DNA from: Roseimicrobium gellanilyticum
GTDB lineage: Bacteria > Verrucomicrobiota > Verrucomicrobiia > Verrucomicrobiales > Verrucomicrobiaceae
Direction: 5' to 3'
Length of the DNA: 64,000 bases
Assembly (NCBI RefSeq): GCF_003315205.1
Contig: NZ_QNRR01000016.1
Span: forward strand, 1-64,000
Of the stretch, positions 1-64,000 are shown piece after piece. The notes beneath the pieces are model-generated. The model was given only the letters and a program-made list of their open reading frames with translations, was not told where the DNA came from and did not search any database. Position numbers and translations under genes: made by a program. Numbering within the stretch: position 1 is the first letter of the stretch; each line of letters begins with the position of its first letter.

Positions 1-379
1 CACAACGCTCACGCACCCGGCGCAAACGCTGCGCGCTCAACTCAGAAAAAAACAGACAACCACTTCCGCGACTCCATTTATCTAACTAGACTTAATCATC
101 TCAAACGCAACATCCTTTACGCCATTCCTCGCCAACTTCCCTTCATGGCATTGGGCTTTAGCCGAAGGGGGGGCAGGTGTCATGCCACTGAATTCGGCGA
201 CCCGTTCCTGATTCGGCTGAAGCCGAAGCTACTTTCAAAAGCGTCGCGCTCTGGGTCGCGGTATCCCCTGAATATTGGGGTGCCCTCTTGTAGTTTTCTT
301 ATAAGAAAGCCCAAAGACTTCGATCCGATTGCATTCCAGCATCTCGCATCGGATGGTACACGCTGCGAAGCATGTGCAG
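1..379. other. Gene-free left edge with short palindromes
   Basis: No convincing gene is visible here. An open frame from 145 has no family features and overlaps the signal-peptide region of the next gene in another frame, so it is not called. The stretch holds two related segments built on the words 'ctttagccgaag' (about 150-162) and 'ggctgaagccgaag' (about 213-226), typical of small intergenic repeats, and a perfect 14-bp palindrome (TTTCTTA/TAAGAAA, 295-308) just before the first gene. Its function, for example as an operator, is unproven. Confidence 0.5.
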
Positions 380-2011
380 ATGATGTCGAGTTCCCAAGCC
401 CCCCACTTCCCTTCCCTTTCTTTCAGCCCCGTCCGAGCTTGCTGGATTCAGATCATCGTCGCCGCAGGAGCAGCATTGCTGCTTGCAGGTTGCGGTCAGG
501 AGGCTGCGAAAGAGGACGCGGACCAAAAGAAGTCTGCAAAGACCGCGGCCTCGAAGGAGGTCATCGGCGAATTCATCGTCATCGAGCGCACGGACACGCC
601 GGACCCGAAGACGAGTGACTATGCGGACTGCCTGTACACGGCGAAGCTGCAGGTGGTGGCGGTGGAAGGTGGCGTGGATGGAACCGAGGAGAAGCTCGGC
701 ACGACCGGTGGTAAAGAGGAAGCTCACATCGTTCTCGCAGCACTGCCGGCATTCCTGAATCGCAAGCTACAGGTGGGGCATGAACTCGCTGTCGGAGATC
801 GCTTCCGTGCGAGGTGGGTGGCGTTTGATGAAGCGCCAGAGAAGTTCCGCAAGATGCAAACCGCGGACAAGTTCGGCGACTATCTGCTGGAGTATCGACT
901 GGTCACGGATGCGAAACTGGTAAGACGCGGCGCCCCCATCACGGCGGCTGCCGCGGCAGGTGCTCAGGGGAAGATGCCGGAGATTCCGAAGGAGCGCTTC
1001 ATCCGTGCTGCGGCCACGGGTGTTTATGCGGACCGTCGCAAAGAACGCATGTCCCGCGAGCTCGCACGCATGAAGGGTGAACTGGAGGCAAACGGGGGCT
1101 CGTGGGAGACCTGGATGAAGAAGCTGGAGCCGTATCAGGAAGAGTTGGAGAAGCGTGCGAAGGAAGCGGGCGGCACACTGAAAGTGGACCAGCATGTCTT
1201 CGCGCGACTCGGCTTGCAGTGTTACTTCGATCTCACGCAGGATGATCCGCAGGTGGGTCCGCTCGCAGCGTTGCGGTTGCTGAATGCGGAGTTGCAACGG
1301 CATGGCATCGACCTCGTGGTGGTCCCCTTCCCCAACAAGGAGGACGTGAATGCGCACAAGTTCCTCGCGAAGGATGCGAGTGCTCCGACAGAGCTGAACC
1401 CCTGCCGCATCCGCTGCATGATGCGGATGCTGGAGCATGATATTGAAGTCATCGATCTCGTGCCCGCCCTGCGCGCAGGGTTGGAAGCGCATCCATTTGT
1501 ATACTACGACAATCGCGACACGCATCCGGCGGATGGTGGCATCCAGATTGCGGCGGATGAAGTGGCGAAGGTGCTGGGGGATTATGATCTGTTGCCTGCG
1601 AATCACACCCTACTACCCATCGAGAAGACGGAGTTCGTGATTGAGAAGGACATGGAGTACTTCACGAAGGGCTCACGGTATCCGGCGCATCGGGTGTTGT
1701 TTCCCGTGGATGCCACGCCGCATCGCGAAGTCCTGCTGCAGGGCGACAGCTTCCTGAGTGTGCCCACGAACTACGTGCACAACGCCACCATCGCGGATCA
1801 CATTGGCAGGCATCTGGGCTACCGACCCGACAAGCTGGTGCGCGAAGCCGGGGCGAACTTGATCCTGCAAGACCTCGCGCGTCTGCCGAAGTCGGAGCTG
1901 GAGGGAAGAAAGGTGTTGTTCTTCGTGTTCGGTCCCACGCGGCTGCGGTCCCCGCATTCGCCACTCATGTCTCCGGAGTTGCACTGGCATCTGGCGTTGT
2001 TGCCGGAGTGA
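380..2011 (+). CDS. AlgJ/AlgX-like SGNH-fold lipoprotein
   Basis: A protein of about 543 residues with an N-terminal hydrophobic segment ending in the lipobox LLLAGCG, so it is probably a lipoprotein with the acylated Cys near residue 38. The C-terminal half carries an SGNH-hydrolase core: QGDSF with Ser near 457 and D-T-H (Asp380, His382), the order seen in AlgJ/AlgX-type acetyltransferase-like proteins of exopolysaccharide O-acetylation. The middle part (about 200-280) is helical and charged. The start at 380 is chosen over 329 because it gives a compact signal peptide; the true start is uncertain. No MBOAT partner or alginate gene lies nearby, so the substrate is unknown. An acetyl-esterase or acetyltransferase role on a surface glycan is inference. 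Confidence 0.6.
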   Translation: MMSSSQAPHFPSLSFSPVRACWIQIIVAAGAALLLAGCGQEAAKEDADQKKSAKTAASKEVIGEFIVIERTDTPDPKTSDYADCLYTAKLQVVAVEGGVDGTEEKLGTTGGKEEAHIVLAALPAFLNRKLQVGHELAVGDRFRARWVAFDEAPEKFRKMQTADKFGDYLLEYRLVTDAKLVRRGAPITAAAAAGAQGKMPEIPKERFIRAAATGVYADRRKERMSRELARMKGELEANGGSWETWMKKLEPYQEELEKRAKEAGGTLKVDQHVFARLGLQCYFDLTQDDPQVGPLAALRLLNAELQRHGIDLVVVPFPNKEDVNAHKFLAKDASAPTELNPCRIRCMMRMLEHDIEVIDLVPALRAGLEAHPFVYYDNRDTHPADGGIQIAADEVAKVLGDYDLLPANHTLLPIEKTEFVIEKDMEYFTKGSRYPAHRVLFPVDATPHREVLLQGDSFLSVPTNYVHNATIADHIGRHLGYRPDKLVREAGANLILQDLARLPKSELEGRKVLFFVFGPTRLRSPHSPLMSPELHWHLALLPE

Positions 2012-2039
2012 GTTTGGTGGGACGGTGAAGCGTACGCGA

Positions 2040-2614
2040 AATTCAACACGGAGGCACGGAGACACAAAGTTTTTTAGAGAGAGTGCAGTCTCTCGGTTGG
2101 CCACCCCGGACAAATCTTCAGCTTCTGATGAGCTGTACACGGTCATTGAGTCTCCGGACGATGCCCTTCGACATGACCGGCACACAAAAGTTGAGGAGCA
2201 GCCCCATCGGTTTTCCTGTGAGGCGAAGGTAGGAGAGAAGCTGCGCCGAATGCACCGGCAGGATCACTTCGACCGCCTTCAGTTCCAGTATGATGGAATC
2301 CTCGACCACAAGATCCAGGATTAACGCTTTGTTGAGCACTTCTCCCTTGTAGGTGAGTGGCAATTGGACTTGGGATTCAACGCGTAGGCCTCGTCTGGAT
2401 AGCTCAGCATGCAAACACCGTTCGTAGATGGATTCCAGCAGGCCCGGCCCCATTTCCCGATGTACCTCAATCGCCGATCCGATGATTGCTTTGGAAAGTC
2501 GATTCAGGCCAGATAGTTGATAGGACATCGGCCAAAAAACTGATTCCAGCATGTCAGGCAAGCCATTTCAAAGAAACCCTGTGCCTCCGTGCCTCCGTGT
2601 CTTTGTGTTGAATT
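2040..2614. mobile_element. Inverted-repeat-bounded unit carrying a GxxExxY gene
   Basis: The left end (2040-2070) reads aattcaacacggaggcac followed by a cggagacac-type tail. The right end (2581-2614) is the same kind of sequence in reverse orientation (gtgcctccgtgcctccgtgt, then ctttgtgttgaatt). Between these arms lies a single small gene, the GxxExxY protein. The arms resemble the dispersed 'cagagacgcagagg' repeats found elsewhere in the window without a gene. The arrangement suggests a small mobile or formerly mobile unit. Mobility is inferred from structure only; target-site duplications were not identified. Confidence 0.5.
2118..2528 (-). CDS. GxxExxY family protein (PD-(D/E)XK nuclease-like)
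   Basis: A 136-residue protein with the family signature G-x-G-L-L-E-S-I-Y-E about 30 residues from the N-terminus, followed by a PD-(D/E)XK-like core (D near 'LILDLVVED' and 'LELKAVE'). The start at 2528 (MSYQLSGLN) matches the usual short N-terminus of this family better than an upstream Met at 2561. GxxExxY proteins are small, widespread and functionally uncharacterised; a nuclease fold is proposed from the D...ExK arrangement. The gene is transcribed against its neighbours and is the only gene inside a pair of inverted repeats, consistent with acquisition as a unit. Confidence 0.8.
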   Translation of the reverse strand: MSYQLSGLNRLSKAIIGSAIEVHREMGPGLLESIYERCLHAELSRRGLRVESQVQLPLTYKGEVLNKALILDLVVEDSIILELKAVEVILPVHSAQLLSYLRLTGKPMGLLLNFCVPVMSKGIVRRLNDRVQLIRS

Positions 2615-2725
2615 CCAGCACTCCACCAGCGTCCACCGTCCCAGCAAAATGGCATTTCCACGAATTTCCCAAAACGAACGCTCGCGTGGGATGCGTTGTC
2701 TTTGTAGCCTTTGTCAAATTGTCTC

Positions 2726-3742
2726 ATGGATTCCGAAGCAAACCTCCCGCCCCCCCATCCCCAGGCATCCGTTACTATTGAGGATATTCACGCCGCTTCC
2801 GCCTGGGTGCAGCCGCTCCGTTCAGAAATCGCCCGGGTGCTCGTCGGCCAGACAGAACTCGTGGACCGCCTGCTCATCGCGCTGCTGACGAATGGCCACG
2901 TGCTGCTGGAGGGCGTGCCCGGCCTTGCCAAGACGCTCACGGTGCGCACGCTGGCGAACTGCCTCCACGCGCGCTTCCAGCGCATCCAGTTCACCCCGGA
3001 CCTGCTGCCGGCCGACGTGGTGGGCACCATGGTCTTCAATCCGCGTGAAGGTACCTTCAGCCCGCGACTGGGCCCGGTGTTCGCGAACCTCGTGCTGGCG
3101 GATGAAATCAACCGTGCCCCGGCCAAGGTGCAGAGCGCCCTGCTGGAGGCCATGCAGGAGCGGCAGGTCACCATCGGCGTGGACACGTACACGCTGCCGA
3201 ATCCTTTCGTCGTCCTCGCCACGCAGAACCCCATCGACCAGGAGGGTACCTACACCTTGCCGGAAGCACAGCTCGACCGCTTCCTGCTGAAGGTGCGTGT
3301 GGACTACCCCACCCCGGAGGAGGAGCGCCTGGTGCTGGACCGCATGGCCACCTCCCGCCCGAACCTCGAGGTGGAGCCCGTGATTGCCATCCAGCAGATC
3401 GCGAACAGCCGCTCGCTGGTGAATGACATCCACATGGATGACAAGGTGAAGGACTACATCGTGAGCATCATCCATGCGTCACGTCATCCCGAGGGCGTGA
3501 CGGCGCATCTGCGGAATCTCATCCGCTGCGGTGCATCCCCGCGCGGCACCATCAATCTCGCACTGGCATCGAAGGCCAACGCCTTCCTGCAGAGCCGCGA
3601 CTACGTGACGCCGAATGATGTGAAGGCCCTCGCGCCGGACATCCTGCGCCACCGCATCCTTCTGAGCTATGAAGCGGAAGCGGAAGGGGTGACCACCGAT
3701 GACATTGTGCGGCAGTTGCTGGACAAGCTGCCCGTGCCGTGA
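2726..3742 (+). CDS. MoxR-family AAA+ ATPase
   Basis: A 338-residue AAA+ ATPase with Walker A GVPGLAKT (63-70), Walker B LVLADEINR (122-130), the sensor ATQNP and a C-terminal lid. The motif set is that of the MoxR/RavA clade, chaperone-like ATPases that act with von Willebrand factor A (VWA) proteins. The ATG at 2726 (MDSEANLPP) is preferred to an in-frame TTG at 2711. It is the first gene of a seven-gene block in one direction with DUF58 and Bat proteins, the classical MoxR/Bat context, where it is thought to remodel or insert metal ions into envelope complexes. The exact client is unknown. Confidence 0.93.
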   Translation: MDSEANLPPPHPQASVTIEDIHAASAWVQPLRSEIARVLVGQTELVDRLLIALLTNGHVLLEGVPGLAKTLTVRTLANCLHARFQRIQFTPDLLPADVVGTMVFNPREGTFSPRLGPVFANLVLADEINRAPAKVQSALLEAMQERQVTIGVDTYTLPNPFVVLATQNPIDQEGTYTLPEAQLDRFLLKVRVDYPTPEEERLVLDRMATSRPNLEVEPVIAIQQIANSRSLVNDIHMDDKVKDYIVSIIHASRHPEGVTAHLRNLIRCGASPRGTINLALASKANAFLQSRDYVTPNDVKALAPDILRHRILLSYEAEAEGVTTDDIVRQLLDKLPVP

Positions 3743-3772
3743 GGTGCGTGATTCATTCCATCCTCGCGTGCC

Positions 3773-4900
3773 ATGATCGCTGATTGGGCTCAAAACTTGG
3801 GGCGACTCACCGGAATATTCTGCTCGGTGTTCGGTCCGGCGCTCCTCGTGCTGGCGATCCGGTACTGGCTGCGGCAGCGACGCCTGCATAGCCAGGAAGA
3901 GGAGCACTTTCAGGATTCCCATGCGCGTGGCGTGGGAGCGCTCCCACCTTCGTCATCCGGCCGGCACTATGAGTCTGTGGCCACGAGGAGCCCCCTGTCG
4001 CCTGCGGAGGCGGAGGATCGCGTCAATCGCATCCTGAAGCGGGTGCGGCGCATTGAGCTCATCACCCGTGGCCTGGTGAAGGAGACCATCGGTGGGCAGT
4101 ACCATTCCCGGTTCAAGGGACAGGGTATTGAGTTTGATGACTTCCGCGAGTACCAGGCTGGGGATGACGTGCGGTTTCTCGACTGGAATGTCACGGCGCG
4201 CATGAATGAGCCGTACATCCGCAAATATGTGGAAGAGCGCGAGATGTCCGTGATGCTGCTGGTGGACGTGAGCCGCAGTGGTGACTACGGCAGCGGCGAG
4301 GACAGCAAACGCGAACGCATGGCGGAGATAGCCGCGGTGTTCGCCTTCAGCGCGCAGCAGAATCAGGACAAGGTGGGGCTGGCGATGTTCAGCAGTGAGG
4401 TGGAGTTCTACCTGCCTGCGAGGAAGGGCTCGGCCCAGGCGTTGCGTGTGGTGCGTGAGATTCTGAACTACCAGCCGCGAAGGGTGGGCACAGACTTCAC
4501 CCAGGTGCTGGACCTCACGGTACAGCGCATCCCGCATCGTGCGCTGGTCTTCATCATCTCCGACTTCATGACCGGCTACGACAGCACCGCTTGGGAAAAA
4601 CCCCTGCGTGCCGCCGCCTCGAAGCATGACGTGGTGGCCGTGCAGGTGCTGGATCCGCGGGAACTGAAGCTGCCCAAAGCGGGACGCATGTGCCTGGAGG
4701 ATCCAGAGACCGGTGAGCAGGTGTTGGTGAATACCTCGGACCCCCATGTGCGGCAGACCTACCAGCAGCGGGTGCAGGCCATGCAGGACAACCTGACCGG
4801 CATGCTCAGCAGGAACCGCGTGGAGCGCGTATCCATCCAGACAGACACGGATTATCTTCCGGCATTGCGAGCGTATTTCCGATCGCGGAAGCGGAGGTGA
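3773..4900 (+). CDS. DUF58 / VWA-like protein of the MoxR operon
   Basis: A 375-residue protein with one N-terminal membrane segment (about 17-34), a variable linker, and a DUF58 region from about residue 85 with the diagnostic stretch DDFREYQAGDDVRFLDWN (122-139). A VWA-like fold follows, with D-V-S-R-S (165-169) in the metal-ion-dependent adhesion site position. DUF58 proteins occur almost always next to moxR, as here (30 bp downstream). The role is inferred to be a partner of the ATPase at the cytoplasmic membrane. Compared with usual family members it has an extra N-terminal membrane anchor of about 80 residues; if this start is wrong the protein begins nearer residue 70. Confidence 0.88.
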   Translation: MIADWAQNLGRLTGIFCSVFGPALLVLAIRYWLRQRRLHSQEEEHFQDSHARGVGALPPSSSGRHYESVATRSPLSPAEAEDRVNRILKRVRRIELITRGLVKETIGGQYHSRFKGQGIEFDDFREYQAGDDVRFLDWNVTARMNEPYIRKYVEEREMSVMLLVDVSRSGDYGSGEDSKRERMAEIAAVFAFSAQQNQDKVGLAMFSSEVEFYLPARKGSAQALRVVREILNYQPRRVGTDFTQVLDLTVQRIPHRALVFIISDFMTGYDSTAWEKPLRAAASKHDVVAVQVLDPRELKLPKAGRMCLEDPETGEQVLVNTSDPHVRQTYQQRVQAMQDNLTGMLSRNRVERVSIQTDTDYLPALRAYFRSRKRR

Positions 4901-4967
4901 GTGAAGGGCGGAGTTTGAGGTCGGTGTCAGTGTTCAGTAAACAGTAGTCAGTGAGTAGTAAGCAGTA

Positions 4968-5798
4968 ATGAAAGTGCTGTTGCATAGCATGGAAGAAAGA
5001 CCCGAGGCCCTTCGGAAATGTGGGCCCTTCGGGTTCAGGGCATCCTCACGCGTCTGGATGATGGTGATGTTCGTGACTTCTTTGATGCTGGTGCCAATGC
5101 CGATCGTCATGGCGCAGACACCGGCCCCGCCAGGCGCGCCCACGCAGTCGGTGCCGCTGCCGCATCCGGACATCGCGTCGCCAGAGTTCCCCTCACCCAC
5201 GCTCACACCCTGGTGGCTGGTGGTGGGTGGCATTGCGATGGGACTGGGTTTGCTGGCGCTGCTGGTGTGGTATGCCTTTCTGCCGCGGAGCGTGAGACCT
5301 CCGTCACTGCGGCATGCACCGCTGAAGGGAGCGATTGACTCGATGGAGGCGCTGCGCCGCCGCGTGCCTGAGATGGCTCCTTCCGAAGTGGCGCACGATG
5401 TCTCCCTGATCATCCGCATGTACCTGCAGCAGTCCTACGCGGTGCCGGCTCCCTACCGTACCACGGAGGAAATCTACCGCTCGGCTGAGCTCTCCACGCG
5501 TGAGCCGTTGAAGAATCGCTTCGAGCCGGTGGCGGTATTCTACGACCAGGTCGAGTTCGCCCGTCACCCGCGCACGGTGGCGGATAGTGAAGGGCTGGTG
5601 GATGCAGCTCTGGAAGCCCTGCGTGAAGAGCAGAGGCTGATGGCACAACCCGCGCTCATCGCTCCGGTGTTCACGCCTCCTGCACTGCCACCGCCACTGC
5701 CGCCGTCGCCCCCTACGACAGCAGGTTCCCCACCCTCTCCAGACCCGGTACCGGCCTCCACTCCGCAGCCCTCAAAAATCTCCCTCACCAAGCACTGA
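4968..5798 (+). CDS. DUF4381-like membrane protein of the Bat operon
   Basis: A 276-residue protein with a hydrophobic leader (about 30-50), a periplasmic Pro-rich spacer, a clear transmembrane segment (about 82-102) and a cytoplasmic helical domain (about 110-225) resembling the small DUF4381 proteins found between DUF58 and batA genes. The tail (about 230-270) is Pro/Ser rich and probably disordered. The start could be inner Met31/32, because the first 30 codons overlap a small 'gggcccttcggg' repeat. The upstream 67-bp gap contains degenerate 'agtagtcagt' repeats. Its role in the complex is not known. Confidence 0.6.
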   Translation: MKVLLHSMEERPEALRKCGPFGFRASSRVWMMVMFVTSLMLVPMPIVMAQTPAPPGAPTQSVPLPHPDIASPEFPSPTLTPWWLVVGGIAMGLGLLALLVWYAFLPRSVRPPSLRHAPLKGAIDSMEALRRRVPEMAPSEVAHDVSLIIRMYLQQSYAVPAPYRTTEEIYRSAELSTREPLKNRFEPVAVFYDQVEFARHPRTVADSEGLVDAALEALREEQRLMAQPALIAPVFTPPALPPPLPPSPPTTAGSPPSPDPVPASTPQPSKISLTKH

Positions 5799-5829
5799 GG
5801 TCTGCCTTCCCGCATTGCAATTCCCGGTC

Positions 5830-6849
5830 ATGCCCATTCCCTTCTTCCCCAACCATCAGCTCGGTTCGCCGTGGTGGCTCTTGCTGCTGCTCGCGATTCC
5901 GATTCTGATCGTGCTGCGCGGGCGCAGAGGGGGAGCGCCTGCCATGACCTTTCCTGGTGTCGCCATGCTGCGCGGCCTGGGCTCGTCCACTCGAAGCCGG
6001 ATGGGTGGCTTTGGCCTGAACCTGCTCCACCTCGGGCTTTTCTCCGCGATCATCGCCCTCGCCCGGCCGCAGGAGGTGATTTCCTATGAGGAGACAAAGA
6101 CCGACGGCCTCGCCATCGTGGTGGCGTGCGATGTCTCCCTCTCGATGCTCATCGATGACTTCTACATCGGTGGCACGCGCGTGAACCGCCTCGCCGCTGC
6201 GAAGCGCGTGCTGCGCGACTTCATCAAGGGCAGGCCGAATGACCGCATCGGCATCGTGGCCTTCGCCGGTGCGCCATACACCCCCTGCCCGCCCACGCTG
6301 GATCACGACTGGCTGCTGGAGAACATGGACCGCGTGCAGACCGGCATCATGGAAAACGGCACCGCGATCGGCTCCGGCATCGGCACGGCGGCGCTGCGGC
6401 TGAAGGACCAGAAGGTGCCCAGCAAAGTGATCCTGCTGCTCACGGACGGCGCAAACAATTCCGGCAAGCTGAGCCCGCAGGAGGCCGCGAAGCTCGCCGC
6501 GACGCTGGGCATCCGCATCTACACCATCTCCATCGGCACACCGGGACACCATCTCATCAAGCTGCCCAATGGGCAGATCATCGACTCCGGTCGTGAGGAG
6601 TTCGATGTGGAGACGCTGCAGGAGGTAGCCCGCATCGGCCGGGGAAACTTCTACCGCGCAGAGGACCTCGCGGGACTGGAGCATGTGTTCAAGACCATCG
6701 ACGGCCTGGAGAAGACCGAGATCCGCCGGAAGAAGGTCATCGAGACCCGGGACAAGCACTACTGGTGGCTCATCGCCGCAGCCTCCCTCTGCGGCTTGTA
6801 TGTCTTATGGCGCCAGACGCTTGGGAGGGCAGCTCCAGCGGTGGCGTGA
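5830..6849 (+). CDS. batA: BatA-type VWA-domain membrane protein
   Basis: A 339-residue protein with an N-terminal BatA membrane region (two hydrophobic segments around 12-30 and 62-80, with P-G-V-A between them), a VWA domain with MIDAS motif DVSLS (101-105) and T-D-G-A further on, and a C-terminal membrane helix before a short basic tail. This is the standard BatA topology. The ATG at 5830 (MPIPFFPNH) is favoured over an upstream TTG at 5815. It lies between the DUF4381-like gene and the batB-batC fusion and presumably forms part of the Bat VWA complex driven by the MoxR ATPase. Confidence 0.88.
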   Translation: MPIPFFPNHQLGSPWWLLLLLAIPILIVLRGRRGGAPAMTFPGVAMLRGLGSSTRSRMGGFGLNLLHLGLFSAIIALARPQEVISYEETKTDGLAIVVACDVSLSMLIDDFYIGGTRVNRLAAAKRVLRDFIKGRPNDRIGIVAFAGAPYTPCPPTLDHDWLLENMDRVQTGIMENGTAIGSGIGTAALRLKDQKVPSKVILLLTDGANNSGKLSPQEAAKLAATLGIRIYTISIGTPGHHLIKLPNGQIIDSGREEFDVETLQEVARIGRGNFYRAEDLAGLEHVFKTIDGLEKTEIRRKKVIETRDKHYWWLIAAASLCGLYVLWRQTLGRAAPAVA

Positions 6850-6895
6850 GTGCTCTGGGGTGAATTCAGTCGGTGGGGTGATGGCGCGAAGAGTA

Positions 6896-7006
6896 TCTAG
6901 CAAGCAGTAGTGAGTAAGTAGAACTGAACCTGAGATGACCCATAACCCGCCTCACCTTTCCGCACTCCCGCCTCATACTGACTACTGACTACTGACTACT
7001 GACTAC
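6896..7006. repeat. Heptamer (GACTACT) repeat and complementary words in the bat operon
   Basis: Between batA and batB there are nearly four copies of the 7-bp unit GACTACT (about 6980-7006) and, 60-80 bp upstream, degenerate words of the complementary strand (agcagtagtgagtaagtag, 6902-6920). The two parts could fold into an imperfect hairpin in the transcript. A degenerate copy of the same words precedes the DUF4381-like gene (about 4926-4966), and a perfect 10-copy array occurs at 14394-14463. Confidence 0.6.
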
Positions 7007-7014
7007 CTTCTGCC

Positions 7015-9015
7015 GTGAACTTCGCTGCTCCCAACTACGCTTACCTGCTCTTTCTGTTGCCGGTGATCGCCCTTTTCAAGATTTGGGCGGATCTGGAGGG
7101 CAAGAAGGCCCTGGAGGGATTTGCGTCGTCTGCGCGGCTGCGATCGGTCCTGCTGGAAGGGGCCTCGGTCGTGCGGGCAAATCTGCACTTCGGCCTCATC
7201 CTGCTGGGCATTGGCTTTTTCGTCATCGCTCTCACGCGCCCGCAGTATGGGAAGGATGAGAAGGACCTTGAGCAATCCGGGCGGAACATCCTGATCGCCA
7301 TGGACACCTCCAAGTCCATGCTGGCGGAGGATGTGGCACCCTCCCGCATGGAGCGCGCGCGACTGGCTGCGCAGGACCTGCTGAAGAAGCTGGAAGGCGA
7401 TCGCGTAGGCATCATCGCCTTCGCTGGACGCGCCTTCCTGCAGGCACCGCTCACCACGGACCAGGAGGCTCTGGTGGAGACCATCCAGACGCTGGACCAC
7501 ACGACCATCCCCCGGGGTGGCAGCAGCCTGGCCTCCGCGATCAATCTGGCCGTGGAAACAGCGCAGAAGGCACGCGGCACCCGGCACGGCCTGGTGATTT
7601 TCACGGATGGTCAGGAGACGGATGATTCCGCCATGGAAGCGGCCCGGAAGGCGGCGGACCTGAATATCATCATCCTGCCCGTGGGGGTCGGCTCTGTGGA
7701 TGGCACGCTCATCCCGGATCCGAACCCGCTGAACGAGGGAGGCTACATCCGGGATGAGAACGGAAATATCGTGAAAAGCAGGCTTGAATCCGGTCTTTTG
7801 AGAGAAGTAGCGCGCATTACGGGAGGCGAGTACGTGGAGCTGGCCTCCCAGCCCCTCACGCAGACCATTGTGGACCGGGTCATGGCGAATCTGGACCGTC
7901 ATGATGACAAGTCGAAGCACCTTTCCCGCCCGATTGAGCGCTACCAATGGCCGCTGTTTGCGGGTATATTGTGCATCATGCTTTCCCAATTGCTGCGTCC
8001 TTCGTCCCGGCGTTCGGTGCGCATCGCGGCGCTGCCGGTGGATCCCCGGGCCACGGTGCACCAGCATCAGCCAACTTCCCGTGCGGTCGCGAGTCCCGCG
8101 ACTGTTTCCATTCTGGCCATGCTGGTCGGTGGATGGTTCCTGCTGACACCCGCGGCGGTGGAGGCAAAGGTGGCTCCCGAAGTGCAGGCGGCGCGCAAGC
8201 AATACCAGGAGAAGCAGTACCAGGAGGCAAAGGAGGCCTACACCAAGATGCTCCAGTCCAAGAAGCTGCCAGCCCCGGCGGAGGAGCTCTACTACGGACT
8301 GGGCGCTGCAGAGCTGCAGCTCAAGGAGTATGACATGTCTGCCCGCTCCTTCAGTGATGCGCTGAAGTCGCACAATCCGCGGGTGCAGAAGCCGGCGCTG
8401 CGCGGCCTGGCCACGGCACTCTACAGTCAGGGCGAGGTGCTGCTGAAGTCCGACCTGGAATCGACCATCAAGGCCTGGACGGATTCGCGCGATCACTTCG
8501 ATACCGCGATGGGGCTGGAGAAAGACCAGGAGTCGGACTCCTATCGTGAGCTCTCAGAAAACCGCGCGCTGGTGCAGAAGCGTCTGGACGAGGTGAAGCA
8601 GATGCTCGCGGAGCAGAAGGCGCGACAAAAGGCCGAGAAGGAGAAGCGCAAGCAGAAGAAGCAGCAAGGCCAGGGGCAAGGCGAAGAAGGCGAGCCCGAG
8701 GAGGAGCCGGAAGAAGGTGAAGGCGAGCAGCAGAGCCAGAACCAAAACGGTGGCAACCAGGAGAAGCAAAAACCCACGGATGCCCTGCAGGAAGGGAAAG
8801 AGGAAATCCTGGAGGGCGACCTGCGTGCGGGTGACCCCGGCAAACCCTCCGACTCCGACAAGGAAGGCCAGCCGGATGGCGATCACATGCGCAATGACAG
8901 CACGGGATACACCCCCTTCGAAGCGCGCTCGATGCTGAAGATGTACTCCGACGAGCAGAAATCCACGCAGTACCTCATGCGGCGGGAGCGTGCGCCCGGA
9001 GGCAAGGATTACTGA
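7015..9015 (+). CDS. batB: BatB-BatC fusion: VWA domain plus TPR/low-complexity tail
   Basis: A 666-residue protein. Residues 1-330 match BatB: two N-terminal membrane helices, a VWA domain with MIDAS DTSKS (97-101) and F-T-D-G-Q, then a membrane helix (about 310-330). A second hydrophobic segment (about 358-380) ends like a signal peptide. It leads into a TPR region (about 388-545) and a highly charged Q/G/E-rich stretch (about 545-640) ending in M-L-K-M-Y-S-D-E-Q-K, the usual C-terminus of BatC. The two genes are separate in many genomes; here no stop separates them. The start is GTG at 7015 with no clear ribosome binding site. Confidence 0.88.
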   Translation: MNFAAPNYAYLLFLLPVIALFKIWADLEGKKALEGFASSARLRSVLLEGASVVRANLHFGLILLGIGFFVIALTRPQYGKDEKDLEQSGRNILIAMDTSKSMLAEDVAPSRMERARLAAQDLLKKLEGDRVGIIAFAGRAFLQAPLTTDQEALVETIQTLDHTTIPRGGSSLASAINLAVETAQKARGTRHGLVIFTDGQETDDSAMEAARKAADLNIIILPVGVGSVDGTLIPDPNPLNEGGYIRDENGNIVKSRLESGLLREVARITGGEYVELASQPLTQTIVDRVMANLDRHDDKSKHLSRPIERYQWPLFAGILCIMLSQLLRPSSRRSVRIAALPVDPRATVHQHQPTSRAVASPATVSILAMLVGGWFLLTPAAVEAKVAPEVQAARKQYQEKQYQEAKEAYTKMLQSKKLPAPAEELYYGLGAAELQLKEYDMSARSFSDALKSHNPRVQKPALRGLATALYSQGEVLLKSDLESTIKAWTDSRDHFDTAMGLEKDQESDSYRELSENRALVQKRLDEVKQMLAEQKARQKAEKEKRKQKKQQGQGQGEEGEPEEEPEEGEGEQQSQNQNGGNQEKQKPTDALQEGKEEILEGDLRAGDPGKPSDSDKEGQPDGDHMRNDSTGYTPFEARSMLKMYSDEQKSTQYLMRRERAPGGKDY

Positions 9016-9116
9016 GAATTCATGGTCAATGGTCCACAATCATTGGTGAACGGTATGCAGCGCAAAAGGGTCACTATCTGAAGCCCCTGGCGCGCCAGGC
9101 TTAGTCATTTGTTGAG

Positions 9117-11252
9117 ATGTCCCCATCACTTTTTCCAAACCCCCAAGCTCCAGAGTGGGCAGTCTGCCGTGAGAGAAGGTTCCCAGCGAATCTGCTGTTC
9201 CAGCCATGGCTGGTGATGCTCAGCATGCTGCTGCTCGCCATGGCGTCCAGTGCGCAGGCGCAGCCCTCGGTCTCGGCATCGGTATCTCCAGCCCAGATCA
9301 CCCCGGGAGGATCCGCGGTATTCACGATCACGGTGGCCAATGGCCGGCCAAGCAAGCTGGACGCTCCTCCCTCTCTTCCTGAGGGTGTGGAACTGCTGGA
9401 ACCCACGGCGGAGTATCGAGAGGCGCCGGTACAACTTGGCGGGTCGGTACAGATGGCGCTGACCATGAACTGGCGCATCACGTGCCAGAACGAAGGAAGC
9501 TATCTCATTCCACCCCAGGAAATCGAGATACGCGGCGACATCTACACCACCAAGCCAGTGAAGCTGGTGGTGAAGGACGACCCGAACTCGCCCTCCTCTG
9601 ACTATGATCCCATCCTGAGCCTCGAAGCGGGCAAAACGGAATTCTACGAAGGTGAAGTGGTGCCGCTCACGGCAAACCTCTACATCCACGGCCGTACCAT
9701 GCTGCGCCGGCCGGGATTGATTGAGCTGCCGAAGGAAAACTTCGCCGTGCAGCGCTTTCCCCTGCAGCCGGATGAGGAGAGCGTGCAGCGCATCGGCGGG
9801 GTGCCGTATCGCGCGAACATCTTCCACAGCACCGTGTCCGCGTTGAAGCCGGGCAAGTTCAAGCTGGGGCCTGCCACCTGCGAAGTGCTGGTGGATGTGC
9901 AGTCCAGCGCGGAGAATTTCACCCCGCAGTACTTCAGCCAGATGGAGACGCGGAAGTTCAAGGTGAAGAGCAGCGAGGTGGCGCTGAATGTGCTGCCGCT
10001 GCCGAAGGACAACAAGCCGGGCACCTTCAGCGGAGCCGTGGGTGAGTTCGCGATTGGCCTGGTGGCGGAGCCACTGGAAGTGAATGTGGGTGACCCCATC
10101 TCCGTGGAACTCTCCATCAGTGGCTCGGGCAACTTTGACTCGGTGAGCGTGCCCACCTTGACGGACCCGAAGAACTGGAAGCTCTATCCTCCCAGAAAGT
10201 TCCAGCCAAATGACGGCATCTTTGCGCAGCGCAGCGGCAGTCGTGAGCAGCGCGTGAGCTTCACGCAGATCATCCTGCCGAACAAGGTGGTGAAGGAGAT
10301 TCCGCCTTTTGAGTTTACTTTCTTCAGCCCGACGAAAAAACAATATGTCGTGCTGACGACACAGCCAGTACCCATCAAGGTGAAGGGACCGGCGACACCC
10401 GAGGCACCGCCCGCAGGCAGTGGCACGGCAGCAACCACCAAGGAAAGCACTGCCCTGCCCCCGCTGGAGGAGAAGAAGCCCGTGGTGAAGGCAGCGATCA
10501 CCGACATCCTGACGAACACACCGCGCCGCGCCATGTGGTTCGCCGCCAGCCTGCCACTGAAGGACGACCGCCGCTTTCTGATGGCGAACTTCATCGCCAC
10601 TGGAGCATTGCTCTTCATCATCGCGATGAAGCTCGGCCTCATGGCCTGGCGCTCATACACCCATTCACCGGACGCACCCACGCGAGCGCTGTGGAAGGGT
10701 TTGCACGACAACCGGCTTTCGCGCGCCGACTTCTACACACGAGCAGTGCACTATGCGGCCGTCACCGGCGTGGCCGGCACGGCAGTACCCACCATTGTGT
10801 ACCGTCAGGAGGAACTGAACTATGCGCGCCAGGGTGAGGAAGCCAGCCAGCCGGTGCCGCGTGATGAGCGCAACCGCGTGCTGCATGTCCTGAAGTGCGG
10901 AGAATTTCCAGCGCCACAGGTCGAGCCGGCAACGGTGTCGCTTGCTGCTGCGCCAGCCGAGACTGCCACCAGCACAGAGACCACACCGGCCGGAGATGCC
11001 CAGACGGCGCCGGCTGCATCAGACTCCGCTGCCGCCACCTCTGAACCGAAGGCAACGTCACTGAAGGAATCCGCGCCACCAACATCTGCCCTTATCCTGT
11101 CGAAGGAACCCGAGGCCGAGGCGGGCGACAAGGAAAAGGAGAAATCTCCAGAAGCCACCAGCGCAGTTGCGGAAACGAAAGAGCCTGCCACCGGCGAAGG
11201 CTCAAAGGACAAGGGAGATGAACGTCAACCGGAGGACAAGGCCAAGGCCTGA
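9117..11252 (+). CDS. batD: BatD-type oxygen-tolerance protein
   Basis: A 711-residue exported protein: hydrophobic signal segment (about 33-47, cleaved near AQA), about 430 residues of beta-rich periplasmic domains beginning S-V-S-P-A-Q-I-T-P-G-G as in BatD, one transmembrane helix (about 487-512), and a cytoplasmic part with a Pro/Ala/Glu-rich tail (from about 600). The start may be the inner Met34, which would give a shorter signal peptide. It is the large scaffold-like member of the Bat operon, 101 bp after batB-batC and directly followed by batE. Confidence 0.88.
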   Translation: MSPSLFPNPQAPEWAVCRERRFPANLLFQPWLVMLSMLLLAMASSAQAQPSVSASVSPAQITPGGSAVFTITVANGRPSKLDAPPSLPEGVELLEPTAEYREAPVQLGGSVQMALTMNWRITCQNEGSYLIPPQEIEIRGDIYTTKPVKLVVKDDPNSPSSDYDPILSLEAGKTEFYEGEVVPLTANLYIHGRTMLRRPGLIELPKENFAVQRFPLQPDEESVQRIGGVPYRANIFHSTVSALKPGKFKLGPATCEVLVDVQSSAENFTPQYFSQMETRKFKVKSSEVALNVLPLPKDNKPGTFSGAVGEFAIGLVAEPLEVNVGDPISVELSISGSGNFDSVSVPTLTDPKNWKLYPPRKFQPNDGIFAQRSGSREQRVSFTQIILPNKVVKEIPPFEFTFFSPTKKQYVVLTTQPVPIKVKGPATPEAPPAGSGTAATTKESTALPPLEEKKPVVKAAITDILTNTPRRAMWFAASLPLKDDRRFLMANFIATGALLFIIAMKLGLMAWRSYTHSPDAPTRALWKGLHDNRLSRADFYTRAVHYAAVTGVAGTAVPTIVYRQEELNYARQGEEASQPVPRDERNRVLHVLKCGEFPAPQVEPATVSLAAAPAETATSTETTPAGDAQTAPAASDSAAATSEPKATSLKESAPPTSALILSKEPEAEAGDKEKEKSPEATSAVAETKEPATGEGSKDKGDERQPEDKAKA

Positions 11253-11299
11253 GCCGCTCCATGCACCTGCATTCCGTTTCTTTTTACACCGTCGAATCC

Positions 11300-12169
11300 A
11301 TGCATCCTCGTATGAAGGATCTGCTGCGCCTGCTCGTGGCACTCGTGCTGCTGCCTTTCGCGTGGAGCAGCGCTTCCTTGCAGGCGGCCACTCCGGAGGC
11401 TGCGGCTGCTGCCACGGACGAACTGGAAAAGCGCTATGAAGATGCGCGCGTGGCATTCGAGAAAGAGGACTACCGGAGAGCGCAATACCTTGGCGAGTCC
11501 CTGCTGAAGGACTCGCTGGATCAAGGCAAGGTGAGCCCGCAACTCTTCCAGCTCATGGGACACACGCGCTATCGCCAGGGAGACCTGGGCCGTGCCGCGC
11601 TGTGGTACATGCGCGCCACGCTCTTCCCGCCTCCCTCCCCGGAGACGACACAAAATCTATCCCATATCCGTGGCAAGACGGGGAACCTCGCCTTCGCAGC
11701 GAATCGGTTTGGCGATCAATACACTTCGCTGCTGACACGCCCGCAGTGGATGCGCATTGTGGTTGTATCCGCATGGGCGCTGGTGTTTTCCGTGGTGCTT
11801 TTCATTGCGATCCGTTCGTCTGGCTGGCGCACACTTTTCCTGTTGGTGGGCCTCCTGGGCCTCGTGGGGGGCGCGCTGGGCTTCACAGGATGGAAGCTGC
11901 GTCCGACTTATGACCGGGTGAAAGACCTCGCGATCGTGACCTCACCCAATGCGCAATCCTACACGGCCGCCACGACGACGGCGGGCCGGGTGATTGCCCT
12001 GCCACCCGGCAGCCAGGTGCGCAAGCTGGAGGAACGCGGCGCGTGGACCTACGTGGAAACGTGGCGCGAGGAAACCGGCAGCGGCGCCGTGGGCCAGATG
12101 TTCCGCGGCTGGGTGCAGAATGATGCCCTGAGCACGTTCTGGCCGTTTGATGCGAAGTTTTTGGATTGA
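11300..12169 (+). CDS. batE: BatE-like protein: TPR, two membrane helices, SH3-like domain
   Basis: A 289-residue protein with a signal peptide (cleaved near QAA), a TPR region (about 30-110), two adjacent membrane helices (about 149-172 and 175-197) and a C-terminal SH3-like domain (about 210-280; 'GSQVRKLEERGAWTYVE'). This is the BatE arrangement. The start at 11300 is one of three nearby Mets (11261, 11300, 11312). It closes the MoxR/Bat operon. The complex is associated with envelope stress or aerotolerance in Bacteroidetes and Leptospira, but its mechanism is not settled. Confidence 0.83.
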   Translation: MHPRMKDLLRLLVALVLLPFAWSSASLQAATPEAAAAATDELEKRYEDARVAFEKEDYRRAQYLGESLLKDSLDQGKVSPQLFQLMGHTRYRQGDLGRAALWYMRATLFPPPSPETTQNLSHIRGKTGNLAFAANRFGDQYTSLLTRPQWMRIVVVSAWALVFSVVLFIAIRSSGWRTLFLLVGLLGLVGGALGFTGWKLRPTYDRVKDLAIVTSPNAQSYTAATTTAGRVIALPPGSQVRKLEERGAWTYVETWREETGSGAVGQMFRGWVQNDALSTFWPFDAKFLD

Positions 12170-12313
12170 GGAATTCTGGGGCTCAATTCGCAGTTCACGG
12201 CCAGGTTCCTGTTCCGGGAAGTTCGAGCTCACCACTCACGACGCGGAGGAACTTTGGAGGGTGGAAGATGGTGAGGGCGCGGATTCCAAAGGGAACACCC
12301 GCCTGATTCAATC

Positions 12314-12416
12314 TTTACTGGCCAGTAAAAAATGACCTGCCAGTGAAAATATTTGATTTTTTCACTCTAAAGTGATATCTTTACTGACTGTGCAAAAAGG
12401 GCTTCCCAGTGAAAAA
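12314..12416 (+). promoter_or_regulatory. Palindrome array upstream of the AbiE-like pair
   Basis: Four related signals sit within 103 bp: a perfect 16-bp palindrome TTTACTGG/CCAGTAAA (12314-12329); AGTGAAAA (12342-12349) facing TTTTCACT (12359-12366); TCACT-ctaa-AGTGA (12362-12375); and CAGTGAAAAA (12407-12416), which lies inside the first gene. The spacer is much more AT-rich than the surroundings. AbiEi-type antitoxins are known to repress their own operon through inverted repeats, so this is a strong candidate autoregulatory operator and promoter region. Confidence 0.7.
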
Positions 12417-13454
12417 GTCGCCATTCGTTATGAAAGCGAGTTGGTAGAGCACTTTCGGGAGCTCATGGGGGTGGACCCAGACATCCATTGGCTCGCCGGG
12501 ACGTCGACACCTCATGGGATTTCAGATGGCCACGTAGAACTGGAGTTCGATGGGAGACGATTTGGGTTCACTCCCCACTACGAGCTCAAACCCACCGTAC
12601 CGTGGCTGGAGGACTTGAAAGTGCGCTCCCTCACCTGGCCGCCACCTCTCGTCATCGCCCCAGAACTGTCCTCCCGGCTTCTCACGGAATGCAAGAGGCT
12701 GGAGATTGCCGCCATTGATCTCAATGGACGCTGCTGGCTGAGGGCGCAGGGATTCCTCGTAGAACGCCTCGCCTTGCCCGGACGTTCATTCACCTACGAG
12801 CTGGAACCTCGAAATATCTTCGTGGGCAAAAGTGCCCGCATTGTTCGGTGCCTGCTCACTGACCGTGACCGCATCTGGACTCAAGCGGAGGTAGTACCCC
12901 GTACCCAAGCCAGTTCCGGCCTTGTATCTCGCATCGTCCATCACTTGATAAGCCAGGGATTTGTCGAGAAGCTGACTCCGCGAACGTTTCGTCTGCGCGA
13001 CTGGCATGCGTTGCTGAATGAATGGACGGAGTCCGACCGTTTCTCGAAACGGACGCGCACCACCCTTTACGCGGGCTTCCTCGGGGGACCGGAATTCCTG
13101 GCGGACCGTCTTCAGCGATGGGCCGACGAAGAACATGTTCCGCTTGCCTTCACGCAATGGATCGCCGCATGGACACGGCACCCCCATACGGAACCAGCAG
13201 TTTGTTCCGCGTATGTGAGTCGTCCTCCTGAAGCTGCCACTTTAGAGCGACTGGGTCTCCGGCAAGTCACGGAGGGTGGAAAGCTGTGGCTTCATGTGCC
13301 GGATGACGAAGGCGTTCTTTCCGAAACCCAGAATCGCAAAGGACTGAGGCTCGTCACGGACGCGCAAATCTATCTCGACTTGCAACGTACCGGCCTGCGC
13401 GGTCCGGATGCCGCCTGGGCTCTTCGAGAGTGGGGGGGCTTTTGCAGGCCATGA
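12390..13454 (+). CDS. AbiEi-like antitoxin / transcriptional regulator
   Basis: A protein of about 354 residues with a winged-helix region in the middle (about 155-205, 'IWTQAEVVPRTQASSGLVSR') and a C-terminal segment with the AbiEi-type ending 'IYLDLQRTGLRG' followed by D-A-A-W-A-L-R. This indicates the antitoxin of type IV AbiE systems, which neutralises a nucleotidyltransferase and represses transcription. The start is uncertain: GTG 12372 lies inside a palindrome, GTG 12390 is used here, and neither has a good ribosome binding site. It overlaps the next gene by ATGA (13451-13454), so the two are translationally coupled. Confidence 0.72.
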   Translation: MQKGLPSEKVAIRYESELVEHFRELMGVDPDIHWLAGTSTPHGISDGHVELEFDGRRFGFTPHYELKPTVPWLEDLKVRSLTWPPPLVIAPELSSRLLTECKRLEIAAIDLNGRCWLRAQGFLVERLALPGRSFTYELEPRNIFVGKSARIVRCLLTDRDRIWTQAEVVPRTQASSGLVSRIVHHLISQGFVEKLTPRTFRLRDWHALLNEWTESDRFSKRTRTTLYAGFLGGPEFLADRLQRWADEEHVPLAFTQWIAAWTRHPHTEPAVCSAYVSRPPEAATLERLGLRQVTEGGKLWLHVPDDEGVLSETQNRKGLRLVTDAQIYLDLQRTGLRGPDAAWALREWGGFCRP

Positions 13455-14299
13455 AATACGAGACCTACAGTGAATACGAACCTCAGAGAGTGAGCCTGGC
13501 AGAGGGTGCCTTCATCACCGTCTGGTCAGCACTCAGTCAATGGCACCAGGATCTGGTGCTCGTGGGTGGATTGGTGCCGAAGTATCTCTGTGGTGATCTC
13601 ACCCAGCAACGGTCATTACCACGTCCCGCGACGCTGGATGTGGACCTGGGTATTGCCCTTGCCGCCGATCACGGCCAATACGGCAATCTGGTTTGGGAAC
13701 TTCGCGGACACGGCTTCCAGCAAAACACAGCACACCCTTCCCGCTTCGAAAAGATCATTGGGGGTGTGACGGTGCCGGTGGATTTTCTAGTCGAGAAACC
13801 ACCGCATGCCACCGGCACGGCACAGGTAGCGGATATCACCGCAGGTATCATGCCCGGCGTAGAGCGGGCGCTCGCCACAGCGCGAACGGTCACGCTCTCA
13901 GGGGTAGATCTACACGGAGCCACCCAGAACCTGCGCGCCCGCGTTTGCGAAGTCGGTCCCTTTCTCGCGCTCAAGCTTCGCGCCTTCTACCATCGCCAGC
14001 AGCCGAAGGATGCATTCGACATTCTCTATACTCTCCTTCACTACGATGGTGGCAGTGCTGCTGCCATCGACGCGTTTGCCGCGGAGATTCGGCTCGGAAA
14101 TCCCGCTGGCGAAGAGGCGCTTCGTACCTTGAAGGAACACTTTTCCACGGAGACTTCGCCGGGTCCCGTCAAGGCCAGCCACTTCGTGCTGGGTGAGGCA
14201 AATCCCAATGAGTCTGGGGATGTCCGCTTCGAGCGCATCTCGCTGCGTCAGGACATGGTGGATGCTGCCTCCCAGTTGCTCAGGGCAGCGTCTGCCTGA
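13451..14299 (+). CDS. AbiEii-like nucleotidyltransferase toxin
   Basis: A 282-residue protein with the nucleotidyltransferase signature: LVGG (37-40), T-L-D-V-D-L (61-66) providing the acidic pair, and later K-D-A-F-D-I (about 180), which is the conserved K-x-x-D element of the AbiEii/MenA family. The start at 13451 overlaps the upstream stop as ATGA. In AbiE systems this enzyme is the toxin, acting in phage abortive infection. Length and order (antitoxin first) fit the family. The acceptor molecule, possibly tRNA by analogy with MenT toxins, cannot be told from sequence. Confidence 0.78.
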   Translation: MKYETYSEYEPQRVSLAEGAFITVWSALSQWHQDLVLVGGLVPKYLCGDLTQQRSLPRPATLDVDLGIALAADHGQYGNLVWELRGHGFQQNTAHPSRFEKIIGGVTVPVDFLVEKPPHATGTAQVADITAGIMPGVERALATARTVTLSGVDLHGATQNLRARVCEVGPFLALKLRAFYHRQQPKDAFDILYTLLHYDGGSAAAIDAFAAEIRLGNPAGEEALRTLKEHFSTETSPGPVKASHFVLGEANPNESGDVRFERISLRQDMVDAASQLLRAASA

Positions 14300-14393
14300 G
14301 CGGTAGTGGATGCTTGGGTGATTTTCCCCTGTGACGCACTTTTTGCGCTTGGCAGCCCGCACGCTCTTCGTTTCATATACCCCCTCAATGGCG

Positions 14394-14467
14394 GACTACT
14401 GACTACTGACTACTGACTACTGACTACTGACTACTGACTACTGACTACTGACTACTGACTACTGACT
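14394..14467. repeat. Ten perfect tandem copies of GACTACT
   Basis: The 7-bp unit GACTACT is repeated ten times without error from 14394 to 14463, then GACT of an eleventh copy. The surrounding 14300-14531 stretch holds no gene and also contains 'taactcgtaactcctcactc' style degenerate repeats. Short tandem heptamers of this kind are prone to slippage, and the copy number probably differs between strains. Confidence 0.95.
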
Positions 14468-14531
14468 CCGCGCTCCGCATTTCCCCACAACTCATCACCC
14501 CTAACTCGTAACTCCTCACTCACTCCTCCCC

Positions 14532-15335
14532 ATGCCCATTGTACAGACCAACGGTATCAACATGGCCTATGAAGAACGCGGTTCCGGTGATCCGCTGATC
14601 TGCATCATGGGTGTCACGGCTCCTGGCGGGGTGTGGGATGCGCATGCGCAGGCCTGGGAGAAGCACTTCCGCTGCATCCTGGGTGACAATCGCGGCGTGG
14701 GCCTCACGGACAAGCCCGAAGGTCCCTACACCACCGCGATGATGGCGGATGACTACGCGGGCCTCATGGACAAGCTGGGTATCAAGAAAGCCCGTGTGGT
14801 GGGCTGTTCGCTGGGCAGCGTGATTGCGCAGCAGCTCGCGCTGCGTCACCCGGACAAGGTGCAGAGCGCGATCCTCATGTGCACATGGGCGCGGCAGGAC
14901 CGCTTCGGCATCTACACGTGGGAGCACATGAAGAAGTGCAAGGCCACGATGCGCCCGGAAGATTTCATGCACTACGTGCAGATGCTCATCTTCACCAAGC
15001 CTTGGTTCGACAATGATGACTGCTGGAACAACATGCAGCAGGGCCTGAAGGATGCGGCGATTGGCGCCGCACCGCAGCCCGTGCATGCCATGGAAGCGCA
15101 GGCCGCCGCAGCGATGAATCACAACACGCTCAATGAGCTGAAGAACATCAAGGTGCCCGTGCTGGTCATCGGCGGGAAGAACGATGTCTTCACGCCTCGC
15201 TGGATGAGCGAGGAAGTGGCGGCGGGCATCCCGGGATCCGACCTGCATCTCTATGATGACGCGGGCCATGCCTTCCACTGGGAGTGTATGGGTGACTTCA
15301 ACCCGCGCACGACGGAGTGGCTACTGAAGCACTAG
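14532..15335 (+). CDS. Alpha/beta-hydrolase fold protein
   Basis: A 267-residue single-domain alpha/beta hydrolase with a complete apparent triad: nucleophile Ser93 in G-C-S-L-G, Asp218 in GGKNDVFTP and His246 in DAGHAFHWE. It has no signal peptide, so it is cytoplasmic. Family members include esterases, lipases and C-C hydrolases; the substrate cannot be assigned. It stands alone, between the heptamer array upstream and a rho-independent terminator 35 bp downstream. Confidence 0.85.
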   Translation: MPIVQTNGINMAYEERGSGDPLICIMGVTAPGGVWDAHAQAWEKHFRCILGDNRGVGLTDKPEGPYTTAMMADDYAGLMDKLGIKKARVVGCSLGSVIAQQLALRHPDKVQSAILMCTWARQDRFGIYTWEHMKKCKATMRPEDFMHYVQMLIFTKPWFDNDDCWNNMQQGLKDAAIGAAPQPVHAMEAQAAAAMNHNTLNELKNIKVPVLVIGGKNDVFTPRWMSEEVAAGIPGSDLHLYDDAGHAFHWECMGDFNPRTTEWLLKH

Positions 15336-15370
15336 GGGGAGAGGGATAAGGAATAAGGTCCCAAGATTTA

Positions 15371-15406
15371 AAAGCGGCGCGGGGTGACTCGCGCCGCTTT
15401 TTGTTT
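15371..15406 (+). terminator. Rho-independent terminator after the alpha/beta hydrolase
   Basis: Perfect 11-bp arms AAAGCGGCGCG (15371-15381) and CGCGCCGCTTT (15390-15400) with an 8-nt loop, continuing into TTGTTTG, so the 3' stem end and tail give a T-rich run (TTTTTGTTTG). Confidence 0.85.
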
Positions 15407-15577
15407 GTATGTTTTGCGTCAACTCTTTCTGAGTGCGTGCATGCTGTTGCGAGAAAAAGTCGGGGCGCGCGCCTCCAAGGATCGGGGGCGCTCCTGCCCC
15501 CTTTCTGCAGGTGGCAATGCCGGTGTCGTGTCGCTCCGGTGGGACGTTCCAACATGACTTTGCGTCCTCTTTGCGCA

Positions 15578-17854
15578 CTACTCTCCGCTCAGGATCACAT
15601 CCGCTGCCTTCTCGCTGACCATGAAGATGGGTGCGGCGATGAAGTAGCCGGGGATTTTTGGGAATACGGAAGCGTCCACCACGCGCAATCCTTCCACGCC
15701 ATGCACGCGGAATTTGCTGTCGAGCACGGCCATCTTGTCCTGCAGCAGGCGGGTGTCTGGGCGCCAGGGGTCGCTCCCGATGCGGCAGGTCCCGCAGGCG
15801 TGGTGGCCCCAGGCTTCGTTCTTGATCCATTTGGCGAGCGGTGAGTTCACATCTTCGCTGTCGTGCTTGTCAGCGCCGGGCTGGACTTCGGTGGCGAAGA
15901 CCTCTCCGTCCTCATCTGTCCTGGCGTGCGCGTTGATCTGGCGGGCTTGCTTCACGGCGCGCAGCAGGGCTTTCAAATCATGTCTCCAGCCCGGTGTGCC
16001 ACCTTCATCGAAGGAACGGAAGAGAATCCTGGGTGTATCGAATGGACTGGCGGAACGCAGGCGCACGGTGCCGGCATTGTTGTCCGTGTAGGCCTTCAGG
16101 ATGACCCAGGACCACAGGTTGTAGTGAGGCTTCGCACCAGGGCTCTCTGTCTCGCCATTGGGCAGTTTGGTCCTTCTTAGCAGTTCCTTCGACCAACCCC
16201 AGTAGAAGCCACGGAAGGCAGCGGGCACGCCGAAGACGAACAAGTCCGGCTCCGGCGCACTATCTGCGGCGGTGCCGGATGTTTGCATGTAAGCCATGGT
16301 GCCGCCATTCGTGGCATACAGGCTGTCCCTGCCCTTTTGATAAGCGCAGCGCGCCTTGTCTTTGGGATCACCTGGCACGAAGCTCACCTTATTCTCGCTC
16401 AAGGTGGTGAAAGTTTCACCATCCTTCAGGGTGCTGATGACCGCGATCTCATAGCGGTCCTGGAGATTGCGTCCCACGCCCGGCAGGTCGACAAAACGCG
16501 GGCCTTGTATCCCGCTCCTGCTCAGCGGTCGTCCGTCCACGCCCTTGATGCCATGCAGTCCCGGCACGTTTGACAGTGCCTTGCTGTCGCCGATGCCGCT
16601 GAGCATCAGCAATTGCGGCGTGTTGAATGCGCCACCGCAGAGGATCACTTCGCCTTGTGCCTGGGTGCGGTAGCACGCCAACGGGCCGCTTCCCCTGCTC
16701 GTCGGTTGCAGCGGGCTGGCCTTGTAAAGATAGCTGCCCTGCATGCACTCCACTCCCACGGCGCGGGGAGCTCCACTTCCTCCCTGCCCCGATGCGGCGA
16801 ACAGCACCCGAAGCACGTGCATGCCCTGCACCACGTGCAGTTTGTCCGGATGCTTCCGCTGGGTCTTGAGGATGAACTCACGCACGCCTGCGCGCTTTGC
16901 CTTGAACGGCAAGGCATCGTGTCCGGAATCCATGCCCGTGGGAATGAAGAACGGTCCACTCGGATTCTTGCGGCGCGTGCGCAGGTCATTCGGGTCCAGG
17001 CGTTGGGCGAAGCGACTCCGCACGATGCGCGACAACTGCCGCACGGTCCCCCAGAACCGGCTGCGATCTCCGGTGATGAATTGCCGGGCACCCTCCAGGA
17101 TGGAACCCAGATGTTTGTCACTCTGAGAGATGCGGATGGCCAGGCTCAGGGCCGTGAAACTGGTCGGCTGCCATCCGAAGAAACCGTGTCCGCTCCTGCA
17201 GTCCATGCCCTCGGGATGGACCAATTGCTTGACCTTCCGACCCACGTACGTGAGTGGCGCGGTCAGCGTGCCCAGCACCCGGCGCACGAAGGGCACGTAC
17301 TGGCAGCGCTCGAACTTGGCAAAGTAGGGCTGCATCTTTGCGGCCTGCCATGAGGCATCGCCCGTGAGTTGTGCGATGTGCTCCCAGTCGCGATCCTGGG
17401 GCCGGATGAGGATCATGGCATGGTGCGCGGTGCACCCACCCAAGCCGGCGCTGCGGGGATAGAAGACGCCGCCGGTGCCGACGGGATCGTCGTGCTTCGG
17501 ATTGTATTTGTCGTCCTCTTCTTGTCGCTTCGTGTCTGCATAGTGCCGCACGGAAAACTGCCAGCTCATCTCCTTGTCCTCGGACGCGGCCGCGTAGTAG
17601 CACGGGGTGTCATGCACTTCTCCAGGCTTCGCATCAGGGTAGTCTCTCGACTGCGACTTCGCCGGATCACCCCCTGCATCCAGCAGGAGCACCTTCTTCC
17701 CCGCAAGAGCGAGACGGCAGGCCAGTGGACCTCCACCCGCTCCCGCGCCAACCACGATATAGTCATACGTGGTCTCCCGACCCGCAGCAGCATGCCCATG
17801 CATGGCATCCACGGTCGTAGCGGCAGCGGTGGCGAGAAAGGTCCGGCGTTTCAT
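15578..17854 (-). CDS. Exported GMC-family FAD oxidoreductase
   Basis: A 758-residue protein with a Tat-like leader (MKRRTFLATAAA), an FAD-binding GAGAGGG motif (36-42) and an aspartate/glycine-ended second strand typical of glucose-methanol-choline oxidoreductases. A C-terminal block contains H-H-A-C-G-T-C-R-I-G and the closing 'VDASVFPKIPGYF' motif with the catalytic His region. It is longer than soluble GMC enzymes because of insertions around residues 80-130 and 330-400. It probably oxidises an alcohol or sugar in the periplasm and hands electrons to a cytochrome; the substrate is unknown. It lies alone, 206 bp downstream of the next minus-strand gene. Confidence 0.88.
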   Translation of the reverse strand: MKRRTFLATAAATTVDAMHGHAAAGRETTYDYIVVGAGAGGGPLACRLALAGKKVLLLDAGGDPAKSQSRDYPDAKPGEVHDTPCYYAAASEDKEMSWQFSVRHYADTKRQEEDDKYNPKHDDPVGTGGVFYPRSAGLGGCTAHHAMILIRPQDRDWEHIAQLTGDASWQAAKMQPYFAKFERCQYVPFVRRVLGTLTAPLTYVGRKVKQLVHPEGMDCRSGHGFFGWQPTSFTALSLAIRISQSDKHLGSILEGARQFITGDRSRFWGTVRQLSRIVRSRFAQRLDPNDLRTRRKNPSGPFFIPTGMDSGHDALPFKAKRAGVREFILKTQRKHPDKLHVVQGMHVLRVLFAASGQGGSGAPRAVGVECMQGSYLYKASPLQPTSRGSGPLACYRTQAQGEVILCGGAFNTPQLLMLSGIGDSKALSNVPGLHGIKGVDGRPLSRSGIQGPRFVDLPGVGRNLQDRYEIAVISTLKDGETFTTLSENKVSFVPGDPKDKARCAYQKGRDSLYATNGGTMAYMQTSGTAADSAPEPDLFVFGVPAAFRGFYWGWSKELLRRTKLPNGETESPGAKPHYNLWSWVILKAYTDNNAGTVRLRSASPFDTPRILFRSFDEGGTPGWRHDLKALLRAVKQARQINAHARTDEDGEVFATEVQPGADKHDSEDVNSPLAKWIKNEAWGHHACGTCRIGSDPWRPDTRLLQDKMAVLDSKFRVHGVEGLRVVDASVFPKIPGYFIAAPIFMVSEKAADVILSGE

Positions 17855-18060
17855 GAGAGGACAGAGGGTTCAGGACAGCGCTTGGTCGAATTCATTTTTC
17901 GATCAATTGCCGAATCGAACACACTTTTTCCATCCTGTCACGAAAAGAAAAGATGAAGGGGGGGGGCGGATGAACAGGACGCAGCGGGCTGGAAAGCCCG
18001 CGCTCCTTTACTGCATCTCCTCAGTTCTCCGCTGCTTCGTTGCTTTACGTCTCACCTGCT

Positions 18061-20520
18061 CTACTCGTACCTGCACTGCGCGGTCGCGTGGCAATCCTTG
18101 GAGACGGTGACTCGGAGCCAGCGGGCGGAGATGTTTTCGTCGAAGGTGTAGTCGAGGCTCTTGCCTGCGGGCACGTCGGCGGTGCGGACAGTGATCCAGT
18201 GGCCTTCGCCAGTGGGGTCGACTTGCACCACCATCTCCACGGTGTCGCTCGCGTCATGCGAGAGGGAGATGGTACGCTTGTCGTAGCCGGCAAGGAGGAA
18301 GGGGTCGGAAGGCTCGCCCGCTTTCGCGGCGGTATTCTTCCAGGGACCGCCGTAGCCCACGGGCTTGCCGAGCTTCCAGAGGTCATCAATGGCTCCGGCC
18401 CACACGGCCGCTTTGCCGTCGTCGCTGCGGATGATGTGCGGGTTGTTCGCGGGAGCATCCGCTTTCACACCGGTGAGGATGAGCAGGCCGCGATAGGAGC
18501 AGTAGTCCATGAGGCGCAGCTTGTGTGAGGATACAGGGCGCACCTTGGCGAATCCATCGGCGTTCTCCGCGGGCAGTTCGTAGAAGGTGCCGCTGACGTG
18601 GAGGAGGTCGCGCTCCGTGGCAACTTCGCGGGCGATGCGCACGAGGCCGCCGTTCGTGATGGAGTCATAAGCAGCATTCGTGCGCGGGAGGCGCCAGCGG
18701 CGCTTGCGGTCATCGGTGATGAGCACGGAAGCATCATCAAGAGTGATGACGTGATGCGGGATGGCCGCGTTCTTCTTCACATACTCGTGTGCCTTCGCGT
18801 CATCCACATGCTTGAGCTTCAGCTCGGCGTCGAGTTCGTAGTAGCCGATGTCCTCCACCTTCCCGCCGTTCACACTCATGGCGGCGAAGTGCATGGAGCG
18901 CTTGTCCTCGCCACGAGCGCGGACGAGACCTCCCAGGTGCGCGCCTTCTTCCAACGAAGCGAGACCGCTGAAGATGGCGTCGGCTTCGGTGCTGCGCTTC
19001 TCGGCATTGCTGTAGCTGAAGATAGCAGAGATTTTCTTGCCATCGGTCAGTGCCTTCAGACGGATCCATTCCGCGCCCTTCTGCTTCACGTCGCCCATGA
19101 AGTGCGAGTTACCGACGCCGCCGCCGAGGGTGGTGTCGCTGATGGTCGTCCACTGGCCATCGCCCTTGCTGATTTGCAATTCGAACTGGAAGTCCTGCGT
19201 GCCTCCGTTGCTCGACCACTGCACGTGGCGCTCCCATCCTGCGAAGAGGAAGGGGTCGGTGGTGTCTCCTGCCTTCACGTCCTCATTCAGCCACACAGCG
19301 CCGCTCGCGGTGGCGGGTCCGAGATTGTCGGGTGTATCGGAAGAGGTGAACCACAGATTCGAGTGTGACTGGCCGGGGCCTGCGATCTCGCCCTTCACCT
19401 TGCGCTTGTTCAGGAACTCGGACTTCGCGCTGTCATCGCAGCCGAAGACGAGACGATCATTCCACCGGGTGAAGTCGCCGATGACCTTCAGATACGCGGA
19501 GCGTGGGCGGATGCCGGCGCTGTTCGCCACGGAGAAGGTCTTGGGGAAATGCCAGAACATGCCGTGCATGGTCATGAGCAGCTCGGGCTTCTCCGGCATA
19601 CCGATGTCGCGGATACGGGGCCATTCGGTATTCCAACCGTGGGCGCCATCGTAGCTGTGGCTCGCCTTGGGCAGGCGATAGCTGTGCCACTTGCCGCCAT
19701 CCATCACCATGAGAATGAGTGAGCGGTGATCCCAGCCCACGCTCCATACAGGATCCGTGTCGGGGTTCGCATTGCCATAGATGCCGCCGGGGCCGGTGAC
19801 TTCGGTGAATTGATTGCGGCGCACCACAGTCCACTGGTCTGCCTTGCCATCCCACTCGGCAAGCACGCCGGAGGGCACCCGCGGGTCCTTCAGCGCTTCC
19901 TTCGCGTGGTCGCCGTTGTTGGCATAGATGAGCCTGCCGTGGCCGCTGTAGAGTCCCTTGCCGTGGTAGCCGGGGAGGTCGGCGTGGCGTCCCTGCTTCA
20001 CCTGCTCATCTGTCCAGAGCTCTTTGGCTTCGAGGGTCTTCACATCCACCTCGTAGATGCCCTCCTCCATGGTGGCGTAGTAGATCTTGTTCGCCGGGTC
20101 GGTCAGGTGGCGGGCATTGCCGGTGTGCCGGCCGTACATCTGCTTCGGAGTGATGACGCGCACCGCGCCCTTGTCATCGATGACATAGGGTCCGATGAAG
20201 AGCTGGTTCGACTCGCGGTGAACCATGCGGTTCGCGGGCGTGCCGCCGACGCTCTCAGGGCGCACGGTTTGCACGAGATCCGGGGAGACTTCGTAGAGCT
20301 TGTCCGAGGAGCCGGTGGGTTTGTGCGGGGCGTAGGTGATGACCCAGAGCTTCCCTGCCCAGGGCACCACGGCGCCGGTGCCGCACTCGCCTTCGTTGTT
20401 GTACATGGCGAGGCCGGGATAGATGCCGCTGAGCTGGATGGGCGTGGGCTCAGCGGACTGGAGTGGGGCTATAGACGCGAATAGGCCAAGGGCCAGGAGA
20501 GCTCTGAGGAAGGGCTTCAT
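18061..20520 (-). CDS. Large exported protein of unknown function with a duplicated module
   Basis: An 819-residue protein with a signal peptide (cleaved near QSA). The first 400 residues look like a beta-propeller (many W/Y-rich beta strands, 'LIYANNGDHA', 'PGGIYGN'). Two later segments repeat the same beginning, D-P-F-L-F-A-G-W (about 420) and D-P-F-L-L-A-G-Y (about 735), followed by beta-sandwich-like sequence ending A-R-W-L-R-V, which suggests a duplicated carbohydrate-binding or F5/8-like module. No catalytic residues could be assigned. Such proteins are common in sugar-degrading Verrucomicrobiota and Planctomycetes. Function unknown. Confidence 0.65.
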   Translation of the reverse strand: MKPFLRALLALGLFASIAPLQSAEPTPIQLSGIYPGLAMYNNEGECGTGAVVPWAGKLWVITYAPHKPTGSSDKLYEVSPDLVQTVRPESVGGTPANRMVHRESNQLFIGPYVIDDKGAVRVITPKQMYGRHTGNARHLTDPANKIYYATMEEGIYEVDVKTLEAKELWTDEQVKQGRHADLPGYHGKGLYSGHGRLIYANNGDHAKEALKDPRVPSGVLAEWDGKADQWTVVRRNQFTEVTGPGGIYGNANPDTDPVWSVGWDHRSLILMVMDGGKWHSYRLPKASHSYDGAHGWNTEWPRIRDIGMPEKPELLMTMHGMFWHFPKTFSVANSAGIRPRSAYLKVIGDFTRWNDRLVFGCDDSAKSEFLNKRKVKGEIAGPGQSHSNLWFTSSDTPDNLGPATASGAVWLNEDVKAGDTTDPFLFAGWERHVQWSSNGGTQDFQFELQISKGDGQWTTISDTTLGGGVGNSHFMGDVKQKGAEWIRLKALTDGKKISAIFSYSNAEKRSTEADAIFSGLASLEEGAHLGGLVRARGEDKRSMHFAAMSVNGGKVEDIGYYELDAELKLKHVDDAKAHEYVKKNAAIPHHVITLDDASVLITDDRKRRWRLPRTNAAYDSITNGGLVRIAREVATERDLLHVSGTFYELPAENADGFAKVRPVSSHKLRLMDYCSYRGLLILTGVKADAPANNPHIIRSDDGKAAVWAGAIDDLWKLGKPVGYGGPWKNTAAKAGEPSDPFLLAGYDKRTISLSHDASDTVEMVVQVDPTGEGHWITVRTADVPAGKSLDYTFDENISARWLRVTVSKDCHATAQCRYE

Positions 20521-20618
20521 GCGACACCATGAGTCTGGATCTTGGGCGATTGGACAAGGAAAATCGGTCGAATACAGGCGGGGTCGGGTGGGCCGGGAAC
20601 TACGGATGCGAGGCGGGC

Positions 20619-20682
20619 TGCATTGGATTCAACACAGAGCCACAGAGGCGCAGAGGAACTTCGGAGACTGAGGTTGAGGGCT
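20619..20682. repeat. Dispersed repeat, cagaggcgcagagg family
   Basis: One arm of the family found also at 25976-26038, 43848-43900, 44002-44053, 53968-54010 and 56618-56680. It begins ctgcattggattcaacac and continues with cagagg/cgcagagg words to acttcggagactga. It lies in the 193-bp gap between two minus-strand genes and codes for nothing. Confidence 0.85.
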
Positions 20683-20713
20683 GACATCGGCACCATAACC
20701 GTCTTTGAAATGC

Positions 20714-22039
20714 CTACTTCGCCGGCAATTTTTTTACCTCGGACAGTAGTTCTTGGATCCTTGTGTCGCGCTGCGGATGTGTTTCGTCCAGGCTCCATGG
20801 TCTACCGAGGATGATGGCCACATACCGGGAGACAACGTCGCATTTACGGAGGCGAAGCCGACGTGCGGCCATGCCGGCCTCGGTTCCCAAGCGGTCGGTG
20901 TAGCTCACGGGAATCTGGCTGGAGAGGAGAGGGAGCAGGTAGGGCAACGCATCTTTCCCACTGGCCAACAAGAGCTTTCCAAATTCAAGGTCCTGCCACT
21001 CTGTCCCGTCCATCCCAGACCAGCTATAATCATCCACGTAGTCAAAATCGCCGAGGAATGCACAGAGGATTTGAGCGGTGAGAGCGTGGTCGACTTCTTT
21101 TGCTTTCTCCTTATTTTTTAGATGGAGATAGAAGAGAGCCAGCAGCGACTCCGTGCCGGGATGGGCCACGACGTAGACACGAAGTTTCTCTTCACGTCCT
21201 TCGAGCTGCTTCCACACGTCTTGCAGCTTCACATCTGTGTCGAACGCGAAGAGGGCGCCTCGTAGGGAAATCCACGCCAGCTTTGCAATCACCTCGTCAT
21301 CGTATCCATCGTCCGCGACTTTCTGGTTTGGCAGGGGAGCCACCAGTCCCTGGGCCTGCAGCTTGGAAACGAGTACGTTCATCGCGGCATCTCGCTCCTT
21401 ATGCGTGGATTCTATCTTCCAGGGTTGTCCCGCGATCTCTGCCGCGACCGCATAGGCGATGTCGCACTTCCGCAGACGACGCTGGATCGCCAAGTCATTT
21501 GAGTTCGGTGGGGCAGTAATGCTGTATTCGATGGCGACACGCTTTTGCATCAATGGCAGGAGATGCTGCAAAGCAATGCGGCCACATTTCACCAGTTGTT
21601 CCGCGGCGAAGCCCAACTCTATCGTAGGGGTTCCCTCCTGAATGAGCAGCCAATCCTCAGCATCCTCGAAGTCTGAAAGCCAAGCAGTCAATATCTGAGC
21701 CTGGATATCGGGCGCCACTTCCTCCCGCTGAGCGAGGAGCAACATCAAGGGCAGGAACCCGTTTGAACCTCGACGCTCCTGCACGAGTTTCCGGAGTTCC
21801 TCCCGCTGAGCGGCCACCTCCCGCCAGTCACTGTACTTAAGGAATGAGCTGAAGGTCCAGCCACCCTGGGAATTTCGGCTCAAGTCTTCCATGGAGACTT
21901 TTGAAATTCTCCAGTTTGGGTCGGCATTTTCCTTGTAGACCAATGCTGGAATCTCACTGGAGACGCGAGAATCGCCAAGAAAGGCGAGAAGGAACAGGGC
22001 ACATGCTGTTTTGAGGGCCTGGGATTTTAGCAATGGCAT
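20714..22039 (-). CDS. Exported protein of unknown function with an internal duplication
   Basis: A 441-residue protein starting at MPLLKSQALK with a signal peptide. Two halves repeat: about 150-230 (ALQHLLPLMQKR ... RRLRKCDIAY ... GQPWKIESTHKERD) and about 360-435 (ALPYLLPLLSSQ ... RRLRLRKCDVVS ... GRPWSLDETHPQRD). Both are helical, HEAT- or armadillo-like, so the protein probably arose by duplication of a domain of about 170 residues. An upstream extension to 22195 lies in a dispersed repeat and is rejected. Base composition is less GC-rich than the neighbours, which hints at transfer. Function unknown. Confidence 0.6.
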   Translation of the reverse strand: MPLLKSQALKTACALFLLAFLGDSRVSSEIPALVYKENADPNWRISKVSMEDLSRNSQGGWTFSSFLKYSDWREVAAQREELRKLVQERRGSNGFLPLMLLLAQREEVAPDIQAQILTAWLSDFEDAEDWLLIQEGTPTIELGFAAEQLVKCGRIALQHLLPLMQKRVAIEYSITAPPNSNDLAIQRRLRKCDIAYAVAAEIAGQPWKIESTHKERDAAMNVLVSKLQAQGLVAPLPNQKVADDGYDDEVIAKLAWISLRGALFAFDTDVKLQDVWKQLEGREEKLRVYVVAHPGTESLLALFYLHLKNKEKAKEVDHALTAQILCAFLGDFDYVDDYSWSGMDGTEWQDLEFGKLLLASGKDALPYLLPLLSSQIPVSYTDRLGTEAGMAARRLRLRKCDVVSRYVAIILGRPWSLDETHPQRDTRIQELLSEVKKLPAK

Positions 22040-22108
22040 GAGCGGGGGCTGGGATGAACTGAGTTGTGTTCTATCAGGTTCTGCCTTCCTCCGCCAGCTT
22101 GGAAAGTG

Positions 22109-22203
22109 TGGCGACTTCGTCGCGGTGAAGCGTGCAGCAGGCTGCACTTGAGGAAAGCGGCAGCAGGGCTGCGCGCAGTCCAAGGCCTTCGGCACAGCTT
22201 CTA
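22109..22203. repeat. Half copy of the 'gcagcaggctgc' dispersed repeat
   Basis: The sequence ggcgacttcgtcgcggtgaa through ccaaggccttcggcacagct is nearly identical to the right halves of complete copies at 26095-26305 and 53695-53910. It occupies most of the gap between divergent genes at 22039 and 22339 and creates artificial upstream extensions of both. Confidence 0.9.
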
Positions 22204-22338
22204 AATCGTTACCCTCACGCTCATGCGCTACGTGAGCTGCTGGATTTCTTCTTTGACGCCCTTGATCTGCTACCTCCCATGATTTCAGTGATGAGCGTCG
22301 CTTCGCTCCAGCGTTCTCTCTTCCCTCGCCTGCTCACC

Positions 22339-25300
22339 ATGCTCCGTTTCTCGCTCACTACTCCCCTCGCCTGTATAGCTCTGCCACTCGCGGTCCTTGC
22401 CGTGGATGACAAGCCACTTGGCAAGCCAGACAGCGCAGGTGGTTTGCAGCCGTATGAGCGGAAGGCGGAGCCGGGCATCGCGCCGGCGTCGCAGGAAGGA
22501 ACGCAGGTACTGAAACAGCTCGGACTGCCGGCGGGGATGAAGGCGGACCTGTGGGCGGCGGAGCCGGAGCTCGCGAATCCGGTGGCGCTGAGTGTGGATG
22601 AGAAGGGACGTGTCTTCGTGGCGGAGACGCATCGGCTCGGGTCCAGTGTGCTGGATATCCGGAACTACATGTTCATGCTGGAGGATGATCTCGCCTGCCG
22701 CACGGTGGCGGACCGCATCGCCATGTGTAAGAAACACTTCGGTGAGAAGTTTGCGGACCTGGAGAAGGAGGAGGACTTCATCCGCTTGATGGAAGACCGC
22801 GACCACGATGGCAAGGCGGACTTCACGAGCCTATATGCGCGAGGGTTCAACCATGCGGAGGATGGCATTCCCGCAGGCGTGCTGGCGCGTCAAGGCACGG
22901 TGTGGGCCACGATCATTCCGAACCTGTGGAAGTTTGATGGGACGAATGACAAGGGCGAGGCGGTGACGAAGAAGTCGCTGAGCTATGGCTATGGTGTGCG
23001 CTTTGGCTACACGGGGCATGACATGCACGGGCTCATCCTTGGGCCGGACGGGCGTTTGTATTTCAGCATCGGCGACCGCGCAGCGAATGTGGAGCTGCCG
23101 GATGGACGTCGCATCGAGAATGTGGACAGCGGCGCGGTCTTCCGCTGTGAGCAGGATGGCAGCAAGCTGGAGATCATCCACTGGGGTCTGCGCAATCCAC
23201 AGGAGCTGGCCTTTGACGACCATGGGAATCTCTTCACGGGCGACAATGACTTCGACTACGGGGACACGGAGCGGCTGGTGTATGTGGTGGAGGGTGGCGA
23301 CAGCGGCTGGCGTGTGGGGTATCAACACCCGCCCATGGGCAAGGAGCGCGTGCCGTGGAAGTCCGAGCAGATCTGGATGTCCTTCAAGAGCAGCCAGGAG
23401 AAATACAACGGCGTGCCGAACCCGAAGGTGAATGAAGACCTCGGGGTGCGACCGGCGGCGTATCTGCCTCCGGTCTCGAACATCGGCGATGGTCCCAGCG
23501 GTCTGCTCTTTGACACGGGCACGGGGATTTCACCGCAGTTCCGCAACCACTTCCTGCTGTGCCATAGCAAGGGCAGCTATGCGAAGAGTGAGATCCGCGC
23601 CTTCACGCTGAAGGAAGATGGCGCGAGCTTCACTCTGGGCGAGACGAAACCCTTCCTGCAATTCATCCACAGCCCGGACCTCGACCTCGCGCCGGATGGT
23701 TCTGTCTACGTGCTGGACTGGGCGGAGACGATGAGCAAGACCGCGAAGGGTCGCATCTTCCGCGTGTATGACCCCGCTGTGCTGGCCGACCCGCTCACAC
23801 TGGAGACGAAGAAGTATCTGGAGGAAGGCATGAAGTCACGTGATGTCGCCGAGCTGACGAAGCTGCTCGCGCATGCCGACCGTCGCGTGCGCATGGAGGC
23901 GGAGTTCGAACTTGCGGCGCGTGGGAAGGAAGGGCGTGCGGCGCTGGAGAAGGCGGCGGCGAAGAAGGATGTGGTGGCAGATGCGAGGCTGGCAAGGCTC
24001 GCGCGGCTGCATGCCATCTGGGGACTGGGCATTCAGGGGCGCAAGGACACCAGCGCGTGTGAGAGCCTCCCTGCCCTGCTGAAGGATGCGGACAGCGAAG
24101 TGCGGGCGCAGGTGGCGAAGGTGCTGGGGGATGTGAAGTACGGGGAGGCGACGGGGGCGCTGGCGATACGGTTGCAGGATGATGCACCACGCGTGCAGTA
24201 CTTTGCCGCACAAGCGTTGGGCAAACTGAAGGCGAAGCAGGCGGTGACGGGGATCATCGAACTCATCAAGCAGAACAACAACAAGGACGCCTATCTGCGG
24301 CATGCGTGTGTGATGGCGCTTTATGGGATGGCCACAAAGTCGAGTGACCTGTTGCCGCCGAAGCAACTGCAACCAGACAGTGCCTTTGATGAAGTCATCA
24401 TGGACTTCCTGGACGAGTCTATGCGCTCCAATGAACCCGGCGTCCCACTCGCGGTGACCTTGGTCGGGCGCAGGCTACACGGGGGGAGTCATAGATTGCC
24501 CGTAGAAGCTGTGTACTGCAAAGCCAAAGACCCAAACGTGCGGGCACAGGTGCGGGCCGAAGCAGCGCGGGTCATCACAGAAGACTTCGCAATATACAAT
24601 GGCCTCGTCTCTGAGCAGGGAGGAGCCGGCATGTATTTCCCGCTGAATCCCGTCAGCAACGCACGAACGCTTTATGCCTGGTTTCTAATAGATGCCTTTA
24701 GTGAAGACCGGGAAAGGGCAGCTGACAGGGATGAGAAGTATGCCCAGAATATGGCGGACGTCGCTGCGGCAATGGATGATGAACATTATACTTTGGAAAA
24801 CAAGCTCGATGCCCTCACCTACCTCGGTGATTGGGCCACGCCACAGACGCGCAATCGTTTCACGGGCCTCACCTTTACAAAGAAGTGGCAACCTTGTGGA
24901 GGGAAGTATGCCATTGATGCCATAGAGGAATACTGGGAGAAACTGATGAGTCCCAAGCAAGACATCCAAGTGCGCGTAGCCGCCGTCGCTGCTGTGCGGA
25001 AGCTCAAGGCGGATGGCTTCGCACCGAAGATGGCAGCCATCGTGAAGGACAAGGCTCAGCCTGTGGAACTGCGTCTCGCCGCGTTGGAAGCACTGGGCGA
25101 CTGGCGAAATGTCGCAGCGCTGAACGAGGCCATCACGGCAGCACAAGAGAGTGGCGAGGCTTCGCTGAAGCGGGCCACGCTGAAGCTGTTGCCGAAGGTG
25201 GATGCGGAGCGCGCGGTGGCGGTGTTGGAAGCGACGTTGGATGGCAAGGATGCGGCGGCGCAGCGTGAAGCGCTGGTGGTGCTGGGCACGTTACCAGCGC

Positions 25301-25920
25301 ACGGCAAGGCGGATGCGCTGATCGCGGCACAGGTGGACAGGCTCATCGCGGGCCAGGTGGCTCCGGGAGCGATGCTGGAGGTGATGGAGACGGCGAAGCG
25401 TCGTGAGGATGGCGCGGTGAAAGCGAAGCTGCAGCAGTACCTGCAGTCGCTGCCGCAGACACGCACGGCAGCGGCGTTTCCGCAGTTGCTGCAAGGCGGT
25501 GATGTGGCTGCGGGGAAGAAGGTCTTCTTCGAGCACACGGCGGCGCAGTGCCTGCGGTGTCACAAGATCGGTGGCAAGGGCAGCGAGGTGGGCCCCACGC
25601 TGGATGGCATCAGCAAGAAGCATCCTCGGGAGTACCTGCTGGAGGCCGTGCTGTTCCCCAACAACAACATCGCCCCCGGATTCGAAATGACCATGGTGGT
25701 GCTGAAGGATGGCAAGAGCTACGGCGGCATGGTGCGCAAGGAGACGGACACCGAACTGCAACTCAGTGCCCCTGTGCCAAACGCGCCCGTGGACACCGTG
25801 AAGAAGGCGGACATCCAGACCCGCGCGCCGGGTATCTCGGCGATGCCGGAGATGATGCAGCAGGTGCTGACGCAGCGGGAGATTCGGGACCTGGTGGCGT
25901 ATCTGGCTTCACTGAAGTGA
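22339..25920 (+). CDS. PVC-type membrane-bound dehydrogenase: propeller, HEAT repeats, cytochrome c
   Basis: A 1193-residue exported protein starting at MLRFSLTTPL (signal peptide). Domains in order: a sorbosone/glucose-dehydrogenase-like beta-propeller (about 50-480, with 'LILGPDGRLYFSIGDRA'), HEAT repeats (about 500-1030), and a C-terminal heme-binding domain of the Planctomycetes-Verrucomicrobia type with C-L-R-C-H (1071-1075) and a distal region G-F-E-M-T. This family is a hallmark of the PVC superphylum and is thought to oxidise sugars or related compounds in the periplasm. Residues about 680-900 (24380-25050) have noticeably lower GC and poorer codon bias than the rest, suggesting an inserted or recombined section. 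Confidence 0.9.
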   Translation: MLRFSLTTPLACIALPLAVLAVDDKPLGKPDSAGGLQPYERKAEPGIAPASQEGTQVLKQLGLPAGMKADLWAAEPELANPVALSVDEKGRVFVAETHRLGSSVLDIRNYMFMLEDDLACRTVADRIAMCKKHFGEKFADLEKEEDFIRLMEDRDHDGKADFTSLYARGFNHAEDGIPAGVLARQGTVWATIIPNLWKFDGTNDKGEAVTKKSLSYGYGVRFGYTGHDMHGLILGPDGRLYFSIGDRAANVELPDGRRIENVDSGAVFRCEQDGSKLEIIHWGLRNPQELAFDDHGNLFTGDNDFDYGDTERLVYVVEGGDSGWRVGYQHPPMGKERVPWKSEQIWMSFKSSQEKYNGVPNPKVNEDLGVRPAAYLPPVSNIGDGPSGLLFDTGTGISPQFRNHFLLCHSKGSYAKSEIRAFTLKEDGASFTLGETKPFLQFIHSPDLDLAPDGSVYVLDWAETMSKTAKGRIFRVYDPAVLADPLTLETKKYLEEGMKSRDVAELTKLLAHADRRVRMEAEFELAARGKEGRAALEKAAAKKDVVADARLARLARLHAIWGLGIQGRKDTSACESLPALLKDADSEVRAQVAKVLGDVKYGEATGALAIRLQDDAPRVQYFAAQALGKLKAKQAVTGIIELIKQNNNKDAYLRHACVMALYGMATKSSDLLPPKQLQPDSAFDEVIMDFLDESMRSNEPGVPLAVTLVGRRLHGGSHRLPVEAVYCKAKDPNVRAQVRAEAARVITEDFAIYNGLVSEQGGAGMYFPLNPVSNARTLYAWFLIDAFSEDRERAADRDEKYAQNMADVAAAMDDEHYTLENKLDALTYLGDWATPQTRNRFTGLTFTKKWQPCGGKYAIDAIEEYWEKLMSPKQDIQVRVAAVAAVRKLKADGFAPKMAAIVKDKAQPVELRLAALEALGDWRNVAALNEAITAAQESGEASLKRATLKLLPKVDAERAVAVLEATLDGKDAAAQREALVVLGTLPAHGKADALIAAQVDRLIAGQVAPGAMLEVMETAKRREDGAVKAKLQQYLQSLPQTRTAAAFPQLLQGGDVAAGKKVFFEHTAAQCLRCHKIGGKGSEVGPTLDGISKKHPREYLLEAVLFPNNNIAPGFEMTMVVLKDGKSYGGMVRKETDTELQLSAPVPNAPVDTVKKADIQTRAPGISAMPEMMQQVLTQREIRDLVAYLASLK

Positions 25921-25975
25921 AGAGTGCAATGTCAATGCGGGCGGGTTTGGGTGGCCGGAACCTACGGGTGCGCGG

Positions 25976-26038
25976 CGGGCTGCATTGGATTCAACGCAGA
26001 GACACAGAGACGCAGAGGAACTTCGGAGACTGAGAATG
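25976..26038. repeat. Dispersed repeat, cagagacgcagagg family
   Basis: A second isolated arm of this family, nearly identical to 20619-20682 and in the same orientation. It lies just after the stop of the PVC cytochrome gene. Confidence 0.85.
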
Positions 26039-26094
26039 CGGCGAAGTTGGGGTGTTTCCTTCAAGAAGGGAGAATCACACGACAGATCCAGATG

Positions 26095-26310
26095 CTGTGA
26101 CGCGCAGCGGCCTTGGACTGCGTGCAGCCTGCTGCCGCTTTCCAGAGTCCGCAGCCTGCTGCGGCGATGGTGACACTCGCTTGTCGTATGACGTGCCCAA
26201 AAAGCTTGGCGACTACGTCGCGGTGAAAGCGTGCAGCAGGCTGCACTTGAGGAAAGCGGCAGCAGGGCTGCGCGCAGTCCAAGGCCTTCGGCACAACTTC
26301 CCTATCGTTC
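26095..26310. repeat. Complete palindromic copy of the 'gcagcaggctgc' repeat
   Basis: The left part (gccttggactgcgtgcagcc, then gccgctttccagagtccgca) is the reverse complement of the right part (gcagcaggctgcacttgagg, then aaagcggcagcagggctgcg and gcgcagtccaaggc). Together they make a palindromic unit of about 215 bp with a central 'gcgatggtgacactcgct' segment. The rest of the 570-bp gap 25921-26492 holds one more repeat arm and about 180 bp without recognisable features before araB. Confidence 0.88.
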
Positions 26311-26492
26311 CCTTACGCTCATGTGCATCAAGGGTCCGTGCGATTGCGTCGAATCCGCAGTTCGGAAAAGCTGCCCATTCAGATTTTGGCATTGCGCCCC
26401 GTGGCAAAAAACTCAACATGGGCACCGCACGCAACTGAGCGCCTCTTCCGTGTCTTGAAACAGGGGTGAGGTGCTATCTCCTTCCTCTTCCC

Positions 26493-28187
26493 ATGGCTTC
26501 CTCATCTTCTCCCGCTTACGCTCTCGGCATCGACTATGGCACGAACTCGTGCCGCTCGCTATTGGTAGACCTCAAGGATGGCCGCGAGGTGGGGTCGACG
26601 GTCTTCAACTATCCCTCCGGTGACCTCGGGGTGCTGACGGATCCGCGGGACCCGAATGTGGCGCGGCAGAATCCGCAGGACTATCTGGATGGCCTGGAGG
26701 CCGTGGTGCGCGGCGCGCTGGAGCAGGCGAAGGCGAATGTAGCAGGCTTCGATGCCGCGCAGGTGGTGGGCATTGGCATCGATACGACGGGCAGCACGCC
26801 CATTCCGGTGAACCAGGAAGGCACGCCGTTGGGATTGCTGCCGGAGTTCAAGGGCAACCTGAACGCGATGGTATGGCTGTGGAAGGATCATACGGCACAT
26901 GCGGAGGCGGCGGAGATCACGAAGCTGGGCAATGAAATCCGCCCGCAGATCATGGCGAAGTGCGGGGGTATCTATTCCTCCGAGTGGTACTGGAGCAAGA
27001 TCCTGCGCCTGCGCCGGCATGACCCGAAGGTCTTCGAAGCGGGGTACAGCTTCGTGGAGCATTGCGACTGGCTCCCGGCGGTGCTGGCGGGCGATACGAA
27101 TCCCCTCACCCTGAAACGCAGCGTGTGCGCGGCGGGACACAAGGCCATGTTCAGCACGGAATGGGGCGGCCTGCCTGACAAGGAATTCCTTGCGAAGCTG
27201 GACCCGGCGCTCGCCGACCTGCGTGACCGTCTCTACAGCGAGGCTCATGTGGCGGATACGAAGGCGGGCAACCTGTGCGCGGCATGGGCGCAGCGCCTTG
27301 GCCTGAAGGAGGGCATCGCGATTGCTGTGGGTGCCTTCGATGCGCACATGGGCGCGGTGGGTGCGGGCATCAAGGAAGGGACGATTGTGAAGATTCTAGG
27401 CACAAGCACCTGCGACCTGATGATCGCGCCGGACAGCAAGCCGCTGGCGGACATCCCGGGTGTGTGCGGCATCGTGAATGGCTCGGTCGTCGGCGGGCAC
27501 TTCGGCATCGAGGCAGGCCAGAGCGCCGTGGGTGACATCTTCCTGTGGTTCGTGAACAACCTCGTGCCGGACAGCTACGGCGCGACGCCGGGTGACAAGT
27601 TTGTCAAAATGGAGGCCGCCATGTCCGGGCAGAAGCCGGGCGCGTCTGGTCTGCTGGCGCTGGACTGGAACAACGGGAACCGCACCGTGCTGGTGGACCA
27701 TCGCCTCACCGGCCTGCTGCTGGGGCAGACACTCCACACGAAGGCGCATGAGGTGTACCGCGCGTACATCGAAGCGACGGCGTTTGGCGCGTTGACCATC
27801 ATCAACCGCATCGAAGAGTACGGCGTGCCCGTACTGGAAGTGGTGAACACGGGCGGGCTGAGCATCAAGAACGCGACGCTCATGCAGATCTACGCGGACA
27901 TCCTGGGTCGCCCCATGAAGGTGAGCCGCAGTGAGCAAACCTGTGCGCTGGGTGCAGCGATTTTCGGTGCGGCAGCCGCGGGTGCAGGCACGGTGGCGGA
28001 CATCCAGTCTCGCGTGACGGCGACTAGAGAAAAGGTGTATTACCCAATTTCTGAAAACCAGACAGTATACGCGGAGTTGTATTCGTTGTATCGTACTCTG
28101 CATGACGCCTTTGGCACTGCTGCATGGCAGGGCGGGCTGTACGATGTGATGAAACGACTTTTGGAGATTCGCGCGAGACAACGATGA
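26493..28187 (+). CDS. araB: Ribulokinase
   Basis: A 564-residue FGGY-family kinase starting MASSSSPAYALG, with the phosphate-1 motif GIDYGTNS (12-19), the metal/ATP region 'GIGIDTTGSTP', G-T-S-T-C, and the C-terminal N-T-G-G-L-S-I-K-N motif. The length and the alanine/threonine pattern match AraB rather than xylulokinase. It phosphorylates L-ribulose to L-ribulose-5-phosphate. It overlaps the next gene by ATGA (28184-28187), so araB and araD are coupled. No L-arabinose isomerase is in the window, so the first pathway step must be encoded elsewhere. Confidence 0.93.
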   Translation: MASSSSPAYALGIDYGTNSCRSLLVDLKDGREVGSTVFNYPSGDLGVLTDPRDPNVARQNPQDYLDGLEAVVRGALEQAKANVAGFDAAQVVGIGIDTTGSTPIPVNQEGTPLGLLPEFKGNLNAMVWLWKDHTAHAEAAEITKLGNEIRPQIMAKCGGIYSSEWYWSKILRLRRHDPKVFEAGYSFVEHCDWLPAVLAGDTNPLTLKRSVCAAGHKAMFSTEWGGLPDKEFLAKLDPALADLRDRLYSEAHVADTKAGNLCAAWAQRLGLKEGIAIAVGAFDAHMGAVGAGIKEGTIVKILGTSTCDLMIAPDSKPLADIPGVCGIVNGSVVGGHFGIEAGQSAVGDIFLWFVNNLVPDSYGATPGDKFVKMEAAMSGQKPGASGLLALDWNNGNRTVLVDHRLTGLLLGQTLHTKAHEVYRAYIEATAFGALTIINRIEEYGVPVLEVVNTGGLSIKNATLMQIYADILGRPMKVSRSEQTCALGAAIFGAAAAGAGTVADIQSRVTATREKVYYPISENQTVYAELYSLYRTLHDAFGTAAWQGGLYDVMKRLLEIRARQR

Positions 28188-28903
28188 GCAAAATACTGGA
28201 TGCACTGAAGAAGGAAGTTTGCGAGGCCAACCGTGCACTGGAGACCTCCGGGCTGGTGAAGCTGACGTGGGGCAATGTGAGCGGCATCGACCGCCTGCAG
28301 GGACTGTGGTGCATCAAGCCCAGTGGCGTGGCCTACGGGGACCTGAAGCCGGAGCAGATGGTGGTGCTGGACATGGAGGGGAATGTGACAAAGCACGGCA
28401 GCGCCCTGCGCCCCTCCTCCGATACGAAGACGCACCTGCATCTGTACCGCGAGTTCATCCACATCGGCGGCATCACTCACACGCACTCGGTGTATGCCAC
28501 CATGTTTGCCCAGGCCTCGCGTGAACTGCCGTGTTTTGGCACCACGCATGCGGACCACTTCTACGGCACGGTGCCGGTGGCACGCGCGCTGACGCCGGAG
28601 GAAGTGGCGGACGATTACGAACACCACACCGGTGTGGCGATTGTGGAGCGCTTCTGGGAACTGGGGCTCGACCCCGTGGAGATGCCCGCTGTGCTGCAGG
28701 CACACCATGCCCCCTTCACCTGGGGCAAGAACGCGATGGACTCCCTGAAGAACAGCATCGCCCTCGAGATGTGCGCACAAATGGCGCTGGGCTCCATGAC
28801 GCTGCACCCGGGACTCGGAAAGATCCCGCAGCACATCCTGGAGAAGCACCACCTGCGGAAGCACGGCCCCGGAGCGTACTACGGGCAGCAGGGGGCGAAT
28901 TGA
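28184..28903 (+). CDS. araD: L-ribulose-5-phosphate 4-epimerase
   Basis: A 239-residue class II aldolase-fold protein starting at the ATGA overlap with araB. Zn-ligand positions are visible: His99 and His101 in T-H-T-H-S and a third His in L-Q-A-H-H (about 174). N-V-S-G, K-P-S-G-V and S-S-D-T-K-T-H are phosphate and substrate motifs of AraD. It converts L-ribulose-5-phosphate to D-xylulose-5-phosphate, the last step of L-arabinose catabolism. Confidence 0.93.
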   Translation: MSKILDALKKEVCEANRALETSGLVKLTWGNVSGIDRLQGLWCIKPSGVAYGDLKPEQMVVLDMEGNVTKHGSALRPSSDTKTHLHLYREFIHIGGITHTHSVYATMFAQASRELPCFGTTHADHFYGTVPVARALTPEEVADDYEHHTGVAIVERFWELGLDPVEMPAVLQAHHAPFTWGKNAMDSLKNSIALEMCAQMALGSMTLHPGLGKIPQHILEKHHLRKHGPGAYYGQQGAN

Positions 28904-29156
28904 CCAGTAGGACGGTGCGACGGTAAGCGGTGGGACGGTGGGTTGAAGATGACTGGCAAGCGCGAACGTGAGCTTGCGACTGTCTCTTCGGCGGCGTCCT
29001 TGCGATCATGAGTTGAGTGGGCCGCAAAGAGACGCAAGATGGCGCAAAAATTTGCCACGGGGAGTATGAGCGTCCCATGGCGCAGTAACTCAACTTGGCC
29101 GGGGCCACGACTCCACCGCTCACCGTCGCACCGCTTACCGCTCACCGTCGCACCGA
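28904..29156. repeat. Gap with inverted 'gcgacggtaagcggtg' repeats
   Basis: The left side (28913-28945, gacggtgcgacggtaagcgg) is answered on the right (29108-29155) by two copies of its complement (caccgcttaccgctcaccgt type). In the middle is a 'gccgcaaagagacgcaagatggcg' word of the cgcaaaagacgc family (29018-29045). It is a palindromic spacer between convergent genes. No clear rho-independent terminator is present. Confidence 0.65.
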
Positions 29157-31115
29157 TCAGTCCCACTGCGAGTTCTTCGTGCCGGCGTAGGTCAAGGCAA
29201 GGCCCACCAGGATATGCAGGCCGAGGGCAAAGGTGGCGAGGGTCCAGGGCTCCAGGCCGGTGTTGATCACGACCTTCACGGCATCATAGAAGCTGGTGCT
29301 CTTCATGGAGTTCAGGCTTCCGGCCCAAGCCCAGTATGCGGCGATGAAGGGCTTCACGGCGGGCGCGATGAAGTTGGGAAGGGCGAGCAGCGCACCACTC
29401 AAGGGAAGCTGGAAGCCCACGAGGTAGATGGAGAGGATGGTCGCCTTCTCCGGAGAACGCATAATCGCAGAGATGCCCAGGCATACGAAGGTCATGGCGC
29501 CGGATGCCATGACGAGCATGATGAGCTTGACCACGAGATCACCCGGGATGCCGCTACAGACCATCTCCACGAAGAGGCCCATCCATAATGCCTGCACGAG
29601 GACGAAGGTGCCGAGGAACAATACTTTGCTCAGGACATAGCTGGTGGCTCGCAACCCGCCAAGACGCTCACGCTCGAGGATGTCCCGTTCACCGGCGATT
29701 TCACGCGCGGCATTGTTTGATGCCATGAGCGTGACGAGCACCACCTGCATCAGGATGAGGCCGGAGACAAGACTACCCGCCCTGAGCTGGCTTTGGTTGT
29801 AGGCCTCCTGTTCCTTGGCATTCGCGATCATGTTGGTATCCTGCCGCACGGAGAGCTGGCGCACTTGTGGAATGGGCTCGATGCCAAAGATGACCACCAG
29901 CAGCGGGAAACCGAGGGTCATCGCCAGTTGCAGCCAGAGTTGGGTCTTATCCCTCCAGAAAATGGTCCAGCGGCGGCGGAGCAACTCGCGCGTCTGCGCA
30001 ATCACACCGGGGAGCCGGTGATCCTCAGAGACTTCGGGGTGCGCGCTTTCTTCCTCACCCTCGTCATCGTCCTTCTTCTTGCTCTTGACGTGTTCGCGGG
30101 CCTCCTCACGCTGCTTCTTCTCGCGACGCTTCTTGTACTTGGACCAGTCATCACCCTCGTCCTCCTCCTCTTTCTCCTTCTCAGCCTCATCGGGGAAAGT
30201 GGCGGCAGAGGGCAGCTTGATGCGGTCCGGCTCACGATCTCCCACCGCCTTGAGGTCGCCCGTGGAGGATTCCTTGTCTTTCTCCTTGTCCCTGGATTCG
30301 TCCTTCTTCGGAGCGAGGCCATACGTGGCGTAGTAGGCATCGCGATGGCGGCCCCAGGACTCGGCCCAGCGTTCCGAGCTGCGGCGGGCGAGCTTCGGAT
30401 AGATCTCCTCCGCCTGCTCCACGCTGAAGTAGTGGGATAGAGCGCGCGGTGGACCATGATACACCACGCGGCCCTCATGCAGGACCAGGATGGTATCAAA
30501 GAGGGAGAGATTCGTCAGACTGTGCGTGACATTGATGACGATGCGGCGCGGATTGCTGCGCGCCAGGTCATGCAGGAGCTGGGTGATTTCGCGCTCACTC
30601 TTCGGGTCGAGGCCGCTGGTGACTTCATCGCAGAGCAGCAGGGTGGGATTGGTCACCAGTTCCAGGGCAAGGCCCAGGCGGCGACGCTGGCCACCGGAGA
30701 GCACCTTCACCTGCCGCTCTGCCAGCGTGGTGAGGCCCGTCTGTTGCAGCGTGGTCTCCACGAGCGCCCACGCGGTCTCCTCATCTGGCTGGCGGGTGCG
30801 CAGGGCCACCGCGCTGGCCACGCACTCCTCCACGGTGAGCAAATCGTGCGCAATGCTGAACTGCGGTACATACCCGAGCTCGGAGGGGTGCAGGTCCTTT
30901 TCATCCTCCACATTGCGACCCTCCCAGTGGATCTCGCCGTGGTCATGGTGCTTCAGCCCGGCGACGGTCTTCATCAACGTGGTCTTCCCGCAGCCGGAAG
31001 GTCCCACGATGGCCAGCAGGTGCCCCGCGGGGATGCTGAAGGTGATGTCGTCCAGCAGCGCATGAGCTTCACCGTCACGATCCAGACTGAGCGAGATGTT
31101 CTTGAGTTCGAGCAT
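29157..31115 (-). CDS. ABCG-like ABC transporter, ATPase fused to ABC-2 permease
   Basis: A 652-residue half-transporter. The N-terminal ATPase has Walker A GPSGCGKT (38-45), signature LSGGQRRR (139-146) and Walker B LLLCDE (159-164). Residues about 260-370 form an unusually long, very charged K/E/D linker. The C-terminal ABC-2 permease (about 385-652) has six hydrophobic segments. The ATPase-then-permease order is that of ABCG/White-type exporters, which work as dimers. The substrate is unknown. The start at 31115 gives a conventional N-terminus (MLELKNISLSL). Confidence 0.88.
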   Translation of the reverse strand: MLELKNISLSLDRDGEAHALLDDITFSIPAGHLLAIVGPSGCGKTTLMKTVAGLKHHDHGEIHWEGRNVEDEKDLHPSELGYVPQFSIAHDLLTVEECVASAVALRTRQPDEETAWALVETTLQQTGLTTLAERQVKVLSGGQRRRLGLALELVTNPTLLLCDEVTSGLDPKSEREITQLLHDLARSNPRRIVINVTHSLTNLSLFDTILVLHEGRVVYHGPPRALSHYFSVEQAEEIYPKLARRSSERWAESWGRHRDAYYATYGLAPKKDESRDKEKDKESSTGDLKAVGDREPDRIKLPSAATFPDEAEKEKEEEDEGDDWSKYKKRREKKQREEAREHVKSKKKDDDEGEEESAHPEVSEDHRLPGVIAQTRELLRRRWTIFWRDKTQLWLQLAMTLGFPLLVVIFGIEPIPQVRQLSVRQDTNMIANAKEQEAYNQSQLRAGSLVSGLILMQVVLVTLMASNNAAREIAGERDILERERLGGLRATSYVLSKVLFLGTFVLVQALWMGLFVEMVCSGIPGDLVVKLIMLVMASGAMTFVCLGISAIMRSPEKATILSIYLVGFQLPLSGALLALPNFIAPAVKPFIAAYWAWAGSLNSMKSTSFYDAVKVVINTGLEPWTLATFALGLHILVGLALTYAGTKNSQWD

Positions 31116-31214
31116 GCAAGGAGAGGTGGTGGGACCGGCGGCCAGCTAAGCGGAATTTGTTGGTCTGGCCAGAAAAAGTTGCGTATCGTGATTACTGTCT
31201 CCGAGATCGCGCGC

Positions 31215-32756
31215 ATGAAACGACGGAAAAAGAAATCCAGCAACAGCCTCCTTCTCCGCCTCCTGTTGTGGGGCGCCCTGATCGCGGTGGTGGCCGTGGG
31301 CGGAGTGGGACTGTACGGCTACATCTGGATTCAGGGGTACCTGAAGAGTCCTGCCTTCCAGAAGATGCTCGCGCAGCAACTCGGGAACGCCGTCAAAGGG
31401 GAAGCCACCCTGGACTCGATGAACTGGTCCGGCCCCAACCTCTATGTCTCACGCGCAGGGGTGACGCCGAAGGGCAGCCAGGGATGGAAGCTCATCGAGG
31501 GTGAAGGCGTGGAGGCCTCCGTTGACTTCCAGGCGGCGCGCAGTGGCGTGTGGCGCGTGACGCGCATCCACCTCGATCGCTTGCGCATGGACTTGCGGAG
31601 CGTGGCGGAAATCCCGCAGGAGCTGCCCTCCGATACCGTGCTGGAGACTGCCCCACCCTCCATGCCCGGCTGGCTGAAACGCTGGCTGCCCACCCGCACG
31701 CAGATCGATGAGGTGAATATCGACCGCTTTGACCTCGTGCCTGCGAAAGGCACGGAGGGTGTCTCGGTCAAGGAACTCGTGCTCGGCGCGAAACCCGCCA
31801 CTGATGCGGGTGCCTGGCTGCTGCGTGGCAGCGAGGGAACACTCACCCTGCCTGGTGTGAAGGAACGCTTCCGGATGACCTGCACCAGCGCCCGGCTGGA
31901 TGCCCGCTCACTCGCGCTGAATGATGGCGTGGCGAAGTGGATAGGCGACAGCGAGGTGACCGCCCGCGGAGACCTGCCGTTTGAAAAGGGCAAAGCATGG
32001 CAGTTCAGCGGCCATGTCGCGAATCTTGAGCTCAAGCACGTGCTGGGCGCGGAGTGGCTTTCGAAAGTGAGCGGCACGCTCAGTAGCGACTACGAAGTCA
32101 CCCCCACCGTGCTGAAGTCGAAGGTGCAGGTGAAGAATGGCGTGGTGGAGAACCTGCCGCTTCTGAACTACGTGGCGGACTTCACACGCACGCAACGCTT
32201 TCGCCGCGTAGTGCTGGATGCCGCCACTGCGGATATCGAGCGTGCAGGTGACACGACGCACGTGCGCAACCTCGTGCTGCAATCTGATGGCCTCGTGCGT
32301 GTGCAGGGCGATGTGACGCTGCAGGGTCGCGCCATCCAGGGCAAGCTGATGGTCGGGGTACTGCCGGACAGCCTGCGGTGGATTCCCGGCTCCCAGTCCC
32401 AGGTTTTCACCGAGCCCAATCCCGCTGGCCCACCCGGCTTTGTGTGGACCCATGTCAATATCACCGGCACGGTGGACTCCATTCGCGAAGACCTGAGCAA
32501 CCGCCTGCTCATCGCCATGGGCAAGGCCGCGCTGGATGTGCCGCTGGATCTCGCCGGCCGCAGTCTGGAGATGCTGGGCGAAGCCGCCGGTGCTCCAGTA
32601 TCACCGACGGCTGTGAAGGAAGTTACCACGGAAGTGATGAAGGCCGGGACCGAGGTACTGAAGGGCAGTGGCGATGCAGCAGGCAAGACAGTGGAGAAAG
32701 CGGTCGAGACCGGTGTGGATGTGCTGAAGGGCGTGGTGCCGATTTTTGGGAAGTGA
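31215..32756 (+). CDS. AsmA-like / DUF3971-type single-pass membrane protein
   Basis: A 513-residue protein starting MKRRKKKSS, with a basic N-terminus, one membrane helix (about 12-37) and a long beta-rich periplasmic domain with repeated short strands typical of AsmA/TamB-related lipid-transport proteins ('GVEASVDFQAARSGVWRV', 'VQGDVTLQGRAIQGKLMVG'). The C-terminus (about 430-513) is Ala/Val/Glu-rich and helical. The open frame extends upstream to 30456, but that part is antisense to the ABC transporter and is rejected. A role in outer-membrane lipid homeostasis is inference. Confidence 0.68.
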   Translation: MKRRKKKSSNSLLLRLLLWGALIAVVAVGGVGLYGYIWIQGYLKSPAFQKMLAQQLGNAVKGEATLDSMNWSGPNLYVSRAGVTPKGSQGWKLIEGEGVEASVDFQAARSGVWRVTRIHLDRLRMDLRSVAEIPQELPSDTVLETAPPSMPGWLKRWLPTRTQIDEVNIDRFDLVPAKGTEGVSVKELVLGAKPATDAGAWLLRGSEGTLTLPGVKERFRMTCTSARLDARSLALNDGVAKWIGDSEVTARGDLPFEKGKAWQFSGHVANLELKHVLGAEWLSKVSGTLSSDYEVTPTVLKSKVQVKNGVVENLPLLNYVADFTRTQRFRRVVLDAATADIERAGDTTHVRNLVLQSDGLVRVQGDVTLQGRAIQGKLMVGVLPDSLRWIPGSQSQVFTEPNPAGPPGFVWTHVNITGTVDSIREDLSNRLLIAMGKAALDVPLDLAGRSLEMLGEAAGAPVSPTAVKEVTTEVMKAGTEVLKGSGDAAGKTVEKAVETGVDVLKGVVPIFGK

Positions 32757-32793
32757 GCCTGCGGAACCAGCCACACCAACACAAGGTATCGCC

Positions 32794-33387
32794 ATGAATA
32801 CTGCCGAACGCATAGTGGAATCCTATTTTCGCTATTGTCGCCACTGTCTGACCATCCCTGACGTCAAGATTCCTGGCGGAAACAACAGGCAAATGGATTT
32901 GCTGGCATGGAGCCCGAAGACGAAAACGGCCTACCATGTAGAAAGCACCGTGGTTCCTTCAGGCCGACATTTCAATAAAAGCAAGAGCTGGAAGTCCCCA
33001 CTTGCCATTTTTCAAAACAAGTTCTACGGCCAACGCAAAGAGCATCAAACGGAAACGTCTGTACCAGCGCAGGACGATCCCGACTTTCAGAAGGTCCTGA
33101 AAACCTACGCAAAGTACAGCTTCGATGCGTCAAACCTCAAGCGAGTGTGGGTATGCTGGCACCTTAGTGACTACGAAGTGACACACGACGAAATCATCAC
33201 TTACTTCGAAGCGAGAGAAGTTCGGAAAGAGTTGGTGGAAATCATCAGCTTTCGAGATGAGATCATTCCTGCCCTCGAAAAGGCAGTGGGAACTTCCAAC
33301 TACGAAGACGATGTTCTCCGCACTTTCAGCTTCTTTGCTGAGCGTGGGAAGCAGGCCCTTACAGCGTCTTCTCATCCGAGGGCTTGA
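32794..33387 (+). CDS. Small protein with a possible PD-(D/E)XK core
   Basis: A 197-residue protein starting MNTAERIVES. Residues about 28-55 read N-N-R-Q-M-D-L-L-A-W followed by a turn and Y-H-V-E-S-T, compatible with the D...E-x-(K/T) core of restriction-endonuclease-like folds. The family was not recognised. Base composition is lower in GC than the preceding gene, and it is followed at once by an 800-bp repeat array, so acquisition by transfer is plausible. It starts 38 bp after the AsmA-like gene. Confidence 0.5.
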   Translation: MNTAERIVESYFRYCRHCLTIPDVKIPGGNNRQMDLLAWSPKTKTAYHVESTVVPSGRHFNKSKSWKSPLAIFQNKFYGQRKEHQTETSVPAQDDPDFQKVLKTYAKYSFDASNLKRVWVCWHLSDYEVTHDEIITYFEAREVRKELVEIISFRDEIIPALEKAVGTSNYEDDVLRTFSFFAERGKQALTASSHPRA

Positions 33388-33444
33388 AGACCCGGCTGGC
33401 CAAGGTTCCAGATGGAGGAAGCAACAGGGCGAGCGGGGGTTTTG

Positions 33445-34025
33445 GTCAGACCGGAGGTCTAACTTCCACTGTCAGGCGGGACGCCTAACCTCCGGGCGTT
33501 CAGTCGCAGCGAGACAGAGCGTCTGCTTTGCGCACCACTCCACAGCACAACGTGCGCCACTCTGCCTCCTTACGCGTCGAGATGTACCATCACCCACCAT
33601 CCGTCCCGCCCAGCACCAATCCTCCCTCCTCCTCTGCGTCCTTTGCACCTCTGCTTCTTTGCGGTTAACCGGAAGTGGACTTGCGATGTGTTCTCGTGAA
33701 TGACGCATTCGTCAGACCGGAGGTCTAACGCCCACTGTCAGGCGGGACGCCTAACCTCCGGGCGTTCAGTCGCAGCGAGACAGAGCGTCTGCTTTGCGCA
33801 CCACTCCACAGCACAACGTGCGCCACTCTGCCTCCTTACGCGTCGAGATGTACCATCACACACCATCCGTCCCGCCCAGCACCAATCCTCCCTCCTCCTC
33901 TGCGTCCTTTGCACCTCTGCTCCTTTGCGGTTAACCGGAAGTGGACTTGCGATGTGTTCTCGTGATTGGACGCATTCGTCAGACCGGAGGTCTAACGCCC
34001 ACTGTCAGGCGGGACGCCTAACCTC
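33445..34025. repeat. Tandem duplication of a 266-bp composite repeat plus a partial third copy
   Basis: The block 33445-33710 (266 bp) is repeated almost without change at 33711-33977 (267 bp), and the first 48 bp recur at 33978-34025. Each unit contains a 'gaccggaggtctaac ... gacgcctaacctcc' segment (also at 45655, 46015, 58688, 58785, 61420) and a 'ctctgcgtcctttgcacctc ... ttaaccggaag' segment that is one arm of the large palindromes at 35655 and 45462. The open frames across it are repeat translations, not genes. Confidence 0.92.
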
Positions 34026-34206
34026 CTGGAATTTCTTTGCTGCTTCGCTGCTTTGCGTTTCATCTCCACGCACAGACACGACAACTCAACCAGCCGGACG
34101 GCGTAGCCACCCGACTGATTGATTGCCTGTCTGGCGGGTCAGCGGAGACCGGCCAGTTACCAATACCATTTGGCAGGAAAGTGGACGAAAGGTGGGACGC
34201 TTGCCG
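34026..34206. other. Remainder of the repeat zone before the ferritin-like gene
   Basis: The zone continues with a 'tttgctgcttcgctgctttgcg' word, an interior piece of the large palindrome family, and then about 130 bp with no recognisable feature up to the stop of the minus-strand ferritin-like gene at 34207. No terminator is evident. Confidence 0.5.
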
Positions 34207-34713
34207 CTATGCGGTGGTCGCCGGGGCTTCGGCTTCGAGGTTCACGGCTGTCTCGGCGATTTCTGTGAGCTTCTTGTCAGTCGCTTTTTCCTCATCGAGA
34301 GTCTCGCGAAGTATCTTCGCGATGTTCCCCTGCCCCAGCAGCTCAGCAAAGCTGATGGCGCTGCCGTAGCCGGCGATTTCATAATGCTCCACGCGTTGGG
34401 CGGCAGAGATCAGCAGGGCATCGGTGACGGCACCGGGCGCGTCTTCTTCGAGGACCTTGGAACCCTCCTTGATGAGGCCTTCCATGCCCTTGCATTTTTC
34501 GCCGCGGCTGGAGACTTCCAGTTCCTTGAAGATGCTCTCCAGGCGGTTCACATGTTCCTCGGTCTGTTCGAGGTGTTTTTCAAATCCGGCGGCGAGGTCG
34601 GGATTGGAGGCAGCCTTGGCCATCTTGGGAAGCGCCTTGGTGAGTTGTTTCTCGGCGCTATAGAGATCTCGCAGTTCGTGAACGAGGACGTCGTGTAGGT
34701 TTTCGAGTTTCAT
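34207..34713 (-). CDS. YciF/YciE-like ferritin-fold protein (DUF892)
   Basis: A 168-residue all-helical protein starting MKLENLHDVLVHEL, with the family's D-L-Y-S-A-E-K-Q-L motif, E-x-x-H in 'LEQTEEHVNRLE' and a second helix pair with E-H-Y-E-I-A-G-Y-G. The Glu/His positions are those of the diiron site in the YciF family. The usual family length is about 165-170, supporting the start at 34713 rather than 34941. YciF-like proteins are stress-induced in enterobacteria; the biochemical role is unclear. Confidence 0.88.
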   Translation of the reverse strand: MKLENLHDVLVHELRDLYSAEKQLTKALPKMAKAASNPDLAAGFEKHLEQTEEHVNRLESIFKELEVSSRGEKCKGMEGLIKEGSKVLEEDAPGAVTDALLISAAQRVEHYEIAGYGSAISFAELLGQGNIAKILRETLDEEKATDKKLTEIAETAVNLEAEAPATTA

Positions 34714-34859
34714 AGCGAGCATGCTTCGCGAGGATGATCCGCAGCGGATGTATGATGAGTACAGCAAGGGATTCTTTTCGCATGCACATGGAAAAATCAT
34801 GCAGGATGCAGCAGGAAATGCTTGAGCATGCGCCGCGTATTGCACGTTCGTGGCATGGA

Positions 34860-35010
34860 TTGCTGATTCATTAGCCGCAAAAAGACGCAAGAAACTCAAA
34901 AGGAATCGGCGCTGGGACAAACCGTGCATACCCAGCCCCATCTTGCTTGCGGAGTAATACCTTTTCTTCTTTGTGCCTTTTGCGTTTCTTTGCGGCTAAT
35001 GAATCAGACG
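34860..35010. repeat. Palindromic repeat of the gccgcaaaaagacgc family
   Basis: The left arm begins ctgattcattagccgcaaaa (from about 34862). The right arm, about 34968-35010, is its imperfect reverse complement, ending ttgcggctaatgaatcag. The arms are about 40 bp and the spacer about 60 bp. Related single words occur at 29018-29045 and 61540-61575. The flanks 34714-34860 and 35010-35165 contain no other gene. Confidence 0.85.
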
Positions 35011-35165
35011 TGACCCACATCCCTGATGTCGCATGCCCATCCGTCACTCATGAGAGGAGCGATCCAGTGAAGGGCGCGAGCAACTTCATGCCAGCAAGGG
35101 CGCCCACTCCCTATGCTTATACACAGGGATTCTTCTGAACGTTCACCTTCACTCCATCGTGTGTC

Positions 35166-35633
35166 ATGGCCAAGAAACACCTTCCTGATTTGATCATCGC
35201 CGCGGATCGCGGCCGCTTCATTGCCTATACTCCGAACGAATCCGGCTCGCTCAAAGCACTGAGTATTGCAGAGATTCCCGAAGGGCTGAACAAGCTCAGC
35301 GAACAGGTCACGGACAAGGCCGGGGCATTTCCGATGATGGGACCGAACCGCGGGAGTGGCGTGAATGGCACCTTCACTGGTTCTGCGGAGCGGCTCACGC
35401 TCGAAGCAGAAATCGAGATGCAATCCTTCCGCAAGGTGGCATCAAACATCGAGTCGCTCGTTTCACGGCGTCAGCCCAAGTCCTGGGGATTCGCCGCGCC
35501 TTCAGAAATCAATGGCGCCATCCTTGATGGGGTGGGCCTGCAGGCGAAGCAAAACCTGGTGACAAACCTGCGACAGGACCTGGTGAATGTGCCTGCGGAC
35601 CAGATCGCGAAGAAGTTCAGCAATGGCGTGTGA
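35166..35633 (+). CDS. Host-attachment-protein family (eRF1-like domain) candidate
   Basis: A 155-residue cytoplasmic protein. The N-terminus L-I-I-A-A-D-R-G-R-F (9-18) and the C-terminal part, with F-A-A-P-S-E-I-N-G-A-I-L, then N-L-R-Q-D-L-V-N-V-P, fit the pattern of the 'required for attachment to host cells' family (A-D-x-x-R-A early, V-A-P-P-x-x-L-G-x-L-R and K-D-L-x-x-x-P late). The match is by motif order only. Known members are named after an Agrobacterium attachment phenotype, but the molecular role is unknown. It stands alone between repeat elements. Confidence 0.5.
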   Translation: MAKKHLPDLIIAADRGRFIAYTPNESGSLKALSIAEIPEGLNKLSEQVTDKAGAFPMMGPNRGSGVNGTFTGSAERLTLEAEIEMQSFRKVASNIESLVSRRQPKSWGFAAPSEINGAILDGVGLQAKQNLVTNLRQDLVNVPADQIAKKFSNGV

Positions 35634-35650
35634 TGGGGGATCCACAGGAC

Positions 35651-36205
35651 GATTCGGGTTCACCGCAAAGGGGCAAAGGGGCAAAGGACGCAGAGGATTG
35701 GAAGGTAGGCGGCCTGCGTGAGGTAGTGCGTCTCGATGCGGAGGAGGCAGAGACGCGCAGATAGGTGATGGGCGAGAAAGGGACGCCTTTGCGATGGTGG
35801 ACGGTGGCGGGCGTGTGGGTTTTATCGCAAAGCAGCAGAGCAGCAAAGAGATTGGAGGTATGCGTTGAGGCGCTCACGCCGTTGCGCCTGCTGTGGCGAT
35901 GGCAGATGAAGCGAGGTATCGCAGCGTGGTCTGAAACTCCTCACATCCAAACACGCCGGCCAGAGGCCAGCGCTCCCAGGGCCTGCGAGGCTCATCAAAC
36001 CACACTCTTCTTTGCTGCTCTGCTGCTTTGCGACAAACCCCATGCAGCCAGCATCCCCGCCGAACGTGGAAACCACGGAAGAGCCAACCTGCGCGTCTCT
36101 GCCTCCTCCGCATCGAGGCATACCCACCTCCCGCAGGCAATACCTTTCCAATCCTCTGCGTCCTTTGCGTCTTTGCCCCTTTGCGGTGAACCGGAAGCGT
36201 CCATT
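35651..36205. repeat. 550-bp multi-arm palindromic element
   Basis: The left arm (35651-35760: accgcaaaggggcaaagggg ... gaggaggcagagacgcgcag) matches the reverse complement of the right arm (36090-36200) over about 110 bp. An inner pair (35815-35860 gttttatcgcaaagcagcag and 36010-36055 tgctgctttgcgacaaaccc) makes a second stem. No gene is inside. The same architecture occurs at 45462-45985, and single arms occur twice in 33445-33977. Confidence 0.9.
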
Positions 36206-36252
36206 GACGCGACCACCCGCACGCCCCCAATAACTCTTAACCCATAACTCCC

Positions 36253-36654
36253 CTACCCCCTGCTCATCATCATGGCCGCGACGACATACAGCACCTTGCA
36301 GCCCAAGTGCAGGAGCTGGTCCGTATGGTAGCTGGTGATGCGTTCGCACTTCACGGCATCGATGATGAAATGCAGAATGGTTTCCGCGAGGGCGAAGAAG
36401 ACATTTCCCGTGATCACCCAGACAAAGCCGGCATGGATGAGGCTGTGGGCCAGCAGGCAGTGAATCCAGAGCGTGGGCGGGAAGTCGCGGCTCTGGGCCG
36501 GGTGCTTCACGTGGCGGTTCTTGTGAATCGCGAGGAAGTCACCCTGCAGCGGATAGTCTGCCAGGGAATGGCCAATGGCCAACGCGAACAGCAGCACCAG
36601 GCCTTGCACAAGAGTCTGGGGGTGCTGCGTGAATTCGAGCATGGCCGGATTCAT
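36253..36654 (-). CDS. DUF3307-like small membrane protein
   Basis: A 133-residue protein with four hydrophobic segments. The family pattern is visible: 'GHSLADYPLQGDFLA' near residue 28, 'HCLLAHSLIHA' near 65, then E-T-I-L-H-F-I-I-D and Y-H-T-D-Q-L-L-H. These His/Asp/Gln residues inside or next to the membrane segments characterise DUF3307. The function is unknown. The start could be Met1 (36654) or Met5. Confidence 0.7.
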   Translation of the reverse strand: MNPAMLEFTQHPQTLVQGLVLLFALAIGHSLADYPLQGDFLAIHKNRHVKHPAQSRDFPPTLWIHCLLAHSLIHAGFVWVITGNVFFALAETILHFIIDAVKCERITSYHTDQLLHLGCKVLYVVAAMMMSRG

Positions 36655-36855
36655 TTCATGGACGCATGGAATGGCAAACGGAAAATTGCATGAACAGGCT
36701 GGATTTCAGCCGGGACATGCGGGTGCTCCGTGGTCATTGCAGGCGGGAGACTGGCGGGCACGCGGGAGTCCATGGGTCCTTGAGGTGCATCACACCATGG
36801 CAGAGCCGGGCATCAGCGGGTGATGTCCTGCCGTGGAGTTCCGCGCGCGCCGGTG

Positions 36856-37314
36856 CTAGATTTGGTGCATCATGGCCACCTTGTCATTCGTCTCACGGAG
36901 ACGGCGGCTCAATGTGCTGGAAATGCCGATGAGCAGGTGGGAGGCCGGGAGCGGGCTCACATTCATGAAGTCCTCCAGGCTCTGCCGGTCGATGCGCCAG
37001 ATCTGGGAAAACTCAATGGCAGTCACCGTGGCGCTGGCCAGGCCTGGGTGGAAGATATTGATCTCACCGATGGTCTCGCCGGGTCCGATGCGGCCCAGAA
37101 GCACCGGGCGCCCGCTGCGGGTGGTGGTGGCATGCAGCGTGCCACTGATCACGTAGAACAGGGAGTTCTGCTGGTGTCCCTCTTCAATCAGCACCTGGCG
37201 CTCATGTACCGGGAGGAATTCTCCATAGCTGCTCAGGAGCAGGCGGTCGTCGTCGCCGAGCGGTTCGATGATGCCCTTGGCAGGGAGTTCCGGAGTCGAA
37301 AATTCGGCGCTCAT
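36856..37314 (-). CDS. Cyclic-nucleotide-binding domain protein without DNA-binding domain
   Basis: A 152-residue protein consisting of one cNMP-binding beta-roll (about 25-125; 'LFYVISGTLHATTT', then 'GRIGPGETIGEINIF' where the phosphate-binding cassette is expected). The canonical R-S/T-A of the cassette is replaced by A-S-A, so true cAMP binding is doubtful. No helix-turn-helix follows. It may be a regulatory subunit or a degenerate sensor. It lies about 200 bp downstream of the RiPP operon in the same orientation, but membership of that operon is not shown. Confidence 0.75.
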   Translation of the reverse strand: MSAEFSTPELPAKGIIEPLGDDDRLLLSSYGEFLPVHERQVLIEEGHQQNSLFYVISGTLHATTTRSGRPVLLGRIGPGETIGEINIFHPGLASATVTAIEFSQIWRIDRQSLEDFMNVSPLPASHLLIGISSTLSRRLRETNDKVAMMHQI

Positions 37315-37525
37315 GAGAGTGAATTGAGATTAATGAAATTCGAGCCGCATTTTTGCAGGATGCATGAGACAGAGGCAAGCAAAGAAACGACCATCAGGCG
37401 TGGTAATTTCAATTTGAAGGATTTGGCGGGCGTCCATGCAAGCACTTGCTTGAATCCTGGCAGGCCAGAAACTCCCATCAAAACTGTCCACCACCACCCT
37501 TCCGACATCTTGGTACTGTCTGCAC

Positions 37526-38716
37526 CTAAATTCTTCGACTTGTCGCCAGAGCCCCGAGGGACGGCCTGACCGGCTCCCATCGCGTCGGGGAGGGTTTGCG
37601 CAAAAGTTTCCGGGCATGGTTCTCGGCGGTGGAGAAGACCGCCTTGTACACCTCGCAGTAGGGGTCTTTCTTCACTAGACTGCCGGTGGCGCTGTAGGCG
37701 CGTACCGGGCAGCCCCCATGGCAGATGGAGAGGTAGCGGCACTCCAGGCAATCCTCGTCCTCCACGAGCCTGCCCGGTCGCTCCACAAAGGCCCGGCGCG
37801 CGGGGCTGGTCTCCAGCATCCGGGAGAGGCTGGGTTCCTGAAACAGATTCCCAAAGAAGTACTCCGGGTAGCTGGTGACCCAGCAATCGCACTGCGCCAC
37901 GGTCCCCTTCGAGTCGACAGAGATGAACTGGTTTGAGCAATTCTCCTTCCAGATGCAAGGCAGGCGAGCCGCACGCCCCTCAAAGTGGTCCATGAGCGCA
38001 TCGAAGGGACCGAGCTTCACCCCGCGGTCGTAGCCGTCCCTCATCCAGATGTCGAAGAGGTCCACGAGGAATGCGGCGAGCTGGCCATTCTCCAGGCGGA
38101 ACTGGCCCTCCACCTCATGCGCCGGGCCACCGGGAAAGGGGGTATTCACCTGGAAGTTCTCCAGTCCCAATACTTCCGTGTAGTAGCGGTAGAAGGCCTC
38201 CGCCCCCACATCGATACTGCCCTGATGCAGCACGGCGATGACGCCGATCTGGATGCCGTCCCGTCGGGCTTCGGCCAGCCGCTTGGTCCAGAGGTCCGTG
38301 TAAGCCTCCGCGCTGCCGCTGAAGAGCTTCCGGTGCGGGTTCGGGTAGTCCATCGAAGTGCCCAGCTCCCCTTGAAAGAGGCCGAGGATGACCTCTTTCC
38401 AAGCGGAGGAGTAGCTGATGAGATTCGTCTGGAGGTAGTGTGTGAAGCGCCTGCCAGCCTCGTGTGCGGCCCGGGCCATGTAGGCGCCGGTGTCCGCGAA
38501 CCACTGCGGCCCCATGAGCATGGCCTCCCCACCCTGCCAGTAGATCTCGCACTCGTCATAGCCCGCATGCTTCATGTGCTCCAGCAGGCGCTTCGTGAGG
38601 AGTGGCACCATGAGCCGGGAGAGGCGGTGCTTTTCCTTGTGCTCAAAGCAGTAGTCACAGGCGACGTTGCACTCGGACGTCGGCAGCAGGATCACACTGA
38701 AGACACGATCGCTCAT
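37526..38716 (-). CDS. Radical SAM/SPASM peptide maturase
   Basis: A 396-residue radical SAM protein. Cys16, Cys20 and Cys23 (C-N-V-A-C-D-Y-C) bind the SAM [4Fe-4S] cluster; Y-W-Q-G-G-E-A (near 59-65) is the GGE-type SAM-binding motif. The C-terminal third has a SPASM domain: C-I-W-K-E-N-C, then C-D-C-W, and finally a cysteine cluster from Cys323 to Cys354 (C-L-E-C ... C-H-G-G-C ... C). This layout is that of anSME-like and RiPP cyclophane-forming maturases. It overlaps the upstream partner gene by ATGA (38713-38716). Inferred role: cross-linking the W-x-N repeats of the precursor encoded upstream. Confidence 0.88.
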   Translation of the reverse strand: MSDRVFSVILLPTSECNVACDYCFEHKEKHRLSRLMVPLLTKRLLEHMKHAGYDECEIYWQGGEAMLMGPQWFADTGAYMARAAHEAGRRFTHYLQTNLISYSSAWKEVILGLFQGELGTSMDYPNPHRKLFSGSAEAYTDLWTKRLAEARRDGIQIGVIAVLHQGSIDVGAEAFYRYYTEVLGLENFQVNTPFPGGPAHEVEGQFRLENGQLAAFLVDLFDIWMRDGYDRGVKLGPFDALMDHFEGRAARLPCIWKENCSNQFISVDSKGTVAQCDCWVTSYPEYFFGNLFQEPSLSRMLETSPARRAFVERPGRLVEDEDCLECRYLSICHGGCPVRAYSATGSLVKKDPYCEVYKAVFSTAENHARKLLRKPSPTRWEPVRPSLGALATSRRI

Positions 38717-39591
38717 GAGGTGAGGGTGGATTCGAGCATGGGCTCCTTCTCTGCCAGCGCCGCGCGCATCTCATCTGCGGCCTGCTTCAGCCGGTCGAAG
38801 AGCGGAATGATGCCCGCAGCGCAGGAGTAGTTTTCATCCGGCCACTTGAAGTATCCCTGGCACATCCCCAGCCAGGGGCACAGGGCACACTCGGCGCCCG
38901 AGTCCAGCAGGTGCGTCACATGCCGCTCCACGAAACCCGCCGGCGTGACCACGGTATCCATTTCAGAAAATACCTCCGCCGTGCGTGGCACCCGCACATG
39001 CCCCTTTTCATCACGCCGCGGAAACATGGCGGGCTCCTCCTGCAGGATTCCCCACAAGTCGCCGGGGTGATGCCCGTGGAAATGGGACAACACCGAGTGG
39101 AAAAACTCCACGGGCGCATCCACCATGGGATCGTAGAGATACAGGGACAGAGCCTCATCCAGCTCCGCCAGCGCCGCGCCCACCGGTTGCCCGGGCAGGA
39201 GACGTACCGGCAGGCCGATGGACGTGGCCAGCTTCAGCGCCTTCAAAAATCCGGGACGCACCGGCATGGTAACCCCAATCGGACGGGCATGCGAGGCGTC
39301 CACCAGCCGATAGAGGCGGCTGAACTCCTCCAAGGGGTCCTGCATCAGCACATCCAGTGAAAGGGCGTCATGGCGTTGCGCGACGGCCCTCCACAGTTCC
39401 AGGTCATCCAGCAGTCCCCGGACCTCAATCCACTCAAGCCCCTCCGGAGACTCATCCAGCAAGGCCAGCAACTCCGCTGGCGTGGCAACAGAAGCCACCC
39501 AGCGGGAGTGCGCATTCGTGGAGGGAGGAGCCGTCTGGGCAGGCCAGATGGTGATAGCATCCCGGTACAGGTCTCCTCGCTCTCCACGCAT
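38713..39591 (-). CDS. Radical-SAM-like partner lacking the CxxxCxxC motif, SPASM-like tail
   Basis: A 292-residue protein. The body is alpha/beta and barrel-like ('IEVRGLLDDLELWRAV', 'ARPIGVTMPVRPGFLKAL') but has no CxxxCxxC, so it cannot bind a radical-SAM cluster in the usual way. The C-terminus has four Cys in the spacing C-x2-C-x5-C-x12-C (C-A-L-C-P ... M-C-Q-G-Y ... Y-S-C), like a truncated SPASM/twitch cluster site. It is translationally coupled to the maturase by an ATGA overlap. It could be a scaffold, a recognition subunit or an electron-transfer partner of the maturase. A purine-rich AAGGA lies 9 bp before the start at 39591. Confidence 0.7.
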   Translation of the reverse strand: MRGERGDLYRDAITIWPAQTAPPSTNAHSRWVASVATPAELLALLDESPEGLEWIEVRGLLDDLELWRAVAQRHDALSLDVLMQDPLEEFSRLYRLVDASHARPIGVTMPVRPGFLKALKLATSIGLPVRLLPGQPVGAALAELDEALSLYLYDPMVDAPVEFFHSVLSHFHGHHPGDLWGILQEEPAMFPRRDEKGHVRVPRTAEVFSEMDTVVTPAGFVERHVTHLLDSGAECALCPWLGMCQGYFKWPDENYSCAAGIIPLFDRLKQAADEMRAALAEKEPMLESTLTS

Positions 39592-39685
39592 GCGCGTTTC
39601 CTTCTACTCCGGCCCCCCAAAGACCGGCCTAGGTTTGTCTATTTACCCATGAACCACCAACACACTACCAAGCACCAATTACCAA

Positions 39686-40015
39686 CTACCAACGATTGAT
39701 CCAGCCACCGCCGCCCACGCGACGATTGATCCATCCGCCACCACCACCTCCGCGGCCGTTGAGCCAGCCGCCAGCGCGGTTTACCCAGCCCCCGCGGCCA
39801 TTGATCCAGCCTCCGCCACCATAACGCCGGTTCACCCAAGCACCGGCCTGGGCGGAACCCGCAGAGCCCAGCCACGCTGCGCCCGTAGCAGCCGCCACGG
39901 CAGCGGCGGACCACCTGCCCACGGCACGCAGGCATTCCCTGCGATCCATGGCCTCGCGGTCCTGCGGCGAAACCTCCTCGGTGTTCATCTCCTTGCCAGA
40001 AGTCTCTTCATTCAT
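39686..40015 (-). CDS. RiPP precursor: Tat-like signal and six W-x-N repeats in a Gly-rich core
   Basis: A 109-residue peptide. Residues 1-22 are acidic; 24-57 form a twin-arginine type signal (D-R-R-E-C at 24-28, Ala-rich hydrophobic stretch, cleavage expected after A-Q-A at 57). The core 58-109 is Gly/Arg rich with Trp at 60, 70, 77, 84, 95 and 105, each followed by I/V/L and Asn (W-V-N, W-I-N, W-V-N, W-L-N, W-I-N, W-I-N) and then Arg or Gly-Arg. The start at 40015 has GGAGG at a spacing of 7; Met at 40021 is too close. The next gene starts 94 bp on. The pattern resembles GrrA-type substrates of cyclophane-forming radical SAM enzymes. Confidence 0.85.
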   Translation of the reverse strand: MNEETSGKEMNTEEVSPQDREAMDRRECLRAVGRWSAAAVAAATGAAWLGSAGSAQAGAWVNRRYGGGGWINGRGGWVNRAGGWLNGRGGGGGGWINRRVGGGGWINRW

Positions 40016-40044
40016 GGCCATGCCTCCAGAATGGTTGGGATCGC

Positions 40045-40548
40045 TTATTTCTTCTCCTCACCGCTCGTGAGCGTGGAGAAGTGCAGGGAGAAAATTTTCC
40101 ACGCTCCCTCCTCCTTCGCGGCCGTGATGGAAATGTTCAGCGGGAGGGATACTTCCTTGCCCTTCAGCTTCCCATTCACGTTTCCGCTGGCCATGAGCCA
40201 GCCCATGTCCCCGTTGAGCCCGCCAAACTTGTGCTGGTACTCAAACTGCTGCTCGCCCTTGTCAAAGGACTCAAAGAAGTGCGTGTAGGCATCCTTCAGC
40301 TCTTCTGTCCCGCTCCAGATTTCACCCGGACCGGTGCCCATGACGGCTCCTTTTTTGGCAAATGTCTTGAGCACACCTTCGAGGTCGTGCCCCTTCAGGG
40401 CTTCATCGTGGGCCTTCAGCAGGGCCTTGACCTTTTCCAGTTCCGGATTGACTGCGGAGCCCTCCTCCGCCGCGGGTACCTTCGTGGTGCTGGCAGCTGC
40501 GTACGCCAGTCCTGTAAGCGCAGAGAGCACGGCTGTTCGACGTCTCAT
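40045..40548 (-). CDS. Exported NTF2-like (SnoaL/DUF4440-type) protein
   Basis: A 167-residue protein starting MRRRTAVLSALTGL, with a signal peptide and an NTF2-like cone-fold domain ('LLKAHDEALKGHDLEGVLKT', F-A-K-K-G-A-V-M-G-T-G, and a final W-K-I-F-S-L-H-F-S strand). NTF2-like proteins may be enzymes or ligand-binding carriers; no catalytic residue is obvious. It ends 30 bp before the precursor start on the same strand, so it is probably the first gene of the RiPP operon. It may act on, bind or protect the exported peptide; this is inference. Confidence 0.75.
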   Translation of the reverse strand: MRRRTAVLSALTGLAYAAASTTKVPAAEEGSAVNPELEKVKALLKAHDEALKGHDLEGVLKTFAKKGAVMGTGPGEIWSGTEELKDAYTHFFESFDKGEQQFEYQHKFGGLNGDMGWLMASGNVNGKLKGKEVSLPLNISITAAKEEGAWKIFSLHFSTLTSGEEKK

Positions 40549-40837
40549 GGCAATAAGGATTTTGTTCCCCGAAATTCCACCACGAACGAGGGTGAATCTC
40601 CATCTAAAAAACCACCGAGGCCGCGGCTTCACCCTATCCATGGAGTAGAAATGATGGGGATTCTGCAACATGGGCGCACCCCGGCCCTAAAACACCGTGC
40701 TTCAGGGCAAATTTGGACACTACAGAAAGAAACTCCACCCCGCCAGGGCGGCCCGGAAATTTCACTGGATTTCAGTAGCATACCCATACAGAATCGACCT
40801 CCCCCATCCCAAGCCCACACCAATACATCGCCAAATC

Positions 40838-41320
40838 ATGTCCGAAGAGAGCAACGACCGTTCATTCCGCCTCGATCTCGCTTTTGCCCACCTGCTTCTC
40901 CGCCTCTGGGTAGCTGAGCGTCTCATCATGGCCGGCGTCGACAAATTCCGCAAAGGCGCGACCGCGGACGGCGCCACCTTCAACATGGAAAATTACAAGG
41001 CCAAGAGCGCGCAGATCGCGGATCTCATGGCCAGCAACAGTTTCCTGCCCAAGTGGATGTGTGAGCAGTATGCCATGGGCATCGGCTTCGCCCTCCTCGG
41101 CGTAGGCGCCTGGGTCCTCATCGGTCTCTTCACCGAGTTCAGCCTTCTGGCCGCCGGCCTCGTCTTCCTGTCCCTCGGCTTCGGCCTGGCAGCCCTGCCG
41201 GACGACACGGAAGTGGTCTACATCGGCGTTTCCATCCTGATCACCGCCACGGCGCTCATGACCGCCAAGGCCAAGCAGATCTCGCTGGATGGTCTTCTCT
41301 TCCGTCGCAAGGCAGACTAA
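40838..41320 (+). CDS. Small membrane protein, DoxX-like
   Basis: A 160-residue protein with four hydrophobic segments and the N-terminal pattern L-L-L-R-L-W-V-A-E-R-L-I-M-A-G-V-D-K-F, which resembles the first helix of DoxX-like proteins (R-x-x-x-G-x-x-K-F). The start at 40838 (MSEESNDRS) removes an unlikely 47-residue extension. It is divergent from the RiPP operon (289 bp apart) and 60 bp upstream of the Gfo/Idh/MocA gene in the same direction. It could belong to either context; function unknown. Confidence 0.6.
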   Translation: MSEESNDRSFRLDLAFAHLLLRLWVAERLIMAGVDKFRKGATADGATFNMENYKAKSAQIADLMASNSFLPKWMCEQYAMGIGFALLGVGAWVLIGLFTEFSLLAAGLVFLSLGFGLAALPDDTEVVYIGVSILITATALMTAKAKQISLDGLLFRRKAD

Positions 41321-41380
41321 ACGCTGCCCGCGATTGCCTGTCTCATTTACGTTACGTGAAGTGAAGTGCCACTCGAACGC

Positions 41381-42859
<1,479 letters not shown>

Positions 42860-42905
42860 GAACCATCCTCCCTGAGCCATCCAACCTGAATCTCCAAACG
42901 CAAAA

Positions 42906-43700
42906 ATGAAACTGAAGACCGACATCCTCCTTATTGCCGGCGGCCTTGTGGCAGCCTCCCTCGCCCTCTCCTCGTGCGGAGAGCAGAAGCCCGCCTCCCC
43001 CTCCGGTGATGCAGCCAAGACCGAAGCGACCGCTCCCGCCGCTGGCGGTGGCGCCTCCGCTGCGGCTCCTCCCGCCAACGTGCCTGCGGGCGAGCTGGTG
43101 GAAATCAAGCCCAGCTATCCGAAGGCCATGTTCGTCGGTACGCCCGTGCCTGTCGGCGACATCCCGAACCTGGAAAAGGCTGACCCGGAAGCCGTGAAGG
43201 CCCGCCTGAACTTCAGCCTTCCCAAGGGCACGGAAAACGTGGCCAAGGGCAAGACCGTGACCAGCTCCGACCCGCTGCCGATCATCGGTACGCTGGACCT
43301 CGTGACGGACGGTGACGCGGATGCCGCAGACGGCTGCTACGTGGAACTCGCCCCTGGCCACCAGTGGGTGCAGATCGACCTCGGCGCCGAGTACGACATC
43401 TGGAAAATCCTCCTCTGGCACTTCCACAAGCAGGCCTCCGTGTACTTCGACGTGAACGTGCAGGTCAGCAATGATCCGAAGTTCGAGACCGGCGTGACCA
43501 GCGTGTACAACAGCGACCACGACGACAGCTCGAAGCTCGGCAAGGGCCCTGACCTCGCCTACACCGAAACCAACCACGGCCGTCTCATCGACGCCAAGGG
43601 CACCAAGGGCCGCTATGTGCGCCTCTGGAGCAACGGCAACACCGCAAACGAAATGAACCACTACATCGAAGTGAGCGTCTACGGCTCGCCTGCGAAGTAA
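42906..43700 (+). CDS. Lipoprotein with F5/8-type (discoidin) carbohydrate-binding domain
   Basis: A 264-residue protein with lipobox L-S-S-C (Cys24), an Ala/Pro-rich linker, and from about residue 110 an F5/8 type C beta-sandwich ('GKTVTSSDPLPIIG', V-Q-I-D-L-G-A-E-Y, then R-Y-V-R-L-W-S-N-G near the end). Such domains usually bind glycans. It is the last gene before a strong terminator and probably shares a transcript with the Gfo/Idh/MocA gene upstream. Confidence 0.85.
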   Translation: MKLKTDILLIAGGLVAASLALSSCGEQKPASPSGDAAKTEATAPAAGGGASAAAPPANVPAGELVEIKPSYPKAMFVGTPVPVGDIPNLEKADPEAVKARLNFSLPKGTENVAKGKTVTSSDPLPIIGTLDLVTDGDADAADGCYVELAPGHQWVQIDLGAEYDIWKILLWHFHKQASVYFDVNVQVSNDPKFETGVTSVYNSDHDDSSKLGKGPDLAYTETNHGRLIDAKGTKGRYVRLWSNGNTANEMNHYIEVSVYGSPAK

Positions 43701-43728
43701 GGTTGATGCTTCTCAAAGCAGATTGATT

Positions 43729-43782
43729 CTTCAAACAAACAAAGCGCCGGGGGGGAGACTCCGGCGCTTTGTTTGTTTGAAG
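43729..43782 (+). terminator. Strong bidirectional terminator hairpin
   Basis: Perfect 22-bp arms (43729-43750 and 43761-43782) with a 10-nt loop. The stem has a GC core (AAAGCGCCGG/CCGGCGCTTT) and A/T-rich outer parts that supply a T-rich 3' end (CTTTGTTTGTTTG), and an equivalent T-rich end on the opposite strand. Confidence 0.92.
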
Positions 43783-44146
43783 GGGGTGCCGGTGCTGAGG
43801 GGTTGGGTTGGTTGGCGAAGGGTGTTGGGTGTGGCGGGCTGCATTGGATCAAACGCAGAGACACAGAGACGCAGAGGAACTTCGGAGCCTGAGGGCTGCG
43901 AGTGTGGAAGGCGGAGTCCGGAGTCCAGCGTTCACATGGCGAACAATGCGGAACACGGAACCAACCGAGAACCCAGAACCCAGAACCCAGAACGGCAATT
44001 CTCAGTTTCAGTCTCCGAAGTTCCTCTGCGTCTCTGTGTCTCTGCGTTGAACACCCTGCACACAAACTCACCCATCATAGATGCTCCCATACGCAGGTAA
44101 ATTTGTACCTGCTGAACCCCAAGCCCCTCGCGAAGGGACTCGCGAG
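43783..44146. repeat. Palindromic cagagacgcagagg element and 'ctcgcgaagggactcgcgag' word
   Basis: The left arm 43848-43900 (ctgcattggatcaaacgcag ... aacttcggagcctga) and right arm 44002-44053 (reverse orientation, tcagtctccgaagttcct ... tgtctctgcgttgaa) form an inverted pair about 205 bp long. Between them 'acccaga' is repeated three times (about 43970-43992). A second repeat word, cctcgcgaagggactcgcga (44114-44140), recurs at 55170-55200. No gene is seen. Confidence 0.85.
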
Positions 44147-45349
44147 CTACGTTGAACTACGCAGCCCGCTCCGCACCTTCTCCAGCACCTCATCAAACGC
44201 ATCCTGCCACTGCCGCACGCCGGTATTCTCCAGCAGCCACTGCCGACCTGCCGCACCCATGGTACGACGCTCCTCCGCAGACATCGCTTCGAGTCTCATC
44301 ACATCCTCCGCAAGTGCAGCTTCATTGCCCGGCTCATGCAGCAGCCCTGTTTTTCCATGCTGCACTGTTTCCGTGAGACCTCCTGAAGCGGCGGCGAGCA
44401 TGGGCTTGGCATAGTCATACGCCTCATAGGTCACGAGGCCCAGGGGTTCCCACCACAAAGAAGGCGCGAGCATGGCCCGGCAGTGGCGCAGCACTTCAGT
44501 CTTCTGCGCGCTCTCGATGAGGCCTAGGTGATGGATGTCCTGGTGCTTCGCGACGGCGGTGCGCACTTCGTTTTCCAGCGGACCTTCACCCCCAATCCAG
44601 AGATGCGGCGTGTTTGCGCCGAGCTTCTCGCGAAGGATATCCCACGCACGCAGCAAGGTGGTGACACCCTTCACATCCACGAGCCGCGCGAGGAAGAGGT
44701 AGTAGCCCCTGTCATCCGTGGCCACCGGATTCGGCATGACGTCCCACGAGTGGCGCAGGGCAAAGACGTGCTCCGCCGGAAGGCCCGCACCGTGCACCAG
44801 TTTGTCCCGCAAGAACTCAGAGATGCACACCCAGGCCTTCACACTCTGCAGCCACCCGGAGCGATGCAGGCGGCGCAGTACCATGGCCATGATGGCGGAC
44901 TTCAGGCGCGAGCCCTGCCACACCCCGGCCTGCACTTCACGGCGGAAGTCACCGCGCAAGGCCTCTTCCGGGAAGACGCCATTCGCATAGAGCGTGCCGC
45001 TGATGGAGAAGGGTCGGAAATTGTGCATGTACTGGATCACCGGCACGCCCAACGTCTGCGCCGCGTGGTACAGAGATGGTGAGCCGACGGGATACACGTT
45101 GTGAAACAGCGCCACATCTGGATGGAACTTCTCCACCGCTTTTGTGAAGCGCTCACGACTCTCATGATTGTAGAAGGTCCGTCGAAGCTGGCCGAACTTC
45201 CCCGGCGCGCCGGGGTCCAGCCATTCCTTGCTCTCGAAGAAGCAGCGCCCCATCTCATGCCGCTCACCCAGGTGGCGGTAGATGCGGTCCACGGACTTCT
45301 CCTCGCCCCCCATGTGGACGTAGCGGTTGAAGACCTGGAGGATGCGCAT
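44147..45349 (-). CDS. Glycosyltransferase family 4 (GT-B fold)
   Basis: A 400-residue protein starting M-R-I-L-Q-V-F-N-R-Y. It has a GT-B N-terminal G-G-E-E-K-S motif, the linker 'YYLFLARLVDVKGVTTLL' and the C-terminal E-x7-E motif (E-P-L-G-L-V-T-Y-E) that binds the nucleotide sugar in retaining GT4 enzymes. The start at 45349 fits the usual beginning of the fold. It probably transfers a sugar onto a surface polysaccharide or LPS. It is convergent to the discoidin group and divergent from hldD across a large repeat, so there is no operon partner in view. Confidence 0.87.
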   Translation of the reverse strand: MRILQVFNRYVHMGGEEKSVDRIYRHLGERHEMGRCFFESKEWLDPGAPGKFGQLRRTFYNHESRERFTKAVEKFHPDVALFHNVYPVGSPSLYHAAQTLGVPVIQYMHNFRPFSISGTLYANGVFPEEALRGDFRREVQAGVWQGSRLKSAIMAMVLRRLHRSGWLQSVKAWVCISEFLRDKLVHGAGLPAEHVFALRHSWDVMPNPVATDDRGYYLFLARLVDVKGVTTLLRAWDILREKLGANTPHLWIGGEGPLENEVRTAVAKHQDIHHLGLIESAQKTEVLRHCRAMLAPSLWWEPLGLVTYEAYDYAKPMLAAASGGLTETVQHGKTGLLHEPGNEAALAEDVMRLEAMSAEERRTMGAAGRQWLLENTGVRQWQDAFDEVLEKVRSGLRSST

Positions 45350-45461
45350 GCGTGTCGTGGTTCCCTTCGCCCATGAAACGCGGGATGCGTGGCGGGGAAA
45401 GCGCAAAGTTTTGGGAGTGTGGCGGGAAGGAAGCAGACGATATCACGCCATAGGGACGCTT

Positions 45462-45985
45462 CCGGTTAACCGCAAAGGGGCAGAGAGGCAAAGGTCGCAG
45501 AGGATTGGAAGGGTATTGCCTGCGGGAGGTGGTGCGTTTCGTTGCGGAGGAGGCAGAGGAACGGAGAGGACGCGAGGAAAGGACGACTGCATGCTGAGCA
45601 CGCAGGCTTTGTTTTATTGCAAAGCGGCCAAGTAGCGAAAGCAGCAAAGAATTTCCAACGGAGGTTAGGCCTCCAGCCTGACGGTCCGGTCTGTGAATGT
45701 CTTGAGGTGCGGGCCTCTATCTGGTCAGGAGACCAGGCTTCCTTTCTGACTGATGGGCAACCTCCCTGTCCTTTGCTGCTTGGCTGCTTTGCGATAAAAC
45801 CAACCCGCCTCACCCCGGCGACCAACTCAAAGTCATCCCTACCACACATCCCCCGCCGCGACTCTGCCTCCTCTGCTTCGAAGTGCACCACGTCCGGCGT
45901 ATCCATCACCTCCCCCACTCCATCCCAAGGTCCTTTGCGTCCTTTGCCCCTCTGCGTCTTTGCGGTTAAGCGGAAACGGCCTTGT
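45462..45985. repeat. Second 525-bp multi-arm palindromic element
   Basis: The outer arms (45462-45515 ggttaaccgcaaaggggcag ... cgcagaggattgg, and 45925-45980 in reverse ending ctttgcggttaagcgg) and inner arms (45605-45650 gttttattgcaaagcggcca, and 45765-45805 gctgctttgcgataaaacca) match the layout of 35651-36205. A 'ggaggttaggcctcc' repeat of the family at 58688 is embedded at 45658-45690. No gene is inside. Confidence 0.88.
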
Positions 45986-46009
45986 GATGTAATCGGAAAA
46001 GGGAGGGGT

Positions 46010-46068
46010 TGCTGTCGGGTCGGAAGACCCAACTACCACGTCAGGCCGGAAGGCCCAACCTCCGTTGA
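46010..46068. repeat. ccggaaggcccaacctcc repeat before hldD
   Basis: The sequence gggtcggaagacccaactac and gtcaggccggaaggcccaac belongs to the family found at 33445, 33711, 33978, 45658, 58688, 58785 and 61420. Two short hairpin words, gggtc/gaccc and gggcc/ggccc, recur in each copy. It ends about 118 bp before hldD. Confidence 0.8.
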
Positions 46069-46185
46069 GAGCTTCTTTGTTGTGCGAACGCTCTGCTTTG
46101 CGATTCCACCTGTACGCGCCTCTTGACCCCGCCGCGCAGCACGCGAAACATAGTTCTCTCCTCCTTCCTCATTCTCCCTTTCCTC

Positions 46186-47187
46186 ATGGCTTCCAGCAGC
46201 AACTCCCCTCGCATTCTCGTCACCGGCGGCGCCGGATTCATTGGCTCGGCACTGGTGTGGGCGCTCAATCTGCGGGGACATGAGAACATCCTCGTGACCG
46301 ACCGCCTCTCGACGGACGAGAAATGGAAGAACCTGGTGGCACTGAAGTATGCCGACTACCTGGACGCCGATGATCTGCTGAAGGCTGTCGAGACCCGGCC
46401 GGATCACCTGGGCAAGTTTGATGTGGTGTATCACCTCGGCGCGAACTCGGCCACCACCGAGCGCGACTCGCACCACCTGATGAAGAACAACTTCGAGTAC
46501 ACGAAGACCCTCGCGCACTGGGCACTTGGCATGGGCGCCCGCTTCGTCTACGCCTCCTCCGCTGCGACCTATGGCGATGGCGCCTATGGCATGGATGACA
46601 AGATGGAGGACATCGACGTGCTGCGCCCGCTGAACATGTACGGCTACTCGAAGCACCTCTTCGACCAGTATGCCCGCCGCGCCGGCATCGACCAACGCAT
46701 CGTGGGATTGAAGTACTTCAACGTCTACGGCCCGAATGAAAATCACAAGGGCGACATGCGCTCCGTGGTGAACAAGGCCTTCGCCCAAATCCAGAACGAG
46801 GGCAAGGTGCAACTCTTCCGCAGCCACCGCCCCGACTACGGCGACGGCGAGCAGATGCGCGACTTCCTCTATGTGAAGGATGCGGTGGACATGACCATCT
46901 TCCTCGGCACCAACCCGGACGTGGGCGGCCTCTGCAACCTCGGCTCCGGCAAGGCCCACTCCTGGAAGCAGCTCGTGAGCGCCATCTTTGCCGCTCTGGA
47001 TCTGCCGGTGAACATTGAGTTCGTGGACATGCCCGCCCACCTGCAGGCGAAGTACCAGTACTACACCTGCGCGGATATCAGCAAACTGCGCTCCGCCGGC
47101 TTCAACGGCACCATCACTGAGCTGGACGTCGCCGTGAAGGACTACGTGCAGGGCTACATGGCACCGGGAAAATTGCTCGGGGATTAG
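46186..47187 (+). CDS. hldD: ADP-L-glycero-D-manno-heptose-6-epimerase
   Basis: A 333-residue extended short-chain dehydrogenase starting MASSSNSPRI, with the nucleotide motif TGGAGFIG (13-20), the 'YHLGANSATTE' stretch characteristic of HldD/RfaD, the catalytic Y-G-Y-S-K and 'KYFNVYGPNENHKGDMRSVV', which is strongly conserved in heptose epimerases. It epimerises ADP-D-glycero-D-manno-heptose to the L-glycero form for LPS core synthesis, indicating a Gram-negative envelope with heptose-containing LPS. An upstream Met at 46123 is less likely. Confidence 0.92.
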   Translation: MASSSNSPRILVTGGAGFIGSALVWALNLRGHENILVTDRLSTDEKWKNLVALKYADYLDADDLLKAVETRPDHLGKFDVVYHLGANSATTERDSHHLMKNNFEYTKTLAHWALGMGARFVYASSAATYGDGAYGMDDKMEDIDVLRPLNMYGYSKHLFDQYARRAGIDQRIVGLKYFNVYGPNENHKGDMRSVVNKAFAQIQNEGKVQLFRSHRPDYGDGEQMRDFLYVKDAVDMTIFLGTNPDVGGLCNLGSGKAHSWKQLVSAIFAALDLPVNIEFVDMPAHLQAKYQYYTCADISKLRSAGFNGTITELDVAVKDYVQGYMAPGKLLGD

Positions 47188-47190
47188 GGC

Positions 47191-47236
47191 AATTACTTCG
47201 CTAACGAAGTAATTGACAAACATTGGTTTTTCCTGA
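47191..47236 (+). promoter_or_regulatory. Palindrome and conserved TTGACA leader before the first Lon-like gene
   Basis: A perfect stem AATTACTTCG (47191-47200) / CGAAGTAATT (47205-47214) with loop ctaa is followed by TTGACA (47213-47218) and gtttttcctgatggatgg up to the start. TTGACA and the gtttttcctgatggatgg block recur before the second paralogue (49469-49500) with the same 23-bp distance from TTGACA to ATG, but the palindrome does not. The stem could be a terminator of hldD or an operator. No matching -10 box was found. Confidence 0.5.
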
Positions 47237-49443
47237 TGGATGGGCGCGTGAAACTCCCATCACTTTCCAAGTATTTTCTGTACGGTGGCCTTTTGCTGGT
47301 TTTGCAGGTAGCGACACCCAACCTGGTTCAGGGACAGACGATATATTCCAACGAGTCCGCGAGCCTCCCAAAGGCGAAATACACTTCGAGCTCCAACGTC
47401 CACATGGTCGGTGGCGATGTGAGAGAGCCTTTTTTTCAATCACGGTTGGGGAAAAAGATCGTCTTGGAAATCGCCCCGTTCTCGGAGGTGTACGGCGTTC
47501 ACCTCACGCTGACGAACACGAGGCTCGTGGCGACCAACGTCACCTTTCGAAACTGTAGCATTGTCGTCGCTGAAAACGGAGCTGCGGACCTCACCGGCTG
47601 CTTCCTCGAGACAACCAAAGTGGGGACCAAAGGAGCGTTCTACAGGAGCTCCCCCCTGCCCGTTTCAGGTTACCCGCACTCTGGAACGTGGATCCTTCTC
47701 AAGGACTGTATCTTGAGCGAAACCGAGTTGTCCTATCTGCGGCCCGCTACAGGAAATGGGACGAACCTCGAAGGCACCTTCCAGCTGGAGCAGTGCACTG
47801 TCTACGGTCCTTCGTCGACTCTGCCCGACGTTCCCCTGACCGATAGCTTCCGGGAGTATGTGAAGCACAACGAACTGAAACTCAAAGCCTGCAAATTCAC
47901 AGATCTCGTTCTCGACACCGCCATGCTTGCCATTTCGGAAGACTGCATTTTCGAGAATTGCCGGCCCGGGGATGGGGCGAAGGCACTCAGTATTCCAGGA
48001 GTCGAGACCCTGCCAGTCAGCGCAAAATTTATTCCAGCTACGAGTGCCGGTGAGGTCGCGGCAAAATATCCACAGCTCCGCTTTACGTCCTCATCCCTTG
48101 GCAAAGTGGGCTCTTCAGTGGCGCATACAGCTACACAAGGCGTGGTGAAGCTCGTCAACCAGCCTCCCGCGGGTTCTCTGAGGGAAAATTTCCTTCCAAC
48201 AGCCTTGGTGCAGACGACTCCACAGGAGAGCAGGACGAACCCCACTGGCACTCCGAACGAACCCGCCAAAGAGGCCGAATTTACCGGATCGACCACTGGC
48301 ACCATGGGAGCTCCCGACAGCGGGCTCAAGCTCAAACAAACCGCCGTGAACGGCCTGCTCATCATGTCCCTCGCCAGTGGCGAAGCGGGCAGCGCAGCCA
48401 GAATGAGCGCGATTGCCCTTCCTGAAGCGGACAACGCCGGGAATTCCACCCTGCGCTTCAACCAGCCCGTGGGCCCAATGATGGGCAAGGCCCTGGAAGA
48501 GGTGACCAAGTTCACCCAGCTCAATTCCAATGGCTGGCCCAAGGGACACGCGATCGAGATCTCGTTTGCGGACAAGTATTCCAACAAGGATGGCCCTTCC
48601 GCTGCCGTGGCCTGTGCCCTGCTGCTGCACTCGCTCATCTCTGGGAAGGAACTCGACCCGAACTTCGCGGTCACCGGCGACATGAATGCGGATGGAAGTG
48701 TGCAGCCCATCGGCGGAGTCGCTGCAAAAATCCGCGGCGCCACGAAAGGTCAGTGCAAGCTGATCGGCATTCCGGTAAGAAATGAATCATCCCTCCCCGA
48801 CCTGCTGCTCATGGATGGGCCCACTCCCTTTGCCAGCATCCAGATCTTCGGCATTGGAGAGTTCAAGCAAGCCGAAGCCCTTGCCCTGGCACAGAAACCT
48901 GAGACCACCCAGGCGGCGATCGCTGAGATGAATCAAGTGCAGGAGCTGCTGATGCGCAGTCCGGCACAGATGGGCTCCTGGCTGCGCAACCAGCACGTGA
49001 TTGCGAAACTTCAGCAGGTGCTCAAGAACGCGCCGAACAATCTCTCCGCGAAATACCTGCTCATGTATGCCTCCGGCAAACTTCCGCAGACCCTTTCCCT
49101 GGCGGGCTCCATTGTTGCCATCGACAACTCGGCCGGAGACCTGATCTCCACGATCAAAACGAGCAAGGGAGACGCTTTCAACAACATCGGGAAGTCCTCC
49201 TTGGGCAGCAGCCTGACACGCCTGCAGGGACTCCGCGCCCGCTGTGACGCACGGGCACGCCCGTATGCAGATGCCATCATCAATTTCGGCACGGCCGTGA
49301 AGGAGGCCATGGACCGCCCCGCCCAGACGGGACCGCGAGCCATGGAATACCGGGTCAAGATTCGCGGTGCTGCCAGTTCGGTGGAATCCGAATTGAGCCG
49401 ACTGCTCAACGACCCCACCGTACGCGAGGAACTGGAGGGTTGA
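47236..49443 (+). CDS. Exported Lon-type (S16) Ser-Lys protease domain protein, copy 1
   Basis: A 735-residue protein with a signal peptide (cleaved near VQG), an N-terminal half of short beta strands resembling a beta-helix (about 40-270), a low-complexity linker, and from about 365 a Lon proteolytic domain: K-D-G-P-S-A with Ser455 and P-I-G-G-V-A-A-K with Lys498. The 43-residue spacing equals that of Ser679/Lys722 of E. coli Lon. There is no AAA+ ATPase or Lon substrate-binding domain. The C-terminus (about 560-735) is helical. It is the first of two tandem paralogues, 12 bp before the usable frame of the second. Confidence 0.82.
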   Translation: MDGRVKLPSLSKYFLYGGLLLVLQVATPNLVQGQTIYSNESASLPKAKYTSSSNVHMVGGDVREPFFQSRLGKKIVLEIAPFSEVYGVHLTLTNTRLVATNVTFRNCSIVVAENGAADLTGCFLETTKVGTKGAFYRSSPLPVSGYPHSGTWILLKDCILSETELSYLRPATGNGTNLEGTFQLEQCTVYGPSSTLPDVPLTDSFREYVKHNELKLKACKFTDLVLDTAMLAISEDCIFENCRPGDGAKALSIPGVETLPVSAKFIPATSAGEVAAKYPQLRFTSSSLGKVGSSVAHTATQGVVKLVNQPPAGSLRENFLPTALVQTTPQESRTNPTGTPNEPAKEAEFTGSTTGTMGAPDSGLKLKQTAVNGLLIMSLASGEAGSAARMSAIALPEADNAGNSTLRFNQPVGPMMGKALEEVTKFTQLNSNGWPKGHAIEISFADKYSNKDGPSAAVACALLLHSLISGKELDPNFAVTGDMNADGSVQPIGGVAAKIRGATKGQCKLIGIPVRNESSLPDLLLMDGPTPFASIQIFGIGEFKQAEALALAQKPETTQAAIAEMNQVQELLMRSPAQMGSWLRNQHVIAKLQQVLKNAPNNLSAKYLLMYASGKLPQTLSLAGSIVAIDNSAGDLISTIKTSKGDAFNNIGKSSLGSSLTRLQGLRARCDARARPYADAIINFGTAVKEAMDRPAQTGPRAMEYRVKIRGAASSVESELSRLLNDPTVREELEG

Positions 49444-49491
49444 GGACTTCTCCACATGGGAAGAGCAATTGACAATCTCTCGTTTTTCCTG

Positions 49492-51738
49492 ATGGATGGC
49501 AGGGTGAAATGCCGGGCAATTTTCTGGAAAATTCTTGGGCCCGTGGTTTGCGGCCTCGTGGCCGTGTCGCCTCTTGAGGCGCAGAGCACATCCTCGTGTC
49601 TTTTTTACAACTCGTCCCAAAACATCCAGGCTGCCCGGTATGATTCACCTGAGCCGTTTTGGATTCATGGAGGTGACGTGCAGGCCGGGGAGCCGGGCGC
49701 TTTCCAGGCACAGCGCATTGACATCACCATCGCGGAGGACACGGAGTTTCACGGCGTCGCCCTGACCTTCTCCAATGCCAATGTCCGTGCAAAGAAGGTG
49801 CTCTTCAAAGGCGGCACGATCGAGGTCGCGAACGGGGCGCGGCTCATGTTTGAGGACTGCATCTTTGATGGAGTGACCTTCTCCGTGGGTGAACCCCTGC
49901 CCACCCAGGTCACGAACGAGGCTCCCGAGGTGGTGTTTGAGAAATACCGCGGCCACCTCTCGATGAAAAACTCCGTGCTGCACAAGGTGCTCTTCCAGGT
50001 GAAAGGTGGCGCAAGTGCCTTGGTGGGTCTGAAGATGGAGCAGTGTACCGTGCATGGTCCGGACTCACTGCTGCCAGTCATGGATGTGAAGGCGGGATTC
50101 CTGGAAGAGGCGAAGCGCAACCAGACCGAGGTGGTCGGGTGCGCCTTCCACCAGTGCTCCTTCAGTCCGGCCTTTCTGGCGGTGACGCGCGGCAGTGCGT
50201 TTGACAATTGCTCGCTCATCTCCGGTTTGCCCATGGACGGGTTGCCCACGGGAGTCCAGGTATCCGCCACGTTCACGCCCACTGAGAGCGCACAGCAAAT
50301 CACAGCCCAGCTCCCCCAGTTTGTCATCACTCCCTTGAGTCCTGCCGTGGTGACAGGAGCCGGCCTTGGCTACTCGATTGCGGGCGGCGAGGTGACCCGC
50401 AATTCCCTGCCCCCCACCCTGGCCTCGGTAAGGCTTGCGGCCATGCTGCCTCCTGCGGCTCGCCGGGGCCCTGTACCTGTCATGGCCTCGGTGCCCGCGA
50501 CACCCCCGGGTGCCAATCCTGTGTCCATGCCGTCCCGCGAGCCCGTGCCGATGTATGAGCCTGCACCGGTTTCCTCTTCACCTTCGGTTCCGCCTATGGT
50601 GACAGGCACTCCAGGCCTGGGATTAAAAAGCAAGCAGACGAGTGTGCATGGCCTGCTCATCATGTCCCTGGCAGCGGGCGAAGCTGGGGCCGCCTCCAAG
50701 ATGGCCGCGATTGCCCTCCAGAATGGAGGCACCAGCCCTGCGGTGGTCCAGTTCAACCAGCCTGTGGGCGAGATGATGGACAAGGCCCTGGCAGAGGTCA
50801 TCAAGTTCACCCAACTCAACAACAACGGCTGGCCCGAGGGATACCAGATCGAGCTCTCCTTCGCCGACAAGTATTCCAACAAGGATGGCCCGTCTGCCGC
50901 CGTGGCCTGCGCTCTGCTCCTGCACTCGCTCTTCACGGGAAAGGAGCTTGACCCGACCTTTGCCGTCACTGGTGATATGAATGCGGATGGCACCGTGCAA
51001 CCCATCGGCGGAGTCGCGGCCAAGATTCGCGGCGCCACGAAGGGGCACTGCAAGCTGGTGGGCATCCCTGTGAAGAACGAAGCATCCCTCCGCGACGTGC
51101 TGCTCATGGATGGACCGGCGCCGTTTGCCAGCATCCAGATCTTCAGCATTACCAAGTTCGGCGAAGCGGAGGCGCTCGCCCTGGCGCAAAAGCCGGCGGC
51201 CACCCAAGCGGCGATCTCTGAAATGAACCGCGTGCAGGAAGTACTGATGCGGAACCCCGGACAGATGGGCTTGTGGCTGCGTAACCAGCACGTGATTGCG
51301 AAGCTCCAGCAGGTGCTCAAGGACGCGCCCAACCATCTCTCGGCCAAATACCTTTTGATGCATGCCTCAGGAAAAGCTCCCCTGACGCTTTCCCTGGCGG
51401 GCTCTCTCACCACCATCGATGACAACGCCGGTGAACTGCTTGCTGCCATCAAGAGCAACAGGGGTGAGGCCTTCGACAGCATGGGGAAGTCTTCGGTGGG
51501 CAGCAGCCTGACCCGCCTGCAATCCGTGCGCGCCAAGTGCGACGTACGAGCAAGACCCTACGCGGATGCCATCATCGACTTTGGCACCGCGGTGAAGGAG
51601 GCGCAGGACCGCCCAGCCCAGACCGGCACCCGGGCCACGGAATACCGGAACAAGATTCGTGGCGCAGCGGCCTCCGTGGAGGCGGCCATGAACCGCCTGA
51701 TGAATGACCCGACCGTCCGGGAAGAACTGGACCAGTAG
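49492..51738 (+). CDS. Exported Lon-type (S16) Ser-Lys protease domain protein, copy 2
   Basis: A 748-residue paralogue of the preceding gene with the same layout: signal peptide, beta-helix-like N-terminus ('FKGGTIEVANGARLMFEDC'), Pro-rich linker (about 320-375), Lon proteolytic domain with K-D-G-P-S-A (Ser468) and G-G-V-A-A-K (Lys511), spacing again 43, and a helical C-terminus. The C-terminal 370 residues are much more alike in the two copies than the N-terminal halves, so the N-terminal parts diverged faster. The start at 49492 (MDGRVKCRA) aligns with MDGRVKLPS of copy 1, supporting both starts. Confidence 0.82.
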   Translation: MDGRVKCRAIFWKILGPVVCGLVAVSPLEAQSTSSCLFYNSSQNIQAARYDSPEPFWIHGGDVQAGEPGAFQAQRIDITIAEDTEFHGVALTFSNANVRAKKVLFKGGTIEVANGARLMFEDCIFDGVTFSVGEPLPTQVTNEAPEVVFEKYRGHLSMKNSVLHKVLFQVKGGASALVGLKMEQCTVHGPDSLLPVMDVKAGFLEEAKRNQTEVVGCAFHQCSFSPAFLAVTRGSAFDNCSLISGLPMDGLPTGVQVSATFTPTESAQQITAQLPQFVITPLSPAVVTGAGLGYSIAGGEVTRNSLPPTLASVRLAAMLPPAARRGPVPVMASVPATPPGANPVSMPSREPVPMYEPAPVSSSPSVPPMVTGTPGLGLKSKQTSVHGLLIMSLAAGEAGAASKMAAIALQNGGTSPAVVQFNQPVGEMMDKALAEVIKFTQLNNNGWPEGYQIELSFADKYSNKDGPSAAVACALLLHSLFTGKELDPTFAVTGDMNADGTVQPIGGVAAKIRGATKGHCKLVGIPVKNEASLRDVLLMDGPAPFASIQIFSITKFGEAEALALAQKPAATQAAISEMNRVQEVLMRNPGQMGLWLRNQHVIAKLQQVLKDAPNHLSAKYLLMHASGKAPLTLSLAGSLTTIDDNAGELLAAIKSNRGEAFDSMGKSSVGSSLTRLQSVRAKCDVRARPYADAIIDFGTAVKEAQDRPAQTGTRATEYRNKIRGAAASVEAAMNRLMNDPTVREELDQ

Positions 51739-51850
51739 CCCTCCGATTACGTGCCCCGGACCTCCGGGCAGTCTGCACGAGGGTCGAACAAAATAATTTT
51801 TTCAGCGGTGTGTCCGCGCTCCGTACTAATAGATACGGGGCGAGGCGAGG

Positions 51851-51875
51851 ATTCCCGACTGAATCAGTCGGGAAT
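51851..51875. promoter_or_regulatory. 25-bp palindrome upstream of the HD-domain gene
   Basis: Perfect 12-bp arms ATTCCCGACTGA and TCAGTCGGGAAT around one central A. It lies about 68 bp before the HD-domain gene and 110 bp after the second Lon-like gene. No T-run follows, so it may be an operator or an RNA hairpin rather than a terminator. Confidence 0.6.
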
Positions 51876-51942
51876 GTGCTGCGGAATGTGTTGTACTCAC
51901 CCCAAAAACCCCTAAGATTGCCTCCGGCCTGAGCCGGAAACT

Positions 51943-53601
51943 ATGTTCGATTTTATCAAACGGTCGCGTCTGACCCGGCAGGGCCTGTCTTGTGGAAAGA
52001 CGCGTCGCAAGCACCTCGACAGCGAAGTCTGGGAAGTACTGCGGGAGAACCCGATTGTAGGCATCGCCATTTTTGCCGCCGGCTTCCTGGTGACGACGCC
52101 ACTTCTGGGGGCGCTGGCCGAGAATCTGCCTGCGGCGGCCGGGGTGAGTCCGGTGTTCATCGCGGCCGTGTTCCTCACTGCCGTGCTGCATTGGGCATTT
52201 GGTTTTCCGGACCACCTGCGCACCAATGGGACCGCGCTGCTGATGCTTTCCGCCTTGGGGCTGCATCTTGCCCTGGTGGGTGCGGTGCTCAGCTATGCAC
52301 ACCACCGGACCTGGACGCCGGACTATGCGATCTTCCTTGTGCCCCATGCCCTGGCCCCCATGATTTTGTGCATGCTGGGGGGACGTCGGCTGGGCTTTTT
52401 CGGCGCTCTCTATGCCGCCATCCTCGGGGCGCCCCTGGTCCCCTCCCCGTCTGTGTTGTCCTTCATCGCGGCAGCCATGGCGATAGGGTTCTTTGGCGTG
52501 TTCGTCACGCGCAAGGTACGCCGCCGCAGCCGCCTGCTGACCAGCGGGGTGTATCTGGGCCTCTTTGCCACGGGCATGATGATCGTCTTCGGCCAGATGC
52601 CCATGGCGGTGACAAAGGGCCGTGAAGCCATCACCATGGCCGCTCCGCTCTTCTGCGGTATCCTTTCCGTGATGGTGGCAGGCGCGGTGCTGCCAGCCTT
52701 TGAATCCCTCTTCCACCGTACCACGGCCATTTCCTGGCTGGAGCTGGGCGACCTGAACCACCCGCTCATGAAGCGTCTGAGCATGGAGGCACCGGGCACC
52801 TACCACCACTCGCTCGTGGTGGCGAACCTCGCGGAAGCCGCGGCGGAGTCCATCGGAGCGAATGCGACGATGTGCCGCGTGTGCAGCTATTTCCATGACA
52901 TCGGGAAGCTCACGAAGCCGGAGTACTTCATCGAGAACATGGACCCGGAGAACAATCCGCACGATGACCTCACGGCGCGCATGAGTGCACTGGTGCTGAT
53001 CGCGCACGTGAAGGACGGGGTGGACATCGCCATCAAGCACAGCCTGAACAGTGCAATCATCGATGTCATCGAGCAGCATCATGGGAACTCGCTCGTGTAC
53101 TATTTCTACCGCCGCGCGCTGGAGCAGAAGAAGGAGGCGCTGAAGCTCGTGGAAGAGGACAAGGCTCGGCAGGACGACGTGCCGGATGTCAGCGAAGACG
53201 GATTCCGCTATCCGGGACCGCGTCCGCAGACCAAAGAAAGCGCCATCATCTCCCTGGCAGATGCCGTGGAGAGTGCGAGCCGCACGCTGTCCAAACCCAC
53301 GCCCAACCGGGTGGAACAACTGGTGGATGACATTGTGCGCAACCGCCTGCTGGACCATCAGCTCGATGAGTGCGACCTGACCCTGGCCGAGCTCAATGAA
53401 GTGAAGGCGAGCTTCGTGAAGACCGTCATGAGCATGATGCACAGCCGCATCAAGTACCCGAAGGAGACGCAGGACAAGACCCGTGATGAAGAGGTGCGCA
53501 AGCAGGCTCGTGATCTGGAACGCCCCTCCGAACATGGACACAGCCATCACGGCGGAGCACCCAGCGGGAAAGTGCCGGTAAGGAATAGCACGGCGGCGTA
53601 A
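51943..53601 (+). CDS. 7TM-HD phosphohydrolase (PgpH/YqfF-like)
   Basis: A 552-residue membrane protein. Six to seven hydrophobic segments lie between about 38 and 265, followed by a cytoplasmic HD domain with H-H-S-L-V-V (His288/289) and Y-F-H-D-I-G-K (His318-Asp319), then conserved I-E-Q-H-H-G and a later D-A-V-E. This is the HD arrangement of PgpH, a c-di-AMP phosphodiesterase. The large extracytoplasmic 7TMR-HDED domain of classical members is missing, so this is a short form. The C-terminus is His/Gly rich. The nucleotide substrate is inferred from family only. Confidence 0.87.
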   Translation: MFDFIKRSRLTRQGLSCGKTRRKHLDSEVWEVLRENPIVGIAIFAAGFLVTTPLLGALAENLPAAAGVSPVFIAAVFLTAVLHWAFGFPDHLRTNGTALLMLSALGLHLALVGAVLSYAHHRTWTPDYAIFLVPHALAPMILCMLGGRRLGFFGALYAAILGAPLVPSPSVLSFIAAAMAIGFFGVFVTRKVRRRSRLLTSGVYLGLFATGMMIVFGQMPMAVTKGREAITMAAPLFCGILSVMVAGAVLPAFESLFHRTTAISWLELGDLNHPLMKRLSMEAPGTYHHSLVVANLAEAAAESIGANATMCRVCSYFHDIGKLTKPEYFIENMDPENNPHDDLTARMSALVLIAHVKDGVDIAIKHSLNSAIIDVIEQHHGNSLVYYFYRRALEQKKEALKLVEEDKARQDDVPDVSEDGFRYPGPRPQTKESAIISLADAVESASRTLSKPTPNRVEQLVDDIVRNRLLDHQLDECDLTLAELNEVKASFVKTVMSMMHSRIKYPKETQDKTRDEEVRKQARDLERPSEHGHSHHGGAPSGKVPVRNSTAA

Positions 53602-53619
53602 GGGTGGTGGGACGGAGTT

Positions 53620-54010
53620 CTCAAGGAGCGGCGACTTCAGTCGCCGTTGTTCATGGGCCGTCGCGTTAAGTACGCGGACGATCCCGGCAGGTGACGCGAA
53701 GCGTCCTTGGACTGCGTGCAGTCCCGCACTGCGGGACCGCTTTCTAGAGTCCACAGCCTGCTGTGGCGATGGTGATACTCGCTGGTGACCTCACGCTACA
53801 GAGGAAGTGATAGGCGACTTCGTCGCGGTGAAGCGTGCAGCAGGCTGCACTTGAGGAAAGCGGCAGCAGGGCTGCGCGCAGTCCAAGGCCTTCGGCACAG
53901 CTTCTGGATCGTTATCTGACGTTCACGTAGAAGTTGGGGAATCCTTTCTCACCCGAAATGTATTTTTCAGTCTCCGAAGTTCCTCTGCGTCTCTGTGTTG
54001 AATCCAATGC
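53620..54010. repeat. Repeat cluster between the HD gene and the DUF4185 gene
   Basis: This 390-bp stretch holds a small hairpin (ggcgacttcagtcgcc, 53627-53643), a complete palindromic copy of the 'gcagcaggctgc' repeat (53695-53910, with both halves as at 26095-26310), and a right arm of the cagagacgcagagg family (53968-54010). The remaining bases to 54082 are featureless. No terminator was recognised for the HD gene. Confidence 0.88.
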
Positions 54011-54082
54011 ACATGACCACACCCATATCCCCCAGCACACAACGCGCATGGCAGCCACGACATTCCCACGACTGCCTCCTCC

Positions 54083-55147
54083 CTACCTCACCTTCACCGT
54101 CACCTCACGCACGGAGAAGGCGTCCTCTCCTGAGAATACGAGGTGCAACGTCCTGCCATCCTCGCTCATCCACTTCGTGGGAAAGTCGCCATGCTCGCCG
54201 GGGCCGACGTCCCATTTTTCCGTAAAGTAAGCGGTGGTCCAGGGGCCCCAGGGTTCAGGAGCGTCGTACACAGCGAAGCCGCCGGTGTATCTGGTGTCAC
54301 CGCGATCCTTCGCTCCGGCAGGCAAAGGGATGTGCTGCCACCACAGGTAGCGCTTCAGTGGCGCGCAGTACGTCATGGCGGAGCGCAGGCAGGCATCGCG
54401 ATGTTTGAAAACGGGACCGCGCTGCGTGATGTCGCGCGACCACTGCGGCTGGCCAGTGGCATCGAGTTTCACGAAGAACTCCCAGGCCTCGCGCGAGGTG
54501 AGCTTGTCCTTTGGCGCGCGCATCAGGATGAAATGATCTGCAGGCGTATCGGCGAGAGGTCCATCGTGGGAGTAGGCGTACACGTAGCTATCGCGCGCGC
54601 CCGCGTAGTCCTTGCCGAAGTTCACAAAACCCATCATACCGAACTCGGCGAACTTCCACTCGGCGAAGGTCCAGGTCTTCGCATGATCACGTGACCAGGC
54701 GAGCTGCGTCTGGCCGCCTTTGTTGTCCGCATGGCCGAGCCACAGGTAGAGCGTACCCTCCACGCTGAGGATGCCCCAGCCCTTCTTGCCATCGCGGCCC
54801 TGTCCCACCTGCTCGGCAAGTGAGCGGACGTTTGCGCCAGTGAACTTGTCGGGAGTGCCGGTGACGCGGGCGAAGCCGAGGCTGAGCTTCTGTTTTACCT
54901 TCGGCACAAAGCCGGTGCCGTCTCCCCACGTGGTGTACAGCGCGTCGTCATCCGCCCATGTGAGCGGCCAGTTGTCGCCATCCTTGGCCATGCGCAGGAT
55001 GGTTTCGTTGGAGGCCCACTCCATGCCGGCGATGACGGGGCTGGGTGGGTATGGGGGGTCGGCGGAGAAAGCCGTGGTGAGGGGGACGAGGAGGGTGAGC
55101 AGAAGGAGCACCACCTGAGCGCGGATACATTGAGATGGAGGCTTCAT
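54083..55147 (-). CDS. Exported DUF4185-type protein (five-bladed-propeller hydrolase-like)
   Basis: A 354-residue protein with a signal peptide (MKPPSQCIRAQ, cleaved near FSA). The body has propeller-like repeats: 'WPLTWADDDALYTTWGDG' near residue 50, 'TQLAWSRDHAKTW' near 140, 'YTGGFAVYDAPEPWGPW' near 300. This is the DUF4185 pattern, related to GH43/GH68-like folds. It probably acts on plant or microbial polysaccharide, but no catalytic residue is certain. The pectate-lyase-like gene ends 58 bp upstream on the same strand, suggesting a shared transcript. Confidence 0.7.
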   Translation of the reverse strand: MKPPSQCIRAQVVLLLLTLLVPLTTAFSADPPYPPSPVIAGMEWASNETILRMAKDGDNWPLTWADDDALYTTWGDGTGFVPKVKQKLSLGFARVTGTPDKFTGANVRSLAEQVGQGRDGKKGWGILSVEGTLYLWLGHADNKGGQTQLAWSRDHAKTWTFAEWKFAEFGMMGFVNFGKDYAGARDSYVYAYSHDGPLADTPADHFILMRAPKDKLTSREAWEFFVKLDATGQPQWSRDITQRGPVFKHRDACLRSAMTYCAPLKRYLWWQHIPLPAGAKDRGDTRYTGGFAVYDAPEPWGPWTTAYFTEKWDVGPGEHGDFPTKWMSEDGRTLHLVFSGEDAFSVREVTVKVR

Positions 55148-55205
55148 GGCTGCGAGAGAAGGCAAAGCTTGAACTCCTCGCGAAGGGACTCGCGAGCTAC
55201 GTTGG

Positions 55206-56564
55206 TTACAGGCCATTCATCCATACTTCGAGGTGGGTGCAGCCGCTGGGTGAAGAGGGCTTGTTGGCGTCGGTGGGATCGCTGGGATTGAGACCCTGGG
55301 ACTGTTCCCAGGCGTCGGGCAGGCCGTCGTTGTCTTGATCGGGCAAGGGGTCTTTGCTGGTGAGTGTGGGCCACGCATCATCCGGAATGGTCATTCTCCG
55401 ACGGCCGGTGCCATCGCGCACGCCGTCGATGATGCTGCTGTCTGCGGCATCGCGTGTGGGTTTGCTGGCGCCGACGATTTCGAGGGCGCGCTTGTAGGCG
55501 TCGATGGCCTTGAGGTTTTCCTTTTCGGTGAGCGGCTCCAGAGGCAGCGGTGTTTCTCGATGGATAAGGATGCTGCCGGAGCTTGGAATGAGGAGGTCTG
55601 ACTGCGGTGTCGCGGGACGTGAGACCGTGCCATCGCCAGAGACATTGCCTTCGAGGAAGAGTTCGGCCGTGCCGCCTTTGTAGATGACAAAGGCGCGATT
55701 GCGATAAGGAGCTGCGGTGTCGGGGCCGGGTTTGAGATAGTTCCCCACATAGTTCATGGAGATGCGCTCGGGCTGTTCGAGGTAACCGGCGCCCGTGTAG
55801 CCGGGACCGGAATCCCAATTGAAGAGTACGTTATGCCGGAAGTCGATACGGGGACCGGGATCGTCGGCATGTCCGGGTGAAGTCTGATAACCGCCGGGGC
55901 GAGGATTGCGTGAGCGGTTGCACGCATAGAGATTGTACAGATACGAAATGGCGCCGCGATGCGAGCCGATGATGGAGCCATACGAATGCTCCGTGAGCGC
56001 CTCCGCGATGAGGCAGTGCTGCACGGTGACGCGGTCGGAATCATTCGTGACAGAGAGGCATTCATCCGTGCTCCACGTGGCGGAGCAGTGATCCACGATG
56101 ATGTCGCGGGCATCCCAGATGCTGATGGCATCCCGTTCGCTGGCCTTGGAGGTCTTGTCACCGGGGCGGCAGCGCAGGTAGCGCACGATGACATCATGCG
56201 TCGCGCCGATTTGCAGGTCGTAGCCTTTCAGGCAGATGCCATCACCGGGCGCAGTCTGACCGGCGATGGTGATGAAGGGATGCGCGATGCGGATGGGCTT
56301 CTGCAACTCGATGGTGCCGGAGACGCGGAAGAGGATGGTGCGTGGCTCGCGCATCTCCACCGCGGCGCGCAGGCTGCCGGGACCGGAGTCGTTGAGATTC
56401 GTGACGGCGATGGCATTGCCGCCGCGTCCGCCTTTGGACCACTTGCCCGCACCTTCAGCACCGGGGAAGGCGGGCAGGCGTGAGGGTGGTGTGGTTTTTT
56501 GGGCGTAGAGGGTGCTGAGAGCTGTAATGCCCCAGATGCCTGCGAGGAGAAGGAGGGGCTTCAT
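55206..56564 (-). CDS. Exported pectate-lyase-like right-handed beta-helix protein
   Basis: A 452-residue protein starting MKPLLLLAGIWG, with a signal peptide and a right-handed beta-helix of the pectate lyase family: A-F-P-G-A-E-G near the mature N-terminus, 'GGRGGNAIAVTNLNDSGPG', 'IAGQTAPGDGICL', then D-A-I-S-I-W-D and V-D-H-C-S, which are the calcium-binding and catalytic region of family 1-like lyases. It ends in D-Q-D-N-D-G-L-P-D-A-W-E, a calcium-binding thrombospondin-3-like motif. Probably cleaves pectin or a related polyuronate outside the cytoplasm. Confidence 0.87.
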   Translation of the reverse strand: MKPLLLLAGIWGITALSTLYAQKTTPPSRLPAFPGAEGAGKWSKGGRGGNAIAVTNLNDSGPGSLRAAVEMREPRTILFRVSGTIELQKPIRIAHPFITIAGQTAPGDGICLKGYDLQIGATHDVIVRYLRCRPGDKTSKASERDAISIWDARDIIVDHCSATWSTDECLSVTNDSDRVTVQHCLIAEALTEHSYGSIIGSHRGAISYLYNLYACNRSRNPRPGGYQTSPGHADDPGPRIDFRHNVLFNWDSGPGYTGAGYLEQPERISMNYVGNYLKPGPDTAAPYRNRAFVIYKGGTAELFLEGNVSGDGTVSRPATPQSDLLIPSSGSILIHRETPLPLEPLTEKENLKAIDAYKRALEIVGASKPTRDAADSSIIDGVRDGTGRRRMTIPDDAWPTLTSKDPLPDQDNDGLPDAWEQSQGLNPSDPTDANKPSSPSGCTHLEVWMNGL

Positions 56565-56617
56565 GGGACTGCGGTCGGGTCGGTTGGTTGGTAAAGGGGC
56601 GTTGGGAGCGGCGGTCT

Positions 56618-56720
56618 GCATTGGATTCAACACAGAGCCACAGAGACGCAGAGGAACTTCGGAGACTGAAACTGAGGCTATGGGTGCTTCAGAAGCGCCT
56701 CTCCGCGTCACCCCTTCTCT
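56618..56720. repeat. Dispersed repeat, cagagacgcagagg family
   Basis: A single arm (ctgcattggattcaacacag to acttcggagactgaa) in the same orientation as 20619 and 25976, followed by a short answering word (cttctctgcgtctccgtttc, 56707-56726). It fills most of the 202-bp gap between two minus-strand genes. Confidence 0.82.
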
Positions 56721-56766
56721 GCGTCTCCGTTTCTGGCCGAAAACCCACACGATCCACCACCCGCTC

Positions 56767-57696
56767 TCACCCCCACCACTCACGCAGCACCGCGAAGTCA
56801 CGCTTTGTCGCGGCGATGGCTTCTTCCTTATACCCGGGCTGCTCCATGTTTCCCTTCAGGTACTCCACATGCAGGGAGATCGGACCGGTGAAGCCAATCT
56901 TCTTCAGCATGGCCACGTGTTCCTTGCCCACGACACCTTCCCCGAGAGGGCAGCCCTCGGCTCTTTTCTCGCCCCACTTGAAGTTCTTGAAATAGACAGC
57001 GCCGATGCGGTCGCGCACGAGATTGAGTTCCAGCGGCCAGGAGAGGCTGCCCTCCACGGTGGCGTGAAAGAAGTCGAACGCGAAGGCCCAATCCTTCGCC
57101 GGATAGTCCTGCATGAGGGTGAAGACATCCCACACCGGAGCACCGAGGTAGTCTTTGCCCGAGTGATTCTGGTACAGCGGCTGGATGCCAATCTCACTGC
57201 TCAGTGCGATGAGGTCCTTGAACTTCGCCTTCCACTCCTGGAGCTGCGGCCAGATGGGCTTGCTCAGGTCGTACTTGTTGTAGTTCATCCGGTAGTGTGG
57301 CACGCCCAGGGCCTTCGCGGTGCGCAGGACTTTTTCGGTGTTCTGCTCCTTGCTCACCTCATTGATGCCGGAGGTCATGATGGTGAGGCCGAGCTTCCGC
57401 TTCTTCAGCTCTTCCACGTACTTCGGCAGGTCTTCCTCCACCCGTTCTGGTTCCACCTGGCCCTTTGGGCGGATGGGTGCCTCGATGCCCGTCATGCCGT
57501 CCAAGCTGGCGGCGATGTCTGCGATCTCCGCGTAGCTGAGGCCCTGCAGGTGCTTCGTGAAAAAGCAGTACTCCTGCGCGGCCTTGCCCCCCGCGGCTGC
57601 GGCCATGGCGGAGGAGCTGGAGAGCACCGGCGCCAGCGCGGATGCGGCACTGGCGAGAGAGGCGGACTTGAGGAAGTGGCGGCGGGAGGTGTTCAT
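56767..57696 (-). CDS. Tat-exported sugar phosphate isomerase/epimerase-like TIM barrel
   Basis: A 309-residue protein with a Tat signal (N-T-S-R-R-H-F-L-K-S, cleaved near AMA) and an AP-endonuclease-2 / xylose-isomerase-like TIM barrel. Likely metal ligands: Glu in G-I-E-A-P, H in Y-Q-N-H-S-G, D-F-F-H and a terminal H-V-E-Y. This family is heavily expanded in Verrucomicrobiota and Planctomycetes as exported sugar isomerases. It belongs to the minus-strand carbohydrate cluster with the pectate-lyase-like and DUF4185 genes and is divergent from the esterase (103 bp apart). Confidence 0.87.
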   Translation of the reverse strand: MNTSRRHFLKSASLASAASALAPVLSSSSAMAAAAGGKAAQEYCFFTKHLQGLSYAEIADIAASLDGMTGIEAPIRPKGQVEPERVEEDLPKYVEELKKRKLGLTIMTSGINEVSKEQNTEKVLRTAKALGVPHYRMNYNKYDLSKPIWPQLQEWKAKFKDLIALSSEIGIQPLYQNHSGKDYLGAPVWDVFTLMQDYPAKDWAFAFDFFHATVEGSLSWPLELNLVRDRIGAVYFKNFKWGEKRAEGCPLGEGVVGKEHVAMLKKIGFTGPISLHVEYLKGNMEQPGYKEEAIAATKRDFAVLREWWG

Positions 57697-57799
57697 GGCT
57701 GGCTGAAGCATGCGTGGGAGAAACAGGACTGGGCAAGAGAAACGTGACGGAATCGGTCCTTCTCGCCGTTCACTCTCCAGACTTTGTTCTTTCCTCTCC

Positions 57800-58690
57800 A
57801 TGCTCTGCCGTTTCCTTCTCGCTTCCATCGTACTGGGCTCAGCGATCTCCACCATCCCTCTCCACGCCGAAACCACCCTCACCCGCAACATTGAGTTCGC
57901 GAAGGTGGGTGATGTTTCCCTGAAACTGGATCTGTATGTGCCCTCGGGCACGGTGAAGTCGCCGCTGATTGTCTATGTGCATGGCGGTGCCTGGCGTGCG
58001 GGGGACAAGGAAGACATGCCGCTCGGCGCTCTGGTGCAGAAGGGCTTTGCCGTGGCAAGTGTGGACTACCGGCTCTCCGGAAGTGCACCGTTCCCGGCAA
58101 TGATCCATGACATCAAGGCGGCGATTCGTTTTCTCCGGGCTCATGGGAAGGAGCATGGCCTGAGTGACACGTCGCGCATCGCAATCGTCGGCAGCTCCGC
58201 AGGCGGCCATCTCGCGGCGCTGGTGGGCGTGACGAGCGGCGTGAAGGAACTGGAGGGCACGGTGGGCAAGGACCTGAAGGAATCCAGCAGTGTGGAGTCC
58301 ATCATCAGCCTGTATGGCGCCTCGAATTTGCAGAGCATCCTGGGGCAGACCATTCCTGCAGGACTGATCATCCGGGAACCAGCGCTGCATCAGTTGCTGG
58401 GAGGATTGCCGGACAAGCAGCCGCAGCTCGCGAAGCTGGGCAGCCCCGTGGCTCACATCGATGCGAGTGACCCGCCGCTGCTGCTCATCCATGGCGATGC
58501 GGATCCGCAGATGCCGTATGAGCAGTCACTGGAACTGAAGGCTGCGTACGAGAAAGCGGGGTTGCCGGCGCAGCTTATCACGATTCCGGGTGGGAAGCAT
58601 GGTGGGAAAGAGTTTCACGATGCCACGAGGACGGCACAGATGGCGGAGTTTTTGGAGAGCGTAAACACAAAGGCGAAGACCGCAAAGTAG
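57800..58690 (+). CDS. Exported alpha/beta-hydrolase, carbohydrate esterase-like
   Basis: A 296-residue protein with a signal peptide (MLCRFLLASIVLG, cleaved near LHA) and a BD-FAE/lipolytic alpha/beta hydrolase domain: oxyanion H-G-G-A-W (61-65), nucleophile Ser133 in G-S-S-A-G, Asp in H-G-D-A-D-P and His in G-G-K-H-G-G. Family members remove acetyl or feruloyl groups from plant polysaccharides, which fits the neighbouring pectate lyase-like enzyme. The start at 57800 removes a 30-residue non-hydrophobic extension. Confidence 0.87.
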   Translation: MLCRFLLASIVLGSAISTIPLHAETTLTRNIEFAKVGDVSLKLDLYVPSGTVKSPLIVYVHGGAWRAGDKEDMPLGALVQKGFAVASVDYRLSGSAPFPAMIHDIKAAIRFLRAHGKEHGLSDTSRIAIVGSSAGGHLAALVGVTSGVKELEGTVGKDLKESSSVESIISLYGASNLQSILGQTIPAGLIIREPALHQLLGGLPDKQPQLAKLGSPVAHIDASDPPLLLIHGDADPQMPYEQSLELKAAYEKAGLPAQLITIPGGKHGGKEFHDATRTAQMAEFLESVNTKAKTAK

Positions 58691-58838
58691 GCCGGAGGTT
58701 AGGCCTTCTGGCCTGACGTTGGATGTTGGGTCTTCTGACCCGACAGGGAGAGCGCGAGAGCGAAAGAATTTGCCTTGCAATCGTCAGGCTGGAAAGCCTA
58801 ACGCCCGCTGTCAGGCCGGAAGGCCCAACCTCCTTGCC
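58688..58838. repeat. Two copies of the ggccggaaggcccaacctcc repeat
   Basis: The first copy (58690-58742, ccggaggttaggccttctgg, then ttgggtcttctgacccgac) and the second, opposite copy (58783-58835, caggctggaaagcctaacgc, then aggccggaaggcccaacctc) form an inverted pair between convergent genes. A terminator function is possible because each contains short GC-rich hairpins, but no T-run follows. Confidence 0.82.
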
Positions 58839-58841
58839 TCC

Positions 58842-60032
58842 TTAAAAATCGAACAAGTCCTGCTGCGCAGCGGCCTTCACCGCCTGCTTCACGGACTTGG
58901 TGACGCGCTTGGGTTTCTCCACCGGGGAGAGAACGGGGCTCAGGGGTGCCGGGCCGCTACCATCGGCCTCGGGGGCAGGTGTCTCGGGCACGGAAACCAT
59001 GCTGGGAGCCTGCTCCTTCTTGTTCACGACCTCCACCGGACCTTCCTCTTCCTCAAATACGGGTACATCCGTGACGAAGACGGAGCCGGTGATCGCCTCG
59101 TCAGCCGCCGCGGGAGCTTCCGCTACCACATTCTCGATGCCCACAGGCTCCTCAGCAGGAGTGGCAGGGAGAGTAGAGGTCTCCTCAGGCTCGGGTGGGG
59201 CCTCGGCTTCCGGAGCGGCGACGGGGATGTCAGAAACTGGGGCTTCCGTCTCTGCCTCCGTTTCCGCGTCCGCGTCCGCGTCGGCTTCTGGCTCGGGAGC
59301 AGGCGCAGGCGTGGCAGCGGCGGCCGCTTTTTCTTTCTCCTTCTTCGCCTTCGCACCCTTCTTCGAGGCTCCGGCGCTGGTGGATGCCGGTGCAGCTTCC
59401 TCGAGCGGGATGCCCTCAATGATCACAAACTCGACGTGCACGCCATTCATCCGGCGCTGCAGGGTGTGGCCGAAGATGCGGCTGAGCACGCGCACCTCCA
59501 GGTCCCACACGGCGGGGAACATGCGGGCGACCTCGCCCAGCGGGCTGTGGTGGTCCACAATGCGGAGGCCGTGGGCATCGTCCAGGCACTGGCAGATCCA
59601 GCCGTCATTGCCACGCAGCTTCACCAGTTCCACGGCGCGCTCCTTGTGGCCGGTGCTCTTCATGCGGGCATTCCACTGCTCGACCTTCTGCTGGAGGAAG
59701 CTGTACAGAAGCCTCTCCGGGACAGTTTCTCCATAGGCCTGGGACACCAGGGCGAGCAGTCCCATGCACAGCTCCCCTCCCCAGCTCGGCAGCACCACGT
59801 CCAGCTTCTCCGTGGGACGGTAGATTTTTTCAGGGCGGCCCGTCTGCTTGGGACGACGCCACGTATCCACATACCCACGCTTCTTGAGATCATCGCAGTG
59901 CTGCTTCACGCCCATGTAGGACATTTTTAGAGCACCCGCCAACTCGTTCACCGACATGCCGCCACTGCGCTTGACGTGCAGGAGGATGTCCCAGGAAACG
60001 GATGGGGCTATTTCGCGGCCGTTGTGAAGCAT
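58842..60032 (-). CDS. Winged-helix transcriptional regulator with long acidic tail
   Basis: A 396-residue protein. Residues 5-80 form an ArsR/DeoR-like winged helix ('SWDILLHVKRSGGMSVNELAG', then 'MSYMGVKQHCDDLKKRGYVD'), followed by a domain of about 150 residues with C-Q-C and D-H-H that resembles the effector part of predicted SufR-like regulators. From about 225 to 375 the chain is Ala/Glu/Pro-rich, with an (A-D-A-D)-type stretch, and it ends in a basic patch and D-L-F-D-F. The start at 60032 suits the winged helix. It is divergent from the KamA gene with 163 bp between. Confidence 0.72.
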   Translation of the reverse strand: MLHNGREIAPSVSWDILLHVKRSGGMSVNELAGALKMSYMGVKQHCDDLKKRGYVDTWRRPKQTGRPEKIYRPTEKLDVVLPSWGGELCMGLLALVSQAYGETVPERLLYSFLQQKVEQWNARMKSTGHKERAVELVKLRGNDGWICQCLDDAHGLRIVDHHSPLGEVARMFPAVWDLEVRVLSRIFGHTLQRRMNGVHVEFVIIEGIPLEEAAPASTSAGASKKGAKAKKEKEKAAAAATPAPAPEPEADADADAETEAETEAPVSDIPVAAPEAEAPPEPEETSTLPATPAEEPVGIENVVAEAPAAADEAITGSVFVTDVPVFEEEEGPVEVVNKKEQAPSMVSVPETPAPEADGSGPAPLSPVLSPVEKPKRVTKSVKQAVKAAAQQDLFDF

Positions 60033-60195
60033 GGCGTGACGTTTCCGTCGGCTTCCATCCTGAAGAATTTCCCCCCCAAGGCAACCCTGCACTTTTGGAA
60101 TTTTTCGCACCAGAGCCTCTTGACAATCGAATTGATGATCAAGCGAAGAGATTGACACCTTGTTTCAGCCTCCCCACTATCCCTCCCAACAACCA

Positions 60196-61413
60196 ATGCC
60201 TCCGCGCACCCTCCCCGAAAAAGAGTTCCACTCCCACGCCCCCGGCTACTGGCAGGACAAGAACGTCACCCCCGAGCAGTGGAACAGCCACGTCTGGCAG
60301 CTCAAGAACCGGGTCACGACCCTCGCGGGACTGGAGGAGCACCTGACACTCTCCGAGGAGGAACGGGCGGGCGTTTTGCTTTCCGGGAACAAGCTGGCGA
60401 TGGCCATCACCCCCCACTATTTCAACCTCATCCACCCCACGAACCCGGACTGCGCCATCCGCCGGCAGGTGATTCCCCGCATCGAGGAGACCTGGGAGGA
60501 CCCGAATGAAATGAGTGACCCGTGTGGCGAGGACTCACACATGCCGGTGCCGGGCCTGGTGCACCGCTACCCGGACCGCGTGCTCTTCCTCGTGACGGAC
60601 CGCTGCGCCAGCTACTGCCGCTACTGCACCCGCAGCCGCGTGGTGAGCGGTGTGGGCGAGCAGGAGCTGCACACGGAATTTGAAGCCGCCTTCCGCTATC
60701 TGGAAGAACACACCGAAGTACGTGACGTGCTGCTGAGCGGGGGCGACGCCCTGCTGCTGAGCGACAACAAGCTGGAGAGCATCCTCAAGCGCATCCGCGC
60801 CATCCCGCACATTGAGTTCCTGCGCATCGGCTCGCGCGTGCCCATCTTCCTGCCGCAGCGCATCACACCGGAGCTCTGTCAGATGCTTGCAAAATACCAT
60901 CCCCTCTGGATGAGCGTGCACGTGAACCACCCGCGCGAGCTCACCACCGAGGTGAAGGAAGGCCTGGAGCGCCTGGCCAACCACGGCATCCCCCTGGGAA
61001 ACCAGAGCGTGCTGCTGCGCGGCGTGAATGACAACCCCGAGGTGATGAAGTCCCTCGTGCACAAGCTGCTGATGTGTCGTGTGCGCCCGTACTATCTCTA
61101 CCAGTGCGACCTCATCCAGGGAAGCTCGCACCTGCGCACCAGCGTGAGCAAGGGGGTGGAAATCATTGAGCACCTCCGTGGCCACACCACCGGCTACGGC
61201 GTGCCGCAATTTGTCATCGACGCCCCCGGTGGCGGTGGCAAGGTCCCCGTGAACCCCGACTACGTGGTGATGAAGGACGATCAGCGTACCCTCGTGCGCA
61301 ACTACGAGGGTGAGTTCTTCGAATATCCCGAGCCCGGCAACCAGGTGGCGACGTGGAGCAGCACTCCCGCGAACCGGCTTTCCATGATCTGGGAGCCCGG
61401 GGCGAAGTGGTGA
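60196..61413 (+). CDS. kamA: KamA-family lysine 2,3-aminomutase
   Basis: A 405-residue radical SAM enzyme. Cys137, Cys141 and Cys144 (C-A-S-Y-C-R-Y-C) hold the cluster. 'LLSGGDALLLSDNKLE' is the SAM/substrate region. P-G-G-G-G-K-V-P with Lys349 is the PLP-binding lysine motif, and 'LRGHTTGYGVPQFVIDAPG' is diagnostic of the aminomutase clade. It interconverts L-alpha- and L-beta-lysine. Length and motifs favour lysine 2,3-aminomutase over EpmB-type enzymes (about 340 residues). No downstream catabolic gene (kamD/E, kal) or acetyltransferase (ablB) follows, so it may make beta-lysine on its own. Confidence 0.88.
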   Translation: MPPRTLPEKEFHSHAPGYWQDKNVTPEQWNSHVWQLKNRVTTLAGLEEHLTLSEEERAGVLLSGNKLAMAITPHYFNLIHPTNPDCAIRRQVIPRIEETWEDPNEMSDPCGEDSHMPVPGLVHRYPDRVLFLVTDRCASYCRYCTRSRVVSGVGEQELHTEFEAAFRYLEEHTEVRDVLLSGGDALLLSDNKLESILKRIRAIPHIEFLRIGSRVPIFLPQRITPELCQMLAKYHPLWMSVHVNHPRELTTEVKEGLERLANHGIPLGNQSVLLRGVNDNPEVMKSLVHKLLMCRVRPYYLYQCDLIQGSSHLRTSVSKGVEIIEHLRGHTTGYGVPQFVIDAPGGGGKVPVNPDYVVMKDDQRTLVRNYEGEFFEYPEPGNQVATWSSTPANRLSMIWEPGAKW

Positions 61414-61906
61414 AGCGCCAAGGAGGTCAGGTCTCTGGCCTGACCGTGGGCGTTAGACCTCCGGTCTGACCAGCCTGAAGCGGGAACGTCGAGACTGAGG
61501 GCGTGGACTTCACCGCGCCCGGCACTATCACGACATTGGATTAGCCGCAAAAAGACGCAAAAGGCACAAAAGGTTTGGCGATGAGAGTGTGCATTCATCG
61601 AACCTTGCGCAATGAACGGACTTTTCTGGTTCGAAGAGTCAGTCTGCTCGCAGGCCGAAGGTCTGCAACAAGCCAGCCCAGGGCAACGCCCTGGGTCCGC
61701 AGAAAATTTCCGGGAGCCCTGAAAGGGCGGCATAAGAAGCCTGTAGACGAGGCTGTCGGTTTATTACGCCCTTTCAGGGCTGAGACGGCTTCCCGCCCTC
61801 TCCCAGGGCGTTGCCCTAGGCTGGCATATCCCAGACCTTCGGCCTGAAGCAACCGTCGCGCGGTGCTCAATCCGTCCGCCCATGGCGCAAAACTCAACAA
61901 GCGCCG
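61414..61906. repeat. Repeat-filled gap with a 200-bp inverted repeat
   Basis: The gap holds a ggaggtcaggtctctggcct repeat of the 58688 family (61422-61470), a 'gccgcaaaaagacgcaaaag' word (61543-61575), and a long inverted repeat. Its left side (61652-61745: gccgaaggtctgcaacaagc, cccagggcaacgccctggg, gccctgaaagggcgg) is answered on the right (61768-61852: gccctttcagggc, cccagggcgttgcccta, cagaccttcggcctgaagc). No gene or simple terminator is seen; kamA and the BNR gene are convergent across it. Confidence 0.85.
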
Positions 61907-63049
61907 TCACCTTTTTGCGTCAGCAAACCACGAGAGCGGGATGCTCTTGAAACGCAGGGAGAGGTCCTTGGTCCCGATGGGGAAATAGTAGTAGCTCAGC
62001 AGCACACGGTCACCCTGCGGGGTGATGCTGGTGTAGGCATAGGTGATGGTGGGATCGGTCTCAATGGCGCGGGGTGTGGACCACGTCTTGCCTTCGTCTT
62101 TCGAGATGGCACCGACGAGGGGCGTGCGGCGTCCGCCGTGATTCGCACCGAGCACGGTCTTCTCCGGGTCCTTCCATTCCACATTCGGATTCCAGACGAG
62201 GAGCCAGTCGCCTGTGCCCGGTAGGCGCACGAGGGAGGCAGGAGACTCGGGAGACTCGATGCTCCACGGTGTGGCCTCGCTCCAGGTCTCGCCACCGTCC
62301 CTGGAATAGGAGTGCCAGATCTTTCCGGTCTGGGTGCGGATGATTTGCATCACGCTGCCATCCTTGAGTTCGATGAGGCCGGGCTCCATGGCTCCGCGCT
62401 TGGGGGCGCTGAGCAGGGTGGCACTACGCTTCCACGTGCGGCCATCGTCATCCGAGAAGTAGACCAAGGTGCGAAAGTTGTCGTTCTTCGTCCAGACTTT
62501 CGAGGTGGTGGCAATGGGTGCGAGAAGACGACCTGAGGTGAGCTGGATGACGCGGGCGTTGTTCATCACGTGATAGCCTTCTTCCGGTGTGATGAGCACC
62601 GGTTCGCCGAAGGTGGCGCCATTGTCCGTGGAGCGACGCATGAATACCTTCAGATCCGTGAGTGAGTTCTTCCGCAGATAGAAGAGCAGCAGGTCACCGC
62701 TCGTGCTTGAGCGCACGAAGCTCACGGACATGACGTTCGTCTGGCCGCTGTTTTCCTGAAGCGTGTAGCGCGGTCCCCAGGTGCGGCCACCATCCGTGGA
62801 CTTCGCAGCGGAGATACGGGCAGCGGCGTTGTCTTCCGAACCGCCGTAGAAATCTGACCACGCGGCGAGCAGGGTGCCATCCTTGAGCACGATGATATCG
62901 CCCTCCGACTGGCGTGGTGCTTCGGGCGTGGTTCGGGCGATGAAGGACTCGATGATGTCCTGGGCGCGCGTTGATGGAAGTGCTGCGCAGAGCTGGAGCA
63001 GCAGCAGCAGTGCGATGAAAAGTGCGGAGGCGCGACCGGGGCGTGGCAT
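61907..63049 (-). CDS. Exported BNR-repeat (sialidase-like) protein
   Basis: A 380-residue protein with a signal peptide (M-P-R-P-G-R-A-S-A-L-F, cleaved near TRA) and a six-bladed-propeller sequence with five Asp-boxes (S-T-D-G-G-R-T-W, S-T-D-N-G-A-T-F, S-D-D-D-G-R-T-W, S-R-D-G-G-E-T-W, S-K-D-E-G-K-T-W). This is the exo-alpha-sialidase/neuraminidase-like superfamily. The Arg triad of true sialidases was not confirmed, so it may act on another sugar. The start at 63049 replaces an upstream frame reaching 63808 that overlaps the divergent DUF3445 gene. Confidence 0.85.
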   Translation of the reverse strand: MPRPGRASALFIALLLLLQLCAALPSTRAQDIIESFIARTTPEAPRQSEGDIIVLKDGTLLAAWSDFYGGSEDNAAARISAAKSTDGGRTWGPRYTLQENSGQTNVMSVSFVRSSTSGDLLLFYLRKNSLTDLKVFMRRSTDNGATFGEPVLITPEEGYHVMNNARVIQLTSGRLLAPIATTSKVWTKNDNFRTLVYFSDDDGRTWKRSATLLSAPKRGAMEPGLIELKDGSVMQIIRTQTGKIWHSYSRDGGETWSEATPWSIESPESPASLVRLPGTGDWLLVWNPNVEWKDPEKTVLGANHGGRRTPLVGAISKDEGKTWSTPRAIETDPTITYAYTSITPQGDRVLLSYYYFPIGTKDLSLRFKSIPLSWFADAKR

Positions 63050-63171
63050 GTAGGGCGAACGGTGGATGGCGTGATGATTTTGCAGGATGGAGGCCTGCTG
63101 AGAGGATGAAGGCACAAAGGGTCTCAACATCGACACAATAGGATGGTTCACCCATGAGGTGGCCGCATGCC

Positions 63172-63204
63172 CAAGGAACGGGAACGAGGCGTTCCCGCTC
63201 CTTG
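63172..63204. other. Hairpin in the divergent promoter region
   Basis: Arms of 15 bp with one mismatch (caaggaacgggaacg and cgttcccgctccttg) around agg. It lies between the BNR gene (start 63049) and the DUF3445 gene (start 63319). It may be a small dispersed repeat or an operator; nothing decides between these. Confidence 0.4.
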
Positions 63205-63318
63205 AGCCTAGGGCGATGCGCTGGAGAATGGTGCCTCGGGTGACACGCGGCTTCCATGGGCGTCTGCGTTCCTTCTTGAAAGCGAGACTGCCTGCATCGA
63301 CGCTGGCGTACTCTTCCC

Positions 63319-64000
63319 ATGCCTGATTGGACTCGCAGCTTTCCGGACGCAGACCACCGCTGGGTGATGGCGCTGCGGCCGGTGGAGGAAGCGAAGGACT
63401 TCTTTGCGCAGCAGGATGCCAGTGGTGCGATGCTGGCGGAGCGAGCGAGATGGCTGGTGGAGGATGTGGAGAAGTATGCTGCGCTGCGGTCGGAAGCGGA
63501 GGCCGCGGTGATGGAGACGCGGCAAATCGCGAAGGCATGGGGACAGCCGAGTGAGGGCGGGGATGGTGAGGATGCATCTCCCATGCAAAGCTTGCTGGCT
63601 CTTGGCCATGCATGGGAACCGGACCTCGTATGGATGCATCCGGATGCCCAGGGCACGTACCGGCTGGCGGGTGGCGTGGCGTGTTTCCCCAGCTCATGGG
63701 CACTGCGGGAGAAACTGGGCCGCACGATGCAGGAGGTGCACTCACCGGTGCCGGGGCTGAATGCGGAGCTGGGCAGGCAGATTGATACATTCCTGCAGCG
63801 CATGACACCGGGTGCGGTGTGGCAGCGGGAGAACTGGAGTCTCAGCCGGGATGGTGAACTCAATCATCATCCATCACACCATAGGGCGAGGCTGGATGCG
63901 ACAATCACGCTGCCCGAGATGTGGCTGCGGTTGGAGCATCAATTGCTGATGAAGCTGCCTGTCTCGGGCAGTGTGCTCTTTGGCATCCGCATCGAGGTGG
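63319..64000 (+). CDS. DUF3445 (heme-dependent N-demethylase-like) protein, cut by the window edge
   Basis: The first 227 codons of a gene that runs off the right edge. The start MPDWTRSFPD is followed by the DUF3445 pattern: C-F-P-S-S-W-A-L-R-E-K-L-G, then V-H-S-P-V-P-G-L and later W-Q-R-E-N-W-S-L. DUF3445 is the family of the alpha subunit of heme-dependent oxidative N-demethylase, which removes methyl groups from dimethylamine-like substrates. Solitary members in other bacteria are uncharacterised. The frame is open to the last base. Confidence 0.8.
   Translation, partial: MPDWTRSFPDADHRWVMALRPVEEAKDFFAQQDASGAMLAERARWLVEDVEKYAALRSEAEAAVMETRQIAKAWGQPSEGGDGEDASPMQSLLALGHAWEPDLVWMHPDAQGTYRLAGGVACFPSSWALREKLGRTMQEVHSPVPGLNAELGRQIDTFLQRMTPGAVWQRENWSLSRDGELNHHPSHHRARLDATITLPEMWLRLEHQLLMKLPVSGSVLFGIRIEV

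Follow-up and report, generated by a model that had tools for sequence, protein, structure and literature searches.

Two tandem genes in the window (the whole 64,000-nucleotide stretch of Roseimicrobium gellanilyticum DNA that was analysed) probably encode S16 proteases that are exported by Sec, work independently of ATP and belong to a modular family; they would be directed by their N-terminal heads and cut flexible or unfolded substrates outside the cytoplasm. We give this reading a probability of about 0.7. The domain order, folds, catalytic dyad, conservation, modularity and lack of a detectable ATPase domain were computed, and from them we infer export, ring formation, proteolytic activity and the kind of substrate. 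Lon is the textbook ATP-driven intracellular protease, and the family suggests that its proteolytic blade has been reused outside the cell.

The two open reading frames lie on the same strand with 48 bases between them (Table 1). In protein a, a signal-like segment is followed by a beta-helix, a linker, the S16 domain and a helical C-terminal domain. The longest open frame of gene b begins at 49456; we preferred the ATG at 49492 because it aligns with the start of gene a and fits the numbering of the dyad as 468/511. Counted from it, protein b starts with MDGRVK, as protein a does. An alternative GTG start lies four codons into each gene (47248 and 49504) and leaves the signal-like segment unaffected. 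The 25-base leader containing TTGACA is a possible promoter or start-site element; it also precedes two of the three copies in a congener.

Table 1. Features of the gene pair in the window, and overlapping dead/active pairs of the same family elsewhere
Feature	Position	Strand	Basis or remark
NAD-dependent epimerase gene, upstream of pair	46123..47187	+	Syntenic in congener; synteny alone, no functional link implied
25-base leader containing TTGACA, before gene a	47211..47235	+	Sequence repeat
Protein a, S16 protease, exported-looking, 735 aa	47236..49443	+	Pfam scan, AlphaFold2 model
Protein a, signal-peptide-like N-terminus, residues 1-34	47236..47337	+	Inspection, heuristic; low pLDDT in model
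Protein a, beta-strand-rich N-terminal domain, residues 35-266	47338..48033	+	Model; beta-helix via homology with protein b
Protein a, S16 domain, residues 366-555	48331..48900	+	Pfam Lon_C; fold match to 1rr9
Protein a, predicted catalytic Ser455 codon	48598..48600	+	Alignment with E. coli Lon
Protein a, predicted catalytic Lys498 codon	48727..48729	+	Alignment with E. coli Lon
Protein a, conserved all-helical C-terminal domain, residues 556-735	48901..49440	+	Family alignment, model
Same TTGACA leader, before gene b	49467..49491	+	Sequence repeat
Protein b, S16 protease, exported-looking, 748 aa from ATG 49492	49492..51738	+	Pfam scan, pairwise alignment
Protein b, predicted right-handed beta-helix domain	49585..50406	+	AlphaFold2 model of domain alone
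Protein b, S16 domain	50626..51195	+	Pfam Lon_C, alignment with protein a
Protein b, predicted catalytic Ser468 codon (numbered from 49492)	50893..50895	+	Alignment
Protein b, predicted catalytic Lys511 codon (numbered from 49492)	51022..51024	+	Alignment
Protein b, helical C-terminal domain	51196..51735	+	Alignment with protein a
7TM-HD gene, downstream of pair	51943..53601	+	Syntenic in congener; synteny alone, no functional link implied
Overlapping dead/active pair (G053)	L042:6157-9416		
Overlapping dead/active pair (G602)	L113:531-3814		
Overlapping dead/active pair (G590)	L120:218-3627		

The congener carries three tandem copies, against two in the window, at the same place and between the same flanking neighbours, the epimerase gene upstream and the 7TM-HD gene downstream; one of the three has Lys replaced by Arg. 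Beyond the genus no conserved gene neighbour was seen. DUF1501/DUF1549-like genes, noticed by eye near a few members, were discounted as partners, as genes of this kind occur widely in these bacteria. No described RNA element was found in the 44-54 kb region of the window. Dispersed and tandem repeats, in families of 46-261 nt, occupy 33436-34069, 35647-36197 and 45454-45976, and repeats related to them also surround the S16 array of the congener (L034).

Both proteins matched the Pfam Lon_C model above its cut-off of 21.1 bits (protein a, 48.5 bits, E = 1e-12; protein b, 49.9 bits, E = 4e-13), so that chance is ruled out as the source of the matches. Ser455 and Lys498 of protein a, and Ser468 and Lys511 of protein b, align with the catalytic dyad of E. 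coli Lon and share its spacing of 43 residues, which holds for every core member in the first family alignment. The first-pass annotation had described S16 domains with Ser and Lys at this distance, and the Lon_C matches and the alignment with E. coli Lon bear this out. The Lon fold was likewise recovered when, as had been proposed there, structure prediction was compared with S16 folds. The AlphaFold2 model of protein a, built on a 34-row family alignment (A1), had a mean pLDDT of 84; its residues 366-555 superimposed on E. coli Lon (1rr9) with Z = 20.8 (2.1 Å over 176 residues), and a Foldseek search with the model found the Lon proteolytic domain at E of about 1e-10. From Lys498 to the next strand the chain has the length seen in E. 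coli Lon, with no insertion. The fold match by itself demonstrates no function. Residues 556-735 are all helix in the model and are conserved through the family; the whole-model fold search is uninformative on this domain, as its matches were filled by S16.

In the scheme that we favour, the proteins would be exported by Sec and lose their signal peptides, after which the N-terminal beta-helix would recognise an extracytoplasmic target or dock on it. A low-complexity linker would join this head to the Lon blade, which would cut peptide bonds through the Ser-Lys dyad. By analogy with the S16 rings of Lon and LonC, the blades probably assemble into a ring; the helical C-terminal domain probably either assists in this assembly or controls access. 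Since there is no ATP motor, the blade would be expected to act on peptides, on unfolded chains and on the flexible loops of exported proteins. The most likely role of the pair is to process proteins that are exported or lie at the surface, and the envelope or surface is the best reading of the site of action.

The heads are the variable part of this arrangement. When the N-terminal domain of protein b was modelled in isolation, using 12 relatives (pTM 0.88, pLDDT 87.5), it read as a right-handed beta-helix: the Foldseek matches were weak (best E = 2.9e-3), with nearly all of them to beta-helix or pentapeptide-repeat proteins, and in VIA-align about 200 residues superimposed on pectate lyases, tailspikes and AlgG with Z scores of 12-15. 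The beta-helix that had been assigned to the N-terminal half thus stands for the modelled protein b, but not as a general partner of the blade, being only one of several modules. Across the family a constant core (S16 plus the helical C-terminal domain) is preceded by N-terminal groups with no detectable similarity to one another: beta-helix and C-type lectin heads, heads that look helical and at least two other types, besides members with practically no head. Beta-helix heads occur in the genus of the window and in one large genus of its family, and the helical-looking type is common in other families of the order; C-type lectin domains were found in the L038 member and in two further N-terminal regions. 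In L016, L124 and L128 the proteins are almost headless, with 31-35 residues ahead of the core. In G025 (L037:5116-9421) the gene after an S16 member codes for a secreted-looking protein that joins a related N-terminal region to a C39-like peptidase, as if the N-terminal modules carried different proteases.

The same contrast between head and core separates the two proteins of the window. They are 51% identical overall, with 74-76% identity in the S16 and C-terminal parts but 26% in the N-terminal half, and dN between them is 0.93 for the N-terminal domain against 0.17 for the S16 and C-terminal domains, so that divergence of the head is about fivefold faster. The dN/dS ratio is about 0.2 across the S16 and C-terminal domains, and the S16 domain is, as judged from sequence comparison, under purifying selection. 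Gene conversion of the 3′ halves was considered and is not clearly supported, as dS in the S16 and C-terminal domains is 0.9-1.0, near saturation too.

A conserved blade next to diverse, fast-evolving heads could also mean that the S16 domain is a protease for intramolecular maturation, cutting its own chain (in the linker, for example) and so freeing or maturing the head, which would be the true effector. Some Ser-Lys proteases do act in cis, and the module is separated from the blade by a long, poorly conserved linker of low confidence (residues 321-350 of protein a, pLDDT about 41-56). However, the nearly headless members have little to release, and the conserved helical C-terminal domain is left unexplained by pure self-processing, so we consider this reading unlikely.

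The rapid divergence of the heads, together with the change in copy number within the genus, would suit a role in cell or host contact, in which the heads, lectin or beta-helix, would bind glycans or proteins of foreign origin, and foreign surface proteins would be the target of the blade. The C-type lectin heads point the same way, as does the fact that the closest folds to the beta-helix head are mostly polysaccharide-active. Against this, no neighbour was recognised as toxin-like, nor was any immunity gene or secretion-system marker, Pfam scans of the heads returned no lyase family up to E = 1, and most members in the other families of the order have a head with no Pfam match. We regard such a role as quite improbable. 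Processing of exported or surface proteins remains the preferred reading, and to this we would add, as a tentative extension that we think doubtful, that modular heads aim one exported Lon blade at varied extracytoplasmic targets across the order, with mixed active/dead rings, encoded by genes that overlap by four bases, in some lineages.

Export is suggested by the N-termini. Proteins a and b each begin with a basic and hydrophobic segment, after which comes a small-residue site (VQGQ and LEAQ, respectively), and most relatives have similar signal-like N-termini by inspection and a rough script. The signal peptides that had been called in the first pass are therefore plausible, but the script is a rough heuristic that also fired on the probably cytosolic epimerase and is not discriminating enough to give a rate. 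An extracytoplasmic location fits the signal-like N-termini, an apparent lipobox in the L114 member and the C-type lectin heads, and proteins a and b are likely to be exported.

The absence of an ATPase domain from either chain, as originally claimed, was upheld: Pfam and NCBIfam scans of proteins a and b found no AAA+, LON or PDZ domain, and the NCBIfam Lon models matched only around S16, far below cut-off. Well-studied Lon proteases couple to AAA+ modules, and the proteins could in principle be cytoplasmic and work with a separate AAA+ ATPase in trans. The signal-like N-termini, lectin heads and apparent lipobox speak against this, as does the lack of an ATPase in the neighbouring genes that were scanned around the pair. 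The S16 proteases YlbL and SepM, moreover, work outside without an ATPase (PMC6051672, PMC11197336), and we hold a cytoplasmic partnership to be very improbable. Proteins a and b account for all Lon_C matches in the genome (7.93 Mb, 99.7% complete), and canonical Lon was not detected in it or in the congener G001 (about 99% complete). Canonical Lon is patchy among relatives (13 of 57), and the exported family is found both with it (G002, G012, G018 and G027) and without it.

A search with the family profile, taking E = 1e-40 or better as membership, placed the family in 84 of 280 genomes and 25 of 41 genera of Verrucomicrobiales. No member was found beyond the order in a 388-genome sample of the phylum, where all outside matches were weaker than 1e-23 and most of them fell in frames at least about 800 aa long, the size that canonical Lon would give. 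The family was not found in viral contigs, and on plasmids no match extended over most of the query; the matches there covered less than half of the core and included annotated lon genes. A single-sequence contig search beyond the phylum, in which other phyla were hardly sampled, returned only clostridial Lon. In a maximum-likelihood S16 tree with LonA alone as outgroup, including that of a clostridial genome, the family formed one branch with support of 99/99, within which the long-branched degenerate members were placed unsurely. Thus, the suggestion of an S16 clade limited to PVC bacteria holds as far as the separate branch is concerned, while its range narrows to the order within the phylum sample, with few other phyla covered; among the genomes searched the family is apparently confined to this order. 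Another secreted-looking S16 protein (L050:5027-7114 in G048; 695 aa, with DGPSAG and GGIPQK) seems to lie outside the family. No paper describing the family was found in the open-access literature, subscription journals being mostly uncovered.

Both copies in the window keep the dyad, and Ser and Lys are intact in 97 of the 111 members that could be scored; since they are lost in the other 14, activity is not essential for every member. In three genomes (G053, G590 and G602) a dead copy lies directly before an active one with a four-base ATGA overlap. The changes in these dead copies are Ser to Ala or Gly and Lys to Arg. They are mutually 28-38% identical (L113 and L120, 38%), and on the strength of this resemblance across genomes they look maintained rather than decaying; a fragment at a stretch end in G588 resembles them as well (45% identity to the G053 copy). 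The overlapping arrangement, a feature of gene order and sequence, hints that dead and active copies may form mixed complexes. That the S16 domain is a binding scaffold with proteolysis abandoned, as the members lacking Ser or Lys and the mutual conservation of some of them might suggest, is scarcely credible given the dyad kept in both window proteins and most members and the purifying selection on the domain.

The Lon blade is apparently used outside the cytoplasm by a large family that has exchangeable heads and a C-terminal domain of its own, and some genomes that host the family may lack Lon altogether. The family shows the evolution of a catalytic unit away from its motor and opens the question of how ATP-free S16 proteases choose substrates to testing, and the role of inactive S16 subunits can be studied in a natural system, the coupled active/dead pairs.

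The first-pass annotation had called ATP-independent exported forms of Lon with beta-helix partners little described; exported Lon-type proteases without an ATPase, and ATP-independent Lon-like ones, are already known. In B. subtilis the S16 protease YlbL, which lacks AAA+ and likely acts outside, degrades YneA (PMC6051672); SepM of S. mutans, a PDZ-S16 protease of the membrane, trims the CSP-21 pheromone (PMC11197336); and MtaLonC is a hexameric ATP-independent S16 protease that degrades unfolded proteins (PMC3391209). YlbL and SepM are membrane-anchored S16 proteases that act outside the cytoplasm without AAA+, as the window proteins probably do, and YlbL has a Ser-Lys dyad (PMC6051672, PMC11197336). 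However, they carry PDZ, whereas no PDZ was found in the window proteins, and the present family combines a conserved helical C-terminal domain with a head that is a beta-helix or of another type; NF041438, the model for SepM, scored only 15.1 and 12.7 bits against the window proteins (cut-off 200), and the dyad spacing is 45 residues in YlbL (S234/K279) rather than 43. MtaLonC and TTC1975 (LonC) share ATP-independent S16 proteolysis (PMC3391209), but no export is reported for LonC, whose large N-terminal region aligns with AAA+ and which has LonC-specific insertions, while the window proteins have a beta-helix N-terminal half, no insertion after Lys498 and no detectable AAA+ remnant.

LonA (E. 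coli Lon) and archaeal LonB share the S16 fold with the window protein (Z about 18-21); LonA also shares the dyad spacing of 43, and the family profile scores highest against the LonB structure 3k1j. The window proteins differ from both in having no LON or AAA+ domain, an export-like N-terminus and an extra C-terminal helical domain, and from LonA in forming a separate branch of the S16 tree. With right-handed beta-helix proteins (pectate lyases, tailspikes, AlgG) the head of protein b has the fold alone in common, at 7-15% identity and with no Pfam lyase match. Thus, an exported S16 protease without an ATPase is of a known kind, and what is new is the architecture, the modularity and the dead/active pairs.
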